A stretch of DNA of 43,139 nucleotides, from IMG/VR virus record IMGVR_UViG_3300044970_000973, positions 1 through 43,139 of that record; one strand, 5' to 3'. The translations under genes were made by a program, and so were the position numbers. Every line of letters starts with the position of its first letter. Positions within the stretch are counted from its first letter, which is position 1. The notes beneath the pieces were generated by a model that worked only from the letters and a program-made list of their open reading frames with translations, did no database searches and was not told where the DNA came from. This DNA comes from a virus. Below are positions 1 to 43,139 of this stretch, piece by piece.

Positions 1-9
1 CGGCTGCTG

Positions 10-1320
10 ATGTCCCCCATCCGGCCCACCATCCTGGTGCCACGCGCCGGGGGGTTTGGCCTTGGCGACAGGCTCTGGGATCTGGCAGGTGTCGCCCCAA
101 GCCTGGATCAGCGGTTTGCCGAGAGCCGGAGCCTGATTGATGCGGTAAGTGGCCAGCAGCTGATCACATTTACGAGGGCTAGTGACGGAACGTTTGTCGG
201 CAGCAACGGGCTGATACAGACGGCGGGCACGAACGTGCCGAGGTTTGACCATAACCCGCTGACGGGCGAGAGCCTGGGGCTGCTGGTGGAGGAGCAAAGG
301 ACAAACAGCATCCGCAACAACACGATGGCGGGTGCGGTGGCGGGAAGCCCCGGAACAGCTCCGACTAATTGGATAGCAAGCACAACTGCGGCTGGAGTCT
401 CTCGTGAAATTATCGGCACTGGCACTGAAAATGGCATAACCTACATTGATATAAAAGTAAGCGGCACTACAACGTCTTCGCTTTTCTTTGTCATTCGATT
501 TGAAGGGGCGCAGGTCGTAGCAGCAGCCAATGGTCAGACATGGACGACTAGCTCATATATCAAGGTAGTTGGAGGCTCGCTTGCAAACTTATTGCTAAGG
601 TTTGGGATAAACGGAAACGATTCTACCGGCTCGGGCGTCCAGTTTCCAACAAACTCTACGATAAGCCCAACAGGTGCATCGCTAATTTCGCAACGTTTTG
701 CAAACACTGGCACCTTTTCAAATGCAAGTGTTGCCTTTGTGCAGAACTACTTGCAAATCGAAGCCGCTTCAGGCGTCGCCATAGACATCACCCTCCGCAT
801 CGGCCTACCCCAGCTAGAGCAGGGCGCCTTTGCTACCAGCGTGATCCCGACATCTACTACAGCAGTTACCCGCAGTGCCAGTGTTGCTGATGTAATCAAC
901 CAAGCTATCGCTAACAATATCCGCACGCTGTATCTGGAGTTCCGATCTCCTGCTAGCGGCACGAGAGGTGTTGTCAGTTTGAACGACAACACAGCCAATG
1001 AAAGGGTCAACATGCTCACCAGCGGCACAGACCCACGGCTGGTGGTTGTGGATGGCGGCGTAGAGCAAGCCAATATCAACGGCGGCACCATTACTGCAAA
1101 CACTCGGACTCGTGTTGCAGTGCGAATCAATGAGAACGACTTTGCGATCAGTATCAACGGTGCCGCCGTGGTGACTGACACCAGCGGCACGCTGCCGACT
1201 GTCGATCGGCTGATGCTGGGCCGGACGCAGGCTGGTGAGTACCTGAACGGAGCACTGGCCCGAGTGACTGGGTGGCGTGAGGCGCTGCCTAACTCGACGC
1301 TGCAGACCTTGGCTGGCTGA
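10..1320 (+). CDS. Spike/fibre-like adhesin (alternative cassette)
   Basis: 436 aa, probably a virion surface protein that binds the host cell. The N-terminal part (about residues 45-100) carries the pattern ITFTRASDGTFVG ... GLIQTAG ... PRFDHNP ... GESLGLLVEEQRTN, typical of phage head-spike/fibre modules. The middle (about 105-275) looks like a carbohydrate-binding beta-sandwich, and the C-terminal part (about 300-430) like a LamG/concanavalin-type domain. The ATG overlaps the TGA of a preceding gene cut off by the window edge. The stretch at about 360-760 is visibly richer in A+T than its flanks, which suggests a recombined module. It lies two genes upstream of TerL, where the other end of the window has a different fibre gene. 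Family assignment is by motif recognition; receptor unknown. Confidence 0.75.
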   Translation: MSPIRPTILVPRAGGFGLGDRLWDLAGVAPSLDQRFAESRSLIDAVSGQQLITFTRASDGTFVGSNGLIQTAGTNVPRFDHNPLTGESLGLLVEEQRTNSIRNNTMAGAVAGSPGTAPTNWIASTTAAGVSREIIGTGTENGITYIDIKVSGTTTSSLFFVIRFEGAQVVAAANGQTWTTSSYIKVVGGSLANLLLRFGINGNDSTGSGVQFPTNSTISPTGASLISQRFANTGTFSNASVAFVQNYLQIEAASGVAIDITLRIGLPQLEQGAFATSVIPTSTTAVTRSASVADVINQAIANNIRTLYLEFRSPASGTRGVVSLNDNTANERVNMLTSGTDPRLVVVDGGVEQANINGGTITANTRTRVAVRINENDFAISINGAAVVTDTSGTLPTVDRLMLGRTQAGEYLNGALARVTGWREALPNSTLQTLAG

Positions 1321-1322
1321 TC

Positions 1323-1658
1323 ATGTACTGCTTTCGCTTCCCTGACCGCGAGACCTTCCGCAGCCTGGCTGAGGCTGAGGGGCTGATTACGGAGGCTGGC
1401 GACCTAATCACCGCCAGCCACACGCACGCCATCGACGAGGTGGGCACGATCTACAAAGGCGGCAGCTACGACCCTGAGACCGGCGAAGTGATCACCCCGC
1501 CCGTCGCGCTCGACGGCTGGCACGTCAACCTCATGGCCGCCGATGCCCCTGAGGCGTGGGATCCCTACCTCTGCATCGTCAATCACCCGGTGCGGGTCTT
1601 CGCTGGTGGTCCTACCCAGGCGCCCGCTACTGACGTTCTGGAGGAGATCGTGCAATGA
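1323..1658 (+). CDS. Small phage protein of the tail-fibre region
   Basis: 111 aa, beginning MYCFRFPDRETF, with a GGSYDPETGEVITPP segment and a conserved-looking GWHVN motif. Small proteins of this form often follow tail fibre genes in phages. No function is known to me; a chaperone or minor tail role is possible. The ATG is two bases after the stop of the adhesin gene, and its own stop overlaps the next ATG (ATGA), so the three genes are probably translated together. It has no counterpart in the cassette at 41124-43027. Confidence 0.7.
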   Translation: MYCFRFPDRETFRSLAEAEGLITEAGDLITASHTHAIDEVGTIYKGGSYDPETGEVITPPVALDGWHVNLMAADAPEAWDPYLCIVNHPVRVFAGGPTQAPATDVLEEIVQ

Positions 1659-1852
1659 ACCCCTACCTTCGCGCTGCTGCCCGCAACGAGGCGCTCAGGC
1701 TGCAGGCGCTGGAGAAGCTGCAGGCCCGGCAGGCAGAAGAGACGGATGAAGCTATCTACGAACGGGCCCGTAACGACCTGGGCCAGTACGCAGGTGATGA
1801 TCCCTCCACGCCGGACGTCAACGAGGCGTGGGTGGAGGTTGAGCAGTCCTGA
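1655..1852 (+). CDS. Small protein before TerL (short version)
   Basis: 65 aa. It starts at an ATG overlapping the previous stop and ends in a TGA that overlaps the TerL ATG (TGATG). The first 45 residues are an alanine-, arginine- and glutamate-rich helix. The last 19 residues, GDDPSTPDVNEAWVEVEQS, are the same as the end of the 173-aa protein at 42506-43027 except for one Val/Ile change. The N-terminal parts are unrelated. The shared tail suggests either a functional peptide or sequence kept by recombination at the TerL border. It is not TerS, which is at 40879-41121. Function unknown. Confidence 0.75.
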   Translation: MNPYLRAAARNEALRLQALEKLQARQAEETDEAIYERARNDLGQYAGDDPSTPDVNEAWVEVEQS

Positions 1853-1964
1853 TGGCCAGGCAGCTGGCAACCTGGCAGCCACTGCCTGAGCCCTACAGCA
1901 CCGACTTCCGCTACTTCCTGGTCATCGTCTGGCGCCACCTGGGCCTGCCGGACCCCACGCCTAT
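1838..1964 (+). repeat. 127-bp direct repeat, copy 1
   Basis: This stretch (end of the 65-aa gene and first 113 bases of TerL) is identical to the last 127 bases of the window. The base before it differs (G at 1837, A at 43012). Homology continues upstream with scattered mismatches for a few tens of bases, then ends. An exact 127-base overlap at a contig end fits a de Bruijn assembler using k=127. Confidence 0.9.
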
Positions 1965-3585
1965 CCAGCTGGACATCGCTGAGTACATGCAGCACGGTCC
2001 CAAGCGGCGGATCGTCGAGGCATTCCGGGGTGTCGGCAAGTCATGGATGGCCGCGGCCTACGTCCTCTGGCTGCTGCGCAACGATCCCCAGAAGAAGATC
2101 ATGGTGAATTCCGCCTCTGGGGCGGAGGCCAAGAACTTCACGACTTTCTGCCTGCAGCTGATTCGGGACATGCCGATGCTGCAGTGCTTGGAGCCAAGGC
2201 GGGAAGATCAGCGATCTGCTGTCAATGCGTTCGACGTCAGCTACGCCAAGCCGGACAAGAGCCCATCGGTCAAGTCGGTGGGTATCTTCGGTCAGATCAC
2301 CGGCTCCCGTGCGGACCTGATCATTCCCGACGACATTGAGACACCCACCACGTCGTGGTCTGTGGGTATGCGGGAGAAGCTGCTTGCTGCAGTCGGTGAG
2401 TACAACGCCATTCTCAAGCCTGGCGGGGAGGTGATGTACCTCGGCACACCCCAGACAGAGGAGTCGATCTACAACAAGCTGCAGCTGCGGGGCTTTACCA
2501 CCCGCATTTGGCCTGCCAGGTACCCCGACAAGCCGGAAAAGTACGGAGACTCCCTGGCCCCGGTGATTTTGGAGGGCGGGAAAGGGCTGATTGGGAAGCC
2601 GACAGACCCCGATCGCTTCTCTGAGCTGGATCTGCTGGAGCGGGAGACGTCCTACGGCCGCTCTGCCTTCGCCCTGCAGTTCCAGTTGGACACGTCCCTG
2701 TCGGACATGGAGCGGTTTCCGCTTCGCCTCTCCGACCTGATGGTGCTGGAGGTGTCGGACCACGCCCCCGAGAAGCTGGTGTGGTCCATGGGAGCCGAGT
2801 ACCGCATCACCGACCTGCCGGTGGTGGGTTTCTCCGGCGACTACTACCACCGCCCGGCCTTTGTTCACGGTGACTGGCTGCCGTTTCAGGGCTGCGTCAT
2901 GTTCATCGACCCGTCCGGCCGCGGCCAGGACGAGACGGCCTACGCCATCGTGGCGCACCTGAACGGCAACCTGTTTGTGCTGGAGGTTGGCGCCTTCCGC
3001 AATGGCTACACCGACGAGGTGCTGGTTGGCATGGCCCAGGCCGCCAAGCGGCGGAAGGTCAACCTGATCCTGCTGGAGGACCAGTTTGGCCAGGGGATGC
3101 TGGAGAACCTGCTGAAGCCGCATCTGCAGCTGCACCACCCCTGCACCATCGAGCCGGTGCGGTCGAACGTGCAGAAGGAACGGCGGATGATCAGCGCACT
3201 GGAGCCGGTGATGAACCAGCACCGGCTGATCATCAACCGCTCCGTCGTCGAAAACGACTCCAAGGGGCGGGATGACGAGGCGATCGAGAAGCGGCTGGCG
3301 TACCAGCTGTTCCACCAGCTCACTCACGTCACCGTCGACAAGGGCTGCCTGCAGCACGACGACCGCCTCGACGCCCTGGCCGGCGCCGTGCAGTACTGGA
3401 ACGAGTCGCTGGCGATCGACGAGGACCGTGCCATGAAAGAACGTAAAGCCGAGCTGTGGGATCTTGAGCTGGAAGCTTTCATGGGGAACATTGACGGTGC
3501 AGTCGATGCTCAGTTTCTTGGGTTCAGCCTTGCGGAGCTTCCGAAGAAAGATGGCGGATCCTGGATCACCACAGCTCGCTCCTAA
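1852..3585 (+). CDS. terL: Terminase large subunit (TerL, T7 gp19-like)
   Basis: 577 aa, the DNA-packaging motor and nuclease that cuts concatemers and pumps DNA through the portal. The ATPase Walker A is at about 58-65 (FRGVGKSW). A Walker B-like acidic stretch follows at about 154-163 (ADLIIPDDIE). The RNase H-like nuclease domain begins at about 350 with FIDPSGRGQDETAYAI, and a later HDDRLDALAGA supplies further acidic residues. Length agrees with T7 gp19. The ATG overlaps the stop of the preceding small gene. It is on the plus strand, opposite to the virion genes, and separated from TerS (when the circle is closed) by an adhesin cassette, whereas in T7 the two are close and co-directional with the virion genes. 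Confidence 0.96.
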   Translation: MARQLATWQPLPEPYSTDFRYFLVIVWRHLGLPDPTPIQLDIAEYMQHGPKRRIVEAFRGVGKSWMAAAYVLWLLRNDPQKKIMVNSASGAEAKNFTTFCLQLIRDMPMLQCLEPRREDQRSAVNAFDVSYAKPDKSPSVKSVGIFGQITGSRADLIIPDDIETPTTSWSVGMREKLLAAVGEYNAILKPGGEVMYLGTPQTEESIYNKLQLRGFTTRIWPARYPDKPEKYGDSLAPVILEGGKGLIGKPTDPDRFSELDLLERETSYGRSAFALQFQLDTSLSDMERFPLRLSDLMVLEVSDHAPEKLVWSMGAEYRITDLPVVGFSGDYYHRPAFVHGDWLPFQGCVMFIDPSGRGQDETAYAIVAHLNGNLFVLEVGAFRNGYTDEVLVGMAQAAKRRKVNLILLEDQFGQGMLENLLKPHLQLHHPCTIEPVRSNVQKERRMISALEPVMNQHRLIINRSVVENDSKGRDDEAIEKRLAYQLFHQLTHVTVDKGCLQHDDRLDALAGAVQYWNESLAIDEDRAMKERKAELWDLELEAFMGNIDGAVDAQFLGFSLAELPKKDGGSWITTARS

Positions 3586-3799
3586 GCCGCAGCGCCCCCG
3601 GGCCTTTGTCATCCGCTTGCCGGGTGTCTTCGTCGGCTACAACGGCCACAAGATCAAGGGTTCATTCCAGACTGTCGTCGTGGCGCTCAGCGAGGAACAA
3701 GCCTGGGACCTGGCCATCCAGCATGACGTCTGGCAGCAGCTGCCATTCGACGTGCCCAACGTCCAGATCTTCCCGAAAGACCCCGCGGTAAAGGCATGA
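3551..3799 (+). CDS. Hypothetical protein between TerL and endolysin
   Basis: 82 aa. The chosen ATG (MADPGSPQLAPKPQ) lies inside the end of TerL, 35 bases of overlap, just after an AGAAAG stretch. The reading frame is open further upstream, but those residues only shadow TerL. The body reads FVIRLPGVFVGYNGHKIKGSFQTVVVALSEEQAWDLA (in part), a compact alpha/beta protein with no motif I recognise. Its stop overlaps the endolysin start (ATGA), which argues for coupled translation. Function unknown. Confidence 0.7.
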   Translation: MADPGSPQLAPKPQRPRAFVIRLPGVFVGYNGHKIKGSFQTVVVALSEEQAWDLAIQHDVWQQLPFDVPNVQIFPKDPAVKA

Positions 3800-4368
3800 G
3801 CACCATCCGGCTGACCGACGCGGCTGATCACTACCAGCAGCTGCCCCATCAGATCGCCGCCTGGAACGCCCTGCAGGGCTCTTTGACGGCTGAGCAGCTG
3901 GATGACTTCGCAGAGCTGTACAGAGCGGCTCCAAAGCCCACCGAGGCGCCTTTCACGCCCCAATCGCCCTTCAGCTACCGCGTTACCCCCAACATTCAGT
4001 ACGGCGAGATCACCCTTTGGTCGGAATCACGCCGGTTTGTGTCCCAGCACCAGTGCAACACCGCCATGTTGCTGTGCCAGTTCCTTGAAAAGGCCCGGAT
4101 TCACTTCTCCCACAAGCCGGTGATCATCACGTCCGGCTACCGGCCGCCCAAAATCAACGCCCAGGTGGGTGGAGCCAGCCGATCGGAGCACCTGTACGAC
4201 GCTCCCGACACCGGAGCCATCGACTGGTACATCGATGGCCTGTCTGTTCACAGCCTGCAGAACTGGTGCAAGGTCAACTGGCCCTACAGCACCGGCCTGG
4301 GCGCCCCCAAGGGCTTTGTCCACACCGGAATCCGCCCTGGCAGGCCCAAGGTGGTGTGGGACTACTGA
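3796..4368 (+). CDS. Endolysin, peptidase M15 family
   Basis: 190 aa, a likely zinc carboxypeptidase/endopeptidase that cleaves peptidoglycan cross-links at lysis. The M15A-type core is visible: ITSGYRPP at 111-118, GGASRSEH at 125-132 with H132 as zinc ligand, AID at 141-143 with D143 as second ligand, and FVHTG at 174-178 with H176 as third. The N-terminal 60 residues are a helical extension. No signal peptide is visible, so export would depend on a holin; the membrane proteins encoded just downstream on the other strand are candidates. It is the last plus-strand gene and converges, with seven bases of overlap, on the minus-strand gene at 4362. Confidence 0.88.
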   Translation: MSTIRLTDAADHYQQLPHQIAAWNALQGSLTAEQLDDFAELYRAAPKPTEAPFTPQSPFSYRVTPNIQYGEITLWSESRRFVSQHQCNTAMLLCQFLEKARIHFSHKPVIITSGYRPPKINAQVGGASRSEHLYDAPDTGAIDWYIDGLSVHSLQNWCKVNWPYSTGLGAPKGFVHTGIRPGRPKVVWDY

Positions 4369-4586
4369 TCAGCAGAGCGGGCGCTGCTGGCCCGGCGCCG
4401 CCGCGGCCTGGTTGCACGGGTCGGTGGCTCCTTCCGCTTCACTTCGTACGGGAACAGCTCGCCGGCCATGTGCAGCAGCAGCTCCAGCAGCGAGTTGTCC
4501 TTCAGCTTCGACATGCCGATCAGCTCTGATGCGACGAACAGGCCCAGGGCGATCAATGCTTCGGTGTTGGCGTTCATGGTGGTCAC
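4362..4586 (-). CDS. Small membrane-type protein with basic tail
   Basis: 74 aa. N-terminal half: MNANTEALIALGLFVASELIGMS, one possible amphipathic or membrane helix, then LLELLLHMAGELFPYEVKRKE, then an arginine-rich tail ending RRRRASSARSADQ. A second Met three codons in could also start it. Proteins with the same NTEALIALGLF...SELIG start occur in cyanophages, from memory, without assigned function. Being the final gene of the minus unit and facing the endolysin, it might take part in lysis. That role is inference. Confidence 0.65.
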   Translation of the reverse strand: MTTMNANTEALIALGLFVASELIGMSKLKDNSLLELLLHMAGELFPYEVKRKEPPTRATRPRRRRASSARSADQ

Positions 4587-4822
4587 TCCGTTGGGGGTAG
4601 GGGCTTCTTCTCCAGGTCTCGCAGCCTGAATTCGTGGTCCTTGATGTCGTTCTCCAAGGATGCGATGTCCTTGCTCAGCTCAGTGCGCAGTGACTGCAGC
4701 TCATGGATCACGCTGGCCATCCCAGTCTTCAGTCCTGCTCGCATCGCCACGTTTTCCATGGCGATCTTCCATAAGGCGCCGACCGATCCAACGATCCCGG
4801 CTGCGATCAGCGTCTCAAGCAT
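4583..4822 (-). CDS. Membrane-anchored coiled-coil protein (lysis candidate)
   Basis: 79 aa: an N-terminal hydrophobic segment (LIAAGIVGSVGALWKIA, about 4-20) followed by a heptad-rich helix (about 35-72, LQSLRTELSKDIASLENDI). One membrane helix plus a coiled coil is seen in XhlA-like holin partners and in some spanin-like proteins. The location next to the endolysin supports a role in lysis, but no family motif settles it. It overlaps the next gene by four bases. Confidence 0.65.
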   Translation of the reverse strand: MLETLIAAGIVGSVGALWKIAMENVAMRAGLKTGMASVIHELQSLRTELSKDIASLENDIKDHEFRLRDLEKKPLPPTE

Positions 4823-4879
4823 GGAAGGATGGGCTTCCGTTCGTAGGCACGATACCGAGGCAGCCTCGGCAGGCCATGC

Positions 4880-5434
4880 CTACGGCCGGATCCAGGTTGC
4901 GCTGAAGTATTCGCCCAGGACGTTCTGCGGGGCGCCCTGCGAATGCAGGACAAATGCCTCCACGTAGTCGGTCGTGCCGTTCAGGTAGATCAGATCGGAG
5001 GTGACGCTTCTGGCGTACAGCGTTGTGTCAAGGGCAGCGCCTTGTGAGTACGGCGCACCGTTCTTGGCAATGGCACAGCCAAACAAGGCCGCCGCAGTCA
5101 CTCCCTGATACTGCACTGAGGCGTTGACCAGGTAGTAACCGGCGACTGTGGGAGTGAAGCGGTTGGAGGCGTAGCAGATGGCGGTGTCAAACTCCTCCGC
5201 GCCAAATGTCACCTTGGTCCAGATGGCGCTGGCTGCCGCAAGTGGCACCCCTTGAGGCGCCCGAAACGCTGGCCCGCCGGCCGTCTTGTCCGGCGTCGCC
5301 GCTGCGGGCTGCAGCTCGCTGGTGCCCACCGATGCGGGAGCCATCTGCGTTGCGGTGATCGTGTCGTTCTGCAGCCGGCTGCCCGGGATACTTGCTGCGT
5401 TGACGCTGTTCGCCAGGTCTCTCGCTTTGGTCAT
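4880..5434 (-). CDS. C1q-like fibre/adhesin protein
   Basis: 184 aa. The first 50 residues (MTKARDLANSVNAASIPGSRLQNDTIT) resemble the helical attachment stalk found in many cyanophage minor tail proteins. From about residue 57 to the end, FRAPQGVPLAAASAIWTK, GAEEFDT and FTPTVAGYYLVNASVQYQG form the beta-strand pattern of a C1q/TNF-like jelly roll, a trimeric receptor-binding fold used in phage fibres. It follows two other surface proteins on the same transcript, so it is likely a receptor-binding or decoration protein. The fold is inferred from the pattern, not from a search. Confidence 0.72.
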   Translation of the reverse strand: MTKARDLANSVNAASIPGSRLQNDTITATQMAPASVGTSELQPAAATPDKTAGGPAFRAPQGVPLAAASAIWTKVTFGAEEFDTAICYASNRFTPTVAGYYLVNASVQYQGVTAAALFGCAIAKNGAPYSQGAALDTTLYARSVTSDLIYLNGTTDYVEAFVLHSQGAPQNVLGEYFSATWIRP

Positions 5435-5446
5435 TGCTCCTTGGGG

Positions 5447-6196
5447 TTAGAGGACCGAGATGCCGACCTTGGCCATCTCCCGCTTGCGGCGGACATACAG
5501 CGACTGCAGCTCCGCTCCTGTCAGCGCACGATCGAAGATGCCGAACTCCGCCACGTCCATCCCGCCTGCGCCCAGGGCCGTGGTGTACGCATTGCCCAGC
5601 GAGATCTTGCCGGCCGACGGGGTGTAGGTGGCCGCGGCCGACAGGTTGTATGTCAGCCCGCCGCCGCGCAGGCTGGTGATCAGCTTGGTCGCCCCCGAGA
5701 AGTTGCGGGCCATGGCAACGAACACCCACACCGCGGAGTTGGACGAATCGCCGGCCAGGTCGTTGGCGAACACGCTGGCCCGAGCCGTCACCCTCAGCAC
5801 CTTGGGGAAGGCAGTGCTGTGGAAGAAGATCCCGTAGCCGGTGGTGGCGCCCAGGGATCCCATGATCTGCATGGAGTTGCTTGCCAGGTCTGCGCTGGCA
5901 CGCACCACCGCAAACAGCGTGTCGGTTGCAGTGGCTGAATCATCCCTGTCGGTCAACAGGGCCTGGCCATCCACCCGCGGCAGCGTCAGGAAGCTGCCGG
6001 AGTACACGGGCGCCGTCGACTGCAGCGTCAGCAGCCTGCCGTTGGTTCTGCCGGTCAGGTTTGCAGGAGTGCCCCTGTTGAAGATCCAGTGGTCGTACGT
6101 GCCCTGCTCGTACAGATCGAAGAACCGGATGTCATTGGCGGGGATGGTGCCCAGCGACGCAGCAGAAGTGATGGGCAGTCGAATAAAGGCGCTCAT
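5447..6196 (-). CDS. LamG/concanavalin-like virion surface protein
   Basis: 249 aa. Segments such as TLFAVVRASADLASNSMQIMG, VWVFVAMARNFSGATKLITS and MDVAEFGIFDRALTGAELQSLY are characteristic of LamG-type carbohydrate-binding beta-sandwiches; the last is the usual closing strand and helix. The end RRKREMAKVGISVL is basic. It starts three bases after the tail fibre stop, so it is probably co-expressed with the fibre and binds surface glycans. No enzyme motif was seen. Confidence 0.72.
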   Translation of the reverse strand: MSAFIRLPITSAASLGTIPANDIRFFDLYEQGTYDHWIFNRGTPANLTGRTNGRLLTLQSTAPVYSGSFLTLPRVDGQALLTDRDDSATATDTLFAVVRASADLASNSMQIMGSLGATTGYGIFFHSTAFPKVLRVTARASVFANDLAGDSSNSAVWVFVAMARNFSGATKLITSLRGGGLTYNLSAAATYTPSAGKISLGNAYTTALGAGGMDVAEFGIFDRALTGAELQSLYVRRKREMAKVGISVL

Positions 6197-6199
6197 GGG

Positions 6200-8971
6200 T
6201 CACTCTCCGATGGTGATGGCCGTCAGCTCAAAGTGCGGGCAGACGTTGTACAGAGGCCGCGATACCCCTGAAATCGTGATCGAGTCGGGGCTGCTGTCGC
6301 GCAAGTTCCCAGAGGCTCCTGTCGTGATCGTAAGTCCGACCCCCAGGTAATCAAGGCCGTAGCGGACCTTCACGACGCCCGTGGGGGTGGCCGACAGGAC
6401 GATCACAGCATCGGAGCCGTCGATCGACACGCTGCTGATCGTTGCGACCGAAGCACCGTCCAGCACCTTGAAACCAAAGTCGGTGGCCAGGGCCAGCGTG
6501 GTGGTGTCGAGCACCAGGGGCGGCGCCGGCACATCGAATCGCACCCGGATCACATTCCCCCGGCGGGTGGCCGACAGCGGGTTGAGGAACTTCGGTTTGA
6601 CGCGATCAAACACCAGTTGCTTGTAGCACCTGCCGAAATATGCACCCAGCCACTTATACCCATCGGGCGTTAAGTGCGTCCCGTCAGAGAAGGGAAGGTG
6701 GTAGCAGGGTGTCGCAAGTGTGAACTTGGCATTCTTCTGCGCCAGGTCGAGCTGGGCCAGCGTCACTGCTGCGCTGTTGATCGTCACCCTGGATGACGTC
6801 TGGTAGGTGAAGCAGTACACGGGCGACGTCTGCCCGCTGATCGCCTTGATGTCCGCCTCGATGTCGACCTGCAGCTGCTCCAGCAGCGAGCGGTAGGTGG
6901 AGTACGTGGTGCCCAGGTTGCCATCGGCTTCACCCTGGATCCAGCAGAAGGCATGGGCGGCGTAGTCGACCGCCAGCGCCTTCGCCTGCGTGACGTGCTG
7001 CAGGAAGACGTTGGCGTACTGCAGCGACCCCTTCTTCAGGCCGTTGATGCCCGCACCGCCAAGGCCAGGCGCAGACGCCAGGATCACATGGCTGGATGGC
7101 GTCACGCCGTCCTCTGTCGCCGCCAGGGTCAGCGCATAGTTGGCGGCGCCAGAGCAGATGGTCTCGCTTCGGCCGCCGGCATCCTGCTCCTCCACCAGGG
7201 GCTTCAGCGGTGAGTAGCTGTACGTCACCTGGTCGCCAGCCCGGGGCCCCCCGTCGAAGGTGACATTGCTGTACGGCTGGGTGGTGGAGATCGGCGGGCC
7301 GCCAGCGGCGCCACCAATGGACAGCGACTGCCCGTAGGACAGCAGGTGGTTGTACGCCTTGGCAATGGGCGGCTCCGCCAGTGGCGTGGCCGCCGACGTG
7401 CCGGCAGAGCCCACCCCTGCGCCGATCAGGCCGCCAGTGCTGACGCTGTAGCCCAGGATCACCCGGCCTTCCCGGTCGGTCACGATCGGGTACACGGGCC
7501 CGGTGCCGGTGTATTCGCTGACGAACAGGGAGCCCAGCACCTCCAGCTCGGTCTGCTCCTGCAGGTTGGCCTCGTTGATCAGGCCGGCGCCGACCACCAT
7601 CGACTTGGTGCCGTCGAAGCCCAGGACGATGTTGTCAGTGCTGTCGGTGACGATCGGCTGCAGCGGCCCGGCGCCCACGTAGTCCGCTAGGCGGGAGTCG
7701 TGAATGTCCTCGCGGATGGCCCAGACGGCACTGGCCGCCGGGTAGATGGCAAGCAGGGTCGACGTGGTGCTGTTGACCCGCCGGTACTCAAGTGCAGCGA
7801 TGTCGCCTGCGCCCTGCACCTTGAATGCCTGGCCATCAGCGACGGCTGCGCGGCCTGCCGCCTCAGTGGCGTAGAGCCCCGCCTGAATGATCGCTGCGTC
7901 ACGCGCCCCAGCTGCGTTGACGGCCGCGGCCTCTGCGTTGATCTCAGCAGTTTCAGCTGCAGCCTGCGCGGCCTCTGCTGCCGTTTCGGCTGCCTGCGCC
8001 GCGGTGGCCAGCTCAGTCCGCAGCACCCCTGCGCTCACCTTCTTGTTGACCATGCCCTGGCGGACCAGCAGCAGGTCGGCATCCGCCAGCGGCTGGGCTG
8101 CTGCGCCCAGCGCCGTGAAGTCGACGTCGGTGGGCGTGATGCCCACGGTGAAGCCATTGAACGACAGCACCTCCACGACGTCGCCTGCGCTCAGCGGCGC
8201 CAGGCCGGTGATCGAGACGCCGTTGATCGCCACGTAGTCGACGCCACGGGCGAGCAGCGCACCGTTCACATAGACTTGCTCCAGGTCGGCGGTGTACGCC
8301 AAGGGCAGGCCGTTGTCGTCGCTGGCGCTCAGGCTGGTCTCGCCGCCCTCTGCAGTGCGCTTCCACCGGAACAGGTCGCTGGGTGCAGCGGTGTCGGCCC
8401 AGCTGCCACCGGAGTAACCCCGCAGCCGCTTGGTGACGGTGTTGAAGTACAGGCTGCCTTCTTGCAGCGGCGCACCGCCGGGCCCTGACACAGGGTCAGA
8501 GGAGTAGGCGCCCAGGTACTTCTCGCCGTAGGTGGCGAACCAGTTGTCGGCGTAGCTCCTGGTGACGGCATCCTGCGCGTCGACGGGGTTGCCGACGTTC
8601 TTGATCTGCTTCCCGCCTGCATCCAGGTTGCCCAGGTTGTTGACGAAGATGCCGTCCTCGATCTGGTCGTCCTGCTCCTGGTTGATGTAGGTCTGCTGGA
8701 GGTTGTTGGTGTTGAAGTCCGCGGCGACAGGCGTCGACCCGTCAGCGATCGTGACCAGCGGCACATCGACCGGGGTGGTCCGACGCACCTCAACCCGGGC
8801 CCCGCTGGCTGGTGCCGGCGTCACCTCAACAGTGCTTCCGTCAACCCAAGTGAACGCGGCTGACACCCGGTTCACAGAGACAAAGACGTGCTCTCTACGC
8901 AGGTACGGAAAGGGCACGCTGAATTGCGCGCTGGCCCCGTTCCCGGTGTAGATGACGTAGGAATAGGCCAT
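6200..8971 (-). CDS. Tail fibre with T7 gp17-like N-terminus and SGNH esterase domain
   Basis: 923 aa. Residues 1-150 (MAYSYVIYTGNGASAQFSVPF ... FNTNNLQQTYINQEQDDQIED) match the T7 gp17 N-terminal domain that docks the fibre to the tail. An alanine-rich coiled coil (about 320-365) follows, then beta repeats of the VGAGPLQPIVTDS type. At about 540-790 lies an SGNH/sialate-O-acetylesterase-like hydrolase: YGQSLS with S549 as nucleophile, CWIQGEAD near 675, and DGTHLTPDGY near 763 holding the Asp-His pair. The C-terminal about 130 residues are beta-rich. Such a fibre would bind and de-acetylate surface polysaccharide. Enzyme activity is inferred from motifs. Confidence 0.9.
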   Translation of the reverse strand: MAYSYVIYTGNGASAQFSVPFPYLRREHVFVSVNRVSAAFTWVDGSTVEVTPAPASGARVEVRRTTPVDVPLVTIADGSTPVAADFNTNNLQQTYINQEQDDQIEDGIFVNNLGNLDAGGKQIKNVGNPVDAQDAVTRSYADNWFATYGEKYLGAYSSDPVSGPGGAPLQEGSLYFNTVTKRLRGYSGGSWADTAAPSDLFRWKRTAEGGETSLSASDDNGLPLAYTADLEQVYVNGALLARGVDYVAINGVSITGLAPLSAGDVVEVLSFNGFTVGITPTDVDFTALGAAAQPLADADLLLVRQGMVNKKVSAGVLRTELATAAQAAETAAEAAQAAAETAEINAEAAAVNAAGARDAAIIQAGLYATEAAGRAAVADGQAFKVQGAGDIAALEYRRVNSTTSTLLAIYPAASAVWAIREDIHDSRLADYVGAGPLQPIVTDSTDNIVLGFDGTKSMVVGAGLINEANLQEQTELEVLGSLFVSEYTGTGPVYPIVTDREGRVILGYSVSTGGLIGAGVGSAGTSAATPLAEPPIAKAYNHLLSYGQSLSIGGAAGGPPISTTQPYSNVTFDGGPRAGDQVTYSYSPLKPLVEEQDAGGRSETICSGAANYALTLAATEDGVTPSSHVILASAPGLGGAGINGLKKGSLQYANVFLQHVTQAKALAVDYAAHAFCWIQGEADGNLGTTYSTYRSLLEQLQVDIEADIKAISGQTSPVYCFTYQTSSRVTINSAAVTLAQLDLAQKNAKFTLATPCYHLPFSDGTHLTPDGYKWLGAYFGRCYKQLVFDRVKPKFLNPLSATRRGNVIRVRFDVPAPPLVLDTTTLALATDFGFKVLDGASVATISSVSIDGSDAVIVLSATPTGVVKVRYGLDYLGVGLTITTGASGNLRDSSPDSITISGVSRPLYNVCPHFELTAITIGE

Positions 8972-11900
8972 CAGCGCAGTGCCTCCACGAATGCCGCAGG
9001 ATCAATCTCCTGGCCGTATTTAAGCCGGAACTGCACGTCCCGGTTAGCACCTTCCGCCCAGTCCTTGTTGTCCATCAGTCGCTTGCCAGCCGGGCTGCTC
9101 AGGAATGCCTCGCGGCCCAGTTTCATGAAGTCGGTGATCACCGTATTCAGGGCCGCAGCACGCAGGCTCGTCACCTGTTCGCTGGGCGCCCCCTGCGGGT
9201 TCTGCTGGTACAGGTCGCTCTTGATCTCCTCCTCCAGGGCCTGCACCAGGGTGCGGCCGAACTGGTCGGGCGTACGGCTGATGGCCAGCACGTACTGCTC
9301 GTACTCGTCGGGCGCCAGGCGGTTGGCCTTGACCTTGCCGCCATCGGTGAAGTCAGTGGGCCTGGGGCCAACAAAGCCAGCGCCGCGGCCGGTCAGCTGC
9401 CCCATCTCCCGCAGCACCATCTCGCCGGGCTCGCCCCGCAGCTGGAACGGCGACGCCGGGCTGTACTGGATCAGGGCCGACAGCCAGGGGGACTCCGGCG
9501 GCAGGAACTGATCACCCCAGATGCCGCTGAGCACGATGGGTTCGCCTGTGATCCAGTTGCGCTTGGGCGGCAGGCTCTCCGACCACCCCGGCACAGCGTT
9601 GCGGATCTCGTTCAGCGTCTCCTCAAACAAGCGCATCGCCAGGTTGGGGCTGTCGCTGGCCGGCACCTCTCTGGCGGTGGGATCTTCAATCCGGCGGCCG
9701 GCTCGCAGTGCGCTGCTGTACGGCACAAAGCTGGCAACCAGCCGCTCCACGTACCGGGCGGTGGGGTGCCGCTTGTTGGGTGCGGTGTCCAGCTCGCCCA
9801 GGCCCAGCACCATCTGCGCGAACTCGGAGAAGCCGGTGTAGTACGACTTCTGCAGCTGGCCGGCTGCGACAGCTGCCACCAGGTCGATCACCAGGGCGCC
9901 GCCCAGTCGCTCCCGCGCTTCGACGGACACCTTGTTCGCCAGCTCGTGGTAGTCGGCCAGGCCGCCCAGCAGAGAAGAGAAGGGGTCCATGGCCCGCATC
10001 GACACCCAGTCGGAGTAGATGGGGTTGCCGTTCTCGTCCTCGCCTGTGCGGATGCGGAACGAGTAGGGCTGCTTGCCCTCCTGCTCATTCCACTTGCGAC
10101 GGGCCTCTGGGTTAATGGGGCCGCCTCCGGTGAACTGCACCCGGCCGTGCGTCATGGCAACGCTGGCCAGAGCGATGGCCGCGGCGCCCACTGCGATGTC
10201 GCCCACCGCCCGGTCGCGGGTCATGGCGTCCTCGGAGAAGACGTCTCGCCACCAGGTATCCACCAGCGGGGCCAGTGGTGTCTTGCGTGCCACCGACTTC
10301 ACGATGTCGCCGGGGGTGCGGTTGAACGGCTGGATCAGCGCAAACAGCGGGGCCATCGGGGAGTCGAGACCCGTCTGCCAGATCTTCGGCATGATGCTGA
10401 AGGTGCGGGCGAAGAACGGAATGTCGTCCATGCCCTTGCCGAAGATCCGCGGCCCGTTGACCACGTAGTCCTGGGCAAACTTCTGCGCGTCGACGTCCTT
10501 CAGCCCCTTGGCCTCCGCCACCTTCATCCCGTAGGACATAGTGCGGGGCTGCATCTGCGCCCAGATGTCGTCAGTGAAGGTGGCCCACCGCATGGCGGTC
10601 TGCGCGTGGGGGCTTTCCATCACGCCATCGAGGATGGTGCGGCCGTTGATCGTCACGTCACGCATCGACCGATCGACAGCAGCGCGGGCGTAGTCGGTGG
10701 CGAACTTCCACGCCTCCTTGCTGTTGCCGTCCATGCCCAGCCGCACGGCGTTGTCGAGGCCCGGCTGCAGGTTGCGCACGTACTCAAAAGACTGGCCCAC
10801 CAGCGTCTTGAAGGCGCTGTCGGCTGACACCTGCAGGCGGGTGGACAGGTTGAGGCCCTGCCAGATGCGCTTCTGCGCCACGGCCCAGTTGCTCTTGTCC
10901 TGAATCGCCACCCAAGGCATGGTGTTCAGATCCCATTCGCCCTTCTGCGGGGAGGCGATCAGCTCGCCCTGGGCGTCCTGCTGGGCCAGTCGGTCCAAGA
11001 AGTCGGCCTGTTCGTGGTTCAGGTCGAACAGGCCGCGGCCCACCTTGAACGACTCCACGCCCATGCGGAATGCGTTGAGCAGGTTGCTGACGTACTGGCC
11101 GTAGATCATCAGCGACCGGCTGGCCCGCACCGGGGCCCCCTGCATCATGGCGCCCACCGCTTGGGTGAACGGCAGCTCCACCGTCCGCAGGGCGCTGTTG
11201 ATCACGTTGCCCCAGAAGGTGATGCCGCTGCTCAGCAGCTGGCTGGAGCGGTACATCATCAGGCCGTTGGCGCCGACCCCCAGCGACTTGTTGAGGTTGG
11301 ACCAGAAGCCTTGGGCGTAGCCGGGCGTGACAGCACCCTGGGCGCTGTTGAGTGCCAGTGCGTCCAGCTCCTCCGCCACCTTTGGGCTGCTGAAGTCACC
11401 CGTGCGGATGGCTTCTTCCAGCTCGGGGCTCACCTGGCGGCCGATGGTTTCCGACACCGGCACGTCGGCCTCCTTGACCATGGCCTCCTCCAGCTCCTCC
11501 GCGATGTTGCGGCCGGCGGATGGCGTGTCGAACGGCAGCGAACCAGGCAGCGGCCGGCGGATCTGCGTGCTGCGCATCAGCTGACCCAGCGGCCGTGTGA
11601 CAGACTCCACCGCACGGTTGGCGCGGTCTGCTGCAGCAGCTGCGCTCACCAGCTCAGCGGCCAGCTGGCCCATGTCGGCCGACTCATCCACTGCGCCGTT
11701 CAGCCATCTGTTGGCGGCAATGCCGGCCTGGTAGTTGTTGTGGTCGGCCAGCAGCATGGCTGCTCGCAGTGCCACCAGGTTCTCTTGGTAGTTCGACAGC
11801 GGGCCGCTGATGCGGGCCAGGTTCTCCAACACTGCCTTGCTGTCGTAGTTGGACTTCTCCAGCCAGGCAGCGGTGTCGAAGGCGATCCGCTCCTCGGACA

Positions 11901-14900
11901 TCACCGGAATGCCGGTGGCGTCCACCCGGTTCACCAGGTCGCTGTGCGCCCGGTACGCCTCCACCATCTCCGGTGGTGCATCGGGCACGTAGACGGTGGC
12001 ACCGCTGGGGCTCTGGACCTTCAGCACGTTGTTCTGCAGCAGGTCGTCCAGGGTCATGTCACCGTCTTCGATCGCCTGGCGGTTGGCCAGGATCTGATCG
12101 ACCAGCTGCTGCGCCCACCGCTCGTCCGGCGTGGGTGCGGCGACGGGCACCGGGTCCGCCTCGCTGTAGAGCACGCCCCGCGCCGTCCTGTCGCCAAGGG
12201 GGACGGTCTTCAGGGCTTTGATCTCGTCGAGGATGTAGGACCGGGAGCCGTAGTCGTCGAGGGCATTGCCCAAGTCGCCCCGGGTTTCGGCCAGCTTGCC
12301 GGTGTACGCCTGGTCGAAGATCGACTTGATCGACGTCCAGCCGCGGCCTCGCAGGTAGTTGTTGGCCTTCTCGATGAAGTCCAGCAGGTTGTCGAGGATG
12401 TTGACGCCAGCAATGGCGACGTCCTGTTTGACCTTCTCAAAGCCCTTGATTTCCTGAAGGTCCAAGTCCTCAGTGACCCTGTACCCCTTCAGCTCGCTCT
12501 CCTTGGCGCCAGCCATGTAGGCGACGGGATCCAGCCCCTCCTTGCGTGCATAGGCGTACTTCTGGAAGGCCACCGCCTGCTGCTCGATCAGGGTGCGGCG
12601 GTCGGAGCCGTCACCCACAAACAGCTTCATCTGCGACCAGAGGCTGTTCAGTGCCTTTAGCTCCTTCTCGGTGAGGAAGTTGTACTGGACCCGGTGGAAA
12701 GCCTCATGGAAGGCGGTCTGCTTCTTGCTGCTGGTCGGGGTGCCATACAGCCACCCGTTCATGCTGATCACATCTCCGATGGGGTCGTACATCCCGCCGG
12801 CCAGGATCCTCTTGTCGCCACCGCCATGAGCCTGGGGGCGCTGGATCAGCTCAAAAGCATTGTTGAAGCGAATGGCCACGTCGTCACCCGCCACCCGGCG
12901 GATGTCTTCGATCACCTCAAACGCCAGGGCACGCTGCGCCTCAACCGGCAGCTCCTTGTACTCAGCGACGCCCACCCATGTGCGGCCATCGGCGTCCACC
13001 TCGGACGCCAGGGCCTGGCCGCGAGCGGCGCGGGCCTCCAGCTCTGCCTGCAGTGCTGCACGCTTCTCCGGCGGCAGCGTGGCCAGGGCCCGGTCGAACA
13101 GGGCCCTGGTCTCAGACGCCTGCTGCGGGGTGAAGGCGGCCGAGCTTCCCGCACTTGGGACACTCGGCTCAGGAGCAGCAGCAGCCGGTTCTGGGGCGGC
13201 AGCCGCGGCCGGCGGCTCATCCAGTGGCAGCCGCGGCCCGTTGATCTCGTCGTCGATCGCCTGGCGCAGGCGGTCCAGGTTCTGGTCCACCACCAACTTG
13301 GCGGTGCGCTTGCCGCTGACCTGGCCGGCCATCTCGTTCAGCAGGTCACGCACCGGGCCCACGTAGCCCGTCACCCGGTTGAACACCTCCACCGCCTGGG
13401 CGGCCTGGCCCCGTGCAGCCTGGCTGCCGGCCACGTCGATCACGTTGCCAGCGGCCTCAAGAATTCCGCGGCGCCCCTCCCGGGCGGCCGACGTCAGCGC
13501 CACCATCTCCTCGCGCAGCGACTTAAAGGCTTCGGTGCGGACGTCCAGCAGCTGGTTGAAGTTGCTGGTCTTGCTGGCCCACTCGCCTCCCAGCAGGCTC
13601 AGCAGGTCGTCGCCAGTGGCTTGGGTTTGGGCGAACTTCGCTTCCTGCATGGCCTGCAGGATCTTGTCGGCCGACCACTTCCGCTTGGTGGCTTCAGCCG
13701 CCACGTCGTTGATGATCTGCGGGTCCAGCGCCTCTGAGCCCAGGGCCGCGGCCTTGGCCAGGTCCAGCTTGCCGGTGGCCACCCTGTCAAACAGGTTCTG
13801 CGGCAGCCGGCTCAGCGGCACCGCCTGGGAAGCGACAGGGCCGCTGAGGTTGATGCCTTCGGCTGCCATGTCCTCGGGGCTCTTGCCGGTGTCCCGCATG
13901 AACTTGGCGGCATCGACCGGGGTGCCCTGGCCTTCTGCGATGTTCTGCAGGGCGCCGATGGCCCGGGCCTCCTCTGCCGTCTCGGCGCTCAGGTAGCGCA
14001 CCAGCACGTTGCTGGCGCCGCTCTCCCTGGCCAGCCGCAGCCGGTTGTGGCCGTTCACCACATAGGTCTGCCCATCGGCCGGGTCACGCCAGACGCTGAT
14101 CACCCCAGCGAGCACGTCGTTGAAGTCGCTGGACTCCGCCAGGGGGCCGCTGGCCCCGCTCTTGGTCAGGCGGCCGGCTTCCTTGAACTGGAACCGCTGC
14201 GGGTCCACCGCAATGGTCTGCGGGTTGACCTCAGCCACCTGGCTGTACTGCGGCGGCTGCATGTCCGGCCGCGGCATCGGCTGCGCCTGCGGCATGTCGA
14301 CCGACAGGGCCGGGCCGGCATCCGGGGTGGAGCTGGCCTGCCGCACCAGCTCCAGGCTCAGCGCATCGCTGTCCTGCTGCAGCTGCTGCAGTGCCTCGGC
14401 CTTGGCCTCAGGCGCTGCGTTGCGGGCCTGCACGGCGCTCCTGGCTGCACGGAAGGTGCGCAGCGCCACCTCCAGGCCGGTGCCGATCAGGGCGCCTTCC
14501 AGCACGTTCTTGAGGCGGCCGGTGGCGCCGACGTCACGGGGGTCAGACTTCAGGTAGTCGACCAGGGGCCCTTCCAGCGGGGTGCCCGTGACCGTCTGCT
14601 GCAGCTGATCCACCAAGTCGACCAGCCTCCCTTCGTGCTGATCGAAGGCGGTGTAGTCCACCAGGGCGCCAGTGGCCGCGGCCTTGGTCACGGTGTTGCT
14701 GGCGACCGCCCGGCCGACTGCAGCAGCGCCCGGCACCTTAGCCACTGCCTGCGCCGCCTTGGTGGCCTTCAGGGCATTCAGCGCAGTGCCGGCGGTGTTG
14801 CCGACAGCGGTGGCGCCAGGCAGCAGCTTCAGCCCCCTGGCCGCCAGGTTCACGCCGCGGGCGGCGGGCAACCACGCCAGGGCCGCCTGGGTGATGCCAG

Positions 14901-15396
14901 TCAGCAGGTCCTCGGCCGGGCCGCTGCTCTTGGCCTTGGCCAGCGGCGGCAGCACGCCGAACAGCGGCAGGTTCTTGTTCTGTGCGGTGGTCGCCTTGCC
15001 GCCGAACGTCTCCTGCATGGCGTCGCTGGTCTCCTGCAGCAGCGCAGCACTGGCGTTGTATCCAATCCGGCCGAGGGTCTGCACCGGCCGGCTGCCTTCC
15101 AGCGACTGAGCAGATCCCCGTTGCGCAGCAGTCAGCGCCTTGGTGAAGTCACCCGTCCGCTGGAACTCTTGGATGCCAGCGGTGACACCCTGCACCGCGG
15201 TCTGAAATGCCTGCTGGCCCACGGCCGCGGTGGGGAACAGGTCGGCCGGCTGGATGCCAAGGCCGAACAAGCCATTGTCCTGCTGCCTGGGCTTGGCCGC
15301 TGGCCTCTGCGTCGGCTGCTTGGCCATGCCCTTGGGCGCGACGTAGACCTGCCGCTCCTCGCCGGTCTGCGGGTCCTTGATCGTCTGGGTGGGCAT
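8971..15396 (-). CDS. Giant internal virion protein (gp16 position) with ParB-like and HEXXH domains
   Basis: 2141 aa, far longer than T7 gp16 (about 1300 aa) but in the same gene position, so probably an internal core protein ejected with the DNA. At about 385-500 there is a ParB/Srx-like module (VDPQRFQFKE, DPADGQTYVVNGHNRLRLAR near 449). A metallopeptidase-like motif AFHEAFHRVQ has H897, E898 and H901. Hydrophobic and amphipathic segments around 1350-1450 and 1680-1720 could contact membrane. The C-terminal about 500 residues hold a long conserved-looking core (FARTFSIMPKIWQTG). This combination fits the polyvalent proteins described for large phage and conjugative-element polypeptides. 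No transglycosylase was seen here; a muramidase is on the neighbouring protein. The stop overlaps the fibre start. Confidence 0.88.
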   Translation of the reverse strand: MPTQTIKDPQTGEERQVYVAPKGMAKQPTQRPAAKPRQQDNGLFGLGIQPADLFPTAAVGQQAFQTAVQGVTAGIQEFQRTGDFTKALTAAQRGSAQSLEGSRPVQTLGRIGYNASAALLQETSDAMQETFGGKATTAQNKNLPLFGVLPPLAKAKSSGPAEDLLTGITQAALAWLPAARGVNLAARGLKLLPGATAVGNTAGTALNALKATKAAQAVAKVPGAAAVGRAVASNTVTKAAATGALVDYTAFDQHEGRLVDLVDQLQQTVTGTPLEGPLVDYLKSDPRDVGATGRLKNVLEGALIGTGLEVALRTFRAARSAVQARNAAPEAKAEALQQLQQDSDALSLELVRQASSTPDAGPALSVDMPQAQPMPRPDMQPPQYSQVAEVNPQTIAVDPQRFQFKEAGRLTKSGASGPLAESSDFNDVLAGVISVWRDPADGQTYVVNGHNRLRLARESGASNVLVRYLSAETAEEARAIGALQNIAEGQGTPVDAAKFMRDTGKSPEDMAAEGINLSGPVASQAVPLSRLPQNLFDRVATGKLDLAKAAALGSEALDPQIINDVAAEATKRKWSADKILQAMQEAKFAQTQATGDDLLSLLGGEWASKTSNFNQLLDVRTEAFKSLREEMVALTSAAREGRRGILEAAGNVIDVAGSQAARGQAAQAVEVFNRVTGYVGPVRDLLNEMAGQVSGKRTAKLVVDQNLDRLRQAIDDEINGPRLPLDEPPAAAAAPEPAAAAPEPSVPSAGSSAAFTPQQASETRALFDRALATLPPEKRAALQAELEARAARGQALASEVDADGRTWVGVAEYKELPVEAQRALAFEVIEDIRRVAGDDVAIRFNNAFELIQRPQAHGGGDKRILAGGMYDPIGDVISMNGWLYGTPTSSKKQTAFHEAFHRVQYNFLTEKELKALNSLWSQMKLFVGDGSDRRTLIEQQAVAFQKYAYARKEGLDPVAYMAGAKESELKGYRVTEDLDLQEIKGFEKVKQDVAIAGVNILDNLLDFIEKANNYLRGRGWTSIKSIFDQAYTGKLAETRGDLGNALDDYGSRSYILDEIKALKTVPLGDRTARGVLYSEADPVPVAAPTPDERWAQQLVDQILANRQAIEDGDMTLDDLLQNNVLKVQSPSGATVYVPDAPPEMVEAYRAHSDLVNRVDATGIPVMSEERIAFDTAAWLEKSNYDSKAVLENLARISGPLSNYQENLVALRAAMLLADHNNYQAGIAANRWLNGAVDESADMGQLAAELVSAAAAADRANRAVESVTRPLGQLMRSTQIRRPLPGSLPFDTPSAGRNIAEELEEAMVKEADVPVSETIGRQVSPELEEAIRTGDFSSPKVAEELDALALNSAQGAVTPGYAQGFWSNLNKSLGVGANGLMMYRSSQLLSSGITFWGNVINSALRTVELPFTQAVGAMMQGAPVRASRSLMIYGQYVSNLLNAFRMGVESFKVGRGLFDLNHEQADFLDRLAQQDAQGELIASPQKGEWDLNTMPWVAIQDKSNWAVAQKRIWQGLNLSTRLQVSADSAFKTLVGQSFEYVRNLQPGLDNAVRLGMDGNSKEAWKFATDYARAAVDRSMRDVTINGRTILDGVMESPHAQTAMRWATFTDDIWAQMQPRTMSYGMKVAEAKGLKDVDAQKFAQDYVVNGPRIFGKGMDDIPFFARTFSIMPKIWQTGLDSPMAPLFALIQPFNRTPGDIVKSVARKTPLAPLVDTWWRDVFSEDAMTRDRAVGDIAVGAAAIALASVAMTHGRVQFTGGGPINPEARRKWNEQEGKQPYSFRIRTGEDENGNPIYSDWVSMRAMDPFSSLLGGLADYHELANKVSVEARERLGGALVIDLVAAVAAGQLQKSYYTGFSEFAQMVLGLGELDTAPNKRHPTARYVERLVASFVPYSSALRAGRRIEDPTAREVPASDSPNLAMRLFEETLNEIRNAVPGWSESLPPKRNWITGEPIVLSGIWGDQFLPPESPWLSALIQYSPASPFQLRGEPGEMVLREMGQLTGRGAGFVGPRPTDFTDGGKVKANRLAPDEYEQYVLAISRTPDQFGRTLVQALEEEIKSDLYQQNPQGAPSEQVTSLRAAALNTVITDFMKLGREAFLSSPAGKRLMDNKDWAEGANRDVQFRLKYGQEIDPAAFVEALR

Positions 15397-15440
15397 GGCT
15401 CTCTATCGGTTATGCCGTGCTGTGGTTCGATGATGACGGG

Positions 15441-18284
15441 TCAGCGGCCCCGCGCCATCTCCTCGCGCAGCACCTGGTCGTAGTACGCCTTCAGCTCCGC
15501 ATAGCTCTTGCCGCCCTGGCCGTAGTAGCTGGTGCCAGTGCGCATGGTCGGGAAGCTGGCCCATTCGGGAGCCAGCCTGTCCGCTACCTGTCGGGTGAAG
15601 CCGCTGGGCAGTCGTGGGTCGACGCCTCGGTTGCGGATCAGTCGGATGGCGGCCATGTCTTGCCGCTCAGGTGTCATCGCTCCGCCGCCCACGGAGTCCC
15701 ATGTCGTCGACAGGAACTGGTACGCGCCAGCCGCGTCAGACGCCAAGCCGTTTGACCTGTTGATGCGCCGGGGGTGGCGGCTCAGGTCACTGAACTTGGC
15801 CCCGGTGAACATGGTCCGGTAGCCGTCTGAATGGGCGGTGCCTTCTGCAAACCTGATGGTGCGCAGAAGCGCCCGGGTCTGTGGCGGCACGCTTCTGACA
15901 GCCACCCGGGAGCCGCTGATTTGCCCCATGCTGGCGCTACCCGAAAAAGGGGTGCTATCCCTCCTGGCGGCATAGGCCGGCGGGGCAACGACATTCAGCA
16001 GGCCGGTGGCAATCTGGTCCCTCAGGCGGATCGCAGACGCCAGGTACGGGTTGGGCCGGGCGGCCGGGCCCCGTGACACCAGGTCGCCGCCATCCAGCTC
16101 CTGCAGCCGCTTCTGTGCATCGCTGTCGACGGGGATCCCGTGCAGCTGCATCTGCCGCTGGAAGAACTCGCTGGGCTTCATGCCCGTCCGGCGGATGATG
16201 TTGCGGGTGGCGTCATCCAGCGGCTTGCCGGTCAGCACGCCATCGAGTTGCTGGATCATCCGCTCCTTGGAATACAGCGGCTGGGTCTCCGCCTTTCGAC
16301 GCAGCTGGGCGTTCTGCTGCGCATTGCCGCGACCGCCCGGGACCAAGCCCTTGTTGATCGACTCCGGGGTGGCGCCGGCTGGGGCCTGCGGCGTCTGCTG
16401 CGGCAGCGACTTCTGCAGGGCATTGCTGTAGAGACCGCCCAGCTGGGTGGTCATGTCCTGCCCTGGCGCCTTGCGGATCATCTCGTCGCCCTGGCGATAC
16501 AGCTGGCCCATCGCCTCCCACAGCTGCTTCGCTTCGTTGGGTGTCAGGTTGGCTCCACCTTCGGAGTTGCCCCGGGCGAACTGCGCCTCCAGTCGCTTCT
16601 TCAAGTCGTCCTGCAGGCCGCGGAGCACCTGGTAGTTCGCCTTGTTGTCCTCCCGGTTGCGCGACGACTGCGCCTGCAGGAACCCCTTGGCCGCCTGGTA
16701 GCTCAGCTGGCCGGACTGCTGCAGTTGCATGATCCGGTCGGTGAAGTCGACGTTGGGGTTCTGCGCCATCTCAGCCCACAGCGCCACCTCGTTCTTCTCC
16801 TGGGTCGGCACGACGAACCCAGCGCGAATCCCGCTGAAGTGCTTGCGCACTCCCTCCTCGTACTGCGCTGCCATCTCTGGGTTGCTGCCGTACAGCTCCC
16901 GGCCGCGGCGCAGCATCAGCTCCTCTGTCTGGTCGACAGCCACGGGATCGCCCAGCACTTCGGGGGTGAGCATCTGCTGCAGATCAACCTGCAGCTGCTC
17001 CCTGGCCTCCCGCTGCTCCAGGCCGTCCTGCAGGTTTTGCTGCTCGATCACCTGTTTCTGCGCTTCCTGCACCACCTCAAGCAGCGCAGCCTTGCCGCCG
17101 ATCTGATCCAGCAGCAGCTCGCCATTGGGGCCCGCTGTCACCTGGGCCATCACCTCCGGAAGTCGGCTCAGCGCCACCTTGGCCCGGCCCCAGTTGCCAC
17201 CGGATGCCATCAGCGTGGCGCCGACCAGCTGCTTGACCAGGCCCTGCTTCTCCTTCTGGTACTCCTCGGTGGTCTGGCCGCTGTCGAGGAAGAAGCCATT
17301 GAGGCCCAGGCTCAACTTCGACGCGACCTGCTCTGGAGGGACGGTGCCGCTGACGATCTCCTCCCCAGCGCTGTCGATCACAGCCGTCAGGGACTGCTTG
17401 GCCTTCTGCGTCTTGAACCCACCAAAGCGCGACTCCTGGTCCGCCATGGCAGAGCCGTACGTGGCTTGGATCTGCTGCTGCCGGGACTTCCACACCTCCG
17501 GCATGATGTGCGCCGTCCCCTGCGGGAACATCAGCGCAGTCATGGCCCGCTGAAACTCCGGGTCACTGGCCGGCACCGACTCCAGCGGGCGGCCGTCGAG
17601 CAGCGTCTTGGTCTGCGACAGCCTCTCCTTGAGCGTTGCGACGTTGCCGTCGATGTAGGCGGTCTGCAGGTTGATGGTGGCGTACCGCAGTGCCCGGGGA
17701 TCTGCCGCTTGAAATCGCCGCAGCATGTCCTCGTAGCCGACCGCCCCTTCGGCCACGCCTTTCTCCAGTCGCTTCTGCAGTTCCTGCAGTGACTGGAATG
17801 CGCCCACCTGGCCCGCTTCCTGGGCCAGTGCCATGCCCTGCTGCTGGGCCCGGGCGTCCGCCTGCTTCTCCTGCTCCACCCCGTAGTCGGTGAGCTTTTC
17901 AAAGAAGGTGCTGAAGCCCGCCAGCGACCGGGCCAGTGGCGTGATGTTGTCGACGTAGGGGGCGTAGCTGGGCGCCTGCACCACGCTCTGCTGCACCACC
18001 GGGTTGGGCGCCTGCACCGGCCGCGGCAGCGGGGAGATGACCGGGCTCTGCGCTTGTGGCAGCTGCGGTGGCGTCGGCACTTGCGCAGGGCCGCCCAGGG
18101 TTGCTCCCTGCCCGGCGGGCGAGAAGGTCTCGACCAGCTGCTGCACCGCCTGAATGGCAGGCTGCTGCAGTTGGCCGGTGCCGATCGGTGCCTGGCTGGC
18201 GGCCTCGGGGATGCCACCCAGCAGACGGCCGGGCGTGCGGCGATCGGTGTTGCCGTACGACTCCCCCAGGTATGGACGTGCCAT
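15441..18284 (-). CDS. Internal core protein (gp15 position) with C-terminal muramidase domain
   Basis: 947 aa. Most of the protein is glutamine-rich helix (about 100-720), as in T7-like gp15/gp16 core proteins. The C-terminal 150 residues (about 800-947) read RALLRTIRFAEGT, GYRTMFTG, DLSRHPR, AAGAYQFLSTTWD, the pattern of phage muramidases of the GH104 / lambda R-like type; the Glu in FAEGT (about residue 814) is the likely catalytic acid. This would open peptidoglycan for the ejection channel. In T7 the wall-degrading domain is at the N-terminus of gp16, so here it sits on a different protein and end. The gene lies between the gp14-like and 2141-aa genes. Confidence 0.85.
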   Translation of the reverse strand: MARPYLGESYGNTDRRTPGRLLGGIPEAASQAPIGTGQLQQPAIQAVQQLVETFSPAGQGATLGGPAQVPTPPQLPQAQSPVISPLPRPVQAPNPVVQQSVVQAPSYAPYVDNITPLARSLAGFSTFFEKLTDYGVEQEKQADARAQQQGMALAQEAGQVGAFQSLQELQKRLEKGVAEGAVGYEDMLRRFQAADPRALRYATINLQTAYIDGNVATLKERLSQTKTLLDGRPLESVPASDPEFQRAMTALMFPQGTAHIMPEVWKSRQQQIQATYGSAMADQESRFGGFKTQKAKQSLTAVIDSAGEEIVSGTVPPEQVASKLSLGLNGFFLDSGQTTEEYQKEKQGLVKQLVGATLMASGGNWGRAKVALSRLPEVMAQVTAGPNGELLLDQIGGKAALLEVVQEAQKQVIEQQNLQDGLEQREAREQLQVDLQQMLTPEVLGDPVAVDQTEELMLRRGRELYGSNPEMAAQYEEGVRKHFSGIRAGFVVPTQEKNEVALWAEMAQNPNVDFTDRIMQLQQSGQLSYQAAKGFLQAQSSRNREDNKANYQVLRGLQDDLKKRLEAQFARGNSEGGANLTPNEAKQLWEAMGQLYRQGDEMIRKAPGQDMTTQLGGLYSNALQKSLPQQTPQAPAGATPESINKGLVPGGRGNAQQNAQLRRKAETQPLYSKERMIQQLDGVLTGKPLDDATRNIIRRTGMKPSEFFQRQMQLHGIPVDSDAQKRLQELDGGDLVSRGPAARPNPYLASAIRLRDQIATGLLNVVAPPAYAARRDSTPFSGSASMGQISGSRVAVRSVPPQTRALLRTIRFAEGTAHSDGYRTMFTGAKFSDLSRHPRRINRSNGLASDAAGAYQFLSTTWDSVGGGAMTPERQDMAAIRLIRNRGVDPRLPSGFTRQVADRLAPEWASFPTMRTGTSYYGQGGKSYAELKAYYDQVLREEMARGR

Positions 18285-18287
18285 GGC

Positions 18288-19283
18288 TTAAGACCTCCCA
18301 GGCTGAGCGGCCTTCCAAGTGTTGTAGCCGCCGATGCCCTTGGCCAGATCCAGGCCGCCGTTGATCACGCTGCCCAGGCCCTGCAGCACGTACGGCGTGC
18401 TGCTCACGTAGGACCGATACACCGGCTGCTGCGTCACCGTGCCCTTCGTCACCTGCTGCCGGATCGGCGTCGGCCCGTACATCGGAGCGACACCAGGCCC
18501 TGGCGCCAGCGCATTCCCCCTGACCGGGTTGGCGTACGGCGTCTGGATGTACGGCTGCTCGCTGACCTTCCGCGCTGCGTACTGCGCCTGCGCCCCGCGC
18601 TTCTTCTCCTGCGTTGCCCTGCCGGTGAAGGCCAGGTTGCGGTTGGTGGCGAAGTCGTACTGCGCCTGCTGCCGGTAGTAATCGGCCACCAGGTTGTCGA
18701 CGGTGTTGCCCACCCGCCCTGATGCCCGCACCTCCGCCCGCATCTGCGCCGCCTCCCGTGACCCCTTCAGCTTCTGCTGCGCCGCGGCCTCCTCCTCCTG
18801 CATGAACATCACGTCGAGCTGCCGCAGGTCGTTGGCATAGGCGACGCCAGCCAGCTCGGCATTCAGCTCCATCACCGACCGCTGCTGGTCCTCCCTCATC
18901 TGTTCGTAGCCACGGCTCAGGTCGGTCTGCAGCTGCTGGAATTCGTAGTTCTGCTGGTAGACGGCCTGCTCGTACTGGTACCGGCGCTGCTGTTCAGCCA
19001 CCTCGTTCTCGTACTGCAGGTTCGACTGCTGGTACTCAAACTGCCGGGCGGCCATCTGGTTCTGGAAGACGTATTCCGACTGCCGCAGCTGCTCTTGGAA
19101 CTGGTAGTCCATTTGCCGCTGGGCTTCCATGAACTGGTACCCCGCCTGCGCCTGCTGCGTCTGGTACTGGTAGTTCGCTTGCGCCTTGGCCCCTTGGTAG
19201 CCGGAGTAGGCGCTGTAGATCCCTAGGCCAATGGAGGCAACACTGCCGACGATCGGCGCGATGACGGCTAGTGGGGCGCACAT
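18288..19283 (-). CDS. Internal virion protein, gp14-like
   Basis: 331 aa. N-terminal hydrophobic segment LAVIAPIVGSVASIGLGIYSAYSGY (about 5-29, in part), then a long Gln/Tyr-rich coiled coil (YQYQTQQAQAGYQFMEAQRQ, about 38-130), a basic region and a Pro/Gly-rich C-terminus. T7 gp14 forms the outer-membrane part of the ejection channel and has this kind of N-terminal membrane segment. Gene order (gp13-like, this, gp15-like, gp16-like) supports the assignment. It overlaps the end of the preceding gene by 16 bases. Confidence 0.8.
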   Translation of the reverse strand: MCAPLAVIAPIVGSVASIGLGIYSAYSGYQGAKAQANYQYQTQQAQAGYQFMEAQRQMDYQFQEQLRQSEYVFQNQMAARQFEYQQSNLQYENEVAEQQRRYQYEQAVYQQNYEFQQLQTDLSRGYEQMREDQQRSVMELNAELAGVAYANDLRQLDVMFMQEEEAAAQQKLKGSREAAQMRAEVRASGRVGNTVDNLVADYYRQQAQYDFATNRNLAFTGRATQEKKRGAQAQYAARKVSEQPYIQTPYANPVRGNALAPGPGVAPMYGPTPIRQQVTKGTVTQQPVYRSYVSSTPYVLQGLGSVINGGLDLAKGIGGYNTWKAAQPGRS

Positions 19284-19753
19284 GGCTTCACCTTGCAGAA
19301 CTCCAAGAACCGTCGACCTTCTGGCCCATAGTTTGGATGCTCAGCGATGAACGTGAAACCCATCCACCGGATCCATCTGATGTGGACTTCATTCCTGGCG
19401 TCGACGCAGTTCCAGAGCAGGTCGTAGTCATCGAAGAAGCGGGCGACATGGGCCTTGGCTTCACGCAGGAACCGCAGTCGCACTCTCGCATCTGACACCA
19501 GCCCTTCAGTCCCCAGCAGCCACACCGTTCCCATGCGTTCAGCGGCGGGCACCACCCCGTACATCCCAACGGGTGTGTCGTCCTCGCGGCAGATCGTCAT
19601 GCAGGGGCTGCCGTGCAGCAGGCCAATCAGCAGCGACTGCTCGGCGTTGTCACGCCCACTGGCCTGCAGCTCAGCCCTGTCGGCTGGCCGCATGCCTGCC
19701 GCCACTGCAGGGATGTCGCTGGGGATCGCCTTGCGCACATAGGCCCGTCTCAC
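19268..19753 (-). CDS. gp13-like virion/assembly protein, GNAT-like fold
   Basis: 161 aa from a GTG at 19753 that overlaps the TGA of tail tube protein B (GTGA). The open frame runs further upstream, but those residues shadow the tail gene. The sequence VRKAIPSDIPAVAAGMRPADRAEL ... TPVGMYGVVPAA ... GTVWLLGTEGL ... NEVHIRWIRWMGFTF is like the T7 gp13 family and acetyltransferase-like phage proteins. T7 gp13 is needed for virion maturation and internal core assembly. No complete acetyl-CoA loop is evident, so enzymatic activity is doubtful. Confidence 0.8.
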   Translation of the reverse strand: MRRAYVRKAIPSDIPAVAAGMRPADRAELQASGRDNAEQSLLIGLLHGSPCMTICREDDTPVGMYGVVPAAERMGTVWLLGTEGLVSDARVRLRFLREAKAHVARFFDDYDLLWNCVDARNEVHIRWIRWMGFTFIAEHPNYGPEGRRFLEFCKVKPCAPH

Positions 19754-22377
19754 AGTCGATCGGCCCTGCTGAAGTACATGCCTTCCCACTCTGCCGACTG
19801 GACTCGACAGGGCAGTGGGCTGCGGCTGAAGATCTCGACCTTGGTATCGATGTTCTGCGCCATCACCGGCACACGGAACTTGCCCACCTGCTGCGCCACC
19901 GTCCCCAGCGCCACCGCCGAGTCGCCCATCACCAGCCCGTTGAAGGGGTGCTTCTTGGTCGTCCGGCCTCTTGGTGTGATCCACAGCTCAAAATGCCCTG
20001 ACTTGTCGTGCATCAGCGTCCAGGTCCGCATCTGCAGCCTGGGCCCGCCGATGATCGACACACCTCCACCCTGCGGCTGCTCCTTCAGGTAGGGGGTGCT
20101 GAACTCGTACCGCATGGTGTACAGCTCCCCAACCCAGAACGACGCAGCGGTCAGGTTGCCCCGCACCGTGATGGTGTTGGCGCCCTGCGCGATGGGGAAC
20201 ACCACCTGCCCCGGGGCCAGGGGGTTGCCGACGCCCCCGGTGCCCACCACCACGTACTCGCCCCCGGTGCTGCGGGGGTAGGGCAGCGTGATGGTCGACT
20301 GCACGTCCAGGCCGGATGGGTTGGTCAGCGCCACGGTGCAGGCCGCCTGGCTGGCCTTGCGATCCACCAGCAGCTCGTAGTCCTTGCCCGGGTCGACGTT
20401 CTCCGGCCGCACCACCACCTGCTCCAGGTACACCCCATCGGCGTACTGCACGACGGCGTACAGGTCGCTGTCGACGAACTGGACCCCCAGCAGCTGCTTG
20501 TCCCCTTCCACCTCCCAGTAGGACCAGGCGCTCTGCAGCTTCTGATCACCTTGGAAGAAGAACTTGTAGAAGTACAGGCGCTTCGGCTGCGACTTGGTGA
20601 TCAGCGCCACCGCTTCCTCGGACACCGTGGCTGCCATCTGCACCAGGTCGGCGGGGATGTAGCGGGGCACCGTGGCCGTCACCTCGTCGCTGGCCGGCAC
20701 CGGGCTGGTGGTGTCCGGCAGGAAGTATTCACGCAACCCGCCGAACGTCCCTCGCGGGATGGGGAAGTAGATGGTCCGGCCCACTGCCACCGGATCCGAC
20801 CCGTCCAGCGTTTCAAAGGCCGTCATCTGGGTGATGCTGGCGCTCTTGGGCGTCAGCGGCTGCACGGTCAGCGAGCCGCTGTCCATGCGGAACTGCGCGT
20901 GCCGGGAGAACAGCAGCAGCGTACTGGCGAATGGCACCGCCGCCACCAGCACGTTCACTTGGCTGCCGCCGCAGGTGATGTCGATTGGGTCGGAGTCGAG
21001 CACCGTCTGCACGGTCTCAGGGAAGAAGCGGTCGAACTCATCCGCGGCCGACAGGATCACGTTCTCGTCCGACAGCAGCACCAGCCGGTTGCGGAACACC
21101 GTGATGTTGCTGAGCTGGCTGCCGACAAAGCTCGGATTCGGGGCGGTGTTCTCGTCCCCCGCCAGCTTTGGGCTCCAGTCGAACTGCTTGAACGTGAAGG
21201 TGCCGTCGTTCTCGCGCACCAGTACATGCGGCATGGTCGCCGGATCCAGCTTGTACGGGACGCCCGGGGCAACAGTCTCCTGCCAGTTGCCGTCTCCGAA
21301 CCCGCTGCCGGCGTTGGTCTCAAACCGCAGGTACCAGTCGTCGAACTCGCTGCTGCTGTCCCCCTGCACCTTCACGATGAAGCCGTGCTCCGCCTTGGTG
21401 GGCAGGTCGGTCAGGGACTCCACCGTGCCCTTCACCGCTCGGATGGACGCAGCGTCGTACCCGTCCGTCGCCTCCATCGTGTAGGCGCCGCCGTCGTTCT
21501 TCGACACCCGGATGATGTACTCGTCGGCCGTGAAGGTGAACCCAGACAGGGCGCCCTGGGTGGCGAGCGCATCCCGCAGCCGCTTGGCGATGTCCACCGT
21601 CGACAGCGATGGGTTGTAGTTGACGGAGCAGTTGCCGCTGGTGGTCAACGACTGCGCCGCGGTGAACGTGAAGGTGTTGGCCCCGGTCACGGTGATCGTG
21701 AACTGGCCATTGACCGCGGTGCCAGTCAGCGAGGCGAAGTTAATCTGGTATCCCGTCACCCACCCGTGGTTGTTGCAGGTGACGGTGACGGTGGTGCCGG
21801 ACTGGCTGTACGTGGCGGAGAAGGTGTCGCCGCCCGGCGGCCTGGTCTTCACTGCCACCTCAGTAGCGTTGACCTTGACCTTGTACTCGGTGTTGTAGGC
21901 CGCGGCCTTCACGAACACCATCCCCTTGGTGCCCCACGACGGGCTCAGGTCGCCGCCACCAGACAGCAGGGCCGGCACCTTCTCGCGGTTCAGGATGAAG
22001 GTGTAGTCCGCCACCGACGCCACCCGGAACTGCTTGCTGGGCTCGCCTGCCACGTCCAGGTAGCCGGTGCCGTTGGGGGTGGCCACCGACTTCAGCACGC
22101 CATCCAGGCCGAACACCTTGATGGCGTTGTCCTGCAGCAGGATCCCCCACCTGTTGATGCCGTCCCGATCGACGACGGTGAAGTGGGGCCGGCCGCTGCC
22201 GGCTGAACCGCTGAACAGCTTGCCGATGTGGTTGAAGGGCGGGCGCTTCTTCAGTCCCTCCACTGGCGACGGCATGCAGTTCACGACTGCCTCAGCCTGT
22301 GACGCCAGGCGAAGGGCAGCCGGCTGCTGACTCACCCCATTGATCAGGTTGGGGATGGTGCTGCTGACCAGGGGCAT
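19750..22377 (-). CDS. Tail tubular protein B (gp12-like nozzle)
   Basis: 875 aa, compared with about 790 in T7. The start SSTIPNLINGVSQQPAALR followed by ASQAEAVVNCMPSPVEGLKKRPP is the hallmark of this family. It forms the tail nozzle below the adaptor ring and carries the fibres. The long beta-rich body includes a likely Ig-like insertion near 190-250 (FSATYSQSGTTVTVTCNNHGWVTG, in part). It starts two bases after the tail tube A stop and hands over to the gp13-like gene by a GTGA overlap. Confidence 0.94.
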   Translation of the reverse strand: MPLVSSTIPNLINGVSQQPAALRLASQAEAVVNCMPSPVEGLKKRPPFNHIGKLFSGSAGSGRPHFTVVDRDGINRWGILLQDNAIKVFGLDGVLKSVATPNGTGYLDVAGEPSKQFRVASVADYTFILNREKVPALLSGGGDLSPSWGTKGMVFVKAAAYNTEYKVKVNATEVAVKTRPPGGDTFSATYSQSGTTVTVTCNNHGWVTGYQINFASLTGTAVNGQFTITVTGANTFTFTAAQSLTTSGNCSVNYNPSLSTVDIAKRLRDALATQGALSGFTFTADEYIIRVSKNDGGAYTMEATDGYDAASIRAVKGTVESLTDLPTKAEHGFIVKVQGDSSSEFDDWYLRFETNAGSGFGDGNWQETVAPGVPYKLDPATMPHVLVRENDGTFTFKQFDWSPKLAGDENTAPNPSFVGSQLSNITVFRNRLVLLSDENVILSAADEFDRFFPETVQTVLDSDPIDITCGGSQVNVLVAAVPFASTLLLFSRHAQFRMDSGSLTVQPLTPKSASITQMTAFETLDGSDPVAVGRTIYFPIPRGTFGGLREYFLPDTTSPVPASDEVTATVPRYIPADLVQMAATVSEEAVALITKSQPKRLYFYKFFFQGDQKLQSAWSYWEVEGDKQLLGVQFVDSDLYAVVQYADGVYLEQVVVRPENVDPGKDYELLVDRKASQAACTVALTNPSGLDVQSTITLPYPRSTGGEYVVVGTGGVGNPLAPGQVVFPIAQGANTITVRGNLTAASFWVGELYTMRYEFSTPYLKEQPQGGGVSIIGGPRLQMRTWTLMHDKSGHFELWITPRGRTTKKHPFNGLVMGDSAVALGTVAQQVGKFRVPVMAQNIDTKVEIFSRSPLPCRVQSAEWEGMYFSRADRL

Positions 22378-22379
22378 GG

Positions 22380-22988
22380 CTACATCCGGCGGATGGTGTT
22401 GATCGGCAGGTACCCAAGCACTGGGCCGCCGATGTTGGGATCACCCTGCAACATGCTGTGGTTGTCCAGCGTCGTCTCCAGCTCCAGAAAGGCCGACCTG
22501 GCCATGGCCTCCTCGACTGCGTTCATGTTGTTCAGGTCGTTGGAGCCGATCACCTGCTGCTGCAGCTGCCGGCCGCCCATCACCGTGATGTACCGGCGTG
22601 CGTGCTCGGGCAGCTCGTCCCACTCCAGCGCCAGGGTGACGTCCGCCTTCAGGTCCTGGTCGAACTGGTAGCTGTTGCCGCGCCGGTCGTAGAGCTTGGC
22701 GCCACGCTGCACCACGTCCAGGTGCGGATGGTTGTATTCGTGGACCACCACCCGCAGCACGTTGTTGCCCACCAGGATCTCGCTGTCCTGGTTCCGCAGC
22801 AGCGTGCGCTCGTAGTCGGTGTTGAACGTCCAGCCTTCCATCTGCAGGCGACGGCTGGCGTCGATCAGGATGTCGCTGGCCTGTTGCGCCAGGCCGAAGT
22901 CACCATCGATGCTGTTGACGGGAGCTTCCCCCAGCATCCGCAGGACCGTGTTGACGGCCTCCAGAAACGACGTGCGGGTGATGGGCAT
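22380..22988 (-). CDS. Tail tubular protein A (gp11-like adaptor)
   Basis: 202 aa, close to T7 gp11 (196 aa). Residues TSFLEAVNTVLRMLGEAPVNSI, ASRRLQMEGWTFNT and DELPEHARRYITVMGGRQLQQQ are characteristic of the family that forms the dodecameric ring between portal and nozzle. It lies immediately upstream of tail tube B on the same strand and downstream of the terminator that follows the capsid gene, so it depends on read-through or a nearby promoter. Confidence 0.94.
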   Translation of the reverse strand: MPITRTSFLEAVNTVLRMLGEAPVNSIDGDFGLAQQASDILIDASRRLQMEGWTFNTDYERTLLRNQDSEILVGNNVLRVVVHEYNHPHLDVVQRGAKLYDRRGNSYQFDQDLKADVTLALEWDELPEHARRYITVMGGRQLQQQVIGSNDLNNMNAVEEAMARSAFLELETTLDNHSMLQGDPNIGGPVLGYLPINTIRRM

Positions 22989-22998
22989 GGGTCAGCTC

Positions 22999-23031
22999 CA
23001 GAAGAAAGAAGAAGGGGGCCCGTAGGCCCCC
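22999..23031 (-). terminator. Terminator after the capsid gene
   Basis: On the minus strand a 7-bp GC stem (23031-23025 with 23020-23014, GGGGGCC/GGCCCCC) closes a TACG tetraloop and is followed by the pyrimidine run TTCTTCTTTCTTCT. It lies 10 bases past the capsid stop, at the place of T7 terminator T-phi after gene 10. The U-run is interrupted by C, so termination may be partial. Confidence 0.8.
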
Positions 23032-23040
23032 GCTGGATCG

Positions 23041-24024
23041 TCAGCTGGTGGCGGTGTAGATCTCGATGGCGCAGTCAGGGCGCAGCACGCCGCTGCCCAG
23101 GGCCATCGAACCAACCATGAAGGTGCCTTGCCACAGGGCGTGCACGTCGGAGCCGGTCTGCTCCATCTTCAGGTCCATCAGCTTCACGGTGCCCACGGCC
23201 TGCTTGTTGAACACAAGCGACACGCAGTCGGTGAAGTTGCCGCTGTAGTCGTTGTTCTCCCCAGTAACCGCAGAGCGGTTGGTGGTGGGGAGGTGGGTCG
23301 ACTTCAGGATGGTGATGCCGGCCACCTTCAGCACGGTGCCGTCCGCATAGGCGCCTTGCCCACCCCAGTCACGGTTGATGACGTCGGTTTGCTGGACGAG
23401 CTTGTAATACTCGGCCGGAGCCAGAACGCAGTAGCGGTCGTTCTCGGGCAGGTGCTTCTCGTCCATGGTCTGGGCTGCGCTGAACAGCGCAGTGGCCAGC
23501 TGGGCGCCAGTGATCGCGGCCTTGTTGGCGGCCACGATCTTGATGCGAGTGCCGCCAGGCAGATCGGTGTTGAAGTTGGTGGCGGTGCGGGCCGCCTTGG
23601 CGATCATCGTGGCGATGTTCTGGTCGAACCGATAGGCCATGGCGTTGCCCATCTCAGTGCTGTACTGAGAGCGCACGTCGTAGTGGTTCTTCGCCTCGTC
23701 GATGTCAGCGATGAACACGTTGCTCACCAGCTTGTCGTCGATGTTGATGACAGCTTCGGCGTGCTTGATCTGGTTGCCAGTCAGCATCGTGCCAGGGGTG
23801 TGGTACGAGGTGCTGGTCAGACCGATGATCGGGAACTGCGCCGACCGGCCGGAGCTGATGGTCCGAACAGTGTGCAGCGGTTCAAAGATGGTGGCCCGGC
23901 GGAAGGCGGTCAGCACTTCACCGCTGAACACCTTGAGGAACATGGCGTTGTCACCAAGGAAGGTGCCACCGCCAGCGTTGTTGATAAGGCCAAGCCGTGA
24001 GGCTGTGAAATCGGGAGCAGGCAT
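23041..24024 (-). CDS. Major capsid protein (gp10-like)
   Basis: 327 aa, an HK97-fold shell protein. FLKVFSGEVLTAFRRATIFEPLHTVRTI, SGRSAQFPIIGLTSTSYHTPG and the late segment DYSGNFTDCVSLVFNKQAVGTVKLMDL are typical of T7-like capsids (cited in parts). Length is near T7 gp10A. No frameshifted longer form like T7 10B is suggested, because the stop is followed at once by a terminator. It lies between the scaffold terminator (24154-24184) and its own (22999-23031), so it seems to have a separate transcript, as expected for the most abundant protein. Confidence 0.95.
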   Translation of the reverse strand: MPAPDFTASRLGLINNAGGGTFLGDNAMFLKVFSGEVLTAFRRATIFEPLHTVRTISSGRSAQFPIIGLTSTSYHTPGTMLTGNQIKHAEAVINIDDKLVSNVFIADIDEAKNHYDVRSQYSTEMGNAMAYRFDQNIATMIAKAARTATNFNTDLPGGTRIKIVAANKAAITGAQLATALFSAAQTMDEKHLPENDRYCVLAPAEYYKLVQQTDVINRDWGGQGAYADGTVLKVAGITILKSTHLPTTNRSAVTGENNDYSGNFTDCVSLVFNKQAVGTVKLMDLKMEQTGSDVHALWQGTFMVGSMALGSGVLRPDCAIEIYTATS

Positions 24025-24149
24025 TGATCGACTCCTAGAGAAGTTGGGTTGTTACCCGACCTCCCTCCCTTCCACTGGGGGTGTCCTCCGCAGAGGGCCT
24101 TCGCTTAAGTGAGCGGGTCCAGGTGCCCAGAGTGTAGGCACTCACTCAA
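24025..24149 (-). promoter_or_regulatory. Capsid leader, presumed phage promoter region
   Basis: About 125 non-coding bases between the scaffold terminator and the capsid start. On the minus strand it holds CTCTGGGCACCTGGA (24134-24120), whose GGGCACC core resembles the reported Syn5 RNA polymerase promoter (ATTGGGCACCCGTAA). Next to it is an inverted repeat, GAGTG/CACTC (24130-24143). Purine-rich AAGGGAGGGAGG and then TAGGAGT upstream of ATG would serve as ribosome sites. Promoter identity is inferred from position and weak similarity. Confidence 0.4.
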
Positions 24150-24153
24150 GCAA

Positions 24154-24184
24154 CAAAAAAGCCCCGGACCTGTGGACCGGGGCT
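24154..24184 (-). terminator. Strong intrinsic terminator after scaffold gene
   Basis: Minus strand: AGCCCCGG ... CCGGGGCT, an 8-bp stem (24184-24177 with 24167-24160), an A·A mismatch and two more pairs around a 3-base loop, followed by a run of six T (24159-24154). It lies about 20 bases after the scaffold stop and upstream of the capsid leader. This is a textbook rho-independent terminator. Confidence 0.88.
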
Positions 24185-24204
24185 GGATCCCTTTCCTCCT
24201 GCAT

Positions 24205-25035
24205 CTACATGATGCTGGACCTGGCAAGCCTCTCCTCCACCTTCCGGCGATAGGCCGGGTCGGACTGGTAGCGGGGGTCGGACATGGCGGCCACCACCTG
24301 GGCGGTGGACTCGTACTTCTCGCCCGAGGCCTTGGGAGCCCTGCCGCTGACTAGCTTCGGCTCGCGGCCCACCGACTCGCTGTACTTGGCGTGCAGGCCG
24401 GCGACCGCCAACTTCACGACGTCCAGCGGCTGGCTGTTGATCACCTTGTTGAAGGCGTCCACCTCCCCCTTGGGCAGGTTGCTGCTGGCCCACTCGATCA
24501 TTGCGGCATAGCCGGCGTCGCCGCCGTACTGCTGCTTGATGGCGGCCACCTCCTGCGTGGCCAGCTGGCTGTCCTTCGTGACCTGGTAGTTCAGGCCCGT
24601 GAGGTAGGCGTCGACCATCTCACGGCTGAAGCCAGCCTGCGCCAGCTGGTCGTAGTCCCCGTCGTCCAGCTTGCCGGCCTGAGAAAAGCGATCCGACATG
24701 GACTTGAAGTCGACGCCAGCCTCCTCCAGCCGGCCGCCGATCAGGTCGCCGTAGATCTCCCGGGCGTTGCCCGCCGGCTGCTCCTCCTCGGCCTCCTCGG
24801 CCTCCTCTGCCGGCTCCTCTGCCGCTTCCTCTGCGGGTTCCTCGGCGCGACCCTGGCTCAGCTTGGTCTGCAGTTCCTTGTACGCCTTCTCCAGGTCGTC
24901 GACGGACTTGTACTTGCCGGCCAGCAGCTGGGGTTGCTCGCCCTGCTGCTCCTGCTCCAGGGACTGCAGCATCTCCTGGTTCTCAGGAGACAGGGCCGGC
25001 GTTGCTTCTTGAACGATGGTGATGGGTTCTGGCAT
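24205..25035 (-). CDS. Capsid assembly scaffolding protein (gp9-like)
   Basis: 276 aa from ATG 25035 (MPEPITIVQEATPALS). A GTG at 25044 overlapping the previous stop (GTGA) is an alternative that adds three residues. The protein is acidic and helical, with a low-complexity Glu/Ala stretch at about 85-110 (EEPAEEAAEEPAEEAEEAEE) and a basic C-terminus (DPAYRRKVEERLARSSIM) that in scaffolds contacts the shell. Position between portal and capsid is diagnostic. It guides procapsid assembly and leaves before maturation. Confidence 0.9.
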   Translation of the reverse strand: MPEPITIVQEATPALSPENQEMLQSLEQEQQGEQPQLLAGKYKSVDDLEKAYKELQTKLSQGRAEEPAEEAAEEPAEEAEEAEEEQPAGNAREIYGDLIGGRLEEAGVDFKSMSDRFSQAGKLDDGDYDQLAQAGFSREMVDAYLTGLNYQVTKDSQLATQEVAAIKQQYGGDAGYAAMIEWASSNLPKGEVDAFNKVINSQPLDVVKLAVAGLHAKYSESVGREPKLVSGRAPKASGEKYESTAQVVAAMSDPRYQSDPAYRRKVEERLARSSIM

Positions 25036-25040
25036 GGGTG

Positions 25041-25232
25041 TCACTTGATGGTGATGGTGCCGTCTTCGTCTGTGGTCACGACAGGTGCGGGCGCGGGCTC
25101 AGGCTTGGCCCGGCTTTTGACTTCACACACCACGATGTCTTCGCTGACCGGATGAGGCGGCAGCTCGGAATCCTTGTTGATCAGGGAGACTTCAGACTGC
25201 GAGTCCTGGGGCTTGCTGCTCTGGCGCGGCAT
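25041..25232 (-). CDS. Small protein between portal and scaffold
   Basis: 63 aa, MPRQSSKPQDSQSEVSLINK ... PAPVVTTDEDGTITIK. It overlaps the portal gene's end by 41 bases and runs to the scaffold start. It is proline- and charge-rich with no membrane segment, probably disordered at both ends. A small ORF at this site is common in cyanopodoviruses as I recall, without known function. A minor capsid or assembly role is possible. Confidence 0.6.
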   Translation of the reverse strand: MPRQSSKPQDSQSEVSLINKDSELPPHPVSEDIVVCEVKSRAKPEPAPAPVVTTDEDGTITIK

Positions 25233-26877
25233 CAGTTGGTTCTCCTTGGGATAGCTGTTGCTGAACGTACCCGTCCGTCAGTTTGGCGAGGGCGGGTGAC
25301 TTAAGGCCAGCCTGCATCATTTCTTGTTGCTGTTGCTGTTGCATCAGCTCCTGTTCTGCTTGTCGTGCTGCATCTTCTTCGCTCTGCAGTTCCTGCTGTG
25401 TCTTCACCAAGTTGGTGGTGTCGATGGATTCAGCGGCAGCCAGTCGTGCCAGCGCCTCCGGCACGTTGATGTAACGGGCCAAGGCCTCGGGGCCCAGGGC
25501 CTGCTGCACGGTCGCCAGGAAGTCGACCAGCTTGTTGCGGTCGTCGCCGCGGCCGATGGCTTCCAGGCCGGTGACGGGCTTGGGGCTCACCACCGGCTTG
25601 CCGTCCACCTGGGGGAAGGGCGGCAGCTTGCGCTGCTTGCGCAGCAGGTGCATCAGCCGGCGCACCAGCGGCAGCTGCAGCTCCTGGGTCAGGATTGAGT
25701 ACAGGCCGCCGACGCCAGCCTCCAGCTCTTGGCTCATGTACCTGATCTCTTCTGCTGTCACCCGTTCACCCGGCCGCTGGATGGCGGTGTTCAGCAGGAA
25801 GGCGTACTGCATCCGCCCCTCGATCCGCTCGATGGTGCTGGACGCAATGCTCAGATCCTGAGCCTTCTGGCTCTGGATCACGGTCACGTCAGCGGCGTTG
25901 CCCTGGACGATGGCGCCGTTGGCTGCATTGGCCAGAGTGCGTGGGCGGGTGGTGCCGTTGGGGTTGACCAGGAACAGGATTTTGGCGGCAGCAGCACTGC
26001 CTTCCAGCACCGCCTGATACAGCCCCTCCAGGGCGAGCAGGTCGCCGTAATACTCCTCGACGTAGCCGCGGCCGTACTCCTCCCCGTCCACCCGGTTGAA
26101 GCGGAGCGGGATCCATGGCGACACGTCCGCAGCGCACATGCCGTGGGTGTCGGGGATCTCCTTGCCCAGCGCCTCCTGGTACCAATGGCACTGGCCGTCC
26201 TCGTACTCGACGCAGGTATAGACCTTCACGGTCTTGCGGTCGGGGTACGTGTGCTCCTCCTGCTCGTCCTCCTCGATGAATCCCTCGGGCAGAACGTCGG
26301 GCGTCACCTCCTCCAGCACCACGATCTTGGCGGGGTTGCCCATCGGATCCCGCTGCACGCAGTAGCGGTTCAGGTGGATCACCTTGATGCCATCGCTGTC
26401 GACGTACAGCAGGACGTTGCCGCCGACCAGCAGGTGCTTGAACGCTTCGTGCATGGAAGCCCGGCCGTTGGCGGTTTCCAGCACCGACATGACTGCGTGC
26501 TCGACCCGGACCAGGGCGGCATCCAGCTCGGTCTTGATCTCGGGCCCCTGCTCTGCAATGCGCAGCGCCAGGTCGTCGATCTCCAGCTTGAAGAAGGCGG
26601 CGTTGGGCGGGAACAAACTGATCAGCAGCTTGCTCGCCAGGTAGTTCACGCCCCGCGCACCAAGCGACTGGTACGGGGTCTTGAACTTCCCGTGCTCCAT
26701 GCCCCCCTCATCGGGGATCAGGGTTGGGATCGTGACCTTGCTGCAGTCCCGGGCCCGCTGCAGAAACGGATCCCGGTAGGTGGTCATGCGGTGGTAGGCC
26801 GCGGCCACCTTGCCCTGCTCGCCGTCGCCATATGGCTTGGGCTGGCGATCGACGTTCTTGGTCAGGTTCAGTTCCAT
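25192..26877 (-). CDS. Portal protein (gp8-like)
   Basis: 561 aa, similar in length to T7 gp8 (536 aa). The N-terminal part, AAAYHRMTTYRDPFLQRARDC and IPTLIPDEG, and the wing/stem segments SLGARGVNYLASKLLISLFPP and NGAIVQGNAADVTVI are typical of T7-like head-tail connectors. The C-terminus has a Gln-rich stretch (ELMQQQQQQEMMQ). It forms the dodecameric DNA gate with which TerL docks. It starts at the base where the gp7.3-like gene ends. Confidence 0.95.
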   Translation of the reverse strand: MELNLTKNVDRQPKPYGDGEQGKVAAAYHRMTTYRDPFLQRARDCSKVTIPTLIPDEGGMEHGKFKTPYQSLGARGVNYLASKLLISLFPPNAAFFKLEIDDLALRIAEQGPEIKTELDAALVRVEHAVMSVLETANGRASMHEAFKHLLVGGNVLLYVDSDGIKVIHLNRYCVQRDPMGNPAKIVVLEEVTPDVLPEGFIEEDEQEEHTYPDRKTVKVYTCVEYEDGQCHWYQEALGKEIPDTHGMCAADVSPWIPLRFNRVDGEEYGRGYVEEYYGDLLALEGLYQAVLEGSAAAAKILFLVNPNGTTRPRTLANAANGAIVQGNAADVTVIQSQKAQDLSIASSTIERIEGRMQYAFLLNTAIQRPGERVTAEEIRYMSQELEAGVGGLYSILTQELQLPLVRRLMHLLRKQRKLPPFPQVDGKPVVSPKPVTGLEAIGRGDDRNKLVDFLATVQQALGPEALARYINVPEALARLAAAESIDTTNLVKTQQELQSEEDAARQAEQELMQQQQQQEMMQAGLKSPALAKLTDGYVQQQLSQGEPTDAAPEQQAPGLAV

Positions 26878-27602
26878 CAGCCCACGGGGATGTTGAGACC
26901 ACCGCCTGCGATGGCCAGGCCAGAGTCACCAGTCCGATAACGGCGGCGCCCCCTGCCGGTGCTGCGCAGTCCAGGCCCAACGCCAAGCGAAGCCCGGGCG
27001 TCAGTGGCGCTGGGGTTGGCAGCAGGTGCGGCCATGGCCTGGGAGATGCGGCGCTGCTCAGCGGCACGGGCGTCGGACTCGGCCCGGGCCCGGGTCATGG
27101 CCTCTTCTTGCGCCTGCCGGGCCTCATCGGCCTGCCGGCGCATGGCCTCCTGCTGGATCCTGGTGGCCTCCGCCTGCTGGGCGAAAGCCTGCTGCTGCGC
27201 CTGCTGCTGCGCCGCCATCATCTGCTGGTACTGCTGCTGCATCGCCTGCTGCGATGCCCGCTGGTCCGCCATCATCCGGTCGTAGGCAGCCTGCTGCTGC
27301 TGGGCCTGCTGCTGCTCCGCCTCGCGCATCCCCTGGGCGCCGGAGTTGATGTAGTCCCGCTCAGCTGCAGCGAACTCTTGCTGTGCTTTCTGCAGGCGCT
27401 GAGACGATGTGGTGGTCATCGTGATAGGCGCCTTGCCCACAAACCCCTTGCCACCCCTTAAGGCCAGCGCCTCACGGGTGACAGGCGGGGCGCCTTCCGC
27501 TTCAGCCTTCTTGGCTGCCTCTAGCTCCGCCTTGGCTGCGTCGTACCGACTGCCGGCGGCATAGGGGCTGACCGGAGCAGCCGGCATCTTGGGTTTGCAC
27601 AT
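26877..27602 (-). CDS. gp7.3-like virion protein, Gln-rich coiled coil
   Basis: 241 aa. Residues about 75-190 are an extended Gln/Ala-rich helix (MREAEQQQAQQQQAAYDRMM, then repeated MQQQYQQMMAAQQQ). The end, RYRTGDSGLAIAGGGLNIPVG, recalls the C-terminus of T7 gp7.3, which also ends in a GGG-I/L-NI motif; T7 gp7.3 is a short tail protein needed for adsorption or ejection. Position just before the portal agrees. The DNA is rich in CTG/CAG triplets, a possible slippage tract. It is longer than T7 gp7.3 (99 aa), so the match rests on the C-terminus and context. Confidence 0.75.
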   Translation of the reverse strand: MCKPKMPAAPVSPYAAGSRYDAAKAELEAAKKAEAEGAPPVTREALALRGGKGFVGKAPITMTTTSSQRLQKAQQEFAAAERDYINSGAQGMREAEQQQAQQQQAAYDRMMADQRASQQAMQQQYQQMMAAQQQAQQQAFAQQAEATRIQQEAMRRQADEARQAQEEAMTRARAESDARAAEQRRISQAMAAPAANPSATDARASLGVGPGLRSTGRGRRRYRTGDSGLAIAGGGLNIPVG

Positions 27603-27605
27603 GGC

Positions 27606-27797
27606 TCAGCCTTCGGCTTGCTGGTCCTGCTGCTCAAGATATATGGAGCGCAACATGCGCACCACGCTGCGGGCCCCGGCGTCCATCCAAATCTTCCGCT
27701 TGCGGTGGCTGATGTCGGGACACCTTTCGGGGAACACCTCGTCCAGTTTCTTCAGCAGGGCCTCGTCAATCGGTGGCCAGAGGGTGTCGTCATCCAT
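27606..27797 (-). CDS. Small hypothetical protein
   Basis: 63 aa: MDDDTLWPPIDEALLKKLDEVFPER ... HRKRKIWMDAGARSVVRMLRSIYLEQQ (in part). An acidic N-terminal half with LDEVFPERCPD is followed by a basic helix. It overlaps the exonuclease end by eight bases and starts the switch from replication to virion genes. From memory, short proteins with the same WPPID...KKLDEVFPE start occur in other cyanophages; function unknown. Confidence 0.7.
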   Translation of the reverse strand: MDDDTLWPPIDEALLKKLDEVFPERCPDISHRKRKIWMDAGARSVVRMLRSIYLEQQDQQAEG

Positions 27798-28548
27798 TGG
27801 TCTTCATCGCAGGGTCACGGTCGGGATCCCACAGCTGGATCTCTCCAGTGTGGAAGTCGTAGTCGCCATGGCGCAGGATCCTGGCCATACGTGCATTCAT
27901 CAGCGCATCCATCATGGTGCGACCTGCCTTTTGGTATGCCGCAACCACGGTGTCCCACATCTCGGGCAGGGTGGTGGCAGGACCCAGCATCTTCTCGGCA
28001 GTGACAGGGCCCACTCCCTTCAAGCCGGGGTAGTTGTCTGTCGTGTCACCTGTCAGGGCCTGCTTCATCCAGTTGCGGTTGGCCTCCAGCAGCGTGACAG
28101 TTTCCACCTGGTCGCCGGCCAGCAGTGAGCAGGGGACCGTCCGCATGTCCTTGTCGATGGACACGATGATCGGCCGGGGGTAGCTGCCGTTGGTGGCGAG
28201 CAGGCCCAGCACGTCGTCGGCCTCCAGGCCAGCGCAGATGCGGTGGTGATATTCCTCCTGCACCCACTGCCGGATGTCGCGCAGGCCCAGCGGCTTGCGC
28301 TTGCCGATGCGGTTGGCCTTGTACTCCTGGTTGACCTGGTGCCTGAAGGTGGGGTAGTCGGAGAAGCACATCACCACCTCGTCGTCGCCGGTCAGCTCAC
28401 GCCAGTAGGCCAGGCGCATGGTGATGAAGTCTTTGACGTCGGCCTGCTCCAGGTGCAGCGTGTTGATCCACTCGTCCCAACGAATGTCACATTCACAGGC
28501 AGCGCAGGCGGAATGGATCAGGTGATCAGCGTCGATGAGAAGGGCCAT
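27790..28548 (-). CDS. 5'-3' exonuclease (gp6-like, FEN family)
   Basis: 252 aa. Metal-binding acidic motifs are present in order: LLIDADHLIH (N-terminus), AGLEADDVLG (about 107-116), SIDKDMR (about 130), then the helix-hairpin-helix region GDTTDNYPGLKGVGPVTAEKML (about 167-188; cited in parts). T7 gp6 degrades host DNA and removes RNA primers. In T7 it is near the DNA polymerase gene, which is missing here. The ATG at 28548 follows the previous stop by three bases. Confidence 0.9.
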   Translation of the reverse strand: MALLIDADHLIHSACAACECDIRWDEWINTLHLEQADVKDFITMRLAYWRELTGDDEVVMCFSDYPTFRHQVNQEYKANRIGKRKPLGLRDIRQWVQEEYHHRICAGLEADDVLGLLATNGSYPRPIIVSIDKDMRTVPCSLLAGDQVETVTLLEANRNWMKQALTGDTTDNYPGLKGVGPVTAEKMLGPATTLPEMWDTVVAAYQKAGRTMMDALMNARMARILRHGDYDFHTGEIQLWDPDRDPAMKTNG

Positions 28549-28551
28549 GGT

Positions 28552-28836
28552 TCAGATGATGGTCTTGGTGTTGTCGTTGGGTTCAGGTGCTGGCTGCTTC
28601 TTGGCCGGCGGCTCGTAGCCCCAGTGGGCCAGGAACTCACGGGCTGCCGCCCCACTCGGCAGGTTGGCCGGCCACTTGATCGCCTTGGCTGCCTCGTTGG
28701 CAGTGCGACACAGCCGGGCAGACCTGCCGTTGGTGAACACCACAAACGCATGGCTGCCGCTGTCCTTGTAGTAGACGACGGTGATGCTGGTCTCGCGATC
28801 GGGCGTCGACCAATAGGTGGGGCGGGCGTCGGCCAT
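28552..28836 (-). CDS. Small hypothetical protein at the DNA-polymerase position
   Basis: 94 aa: MADARPTYWSTPDRETSITVVYYKD, AFVVFTNGRSARLCRTANEAAKAIKWP, then a Pro/Lys-rich tail. The layout (beta strands, then a helix) suggests a small alpha/beta DNA- or protein-binding protein; no family recognised. It is coupled to the zinc-ribbon gene by an ATGA overlap. With that gene it occupies the interval where T7-like phages usually encode DNA polymerase. Confidence 0.7.
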   Translation of the reverse strand: MADARPTYWSTPDRETSITVVYYKDSGSHAFVVFTNGRSARLCRTANEAAKAIKWPANLPSGAAAREFLAHWGYEPPAKKQPAPEPNDNTKTII

Positions 28837-29042
28837 CAGCTGAAGGTGATCCGCTTGAAGCCATCAGTCCGCGCCAGACCTTCGTGCTTGTTCTTCACGG
28901 CACCAGCCGGCAGGTCCACCTCCACCGTGTAGAACTCATGGCCGCAGTTGCGGCAGATGCGGTGACGGATGGTGGACTCCGACGTCTCCTGTCTGGTCTG
29001 CAGGACTCGATGCTTGTCGGTGTCACAGGATGGGCAGTTCAT
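28836..29042 (-). CDS. Zinc-ribbon protein resembling the NrdR N-terminal domain
   Basis: 68 aa. MNCPSCDTDKHRVLQTRQ ... RHRICRNCGHEFYTVE has two CxxC pairs (residues 3/6 and about 30/33) and the TRQ ... R.C..C...F.T.E pattern of the NrdR zinc ribbon. The ATP-cone domain of NrdR is absent, so it is a stand-alone ribbon that probably binds DNA or protein. NrdR regulates ribonucleotide reductase in bacteria; whether this phage protein does so is unknown. It starts eight bases after the primase/helicase stop. Confidence 0.75.
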   Translation of the reverse strand: MNCPSCDTDKHRVLQTRQETSESTIRHRICRNCGHEFYTVEVDLPAGAVKNKHEGLARTDGFKRITFS

Positions 29043-29050
29043 GGTGGGTG

Positions 29051-30655
29051 TCAGTTGAAGTAATGGGACAGCGGCACAACAAGGCGGCCGGTGTCGGTGT
29101 CGTACAGCAGCTTGTCCACGGTCCCTGTCTCGCCGCTGAAGCGGTTTTTCAGGACACGCAGCTGCAGTTCATTGCGGTCGCACACGTCGCCTTGCTGGTT
29201 CCGTTCTGCGCCGATCACCATGTCGGACAGCTGAGCGATGGCATGGCTGCCACGCAGCTGGGAGAGAGACGTCTGCGCTCCCTCCTCATGGCCGCGGCCT
29301 TCTGGCCGCTTCAGGTGGGACACCAGGACCAGCCCGATGCCCGTCTGCTCCACCACTTGGCGGAGCTTGGTGCAGGTGACGTCGATGGCACGACGCTCGT
29401 CGAGATCACTGAGCCCACTGATCACGATGGTGAGGTGGTCCAACACCACCAGGTCGCAGCCTTCGCCATCGGCCAGGTAGCGGATCTGTTCGATCAACCG
29501 CTCCGGGTCCATGGATCCGAAGTGGTCGTACAGGAAGCAGCGGCCGGTGCCGAACACCCGATCGAATGCAGAGCGGACGTCCTGCTCGGTGGCTGCAGCA
29601 GGGTCGAGGTGGATGGGCTTGTTCAGCTCGATCCCCACGATCCCCTGCATGGTGCGCTTGGTGGATTCCTCCAGGGCGATGTACCCCACCCGCAACCCGC
29701 TGCGCAGGAAGTGGTGGGTCCACTCTCTGCAGATGGATGACTTGCCGATACCACTGCCGGCGCACAGCGTCACCATCTCCCCCTTGCGGAACCCGCGGGT
29801 GGTGCGGTCGAGCATGGGCCAGGGGTAGTTGCAGGCAGCAGTGGCCCCCGGCTTGATCAGCTCATCCCACAGTTCGCTGGCATTGACAATGCCATCGGGC
29901 CGGGATGGCGTGGCCTTCCACAGCAGGTCGCGGAGTAGGTCGCCTTCGCCTGCCTGCAGCATTTCGTTGGCGTCCTTGCGGGGCAGATGGCAGATCGCCA
30001 CCTTGCCCAGGGGCAAAACCGACAACGCATCGGCCGCGGCCTGGCGACCGGGCTCGTCGTTGTCGAAGCACAGCACGATGCGGCTGAACTGCGCCAGCCA
30101 TGTGGCATTTGCGGCCAGATACTTCTTGGCCGACTGAGCGCCATTAGGAAGGGAGACCACAGGGAAGCGGTTGCCTTGGACCTGGCTCACCGACATGGCG
30201 TCGATCTCGCCTTCCGTCACCACCACGAACAGGCCGGTGCCACCGCCATGGCCCTGGCGCCAGAGGTGCTGGCCCCACAGCTGCATGTTGGAGGTGTCGC
30301 CTGTCCACGCGAACTTCTTGTCAGGGAAGCGGACGTGTTGGGCGGCGACGTCACCCCGCTGGTTGCGGTACTCGGCCACCTGCACGGGCTGGCCGCGCAT
30401 GGTGGACGTGCCGTAGTTGAACAGCTTGCACGTCTCCTCTGTGACGCCCCGCTTGTTCAGGGCCTTGATGGAAACGAACTCGATCAGCGGTGTCTTGGGT
30501 GGTGCCAGTGGTGCCATGCGTGGTGGCTTGTCCCGTGGTGGTTGGTCCTGGTATCCGCAGCCGAAGCAGTGGCCATGGCCGTCGTCGTACCGGGCGAAGT
30601 TGTCCTTCGACCCGCACTCGGGACAGGGCTCATGCTTCAGGAACTTGGACGGCAT
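29051..30655 (-). CDS. Primase/helicase (T7 gp4-like)
   Basis: 534 aa from ATG 30655 (MPSKFLKHEPCPECG); a GTG ten codons upstream (30685) is the alternative. The N-terminal zinc-binding motif is CPECGSKDNF ... HCFGCGY. The TOPRIM domain has VVTEGEIDAMSV and IVLCFDNDEPGRQAA. The DnaB-like helicase has Walker A GSGIGKSS (about residue 300), Walker B CDLVVLDHL and SHLKRPEGRGHEEG. It unwinds the fork and makes primers; with no phage polymerase in the window it would have to work with a host enzyme. It overlaps the endonuclease end by 26 bases. Confidence 0.94.
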   Translation of the reverse strand: MPSKFLKHEPCPECGSKDNFARYDDGHGHCFGCGYQDQPPRDKPPRMAPLAPPKTPLIEFVSIKALNKRGVTEETCKLFNYGTSTMRGQPVQVAEYRNQRGDVAAQHVRFPDKKFAWTGDTSNMQLWGQHLWRQGHGGGTGLFVVVTEGEIDAMSVSQVQGNRFPVVSLPNGAQSAKKYLAANATWLAQFSRIVLCFDNDEPGRQAAADALSVLPLGKVAICHLPRKDANEMLQAGEGDLLRDLLWKATPSRPDGIVNASELWDELIKPGATAACNYPWPMLDRTTRGFRKGEMVTLCAGSGIGKSSICREWTHHFLRSGLRVGYIALEESTKRTMQGIVGIELNKPIHLDPAAATEQDVRSAFDRVFGTGRCFLYDHFGSMDPERLIEQIRYLADGEGCDLVVLDHLTIVISGLSDLDERRAIDVTCTKLRQVVEQTGIGLVLVSHLKRPEGRGHEEGAQTSLSQLRGSHAIAQLSDMVIGAERNQQGDVCDRNELQLRVLKNRFSGETGTVDKLLYDTDTGRLVVPLSHYFN

Positions 30656-31016
30656 CGAACCAGGTGGTGGGTATGTGGCCTTCACACCAGAGGAAGCCGT
30701 GCCTCTCGGCCCATTGCCACAAGGCCAAGGACTTGGCGGCCCTGGACAGGCGGACGTCTGCGTTCATGAAGCAGAGCCGGATGTCCAGGTGGGGGTGGGC
30801 GTCGCGGACGGCCAGCATCTTGCGACGGTCCTCAGGTGGGAAGTGCCCTTTGGTTTCGACGATCACCCCGTTAGGCAGGATGAAGTCGGGGGTGTAGATC
30901 GCCTTGATGGTGTACGGCAGGGCCTGCCCTTCGTAGTTGAATGCCAGGCCCCGCTTGCTGAGTGAGGCAGCGACTGCCGCCTCAAACTTGGAGCGGAACC
31001 TAGAAGTCCCCGTCAT
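30630..31016 (-). CDS. Endonuclease I (T7 gp3-like Holliday junction resolvase)
   Basis: 128 aa from MTGTSRFRSKFEAAV; upstream residues in the frame shadow the SSB gene. The catalytic pattern is complete: Glu in SKFEAAVA (about residue 11), Asp in YTPDFILPNG (about 43), and the E-x-K of VIVETKGHFP (about 53-55). It resolves branched DNA before packaging and helps break down host DNA. It starts inside the last 17 bases of the SSB gene, as expected for tightly packed T7 genes. Confidence 0.92.
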   Translation of the reverse strand: MTGTSRFRSKFEAAVAASLSKRGLAFNYEGQALPYTIKAIYTPDFILPNGVIVETKGHFPPEDRRKMLAVRDAHPHLDIRLCFMNADVRLSRAAKSLALWQWAERHGFLWCEGHIPTTWFDAVQVPEA

Positions 31017-31635
31017 CAGGCCCGGTGCCGGTGGAGTCGAACGGGACCGCCTCCTCCGCATTGGGCGACCAGCCGATCTCCTCGTCGTCGAAGCCGAAGC
31101 TCTTGGCATCGCCGCCACCCTCGATCAGGCTGATCACCTGAACTGCACGCAGTCGCAAGGTAATGCCGGCACCTATCGCAGCCTGGTAGAACGGCTGCGC
31201 TTCAAACGAGATGCGGCCCACCGTGCCGGACCACATCTTGGCCAGCGCCTCACGGTCCTTGACCGGCTGACCCTTGGCGTCGAACAGGGCAGGCGCAGCA
31301 GTCCAGCGACGGCCGTCACGGTCGATGCCGCTGGCTTTCATCTTGGCCTTGACCACAAAGATGGCGGCGCCATCGATGTCTTGGAAGGACCAGGGCAGAT
31401 CGGCCAGCTTGAACTTCTGCGTGGGGGCCTGGGCCTTCAGCGATTCCTTGTGCCTGACCAGCAGTTCATCCAGTGCGGTGCTGATCTGGTCGCAATCCTT
31501 GGCGTCAATCAGGCCGGCGATCTTGTAAACACCTTCGGGATTGAACTTGGTTTCGGGTTCAACCAGCTTGGGGTACTGGAACTTGCAGACGGGAGTTGTC
31601 AGCTTGATCTTCTCGATGAGATTAAAGTTGCTCAT
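31000..31635 (-). CDS. Single-stranded DNA-binding protein (gp2.5-like)
   Basis: 211 aa from MSNFNLIEKIKLTTP; the frame is open 14 codons further but without a better start. The OB-fold type body includes YKIAGLIDAKDCDQI and IGAGITLRLRAVQVISLIEGG. The C-terminus ends acidic with a terminal Phe (GPDDGDF), the hallmark of T7 gp2.5, which uses that tail to contact DNA polymerase and helicase. In the absence of a phage polymerase the tail may bind host partners. Location between RNA polymerase and endonuclease is the T7 order. Confidence 0.9.
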   Translation of the reverse strand: MSNFNLIEKIKLTTPVCKFQYPKLVEPETKFNPEGVYKIAGLIDAKDCDQISTALDELLVRHKESLKAQAPTQKFKLADLPWSFQDIDGAAIFVVKAKMKASGIDRDGRRWTAAPALFDAKGQPVKDREALAKMWSGTVGRISFEAQPFYQAAIGAGITLRLRAVQVISLIEGGGDAKSFGFDDEEIGWSPNAEEAVPFDSTGTGPDDGDF

Positions 31636-31654
31636 TTGAGTCTGGGAATGGTTC

Positions 31655-34093
31655 TCAGGTGATGAAGTAGTCGGCAAGCCGGACGTTGTTCACGTCGAGC
31701 CGGCCCAGCTTGGGAAGTGGTGGCGCCTTGCAGCGCACCTGGTCGGGGAGTTGTTGCAATAGTTCACCCGTGATCTGGGTGAGCCAGTCGTGCTGGTACA
31801 TGGCAGCGAACGCATTGCGCACGGAGTCACGCAGCTGGGCCATCTCGGCGGGGGTCGTGCTGAAGCAGTCATGGATTCCTCCAAGGTTGCGGACGCCAGA
31901 GGCAAAGGCGTCAACGGTGGACAACGCCATGTGACTGGCGTCGAGTGAGTGGATGACGTTGGGGCTGAGCCCATTGCCCATCCGCTTGGGGTTCAGCCCA
32001 TCGGGGATGTGGTTCGACAGCAGGTCCATCGCCACTGACGACAGGTGGTGCAGCTTGATCCGCACACCCCGGTAATCCATGTACCGCTGCCGCACCGGCA
32101 GGCCAGAGGGCGACGTCCACTGCAGCTCGACGTCGTACTCGCCGGCCAGCTTGCCCACCTGCTTGAACCAGTGCATGGCTTTCTTGGCGGGGCCAATCAC
32201 CTCGGCCGTCTCACGGCAGACGATGGTGGTCATGTAGTGCATGGCGGCCATGGCCCCCTTCTTGAAGCACCACCCATCCAGGCCGTAGAGCTCGACCGTC
32301 CGGTCGAATGCCCAGCCCTGGCAGAAGCCGAAGATCGCTTGCCTGGTGGCGGAGTAGGGGGTGGTCATCACCACCGGCTTGAGCAGCGAGCGATCGGGCT
32401 GCAGCTGCAGCCAGCTGCTGGCGTGCGGGTCGCCGGTTTCTGCGTCGCTGCGCACCTGGGCCAGCACCCGGTCGAGCACCACGCTGTAGATGTCCCGCGG
32501 TTCCTCTGATGGCAGCAGGTTCACCAGCTGCGCCATGTCCTCGGAGCGGAGCAGCGCGGCGTAGTGCTGGATCCCACTGCAGGTGCAGTCGAGCACCACC
32601 GGCAGGCGGCACACGTACCCGTACCCGTGATGGCTGAACTGCTGGTATGTGCGGCAGAAGGCAAGGAACTGCCACGGGTCGTCGGCCTTGGTCCAGAACT
32701 CAGCTCTGCCCCATGGGTCACGGCCGGCCGCCTCGATCTCCAGCTGGTGCTCATGCACCCAGTCAAGCCGGGCCCGCCAGCTTGTCTTGCTGTAGCCGTA
32801 GGTGTTGGCGCCATGGATCCGCAGCCAGTCGGCCTCCTCCTCGGTGGTGATCGGCGTGCCGTTGGCGAACAGCAGCAGAGCCCTGGCCATGTCGCTGCCT
32901 TGTGGGTTCAGGAAGCTGGGCCGGTAGTAGTACCTGCCCCTGAAGTCCAGCTGCATGGGGAACCAGATGGCTGGCTCCTTGGCCATGCGACGTGCCACCC
33001 ACAGCAGCTTGGCCGTGGCGATCCGCTTGTTCCTGGTCTTGTCGTTCTTGTCGTGGATCTGCCTGGCGTTGAACTTCCACTGCGTCACGTCGGGGTGGTC
33101 GTCGGCCAGGTGCTTGGGGTAGGGCGGCACTGACCATCCCTCCCTGGGCATCAGCGCCCCCACCTCCAGCCCCTTGTCCCATGCAAACTGCAGCTGCTCC
33201 AGCATCCAGCCGTTCACCTGGTAGGCGACGGACTGCTGCAGGTTGGCGGCCTTGATGAACGGCTCGTCCCCGGTAATCGCCTCCTGCACCTGCTCGGGGT
33301 TCTCCTTCATCAGCGATGAGTTGATCTGGATGGGATTGAGGTAGCCCCCTTCCATCACCCCCTGCCATGGCCGCGGCGGCACCACCATCGGCAGCACGAA
33401 TGGGCACAGCGCCTTGTCCTGCTCCTCCATCTCGCGTATCCACTGGATGCAGGCTTCCGTTGCCCGCACCCTGCGCACCTTGCGGCAGGCGCTCTGCTCC
33501 ATGGTCACGCTGATCAGCCCGGTGTGGTTGGCGATCAGCTGAATGAGGAACACGCCCACGCTCAGCCGCTCCTGCGGTGTCCAGATGCTGGTGTTCTGCA
33601 TCCGCAGGATGTCGGCCACCTTCACCTTCAGCCGCAGCCGCTTGGCCTTGTGGTTCTTCCGTTCCCAGACGGTGGCCCGGGCCAGCATGGTCTCCATCCA
33701 CAGCTTGTCGGCCACCTCGTAAGCGAAGGCGTGCAGCTTGCTGACCTGGGTGATGGAGTCGACCACCACCCGCAGGGCAGTGGCTGCAATCTTGTGTGGC
33801 GCCAGCTGCAACAGCGGCTGGAGATGCACGTACTTGGGGCCGGCGATGCCCTTGCGGATCTGGCTGCGGTGATGACGCAGGACATCGATCACCTGGTCGA
33901 TGCCGGCCACCGTCAGGCTTTCGCCGTAGTGGGACAACGACTCCATCCGCAGCAGTCGGCGGCGGTTGATGAGGAGGCTGATACGATCCGCCCCCAGCTG
34001 CATCATCTCCTGCTCAAGTGCGAGCTGGTCGTCTTCCGTCCGGCAACAGGGTGGAGAAGGGGACGCGTGGAGCACGCCCGATAGGTCGGACAT
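31655..34093 (-). CDS. T7-type single-subunit RNA polymerase
   Basis: 812 aa, shorter than T7 gp1 (883). The palm motif VLDCTCSGIQHYAALL places catalytic D502; in T7 the motif is DGSCSGIQH. The O-helix region LLKPVVMTTPYSATRQAIF supplies the Lys and Tyr (about 570-580), and GIHDCFSTTP gives the second aspartate D742. These show an active enzyme that would transcribe middle and late genes from phage promoters. The C-terminus ends ADYFIT rather than T7's DFAFA. It begins with ATG at 34093, close to the attP core; the leader carries CCACCACAGAAATG. T7-like phages normally express it from a host promoter. Confidence 0.96.
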   Translation of the reverse strand: MSDLSGVLHASPSPPCCRTEDDQLALEQEMMQLGADRISLLINRRRLLRMESLSHYGESLTVAGIDQVIDVLRHHRSQIRKGIAGPKYVHLQPLLQLAPHKIAATALRVVVDSITQVSKLHAFAYEVADKLWMETMLARATVWERKNHKAKRLRLKVKVADILRMQNTSIWTPQERLSVGVFLIQLIANHTGLISVTMEQSACRKVRRVRATEACIQWIREMEEQDKALCPFVLPMVVPPRPWQGVMEGGYLNPIQINSSLMKENPEQVQEAITGDEPFIKAANLQQSVAYQVNGWMLEQLQFAWDKGLEVGALMPREGWSVPPYPKHLADDHPDVTQWKFNARQIHDKNDKTRNKRIATAKLLWVARRMAKEPAIWFPMQLDFRGRYYYRPSFLNPQGSDMARALLLFANGTPITTEEEADWLRIHGANTYGYSKTSWRARLDWVHEHQLEIEAAGRDPWGRAEFWTKADDPWQFLAFCRTYQQFSHHGYGYVCRLPVVLDCTCSGIQHYAALLRSEDMAQLVNLLPSEEPRDIYSVVLDRVLAQVRSDAETGDPHASSWLQLQPDRSLLKPVVMTTPYSATRQAIFGFCQGWAFDRTVELYGLDGWCFKKGAMAAMHYMTTIVCRETAEVIGPAKKAMHWFKQVGKLAGEYDVELQWTSPSGLPVRQRYMDYRGVRIKLHHLSSVAMDLLSNHIPDGLNPKRMGNGLSPNVIHSLDASHMALSTVDAFASGVRNLGGIHDCFSTTPAEMAQLRDSVRNAFAAMYQHDWLTQITGELLQQLPDQVRCKAPPLPKLGRLDVNNVRLADYFIT

Positions 34094-34104
34094 TTCTGTG
34101 GTGG

Positions 34105-34116
34105 ATCAATGGCTTA
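34105..34116. repeat. 12-bp direct repeat left of attP
   Basis: ATCAATGGCTTA, repeated exactly at 34196-34207. The two copies bracket the tRNA-like core with 79 bases between them. Loose similarity continues for about a dozen bases into the integrase end (…GCGCC). The arrangement suits integrase arm-type sites or a duplication of the integrase terminus. Confidence 0.7.
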
Positions 34117-34148
34117 CGTGGTTGCGCCTGATCTGATGGGGCCCGGGT

Positions 34149-34193
34149 CTCATAATCCGTTGGTGCGGGGTTCGACTCCCCGGGGGCCCACCA
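34149..34193 (+). other. attP core: 3' half of a tRNA-Met(CAT)
   Basis: The 45 bases from CTCATAATCCGT to the terminal CCA equal tRNA positions 32-76: anticodon loop CTCATAA, 3' anticodon stem TCCGT, variable loop TGGTG, T-arm CGGGG/TTCGACT/CCCCG, acceptor strand GGGGCCC and ACCA. The bases before it (CCCGGGT) do not pair with TCCGT and no D-arm is present, so this is not a working tRNA gene. It lies 11 bases from the integrase stop. That is the usual form of a phage attachment site that restores the host tRNA 3' end on integration; P-SSP7 has a similar arrangement. Confidence 0.85.
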
Positions 34194-34195
34194 GA

Positions 34196-34207
34196 ATCAA
34201 TGGCTTA
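34196..34207. repeat. 12-bp direct repeat right of attP
   Basis: Second copy of ATCAATGGCTTA, three bases after the tRNA CCA; its last three bases are the integrase stop codon read from the other strand. See the copy at 34105-34116. Confidence 0.7.
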
Positions 34208-35290
34208 GCGGTGCGCCATCACTGGCTCGGCAACAAATGTTGCGGACTTCGCAACAGGTTGCAGAGCGGGGACGACGGTCCCTTGCAGGACACGAATCGC
34301 ATCCTTCAGTTCGCGGCTGGAGAGGTGGGCGTACTTCTCCGTCACCTGAATGGAGCTGTGCCCAAGGATCTTCTGCACCACGTACAGGCTGACGCCTGAC
34401 TGCACCAGCCTGGTTGCGCAGGTGTGGCGCAGGGCATGGGGTACGAACTGGTCGTCGTCATCCAGACCCATGGCTGAGCGGGCCCGGTCCCAGTAGTAGC
34501 GCAGGGTTTCACGGGTCAGGTTGTAGAACACCAGCCCCCGGCTGGCAGCGCACCGGCCGGCGATGATCTCCCGCACCCGCTGCGTCATGGGCACCGACCT
34601 GGGCAGGTCCCCTTTGTTCTGCCAGATGCTGATGATGTTCTCGCGCAGGTCGATGTCCTTGACCTCCAGGTGCAGCAGCTCACCGACCCTCATGCCGGTG
34701 TCGACCAGGACGGTGATCGCCTCCAGCACAGCCGGCTGGTTCCACTGGATCATGAGCTGAGCCAGCAGCTGCTCCTCGTCAGGCGACAGGTACCTGATGC
34801 GGTGCGTGGGTTCAGGTAGGCGGATCATGCGTGGCCGCTTGGCCACACCACCCCGCTCCTCAGCGTCGGTGAACATGGCCGACAGGCTGGCCAGCTTCCG
34901 GTTCATGGTGCCGGCGCTGTTCCCCTTCTTGCGCAGGTGCTTGATGTACTCGTCGATGGCGTCCTTGTCGATCGAGTCCAGGTCCCGGGCCTTGCCGAAG
35001 AATGCGACTGCATCACGGGCGTTCCGTGCTGCCTTGGTCTCGTTCTTGGTGCCCTGCCACCGCACCTCCAGTGTCTTCTCGTACGCCTGCTGGATGGTCC
35101 AGCTGTTGGGTGTGGCCGCAGCCTCCCGCTTGATCACGGCACCACGCAGCTCAGCTTCCAGCTGCAGCCGGCCAATCACTGCCTCCTCGTAGCTCTTGTA
35201 GGTAGCGGTGCGCCGCTCCCCTTGGACGGTGACGTCGACCAGGTAGCTGCCGCCACGCTGGCGTATCCCGTCTCTGGTTTTCCCTTTCAT
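34205..35290 (-). CDS. int: Tyrosine-type site-specific integrase
   Basis: 361 aa from ATG 35290 (MKGKTRDGIRQRGGSY), preceded by GAGGAAACC; upstream codons lack a better start. Residues 1-50 form the arm-binding type domain, about 65-150 the SAM-like core-binding domain, and the rest the catalytic domain with R201 (TGMRVGEL), H285/R288 (HALRH), His in LGHSS (about 312) and nucleophile Y320 (EKYAHLS). All catalytic residues are present, so it should be active. Its 3' end abuts the attP core, which implies integration in a tRNA-Met gene. Expressed with the early minus-strand genes. Confidence 0.95.
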   Translation of the reverse strand: MKGKTRDGIRQRGGSYLVDVTVQGERRTATYKSYEEAVIGRLQLEAELRGAVIKREAAATPNSWTIQQAYEKTLEVRWQGTKNETKAARNARDAVAFFGKARDLDSIDKDAIDEYIKHLRKKGNSAGTMNRKLASLSAMFTDAEERGGVAKRPRMIRLPEPTHRIRYLSPDEEQLLAQLMIQWNQPAVLEAITVLVDTGMRVGELLHLEVKDIDLRENIISIWQNKGDLPRSVPMTQRVREIIAGRCAASRGLVFYNLTRETLRYYWDRARSAMGLDDDDQFVPHALRHTCATRLVQSGVSLYVVQKILGHSSIQVTEKYAHLSSRELKDAIRVLQGTVVPALQPVAKSATFVAEPVMAHR

Positions 35291-35328
35291 GGTTTCCTCG
35301 GTGGTGGTGGGTGTGCAATAGAGAATGA

Positions 35329-35343
35329 TTTGTCTAGTACAAA
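35329..35343. promoter_or_regulatory. Palindrome upstream of the integrase
   Basis: TTTGT-CTAGT-ACAAA, a 5-bp inverted repeat about 40 bases before the integrase start in an unusually A+T-rich spot of this genome. It could be an operator or part of a host-type promoter. No repressor gene is recognised, so this is a candidate only. Confidence 0.3.
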
Positions 35344-35380
35344 TGCTTAGCAATAGGCATAAGGTGACACAGGGTTTCCC

Positions 35381-35704
35381 CTATATCCCAGCCTGCATCT
35401 TCTTGCAGGCTGCACGCCAGACCAGGTTGGCAAAGGCTTTGGTCGGTGCGTTCATTTCAATCTCGAACGACTCAGCCCATTGGTCAAACGCCAGTTGCTG
35501 CCGCTGTTCTGGTGTTTCTTCTGGTACATCAGGCGCCTCAGGTGCGTATGTCCAGTGGGTGCTACCTGCGTAGGCAGGTATAGACCAATAGGCTGAGTGC
35601 CATCCGAACTTAGGGTGAAACCACAGCACACGACCGTCGTCGCCTGCGTCTTTGGCGGTTGGCCTGCGTGCCACTACATCGAACACGTTTTCAGGTAGAG
35701 CCAT
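35381..35704 (-). CDS. Early hypothetical protein
   Basis: 107 aa: MALPENVFDVVARRPTAKDAGDD, HPKFGWHSAYWSIPAYAG, and a C-terminal helix ending AACKKMQAGI. No motif recognised; the FGWHSAYWSIP segment is aromatic-rich. The last codons form one arm of an 8-bp hairpin (35390-35397 with 35404-35411) that lacks a T-run. It is the last gene before the integrase in the early block. Confidence 0.65.
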   Translation of the reverse strand: MALPENVFDVVARRPTAKDAGDDGRVLWFHPKFGWHSAYWSIPAYAGSTHWTYAPEAPDVPEETPEQRQQLAFDQWAESFEIEMNAPTKAFANLVWRAACKKMQAGI

Positions 35705-35721
35705 GATGAATAGATGATGGG

Positions 35722-35961
35722 TCAGAGTTTGCCAAGCACATTGATATGGCTGGCATCAGGGTGTCTGTTCTTGGTGAACTTGATGGCCTCTTGTTTAGTC
35801 ATCGCCTTCACCGTCGTCTTCATTGATGGTCCGTTCTTGAACTGCACGTCCACCTGCCACAGCCTGGCGGCCGGGTTGCTTGTCCGGCTCAGCCCATCAC
35901 CCACCACAGGGTTATTGGTCTCGTGCCATGGCAGCACGTAGCTGTCCTTAGGCCGCGGCAT
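35722..35961 (-). CDS. Early hypothetical protein
   Basis: 79 aa: MPRPKDSYVLPWHETNN ... LWQVDVQFKNGPSMKTTVKAMTKQEAIKFTKNRHPDA (in part). The C-terminal half has two strands and a helix with basic residues, like small nucleic-acid-binding or ubiquitin-size phage proteins. No family recognised. It overlaps the preceding gene by 14 bases. Confidence 0.65.
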   Translation of the reverse strand: MPRPKDSYVLPWHETNNPVVGDGLSRTSNPAARLWQVDVQFKNGPSMKTTVKAMTKQEAIKFTKNRHPDASHINVLGKL

Positions 35962-36178
35962 CGGTGTCCCTCAGCAGGCGATCGGCCACCTCGTTGATGG
36001 CCAGGTAGCAGATGCGGGCCTGGCCCTGGTCGGGCGCCCACGTCCTGATCTCCTTGGCCAGCAGCTGGATCACGCCACGCATCCGGCTGCGACTGCGCAG
36101 TGTCGACGTGGTGTGCCTGTCATCCCAGTATTCGGCAAGGCAACGGGTGAGCAGGTCATCGGATGGGGCAGGCTTCAT
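35948..36178 (-). CDS. Early hypothetical helical protein
   Basis: 76 aa from ATG 36178 (MKPAPSDDLLTRCLAEYW). The frame is open to 36283, but those residues lie over the next gene and are low-complexity Thr/Ser. The body is helical with a basic middle (TLRSRSRMRGVIQLLAKEI) and ends RLLRDTDAAA. It overlaps both neighbours, as usual in this operon. Function unknown. Confidence 0.6.
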   Translation of the reverse strand: MKPAPSDDLLTRCLAEYWDDRHTTSTLRSRSRMRGVIQLLAKEIRTWAPDQGQARICYLAINEVADRLLRDTDAAA

Positions 36179-36443
36179 CTGTTCGCAGCCTGTCGGCAAC
36201 GAGCTTGGCGTAGCCGGCGATGTCATCCCAGCTGTCGATGTAGTCGGGGTCTCCATTGAGGATGTGTCCAATCTTGTGGGCAATCATGTGCAGGGCTTCT
36301 TCCTGGTCGACGGCCAGGCGCTTGTCCCTGTCGAGAAGGTGAGATGTCATCACCTTCTTCAGCTGCATCGTGACCTTGGCGTGGCCATGGAAGTCACCGT
36401 ATCGCTGGCCTCGCTCGGCCAGCATTGCTTTGATGTCAGTCAT
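36156..36443 (-). CDS. DUF6378/MazG-like phage protein
   Basis: 95 aa. MTDIKAMLAERGQRYGDFHGHAKV ... EEALHMIAHKIGHILNGDPDYIDSWDDIAGYAKLVADRL (in part) is a widely conserved phage pattern: AERG-RYGDF, HKI-RILNGDP and W-DIAGYA. It resembles MazG-type nucleotide pyrophosphohydrolase-like all-helical folds, but enzymatic activity is unproven. ATGA overlap with the preceding gene. Confidence 0.75.
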   Translation of the reverse strand: MTDIKAMLAERGQRYGDFHGHAKVTMQLKKVMTSHLLDRDKRLAVDQEEALHMIAHKIGHILNGDPDYIDSWDDIAGYAKLVADRLRTDEACPIR

Positions 36444-36733
36444 GCGGCGTCAGGTGGAGTGGTGGGTTTGATGAAGCGTGCTGCCTGCTGCCGGTCCCGT
36501 CGTCCCCGTTCCGTGAGGGTGTACCCCCCACCGGACGGGCGGATCAGGCCGGCGTAGTCCAGCACCTTGATCTGTTCGTTGAGTGCGTCTTGATACCAAG
36601 CCTTGTCACGGGTGAGGAATGAAGTCCGACACTCCGATGCCAATGTCCTCCGGTCCAGTGGCCTGGGGAAGCTGTTGCTCAGGGTGTTCAGCAGCTCATT
36701 GCGCAGAGCTGCCATTGCGTGGGTGTCGCTCAT
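36440..36733 (-). CDS. Small winged-helix-like protein
   Basis: 97 aa. FPRPLDRRTLASEC ... ALNEQIKVLDYAGLIRPSGGGYTLTERGRRDRQ reads like a winged helix: helix, recognition helix ending in LDYAGLI, then the wing GGGYTLTERG. It may be a DNA-binding regulator of early genes, but the N-terminal part lacks a clear HTH and no family is recognised. ATGA overlaps join it to both neighbours. Confidence 0.65.
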   Translation of the reverse strand: MSDTHAMAALRNELLNTLSNSFPRPLDRRTLASECRTSFLTRDKAWYQDALNEQIKVLDYAGLIRPSGGGYTLTERGRRDRQQAARFIKPTTPPDAA

Positions 36734-36969
36734 TGGTGATTAGAGCAAGTGTCTACGGGGGGAGCAATGACCGCAACGGGAGTTTCGACCTGCTTGATCA
36801 CAGCCATCGCTTCCGTAATCTCCCTATGGATTACGGTGCTGGCAACGCAGCCCTTGCGCAGCAAGGCATCGACAGCGGCAACACGTCGCGCCAGTGCGGA
36901 ATAGGCCCGGGCGTAGTCAGGGCCAATGATTTCCATTTGCTCAACTCGTGCGGGGGTCAGTTCAGTCAT
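36730..36969 (-). CDS. Early hypothetical protein
   Basis: 79 aa: MTELTPARVEQMEIIGPDYARAYSALARRVAAVDALLRK (in part), then VIHREITEAMAVIKQVETPVAVI. Mostly helical; no motif recognised. The leader reads CAACTAATCCCACCATG, one of several CCCACC leaders in this operon. Confidence 0.6.
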   Translation of the reverse strand: MTELTPARVEQMEIIGPDYARAYSALARRVAAVDALLRKGCVASTVIHREITEAMAVIKQVETPVAVIAPPVDTCSNHQ

Positions 36970-36989
36970 GGTGGGATTAGTTGAAATCT

Positions 36990-37475
36990 CTAGAGGGTGT
37001 TTGCCGCGACAGCAGCACCGAGCATGAGGTGGTCTTCACTGGAGCAGAGGCCCTCCTCAAGTGCTGGATTCCAGTCGTGCTCGGGGCAGCGACGACAGCG
37101 AACAAAATGGGGTGAGGGGCGTGGTAGCCAGCCAGCATCAGCCGCTGCCAGTGCAGTGGTGTAACGGGCGCGGTCGGCATTGATGGCACGGGTGTAGGAG
37201 GAGCCCAGATGTTCGTGGCCCGGCAGCCAGCAGCGGTAAGCGCTGGGCAGCTTTATCCACTTGCTCACTGCGTCGCCTCTTGCTGCGGCACCGGCAGCGC
37301 CCAGTGGGGGAGCGAAACGGTCTGGTGGGACAGCCGCTCGCTGGGCTTGCGCAGGATCCACTCCATAAAGCCTGGCCAACCGAATGGCTCCTATGTAATG
37401 CTCATCGCCATCATTTTTACTTTTCACATAACCAGGACACAGGACGTAACGGACTGTCAATCTGTGGTCTGCCAT
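36990..37475 (-). CDS. Early conserved phage protein, two-part
   Basis: 161 aa. The first 40 residues (RLTVRYVLCPGYVKSKNDGDEHYIGAIRLARLYGVDP, in part) match a short protein widespread in phages, in which CPGYV and H-YI/V-...L-RLYGV are conserved. Residues about 65-161 look like a different small domain with a WIKLPSAYRCWLPGH segment and a CRRCPEHDW cysteine pair. It may be a fusion of two small phage proteins. Function unknown. Confidence 0.7.
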   Translation of the reverse strand: MADHRLTVRYVLCPGYVKSKNDGDEHYIGAIRLARLYGVDPAQAQRAAVPPDRFAPPLGAAGAAARGDAVSKWIKLPSAYRCWLPGHEHLGSSYTRAINADRARYTTALAAADAGWLPRPSPHFVRCRRCPEHDWNPALEEGLCSSEDHLMLGAAVAANTL

Positions 37476-37487
37476 TAGTGTGTTCCT

Positions 37488-37724
37488 CTAGGGTGTGCCG
37501 GGAGCAGGCAAAACCTCGCCTAAGCGAATGTCACCATCTCCATTGTGATAGATGCAGCAATCCTGATCCCAGCCAAGAACGTTTGAGCTGACTTCGTGCG
37601 CTGTGACGCTTGGGAAGTAATCAGTCCGAACAATCTCATCGTGCATGTCAATAGCCTCGGAATCGTCTTCAGCCCATACATAGGCGTCATAGACAATTTG
37701 AACCGCAAAAAGTCTCTTTGCCAT
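37488..37724 (-). CDS. Early hypothetical protein
   Basis: 78 aa: MAKRLFAVQIVYDAYVWAEDDSEAIDMHDEIVRTD ... LGWDQDCCIYHNGDGDIRLGEVL (in part). A beta-alpha-beta start with the VWAEDDSEAI pattern is common in small phage proteins of unknown function. Its DNA is less GC-rich than the neighbours, a possible sign of recent gain. Confidence 0.65.
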   Translation of the reverse strand: MAKRLFAVQIVYDAYVWAEDDSEAIDMHDEIVRTDYFPSVTAHEVSSNVLGWDQDCCIYHNGDGDIRLGEVLPAPGTP

Positions 37725-37740
37725 AATCCTTTAGCCTTCT

Positions 37741-37902
37741 TCACTTGGAGTCCAGCAGGCAGAGGATCTGCGCTGGTTTGTTGTCGTAGAGCTTTTGGCA
37801 AGCGTGCCACTTCTGAGGAAGCCACCACCAGCCAGCCGCAATCATCAGAACCAGCGTTAAAGCAATGGCGCCAATCGTTGCGTATTCGTCGATACTTTTC
37901 AT
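37741..37902 (-). CDS. Small single-span membrane protein
   Basis: 53 aa from ATG 37902, with a strong ribosome site (GGAGG, nine bases upstream) that decides the start; the frame extends 14 codons further. IGAIALTLVLMIAAGWWWLP (about 10-29) is a transmembrane helix, followed by a Lys/Cys-containing tail ending LCLLDSK. A short membrane protein among early genes may alter the host envelope; function unknown. Confidence 0.65.
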   Translation of the reverse strand: MKSIDEYATIGAIALTLVLMIAAGWWWLPQKWHACQKLYDNKPAQILCLLDSK

Positions 37903-37906
37903 GGGC

Positions 37907-38071
37907 TTAGACCTCCTGCCTTGTGGATTCCGGGGCCAACACATTGATCACATGCTTGGCCCATGCGATCGCAATGACGGTGGCTTGTGAGTTGGGTGTC
38001 GATCCGTAGCTGTCTTTCCACCAGCTGCGGTACAGCTCAGCGAGCTGCAGGTCTGTCGCTTGTGTGTTCAT
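37907..38071 (-). CDS. Small hypothetical protein
   Basis: 54 aa: MNTQATDLQLAELYRSWWKDSYG ... ATVIAIAWAKHVINVLAPES. The LAELYRSW ... AIAWA-HV pattern recurs, from memory, in small early cyanophage proteins. The last codons contain the GGAGG ribosome site of the next gene. The leader has CCACCCACCGCACACC before ATG. Confidence 0.65.
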   Translation of the reverse strand: MNTQATDLQLAELYRSWWKDSYGSTPNSQATVIAIAWAKHVINVLAPESTRQEV

Positions 38072-38180
38072 GGTGTGCGGTGGGTGGTGCAGATGTGGGG
38101 CTCATCTGATGAGCCAGTCCAACAAGGGCCCATGTCATCAGCAGGATGGTGCTGAAGTCAGCGATCCGATCACGCATCAT
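38037..38180 (-). CDS. Possible small membrane protein
   Basis: 47 aa from ATG 38180 (or the adjacent ATG 38177): MMRDRIADFSTILLMTWALVGLAHQM, then a Pro/Thr/His tail. Residues 9-25 could span the membrane. It overlaps the preceding gene by 11 and the following gene by 35 bases; the His/Thr tail is largely the leader of the next gene in another frame. Support is only the hydrophobic stretch and the tiling, so it may not be real. Confidence 0.4.
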   Translation of the reverse strand: MMRDRIADFSTILLMTWALVGLAHQMSPTSAPPTAHHEHTSDRPAAR

Positions 38181-38358
38181 GCAAGGGCTCCATGTCCTCA
38201 GGGCGGGCCGACACATTGGGCCCCCCGATCAGCAGTCGTTCAGCCTCTGGCGTCCACTGCCTGGCCAGCTGCAGCACGTCAGCTCCCAGGTCGTGGTGTC
38301 CGTCGGCATTGAGGCGGGCTGCCGCTTGAAGCAGCAGCTGGTGGGCTGGCGCTCTCAT
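38170..38358 (-). CDS. Small hypothetical helical protein
   Basis: 62 aa from ATG 38358 (MRAPAHQLLLQAAARLNADG). A helical repeat-like body LLLQAAARLNADGHHDLGADVLQLARQW is followed by TPEAERLLIGGPNVSARP. The upstream extension of the frame is low-complexity and not used. No function known. Confidence 0.55.
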   Translation of the reverse strand: MRAPAHQLLLQAAARLNADGHHDLGADVLQLARQWTPEAERLLIGGPNVSARPEDMEPLHDA

Positions 38359-38479
38359 GGCACAGCCCGGGCCAACACATTGGAAGAATCCATGGGTGGT
38401 GGTGGGCGGGCCTGAGCAGCATGGCCGCGGCAGCCTGCTGCATTGGTGCTGTTGTTGTGGTTCTTTACAAAGGGAGGGA

Positions 38480-38497
38480 GGCCCCATTGCTGGGGCC
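38480..38497 (-). terminator. Weak hairpin in the early block
   Basis: GGCCCC/GGGGCC stem of six pairs with a six-base loop, followed on the minus strand by TCCCTCCCTTT rather than a clean T-run. It lies after the 38514-38708 gene in a 155-bp gap (38359-38513) where I see no gene. Possible attenuator. Confidence 0.35.
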
Positions 38498-38513
38498 CTG
38501 GTAATTGATCAGA

Positions 38514-38708
38514 TCAGCGGGCAAGGGTGCTGTGTGGGCACCGCTCCATGTATTCCCGCACCTGGTCCTCGGTGATGGTGCGAGACGCGACGGGTAACCC
38601 TTTGGCGTAAGCCATGGCACACCAGCCGGTGTGGCTGATGTTGCTGCGCTGGAACACGACGTCGGACCCGTGAAACATCACCCGGTCAATGGCTTTTAGG
38701 TTGATCAC
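38514..38708 (-). CDS. Small hypothetical protein, GTG start
   Basis: 64 aa beginning with GTG at 38708, which overlaps the TGA of the preceding gene (GTGA). MINLKAIDRVMFHGSDVVF ... GLPVASRTITEDQVREYMERCP (in part). An internal ATG ten codons in is the alternative. The C-terminal helix ends with a Cys. No family recognised. Confidence 0.55.
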   Translation of the reverse strand: MINLKAIDRVMFHGSDVVFQRSNISHTGWCAMAYAKGLPVASRTITEDQVREYMERCPHSTLAR

Positions 38709-38842
38709 TGTTTTGTGTGGTGTGTGGTGGGTTGGGTGCCGGAGTGTGTCACCGGCTGGGACGCCAGCTCATAGAGAGCGGCGCCCCATAAAAAACCTGC
38801 CCCCAGCACGGTGGCCAGGGTCAGGAGCAAGCGGCTCAGCAT
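38705..38842 (-). CDS. Small single-span membrane protein
   Basis: 45 aa: MLSRLLLTLATVLGAGFLWGAALYELAS has a basic residue at position 4 and a hydrophobic helix (about 5-25); the tail is Thr/His-rich. It could equally be a short signal-anchor. It starts three bases after the preceding stop and is coupled by GTGA to the next gene. Function unknown. Confidence 0.55.
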   Translation of the reverse strand: MLSRLLLTLATVLGAGFLWGAALYELASQPVTHSGTQPTTHHTKQ

Positions 38843-38845
38843 GGT

Positions 38846-39331
38846 TCAGCCTTCCCCGTAATAGAACAGGGAAGCAAACCAGCGCAGTGCGTCGGCTTCG
38901 TATTCATGGCGTGTCCAGAAGCGGGTCCATGGGGTGCCCCAATCCTGGATTTCAAGCCAGCACCTGGCCGGCTCGTGCCATTGGTTCAGCTCGCCCATGA
39001 TGCGCAACGCTGGGCCTCCGGTGCTCAGCAGGATGCGGAACTCCTCGGGCTCCATTGATGCGCTATCGCTTGGCGCCTTCCACCCCTCCCTGATCTCAAC
39101 GCTCAACGGGGCCTCCCGCATCGCGTCCTCGATCCATTCGGCCACGACGTCGTAGTTGGTGCCGTCGTACCCCTGGGACTTCAGGCAAGCTTTCGCCTCC
39201 CGTGAGAGGACTCGCCCTTCGCCTTCGCAGGCGCAGAACTGGTGCGCTTCATAGGCCGCGGCGATCTGATCAAGCCAGCCGCCTGCGTTCTGCTCAGCGT
39301 GGCTGAGCCGCTGCTCTTCTTTAGTTGTCAT
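38846..39331 (-). CDS. Conserved early phage protein
   Basis: 161 aa from MTTKEEQRLSHAEQNAGGW (ATG 39331); the frame is open 41 codons upstream without coding character. Segments GYDGTNYDVVAEWIEDAMREAPLSVEIR and FRILLSTGGPALRIMGEL (first cited in part) look like a known family of phage/cyanobacterial proteins of unknown function. Mixed alpha/beta, with acidic surface. The leader contains ACCCACCACA. Confidence 0.75.
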   Translation of the reverse strand: MTTKEEQRLSHAEQNAGGWLDQIAAAYEAHQFCACEGEGRVLSREAKACLKSQGYDGTNYDVVAEWIEDAMREAPLSVEIREGWKAPSDSASMEPEEFRILLSTGGPALRIMGELNQWHEPARCWLEIQDWGTPWTRFWTRHEYEADALRWFASLFYYGEG

Positions 39332-39398
39332 GGTGCTGCAAATGTGGTGGGTGCTGGTGAGACCAGCAGGGAACCCCCGCAGGGGCTCCGGGCTGGTG

Positions 39399-39581
39399 TC
39401 AGACGGCCGCTTGCCAGATGGTCGGCGCCCATATGGGATCGACCCGCTGCGCATTCGTCCGCTGCTTCCATTGCCTGAATGCCTCCAGCTCCGCCAGATG
39501 CGGGCAGGTGGCAGGGCACGACGTCTCCCCGCAATAGAGAGACCGACAGGCCATAGGAAAGGCCCGCTGCTCCCGTGCCAT
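39399..39581 (-). CDS. Small cysteine-containing early protein
   Basis: 60 aa from MAREQRAFPMACRSLYCGE. Four cysteines (CRSLYCGETSCPATC) in the first half suggest a small metal-binding unit, followed by HLAELEAFRQWKQRT and a conserved-looking DPIWAPTIW end. Short proteins of this pattern occur in cyanophages as I recall; function unknown. Two bases separate it from the preceding gene. Confidence 0.7.
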   Translation of the reverse strand: MAREQRAFPMACRSLYCGETSCPATCPHLAELEAFRQWKQRTNAQRVDPIWAPTIWQAAV

Positions 39582-39583
39582 GG

Positions 39584-39736
39584 TCAGAGCAGCTGCAGGA
39601 CAGCCGCCAGCCCCAGAAGGGCCAACAGCACGGTCTGCCGCTGCTCCAGCTCGCGGATACGGTCGGCCTGGTAGTCGGCCAGCTCGCACGCCGCGGTCAG
39701 CACCTCCGCCTTGGAGGTGCGCTCAGTGATCTGCAT
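39584..39736 (-). CDS. First early gene: small membrane protein
   Basis: 50 aa from ATG 39736: MQITERTSKAEVLTAACELADY, a charged helix, then a C-terminal hydrophobic helix TVLLALLGLAAVLQLL. A tail-anchored membrane protein by appearance. It is the first gene of the minus-strand unit and its leader has ACCCACCACAGAAA, shared with the RNA polymerase leader. Confidence 0.7.
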   Translation of the reverse strand: MQITERTSKAEVLTAACELADYQADRIRELEQRQTVLLALLGLAAVLQLL

Positions 39737-39797
39737 TTGTCCAGTTTCTGTGGTGGGTCGGCAGCGGATCTCCCCCCTGCCTGATCCCATCCTAGCA

Positions 39798-39809
39798 ACT
39801 ACCGGTAGT
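39798..39809. promoter_or_regulatory. 12-bp perfect palindrome near early genes
   Basis: ACTACCGGTAGT. On the minus strand it is followed directly by TGCTAGGAT, which resembles an extended -10 element, so it could be an operator over a host-type promoter for the early genes (start at 39736). Confidence 0.35.
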
Positions 39810-39919
39810 GGCGTGCCATAGGTCGACCGTGCCCGCCGGTGCCCCACCGTTTCCATCCCCAGGTGAACTGAAGTAGCGGGTGAGTAGCTGGGGCGGTTCA
39901 CACCGTAGAGACGCGGGAA

Positions 39920-39934
39920 TGAGAACCATTCTCA
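39920..39934. promoter_or_regulatory. Fur-box-like inverted repeat
   Basis: TGAGAAC-C-ATTCTCA, a 7-1-7 inverted repeat with six of seven pairs. It matches the general Fur 7-1-7 box TGATAATNATTATCA at all but three positions, and the variant TGAGAATNATTCTCA at all but one. It lies about 185 bases upstream of the first early gene. Binding by host Fur is inference. Confidence 0.35.
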
Positions 39935-39984
39935 AAGCAGGCGACCCAGGGTGCCCGCCCTGCGGGCCCAGCCCTGGCCTGGCT

Positions 39985-40007
39985 GCAGGGGATCTGCAGT
40001 CCCCTGC
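39985..40007. other. 8-bp hairpin in control region
   Basis: GCAGGGGA - TCTGCAG - TCCCCTGC, eight paired bases with a seven-base loop and no T-run on either side. Not a standard terminator. Confidence 0.45.
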
Positions 40008-40032
40008 TCTCCCTGCCCCTGCAAGGGCTTAC

Positions 40033-40058
40033 GGGCTGGTGTTGCGGGCTGGTGTTGC
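40033..40058 (+). repeat. Two 13-bp tandem repeats
   Basis: GGGCTGGTGTTGC twice in a row, immediately followed by AGGCACC. Short direct repeats (iterons) of this kind can be protein-binding sites. Confidence 0.6.
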
Positions 40059-40134
40059 AGGCACCCCCTCCCCCCTGCCTCTCAGGCCCGGCAGCAGGCC
40101 CCCCAGGAGGGGGGAACGACGCGCCGCAGTAGGC

Positions 40135-40162
40135 GTAATAGCCCCTCACATTTTCGGACCAA
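40135..40162 (-). promoter_or_regulatory. Candidate host-type promoter for early genes
   Basis: Minus strand TTGGTC - 16 bases - TATTAC, downstream of a TTTTTT tract. It points at the early operon about 400 bases away. Match to sigma-70 consensus is partial. Confidence 0.3.
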
Positions 40163-40207
40163 AAAAGTGAACCGCGGTTGTACAGAGTTGAGTTGTAGGG
40201 GATGTGT

Positions 40208-40235
40208 CCCCCGAGGTGCGATAGCACCTTGGGGG
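40208..40235. other. Long perfect stem-loop
   Basis: CCCCCGAGGTGC - GATA - GCACCTTGGGGG: twelve pairs with a single G·T and a four-base loop. It directly abuts the G-quadruplex tract. No T-run follows on the plus strand, so it is more likely a structural or binding element than a simple terminator. Confidence 0.6.
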
Positions 40236-40260
40236 TAAGGGGGAGAGGGGGAGAGGGGGG
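40231..40260 (+). other. G-quadruplex-forming tract
   Basis: Runs of 5, 5, 5 and 6 G (40231-35, 40239-43, 40247-51, 40255-60) separated by TAA, AGA and AGA: a strong four-run G-quadruplex motif with three-base loops. The minus strand is a pure pyrimidine tract apart from one A. Confidence 0.65.
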
Positions 40261-40290
40261 AGGAGGCTGCTAGGGGGGGCTGTGGAGACC

Positions 40291-40319
40291 TTGGACGCCC
40301 TAATTCACCTTTATTCAAT
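40291..40319 (+). promoter_or_regulatory. Candidate host-type promoter for the plus unit
   Basis: TTGGAC - 17 bases - TTCAAT in the most A+T-rich part of the control region, pointing at the winged-helix/TerS unit. Partial consensus match only. Confidence 0.3.
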
Positions 40320-40451
40320 AATGGGTGCGACTGGGTTTTCGGGACGAGAACACTGGGATCTGGGCCTGTGTCGTCCACGAAGTCATTAAGAAAGTCGCAT
40401 AGCAAAATGAACCAGGGGGCCTAGTGTTCTTTAAGGTGGTGCGGACCCGCA

Positions 40452-40784
40452 GTGAACCAGGCCATGTTGACGTTGAACCAGGGAGGGGTGGCCGCTTTGG
40501 CGGCTGCGATTGGCAGGAGGGAGCTGCAGCCGAGGGACGGAGCGGTGTACCTGGCGCTGCTGTCGTTCATGAACCCGATCACCTGTCGGGTGGACGTCCG
40601 CGCCAGGGTGGTTGCTGAGCGGGTGGGGATGATGGAGAAGCACGTCATCAGCTCCATCAGCCGGCTGTGCAAGGCTCACCACGTCGCCAGGCAGCGAGGC
40701 CCTGGGGGCGATCCGGTGCTGGTCCTGAATCCCTGGGTCGGCCCCCAAGGCCATCACTCCCTCGTTGCGGAAGACGTCGACTGA
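40452..40784 (+). CDS. Winged-helix DNA-binding protein
   Basis: 110 aa from GTG 40452; an in-frame ATG at 40464 (MLTLNQGGVAALAAAIGRR) may be the real start. ALLSFMNPITCRVDVRARVVAERVGMMEKHVISSISRLCKAHHV (in part) has the order helix, helix-turn-helix, recognition helix, and GGDPVLVLNPW forms the wing. It resembles winged-helix replication/MarR-like proteins found in cyanopodoviruses. It is the first plus-strand gene, just beside the control region, so it may bind there as regulator or replication initiator. That role is inference. Confidence 0.72.
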   Translation: MNQAMLTLNQGGVAALAAAIGRRELQPRDGAVYLALLSFMNPITCRVDVRARVVAERVGMMEKHVISSISRLCKAHHVARQRGPGGDPVLVLNPWVGPQGHHSLVAEDVD

Positions 40785-40824
40785 CGGGCTATGGTGTGTG
40801 CGGTGCCTGTGGTGGGTGCTGCAA

Positions 40825-40858
40825 GGGGGAGAAGGACAGACCACGGGCTTTCTCCCCC
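40825..40858 (+). other. Inverted repeat before TerS
   Basis: GGGGGAGAA and TTCTCCCCC, nine pairs with a 16-base loop, in the 94-bp gap between the winged-helix gene and TerS. After it come CGCCCCTTTTG and the TerS ribosome site. It may be a partial terminator or an mRNA structure that controls TerS. Confidence 0.5.
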
Positions 40859-40878
40859 GCCCCTTTTGGGAGGGATCT

Positions 40879-41121
40879 ATGGCCAAAGCGAAAGACACCA
40901 ACGAGCTGCTGTCGAACCTGCACGCCGGCCTGGCCCAACATCTGCACGACCGGCTGAGTGATGGGGACATCACAGCTGGTGAGCTGAACATCCTCCGCCA
41001 GTTCCTGAAGGACAACCAGATCAGCGCACAGCCTGTTGAAGGGACGCCCTTTGGGGAGCTGGTGTCGGCCTTGCCTGACCTCGATAAGGTGGTGCAGATG
41101 AAGCCACGCAGGGCCGCCTAG
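40879..41121 (+). CDS. terS: Terminase small subunit (TerS, T7 gp18-like)
   Basis: 80 aa from ATG 40879, with GGAGGG five bases upstream; the frame is open to 40765 without a better start. NELLSNLHAGLAQHLHDRLSDGDITAGELNILRQFLKDNQISAQP (in part) follows the T7 gp18 pattern: helix, then G-x-[IV]-T-x-x-E-L, then FLKDN. It recognises phage DNA and hands it to TerL. In the closed circle TerL starts 1.9 kb downstream, after an adhesin cassette, instead of directly or nearly so. Confidence 0.88.
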   Translation: MAKAKDTNELLSNLHAGLAQHLHDRLSDGDITAGELNILRQFLKDNQISAQPVEGTPFGELVSALPDLDKVVQMKPRRAA

Positions 41122-41123
41122 CT

Positions 41124-41336
41124 ATGCCCACTTTCGTCACCGGCCCTAATGATGGCCCCGTGCAAGTCACGGATGGGTTGCAGGTCCCAGCGCACGACTA
41201 CATCGCCTTCAGCTATACCGGCAGCAACCTGACGGGTGTCGTCTATCGCCGCGGCGGAGTCAGTGGAACTATTGTCGCCACACTCACCCTGGCCTACGAC
41301 GGCAGCAACAACCTGATCTCCGTTGCCAAGAGTTGA
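41124..41336 (+). CDS. Small structural-type protein of the fibre cassette
   Basis: 70 aa: MPTFVTGPNDGPVQVTDGLQ, HDYIAFSYTGSNLTGVVYRRGG, TLTLAYDGSNNLISVAKS. An all-beta protein; near-identical short proteins are found beside tail fibre genes of cyanophages as I recall. Probably a minor virion protein. It starts two bases after the TerS stop. Confidence 0.72.
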   Translation: MPTFVTGPNDGPVQVTDGLQVPAHDYIAFSYTGSNLTGVVYRRGGVSGTIVATLTLAYDGSNNLISVAKS

Positions 41337-41339
41337 GCA

Positions 41340-42506
41340 ATGCCGCTTCAGTTCAACCCATTCACCGGCAACCTTGACTTCGCGGGCGGAGATGCCGTTG
41401 CTGTCGCCCTGAACCTTCGGGGCACTGTCGCCAACCAGGCTGCGCTGCCCAGCTCCGGCAATGTCATCGGGCACGTCTGGCAGGCGATCGACACCCGGGT
41501 CTTCTACGCCTGGGATGGATCGGCCTGGGACAACCTCGGCACCCTTGCCGGCCCTGCCGGCCCTGCCGGCCCCGGCACCGATCTGAGCTACACCGCGGCG
41601 ACTCGCCTGCTGGAGTCCAGCTCCGGCGGCGATGTCACCCTGCCGCTTTTCGCCTCGGGCGCTGCCGGCTTGACGCCCGCATCTGGCGGCGGCACCGGCA
41701 ACTTCCTGCGTGCTGACGGCAACTGGGCTGCGCCGCCAGCCGGCGGCGGTAGCACGCCCACCGACCTGAGCTACAACCCGGCGACTCGCCTGCTGGAGTC
41801 TTCAACGGGCAATGATGTCACCCTGCCGCTCGTCGCCTCAGGGGCCGCTGGCCTGGCCCCCGCATCCGGGGGTGGCACCAGCAACTTCCTGCGGGCTGAC
41901 GGCACCTGGGCCGCGCCAGCTGGGGGTGGTGGGGGTGGCTTGCCTGGCCAGGAATACGCAGCTGGCTTTTGGCTGTCTCCGCTGAACGGCACGGTCGGTA
42001 GCGCCGCGGCGATGGTGGCAAACACCATCTACCTGTATCCGTTCACGCTGGAGCGTTCTGTGACCGTTGGCGAGCTTGGCGCCCGCGTAAACACCGCAGC
42101 AGCAGGAACTTCAGTCCAGCTGGCCATTTACGGGACGACGAATGGAGAGCCCATCGGCGCACCCTTGGGCAACACTGTCAGCTTGTCGGCAGGCACCCAG
42201 GGCCTTGTCTCCGACAACGTGGCCGACTTCAACCTCACGGGGCATGTCACCTACTGGATGGCATCGAATAGCGATGGCACCCCGGCCCTGCAGCATCTGT
42301 CCGGCGCCGCTGTCAACGCCGCTGCTGCGATTCTCGGTGCCCCCACCTTGGCGCAAGTGGCTTCGGCTGCTTCGGCATCTGGCGGATGGCGCTCTGTCGC
42401 CCAGACATTTGGCACATGGCCCACGCTCGCCGCAGGTGCTACCACAGTGCAAACCGGCGCCGTCCGTGGCGGCATTGTTTACCTGCAGCTTGCTGCGCTC
42501 CTGTAA
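41340..42506 (+). CDS. Collagen-like tail fibre/adhesin
   Basis: 388 aa. It begins MPLQFNPFTGNLDFAGG, a common cyanophage fibre start, followed by a GHVWQAIDTRVFYAWDGSAW (47-65) binding-type segment, a short collagen-like GPAGPAGPG (about 73-81) and two copies of a 61-residue repeat starting DLSY..ATRLLESS and ending NFLRADG.WAAP (from nt 41580 and 41763). After a glycine run the C-terminal about 190 residues form a beta-sandwich (YPFTLERSVTVGELGARVNT) that probably binds the receptor. It is unrelated to the 436-aa adhesin that occupies the equivalent place at the other end of the window. Its stop overlaps the next ATG. Confidence 0.8.
   Translation: MPLQFNPFTGNLDFAGGDAVAVALNLRGTVANQAALPSSGNVIGHVWQAIDTRVFYAWDGSAWDNLGTLAGPAGPAGPGTDLSYTAATRLLESSSGGDVTLPLFASGAAGLTPASGGGTGNFLRADGNWAAPPAGGGSTPTDLSYNPATRLLESSTGNDVTLPLVASGAAGLAPASGGGTSNFLRADGTWAAPAGGGGGGLPGQEYAAGFWLSPLNGTVGSAAAMVANTIYLYPFTLERSVTVGELGARVNTAAAGTSVQLAIYGTTNGEPIGAPLGNTVSLSAGTQGLVSDNVADFNLTGHVTYWMASNSDGTPALQHLSGAAVNAAAAILGAPTLAQVASAASASGGWRSVAQTFGTWPTLAAGATTVQTGAVRGGIVYLQLAALL
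41580..41925 (+). repeat. Two tandem 61-codon repeats in the fibre gene
   Basis: Units start at 41580 and 41763 (offset 183 bases). Each encodes DLSY-x2-ATRLLESS ... DVTLPL-x-ASGAAGL-x-PASGGGT-x-NFLRADG-x-WAAP. Just before them is GGCCCTGCC repeated three times (collagen-like GPA). Both can expand or contract by recombination. Confidence 0.75.
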
Positions 42507-43027
42507 TGGGCATCGCCTACTCCCCGGAAGGCATTGCGATCAGTGACGACCGCAACCCCAGTCGCCCCCCGCTGTTGCTGCCGGCCACAGCCACCCAGGC
42601 GGAGATCGACTCGGCGGCACTGGAGTATCTGCAGCCTGAGCCAGAGCCCGACTACGACGGCTTCGGCTTGTGGCTGCTGACCACCCCCGAAATCCTGGCG
42701 GCCTATGACGCCGCATTCGCGGGCAACAAGCTCACCGCGGGGACGCTCCCATCGGCTGTGCTGGCTGCCGCCGGAGGCGAGCCGAAGCACCTGCGCACCA
42801 CGCTGCTGCTGCTGCACGGCCAGGGCCTGCTGGGGCAGGAGACCATCGGGTCGATGCTGACCAAGGCCCAAGAGTGCAGCCTGCCGCCTGAGTTCTTGCA
42901 GGCGATGCAGTGCGACGCTCCTGCGCCTCGACTGGTCCGCGCCCGCGACGAGGAGGGTCAGTACGAGGGTGACGATCCCTCCACGCCGGACATCAACGAG
43001 GCGTGGGTGGAAGTTGAGCAGTCCTGA
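42506..43027 (+). CDS. Protein before TerL (long version)
   Basis: 173 aa from an ATG overlapping the fibre stop (TAATG). MGIAYSPEGIAISDDRNPS, LLLPATATQAEIDSAALEYLQP (in part), then a helical middle (LLTTPEILAAYDAAFAGNKL, LLLLHGQGLLGQETIG) and a C-terminus GDDPSTPDINEAWVEVEQS. The end matches the 65-aa protein at 1655-1852 apart from Ile/Val; the rest does not. It may be a fibre partner or chaperone; function unknown. Its stop overlaps a second copy of the TerL start that is cut off by the window end. Confidence 0.72.
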   Translation: MGIAYSPEGIAISDDRNPSRPPLLLPATATQAEIDSAALEYLQPEPEPDYDGFGLWLLTTPEILAAYDAAFAGNKLTAGTLPSAVLAAAGGEPKHLRTTLLLLHGQGLLGQETIGSMLTKAQECSLPPEFLQAMQCDAPAPRLVRARDEEGQYEGDDPSTPDINEAWVEVEQS

Positions 43028-43139
43028 TGGCCAGGCAGCTGGCAACCTGGCAGCCACTGCCTGAGCCCTACAGCACCGACTTCCGCTACTTCCTGGTCAT
43101 CGTCTGGCGCCACCTGGGCCTGCCGGACCCCACGCCTAT
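43013..43139 (+). repeat. 127-bp direct repeat, copy 2 (partial TerL)
   Basis: Identical to 1838-1964. It contains the end of the 173-aa gene and the first 37 codons of TerL, truncated by the window edge. Best read as the same locus reached twice round a circular assembly path, not as a second TerL gene. Confidence 0.9.

Follow-up and report, generated by a model that had tools for sequence, protein, structure and literature searches.

A probable attachment core matching the 3′ half of tRNA-Met(CAT) between the integrase and RNA polymerase genes of a T7-like phage

In the gap between its genes for a tyrosine integrase and a single-subunit RNA polymerase (RNAP), a T7-like phage carries 45 bases that are identical to the 3′ half of tRNA-Met(CAT). 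We consider it probable that these bases form the core of the phage attachment site (attP), that the phage integrates into a host tRNA-Met(CAT) gene and rebuilds it, that integration uncouples the RNAP gene, and that the host is of Burkholderiales type. The DNA analyzed, here called the window, comprises the 43,139 bases of a virus record from an environmental sample. T7-like phages are textbook lytic phages, and repressor-less lysogeny in some of them is an open question. In the window, the sequence alone indicates both the crossover point and a conserved distance of 55 nt between it and the RNAP start codon. The proposed switch is simple and testable: integration would disconnect the RNAP gene and excision would reconnect it.

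Results

The 45-mer (CTCATAATCCGTTGGTGCGGGGTTCGACTCCCCGGGGGCCCACCA; positions 34149–34193, plus strand) corresponds to tRNA-Met(CAT) positions 32–76 and consists of the anticodon loop, the 3′ strand of the anticodon stem, the variable loop, the T arm, the 3′ acceptor strand, A73, and CCA. Scanning 84,980 species genomes with its last 31 bases returned 22 stretches; the full 45-mer is present without mismatch in 18, with one mismatch in L010, L011, and L019, and with two in L013. In 17 of these stretches, ARAGORN predicts a complete tRNA-Met(cat) gene at the site, whose 3′ end is formed by the 45-mer or by its near match. As ARAGORN calls no tRNA when run on the whole window, the tRNA sequence of the phage is without a 5′ half. 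In the matching tRNA genes, the anticodon loop is preceded by GCGGA (GTGGA in L019), which forms the 5′ side of the anticodon stem; the window has CGGGT there, so the identity runs from the first base of the loop (position 32) to A76. An exact agreement with tRNA genes over 45 bases cannot be chance. The genome matches and the ARAGORN calls bear out the first-pass annotation, which had described a tRNA-Met(CAT) 3′ half (positions 32–76) with no 5′ half.

Other tRNA-Met 3′ halves that lack a 5′ half occur in beta- and gammaproteobacterial genomes and in one viral contig (L004, L008, L010, L011, L013, L026, L182, L184, and L185), and are probable traces of other elements that integrated in the same tRNA gene. 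A wide tRNA-Met pattern run against viral contigs found, among the matches listed, mostly complete tRNA genes. In L035–L118, again among the matches listed, CCA follows every site of the GGTGC..GTTCGACTC type (53/53) and 24 of 32 sites of other types.

The core adjoins an integrase gene (34205–35290, minus strand), whose 361-amino-acid product matches Pfam Phage_integrase at 110.7 bits (cut-off 27.1). The R..K..HxxR..H..Y residues, which we take to be the catalytic residues, are invariant across seven aligned integrases. With this score and these residues, the earlier description of a complete tyrosine integrase adjoining the core holds. The likely start codon is the ATG at 35290 rather than the TTG at 35353. 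On the other side of the core, the RNAP gene (31655–34093, minus strand) begins with an ATG 55 nt from the anticodon loop.

Besides integrase and RNAP, the genes of the window, which lie mostly on the minus strand, encode a single-strand binding protein, an endonuclease, a primase-helicase, and an exonuclease, together with portal, scaffold, capsid, and tail proteins. A single-subunit RNAP and T7-like structural and replication genes in order place the phage in the Autographiviridae (T7-like). Its RNAP and capsid protein group with those of P-SCSP1, and no DNA polymerase gene was recognized among the scanned window proteins or by synteny with P-SCSP1u, which by these markers places the phage in the MPP-C lineage. 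The MPP-C cyanophages P-SCSP1 and P-SCSP2 belong, according to the available part of the published account, to a lineage without DNA polymerase (PMC9860041). The window resembles P-SCSP1 in gene order (compared in P-SCSP1u) and is 51% identical to it in RNAP and 73–77% in the capsid protein, but P-SCSP1u has no annotated integrase and a G+C content of 39%, against 64% in the window. P-SCSP2 does have an integrase; no tRNA half was recognized near it, and its RNAP falls outside the clade described next.

To gather clade contigs, viral contigs were scanned twice for the integrase and once for RNAP. In all 12 rows with both an integrase and attP, which represent 8 sequence variants, a tRNA 3′ half lies in the int–RNAP gap (L028 and L033 were left out as copies of the sequence of the window and of L030 there). 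The half is that of tRNA-Met in the window, L029, L030, L032, and L070, and that of tRNA-Leu(TAA) in L031, L167, L172, L194, L195, L196, and L197. In each of the 12 rows it begins at the anticodon loop and retains CCA. The stretch from the crossover point to the RNAP start codon (34094–34148, minus strand, in the window) is likewise of fixed length, exactly 55 nt in 12/12 rows (8 measured by script, and L194–L197 read from the sequence). Among clade integrases 62–87% identical to that of the window, the target varies between tRNA-Leu and tRNA-Met. That identity starts at the loop in every variant fits strand exchange in the anticodon loop. The half and the 55-nt spacing in 12/12 rows support the proposal, made in the first-pass annotation, of an attachment core for the neighboring tyrosine integrase of a T7-like phage, aimed at tRNA-Met. 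We regard integration of the phage as likely, and the phage may be temperate.

Could the half tRNA instead act as a hairpin for regulation or processing of the early int–RNAP transcript? The T arm is indeed a G+C-rich hairpin within the int–RNAP leader. We think this explanation highly improbable, since such a hairpin would need neither an exact tRNA match nor CCA, a start at the anticodon loop, or switching between Met and Leu, and five relatives manage without the half.

In this class of tyrosine integrase, the strand exchanges take place a few bases from each other within a short overlap. A recognized location for such crossovers is the anticodon loop of tRNA genes, flanked by its symmetrical stem. 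In the attachment core of the window, the 7-nt anticodon loop CTCATAA (34149–34155, plus strand) is the proposed overlap region: identity with the host genes begins here, the Leu halves begin here, and the repeat that bounds an integrated distant relative (G772, described below) covers the anticodon loop. The preceding CGGGT (34144–34148, plus strand), a phage-specific arm that replaces GCGGA of the host, may serve as a core-type site.

Two arm-like direct repeats flank the core and are candidate arm sites for the integrase. On the integrase side, TAAGCCATTGATTC (34194–34207, minus strand) abuts CCA and overlaps the end of int, whose TAA stop codon doubles as the first three bases of the repeat. 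On the RNAP side, TAAGCCATTGATCC (34103–34116, minus strand) lies 32 nt past the anticodon loop. The window holds no other copy of the repeat at ≤2 mismatches. Across the clade, seven of the eight variants have the repeat AAGCCATTGATT 1–4 nt from CCA on the integrase side, the distance being 12 nt in L030. Six of the eight have it at offset 33 on the RNAP side, where L194 and L197 lack a good match to AAGCCATTGATT. The putative arm repeat is significant on both sides in the window, L032, L070, L031, and L167 and is weak in L030 (shuffle p = 0.07 left and 0.09 right) and L194 (0.115 left and 0.88 right). In L197 the shuffle p value is 0.22 on the right.

The arm motif also occurs after host tRNA-Met genes, in 6 of 89 flanks at ≤1 mismatch (mean in shuffles, 0.04). 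Since several of these matches lie in terminator-like hairpins, we do not take them to prove earlier integration events or the identity of the host. A AATCAAGG-type sequence found 3–4 nt past the CCA of beta-type tRNA-Met (L020, L006, L022, and L026) resembles the phage repeat and is often a terminator-like hairpin.

Five RNAP relatives (L164, L165, L169, L170, and L171) have neither int nor the tRNA half, which argues that the two travel as a module. L166 and L168 have int and have lost the tRNA half, which counts against the proposed attachment site. Read from these sequences, the int–attP module is one that has been gained and lost among the clade. The integrases of L166 and L168 also lack the C-terminal tail, as if a single deletion had taken the att core. 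In L070, the 3′ end of int contains an inserted HNH_3/NUMOD4 endonuclease gene (L070:4676–5296), and the last residues of the endonuclease are those of the clade integrase C-terminal tail; because of this insertion, int and attP are 498 nt apart, against 6–39 nt.

Integrated copies of clade phages were sought through their RNAP. None was present in the 20 genomes bearing the site, in 399 Burkholderiales genomes, or in 398 Pseudomonadota genomes; 2 of the 399 and 5 of the 398 held a distant RNAP only, all matches being at 29–41% identity. These absences weigh against the proposal but refer to the genome samples searched and are no disproof of integration. The attachment-junction pattern gave 0 matches in viral contigs, and the 60 kb covered in G666 gave no integrase match. 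The G060 contig, in which int and RNAP lie near each other and no tRNA was found, is uninformative on int–RNAP geometry.

Alternatively, the site might be a relic: an imprecise excision in the past would have captured the half, the module would be in decay, and the phage would by now be lytic in practice. The sister phages that lost the whole module or the tRNA half would suit such a history, as would the endonuclease gene in the L070 integrase and the absence of clade prophages from the genomes and viral contigs searched. We nevertheless consider a relic unlikely: the integrase is intact, the core equals living tRNA genes over 45 bases, and the fixed 55-nt spacing and the arm motif occur in 8 variants with different tRNA alleles.

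A distant relative is found in integrated form. In the Pseudomonadota genome G772, a T7-like prophage (G772:C7:119992–162674) splits a tRNA-Leu(TAG) gene. A 13-bp repeat, CTGGATTTAGGTT, which covers the anticodon loop of that tRNA, bounds the prophage. The RNAP gene of the prophage lies at one end (alignment from 120365) and its integrase gene at the other (161525–162529), 41 kb apart, with a whole phage-borne tRNA-Leu(tag) just upstream of int. This prophage directly supports, in a distant relative, crossover in the anticodon loop and the placement of RNAP and int at opposite prophage ends, both of which are predicted for the window phage. It differs from the window in its tRNA-Leu(TAG) target, its 13-bp core, and its whole replacement tRNA. 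As its integrase is only 33.5% identical to that of the window (RNAP, 33–35%), the layout is that of a distant cousin and not of the window phage itself.

What might regulate the module? A conserved winged-helix DNA-binding protein of 97 amino acids (36440–36733, minus strand) is a candidate regulator whose model is similar to CggR, MotA, and MarR domains, with none of the matches reaching E < 0.001. Since its gene also occurs in relatives without int, it is not tied to lysogeny. A perfect inverted repeat, ATTTGTACTAGACAAAT (35328–35344, minus strand), in the A+T-rich stretch upstream of int is a possible operator. Of 10 rows, 7 (the window, L029, L030, L070, L167, L168, and L197) have perfect inverted repeats in the stretch before int; the repeats vary in sequence among rows and are also possible operators. 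A scan of the coding strand from 33900 to 43139 for sigma-70-like promoters found no site, so the early promoters are not placed, and 18-mers common to intergenic gaps revealed no phage promoter. A promoter specific to the phage may also lie near the RNAP gene, as it does in LUZ100; this possibility and the lack of placed early promoters weigh against the uncoupling proposed below.

Discussion

In the free phage, the early genes, int, attP, and RNAP follow in succession on one strand. We propose that the integrase exchanges strands within CTCATAA between circularized or concatemeric phage DNA and the tRNA-Met(CAT) gene of the host. The phage 3′ half (positions 32–76) would join the host 5′ half to give an intact tRNA-Met gene, with its own promoter, at the integrase end, and the host 3′ half would be displaced to the other prophage end, beside the RNAP gene. 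With attP situated between them, int and RNAP would be carried to the two ends of the prophage, and 55 bp of phage DNA would separate the RNAP start codon from the host DNA before it. Cut off from the early promoters upstream of int, RNAP would no longer be read from them and the late program would stay off until excision, with no dedicated repressor. Since RNAP would be severed in this way, integration alone may be sufficient to silence the late program.

The module is of a known kind, as other T7-like phages also have int and attP beside RNAP. What is new is the tRNA-Met target, the carriage of a 3′ half in place of the 5′ half of cyanophages, and the likely host; a literature search whose coverage left most subscription papers outside returned no report of a tRNA-Met attP in this group. 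P-SSP7 and S-TIP37 are T7-like cyanophages with int and attP, in which the authors found no repressor, as stated in the available portion of the report (PMC8776855), and the same portion describes integration of T7-like cyanophages as rare and transient (PMC8776855). Like the window, both have a tyrosine integrase and a host tRNA identity that ends at the anticodon loop (PMC8776855, available portion), and in P-SSP7 attP lies between int and RNAP. They carry a tRNA-Leu 5′ half (in sense in P-SSP7), whereas the window carries a tRNA-Met 3′ half antisense to int, and the window integrase is 24.5% identical to that of P-SSP7. Given that these T7-like cyanophages integrate without stable lysogens, as far as that portion goes (PMC8776855), the caution about classical lysogeny voiced in the first-pass annotation is reasonable.

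Parallels in layout also come from the temperate T7-like phages of proteobacteria LUZ100, HTVC200P, YIMV22061, and ProddE, which have the integrase gene just upstream of RNAP, as in the window, and a tRNA-Leu sequence in or near the module. The integrases of this group are 31–39% identical to that of the window. ProddE, like the window, has an antisense tRNA 3′ half in the int–RNAP gap but, unlike the window, a CI-like repressor. The other three differ from the window in carrying a whole tRNA-Leu, and LUZ100 and HTVC200P also differ in having a MarR gene directly upstream of int. For LUZ100, the available part of the report proposes MarR control together with host read-through from a promoter upstream of int (PMC10134795). 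Uncoupling of RNAP by integration would add to this proposal and is not stated in that part of the report (PMC10134795).

Which bacterium is the host? The tRNA sequences point to a bacterium with a beta-proteobacterial (Burkholderiales-type) tRNA-Met gene, which we regard as the likely host. All 22 genome matches to the 31-mer carry beta- or gammaproteobacterial titles, in a comparison that does not extend to cyanobacterial genomes and uses a query that demands an encoded CCA, so that CCA-less cyanobacterial tRNA genes are beyond its reach. The second Met allele, that of L030 and L032, was found in 12 of 300 Burkholderiales genomes, at 15 places in all, in a search that also took in G001, a genome that holds the allele of the window. 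The Leu halves of the relatives, searched as a degenerate pattern at ≤3 mismatches, matched in 14 of 300 Burkholderiales genomes, with 0 exact matches. In plasmid and phage collections, a tRNA-Met search matched only Cupriavidus, Burkholderia, and a Bordetella phage.

The first-pass annotation had pointed to a picocyanobacterial host. Under this alternative, the attachment mechanism would be the same, the host would be a freshwater picocyanobacterium (Synechococcus/Cyanobium type), and its tRNA-Met 3′ half would be coincidentally identical. The kinship of the phage speaks for it: capsid protein and RNAP are sister to those of Prochlorococcus phage P-SCSP1, at the identities given above, the RNAP tree places the clade with P-SCSP1u at 91/99, and the closest named relatives infect Prochlorococcus. 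In addition, a 60-kb viral contig, G002 (L159, L030, L160, and L161), joins a clade phage (~1–38.6 kb) to a phage (~39–60 kb) like S-SRP02, which infects Synechococcus.

The tRNA evidence runs the other way. The matching tRNAs are beta-proteobacterial, with the titles of all 22 matches to the CCA-requiring query counting against a picocyanobacterium. Picocyanobacterial tRNA genes are mostly without an encoded CCA, whereas CCA is retained in 12/12 attP rows. The Leu(TAA) halves of the sister phages misfit cyanobacterial tRNA-Leu, as only 3 of the 7 positions in their acceptor strand, TCCGGGC or CCCGGGC, pair with the tRNA-Leu 5′ half of picocyanobacterial type that P-SSP7 bears. Known T7-like cyanophages, as far as the available sources describe them, carry a tRNA-Leu 5′ half, and the C-terminal part of the tail fiber is nearest to those of Klebsiella and Acinetobacter phages. 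We therefore think a picocyanobacterial host, whether taken alone or with the coincidental identity just described, rather doubtful and retain the Burkholderiales-type host.

This conflict between the host clue in the tRNA half and the cyanophage kinship bears on host jumps between phyla, and also on the practice of assigning hosts to uncultured viruses by gene similarity. One speculative scenario, which we think rather doubtful, is that a freshwater branch of MPP-C jumped to Burkholderiales-type hosts, its int–attP module switching between Leu and Met loops, with a repressor-less lysogeny in which integration itself parts RNAP from its early promoters and excision is induction.

Shine-Dalgarno use was also tried as an indicator of the host and did not separate the hypotheses. 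With gene lists hand-picked from annotations and ORF lists, starts with a Shine-Dalgarno sequence number 8/30 in the window, 5/27 in P-SCSP1u, 9/29 in P-SSP7, 13/31 in S-SRP02, 13/30 in BB8, 9/27 in YIMV22061, and 22/32 in LUZ100.

Finally, we note that the joint in G002 falls in a tail gene common to both phages, at 90% identity over 1209 bp. Although the contig is probably an assembly chimera, it shows the sharing of a tail gene between two T7-like lineages.

Follow-up and report, generated by a model that had tools for sequence, protein, structure and literature searches.

Genes at the terminase locus

We analysed the full length of IMGVR_UViG_3300044970_000973, a linear virus record in IMG/VR (43,139 bp) that is referred to below as the window. 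All genes at its terminase locus lie on the plus strand. The sole complete large terminase gene, terL (1852-3585; 577 amino acids), matches phrog_38 (E 6e-108) and the T7 terminase RNaseH-like domain PF22530, and the small terminase gene, terS (40879-41121; 80 amino acids), matches PF11123 (E 2e-15) and phrog_891. Two different cassettes of tail-type genes each lead into a terL start. The first, branch A (1-1837), is truncated at its 5' end and comprises a tail-type fibre gene (1-1320; phrog_5939 tail protein, E 3e-46), a 111-aa ORF (1323-1658; phrog_18574) that has homologues in relatives and recurs beside A-type fibres, and a 65-aa ORF (1655-1852). The structure predicted for the fibre of this branch was of low quality (mean pLDDT 44) and supports no statement about its fold.

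The second cassette, branch B (41127-43012), comprises a 70-aa ORF (41124-41336; phrog_26903) whose N-terminal module recurs in other cassettes, a 388-aa fibre-like protein (41340-42506; phrog_3904 tail fiber, E 1e-8) and a 173-aa ORF (42506-43027). The fibre gene of this branch carries a near-tandem internal duplication of 159 bp (41576-41734 and 41759-41917; 82%). The window then ends within a 5' fragment of terL (43027-43139; 37 codons), which is not a second gene.

In addition to the T7-type TerL and TerS, the backbone encodes a single-subunit RNA polymerase, primase/helicase, exonuclease and SSB, together with portal, scaffold, capsid, tail tube and internal virion proteins, a tail fibre, an endolysin and an integrase-family protein. 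DNA polymerase A (PF00476) was not found in the window by a search that detected its positive controls. Among isolates, the P-SCSP1 phages are nearest (TerL 74% and primase/helicase 59% identical). The MPP-C cyanopodovirus clade, that is, the Prochlorococcus phage P-SCSP1 group, is defined by the lack of DNA pol (PMC9860041). The window phage resembles this group in gene order, in a terS-terL pair convergent to the rest of the genome, and in that no family A DNA polymerase was found. Judged by these single-gene identities and by its gene order, the phage is T7-like and related to the P-SCSP1 (MPP-C) cyanopodoviruses.

The window phage differs from the isolate P-SCSP1h in its high GC content (about 64%), in the tail-type cassette between terS and terL, which P-SCSP1h is without, and in an integrase-family gene (34205-35353, in an otherwise T7-like phage) that is not annotated in P-SCSP1h. 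No prophage with a close TerL was present in the scanned bacterial and archaeal genomes, which thus gave neither a host nor an integrated copy. In P-SCSP1h, a 104-aa 'hypothetical protein' (ULF49772.1; positions 706-1020 of our locus L084) just upstream of terL resembles TerS in sequence and position and is not annotated so.

The 127-bp repeat and the joins into terL

The last 127 bases of the window (43013-43139) are identical to positions 1838-1964 (127/127), and the preceding base differs, being A at 43012 and G at 1837. This recomputation agrees with a first-pass annotation of the sequence, which had also described the repeat as an internal TerL segment. That description holds for 113 bp (1852-1964, the first 113 bp of terL), but the other 14 bp (1838-1851) precede terL and form the end of the upstream ORF. 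The two copies, neither of which is assigned a strand, form the single pair of repeats of at least 31 bp in the window and account for every repeated 31-mer; the window holds neither an inverted copy of the 127 bp nor any inverted repeats of at least 31 bp. An exact repeat of this length cannot have arisen by chance. Suffix/prefix repeats of at least 20 bp were found in 0 of 87 other loci, some of which stop short of their contig ends, and thus such repeats are not usual in the group.

Immediately to the left of the repeat, positions 1763-1837 and 42938-43012 (the right edge of branch B) match imperfectly, with 12 differences in 75 bp, which indicates that branches A and B are homologous in this stretch. 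Leftward of it the two branches are wholly unrelated. The matching stretches encode a C-terminal motif of 20-25 amino acids, GDDPSTPDxNEAWVEVEQS with V or I at the variable position (1790-1849 and 42965-43024), in which the otherwise different 65-aa and 173-aa ORFs end. The same motif also occurs in small hypothetical proteins of the unrelated Synechococcus phage S-CBWM1 and Roseobacter phages CRP-603 and CRP-2.

Two other contigs bear directly on how each branch is connected. An exact 57-mer from the repeat was matched in one other viral contig, L083 (IMGVR_UViG_3300044612_002380), which equals window positions 39592-43139 without mismatch and then continues with 1965-2221, giving 100% identity over 3,805 bp in all. 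Because L083 is identical across the 43139/1965 join, branch B leads directly into an intact terL, which backs the proposal in the first-pass annotation that the sequence closes at this point into a circle of 41,175 bp. At about position 2670 of L083, roughly 50 bp (window 2222-2271) are missing inside terL and the frame is shifted, by either a real defect or an assembly error, and hence L083 is an imperfect witness beyond position 2221. Past this deletion it is 99.96% identical to the window up to about position 4939.

The second contig, L003 (IMGVR_UViG_3300045999_006012), is ~98% identical to the window over the part of the backbone that it covers, and has the gene order terS, 108-aa ORF, A-type fibre (1217-2551 of L003), 111-aa ORF, 65-aa ORF and terL, each present once. 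A 70-mer spanning the junction of branch A with terL matches L003 exactly, as do window positions 1-215 and 1506-1864, and the two sequences differ strongly over most of the fibre, including its C-terminus. Because L003 carries an A-type cassette alone between terS and terL, the window evidently joins in series two cassettes that are alternatives at one site, with branch A belonging between terS and terL of a sister variant. This agrees with the earlier suggestion that 1-1837 is an alternative upstream branch.

The truncation of branch A can also be read from L003, since the L003 fibre start codon begins 3 bp before the base that corresponds to window position 1, which lies ~335 bp past the terS stop. 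The identity of the first 215 bp places the window start in a stretch shared exactly with the sister variant, as would be expected of a second graph break. An exact 60-mer from the variable part of branch A had no match in any other viral contig, and therefore the upstream link of this branch to terS is known only via L003. Both variants have the terS region itself in common (383 bp with 6 mismatches), and their similarity ends 5 bp past the terS stop codon. The first-pass annotation had set 40879-43012 against 1-1837; since terS is common to both variants, the opposing branch instead begins at 41127.

A probable assembly path through two variants

In a de Bruijn graph, neighbouring edges share a vertex of length k. 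A JGI assembly paper (PMC10434106) lists metaSPAdes with -k 33,55,77,99,127 and describes it as the assembler that JGI uses as standard for metagenomes, in accord with the earlier remark that 127 is the usual largest k of SPAdes-type assemblers. A series ending at k=127 explains the length of the repeat, and the source record was presumably assembled in this way, as is usual for the collection. The 127-bp repeat itself is an assembly artefact and not a biological feature: it is a junction k-mer of the assembly graph, repeated at the contig end.

We consider it very probable that the record is an assembler path of the form A-V-M-B-V, in which a genome of 41,175 bp is joined to a piece of a sister variant that carries a different tail-gene cassette. 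In this notation V would be the 127-mer at the start of terL and M the shared backbone from 1965 to about 41126; A and B would be the alternative cassettes, each of which runs into V. The path would have entered through the variant A fragment, made one round of a circularly permuted or concatemeric genome, arrived through B and ended where V recurred. The true genome would then be the self-closing 41,175 bp from 1838 to 43012, which holds terS, cassette B and terL once each, and positions 1-1837 would derive from the sister variant, which has cassette A in the corresponding position. The last base of A would have been tied to the full 127-mer by reads of 128 bases or longer. The continuation of the A variant beyond 1964 would rest on path resolution, and the sequence there may be that of the B strain.

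We infer this graph history from the repeat and from the two joins found in the independent contigs L083 and L003, which also agree with the earlier proposal of two population variants of one phage. Both variants probably coexist in the sample from which the window derives, and their cassettes were probably exchanged by homologous recombination in the conserved terS and terL flanks.

The order of the window, taken as written, could instead describe one real genome of ~43 kb or more in which the two cassettes lie in tandem and terL, or a fragment of it, follows each as the result of a gene duplication. However, L083 and L003 each hold just one cassette, between one copy of terS and one of terL, and the supposed duplicate stops at exactly 127 bp with nothing beyond. 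A single terL is present in 15 of 16 long related records, several of the longest of which measure 38-40 kb. These single-copy relatives lead us to reject a tandem duplication or second TerL, which we regard as highly improbable. As the first-pass annotation had cautioned, the record is neither a 43-kb genome nor a carrier of two packaging genes. Two different TerL genes, with 82% and 45% identity to that of the window, are present in a record of 58,560 bp (L037), which may be a composite of two phages.

Even less probable is a programmed switch (phase variation) between the cassettes within one phage lineage, in place of two standing variants. Both cassettes fit the same flanks and the window codes for the integrase-family protein described above, but the window lacks inverted repeats of at least 31 bp, and no silent second cassette is present in L083 or in the part of L003 that was read. 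Moreover, the mosaic divergence of the flanks is typical of recombination between lineages, and across many relatives neither the size nor the content of the terS-terL interval is constant.

T7-like phages carry direct terminal repeats, and the T7-type TerL and RNA polymerase of this phage would suit a real short repeat marking the physical ends of a linear genome; we nevertheless reject this reading as having almost no probability, because one copy lies 1,837 bp inside the window so that the repeat is not at both ends, L083 runs unbroken across the supposed right end at 43139, such an end would cut through the terL coding sequence, and the deposited ends of P-SCSP1h, which has the same gene order, lie upstream of terS and not in terL. 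The junction is thus one of assembly and not a biological terminus, as had been proposed.

The assembly path favoured here resembles the contig-end overlaps of length k known from SPAdes and from metaSPAdes with k=127, in that the overlap exactly equals the largest k and vanishes when the path is closed. It differs in that the contig end joins an internal position, which makes a tailed loop, since the junction is preceded by a variant branch. Our literature search for 127-bp circular overlaps found no paper. Circularity checks that compare one contig end with the other miss loops that close on an internal position, and some 'linear' virus records may therefore be closable genomes. Users of the present record should treat it as a genome of 41,175 bp with a 1.8-kb piece of a variant attached, since its genome size, gene counts, circularity and completeness will otherwise be wrong.

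The terS-terL interval in related phages

A by-product of this analysis is that the gap between terS and terL (within 40879-43027 and 1-1852 of the window) stands out in this phage group as a place where adhesin-like genes vary. We measured the gap in 60 related contigs that carry both genes: 23 have no insert (5 bp or less), 22 contain 310-756 bp, and the remaining 15 hold a long insert of 1.4-4.1 kb. Many inserts encode tail-type proteins, and the modules that recur in the long ones are A-type fibres of phrog_5939 with their 111-aa neighbour, other tail or structural families, and the N-terminal module of the branch B 70-aa ORF. When the three gap states were mapped onto a quick TerL tree, 16 changes were needed, and well-supported branches force at least 7 for the long-cassette state. 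This distribution fits repeated gain, loss and exchange at the terS-terL site. Judging from their family names, the cassette proteins may bind hosts.

Metaviromic islands in marine phages hold many genes for tail fibres and other recognition functions and differ between co-occurring phages that are otherwise nearly identical; terminase genes are also listed among their contents (PMC3909814). The present site is alike in that tail or adhesin genes at a fixed position differ between close relatives. In contrast to those islands, the block here lies exactly between terS and terL in relatives of T7-like cyanophages, and it was seen by comparison of contigs and not by read recruitment. On the basis of sequence comparison, the cassette site resembles the known phage host-recognition islands and would constitute a modest new example of them.

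We lean slightly towards a broader proposal: in a widespread group of uncultured phages related to the MPP-C cyanophages, exchangeable cassettes for host recognition would dock preferentially in the terS-terL gap. These cassettes would be swapped en bloc by recombination in the conserved terminase flanks, so that co-occurring, near-identical phages would differ mainly in their accessory adhesins. Relatives that can be named for a variable terS-terL interval are our loci L035, L047, L056, L062, L073, L029 and L041.
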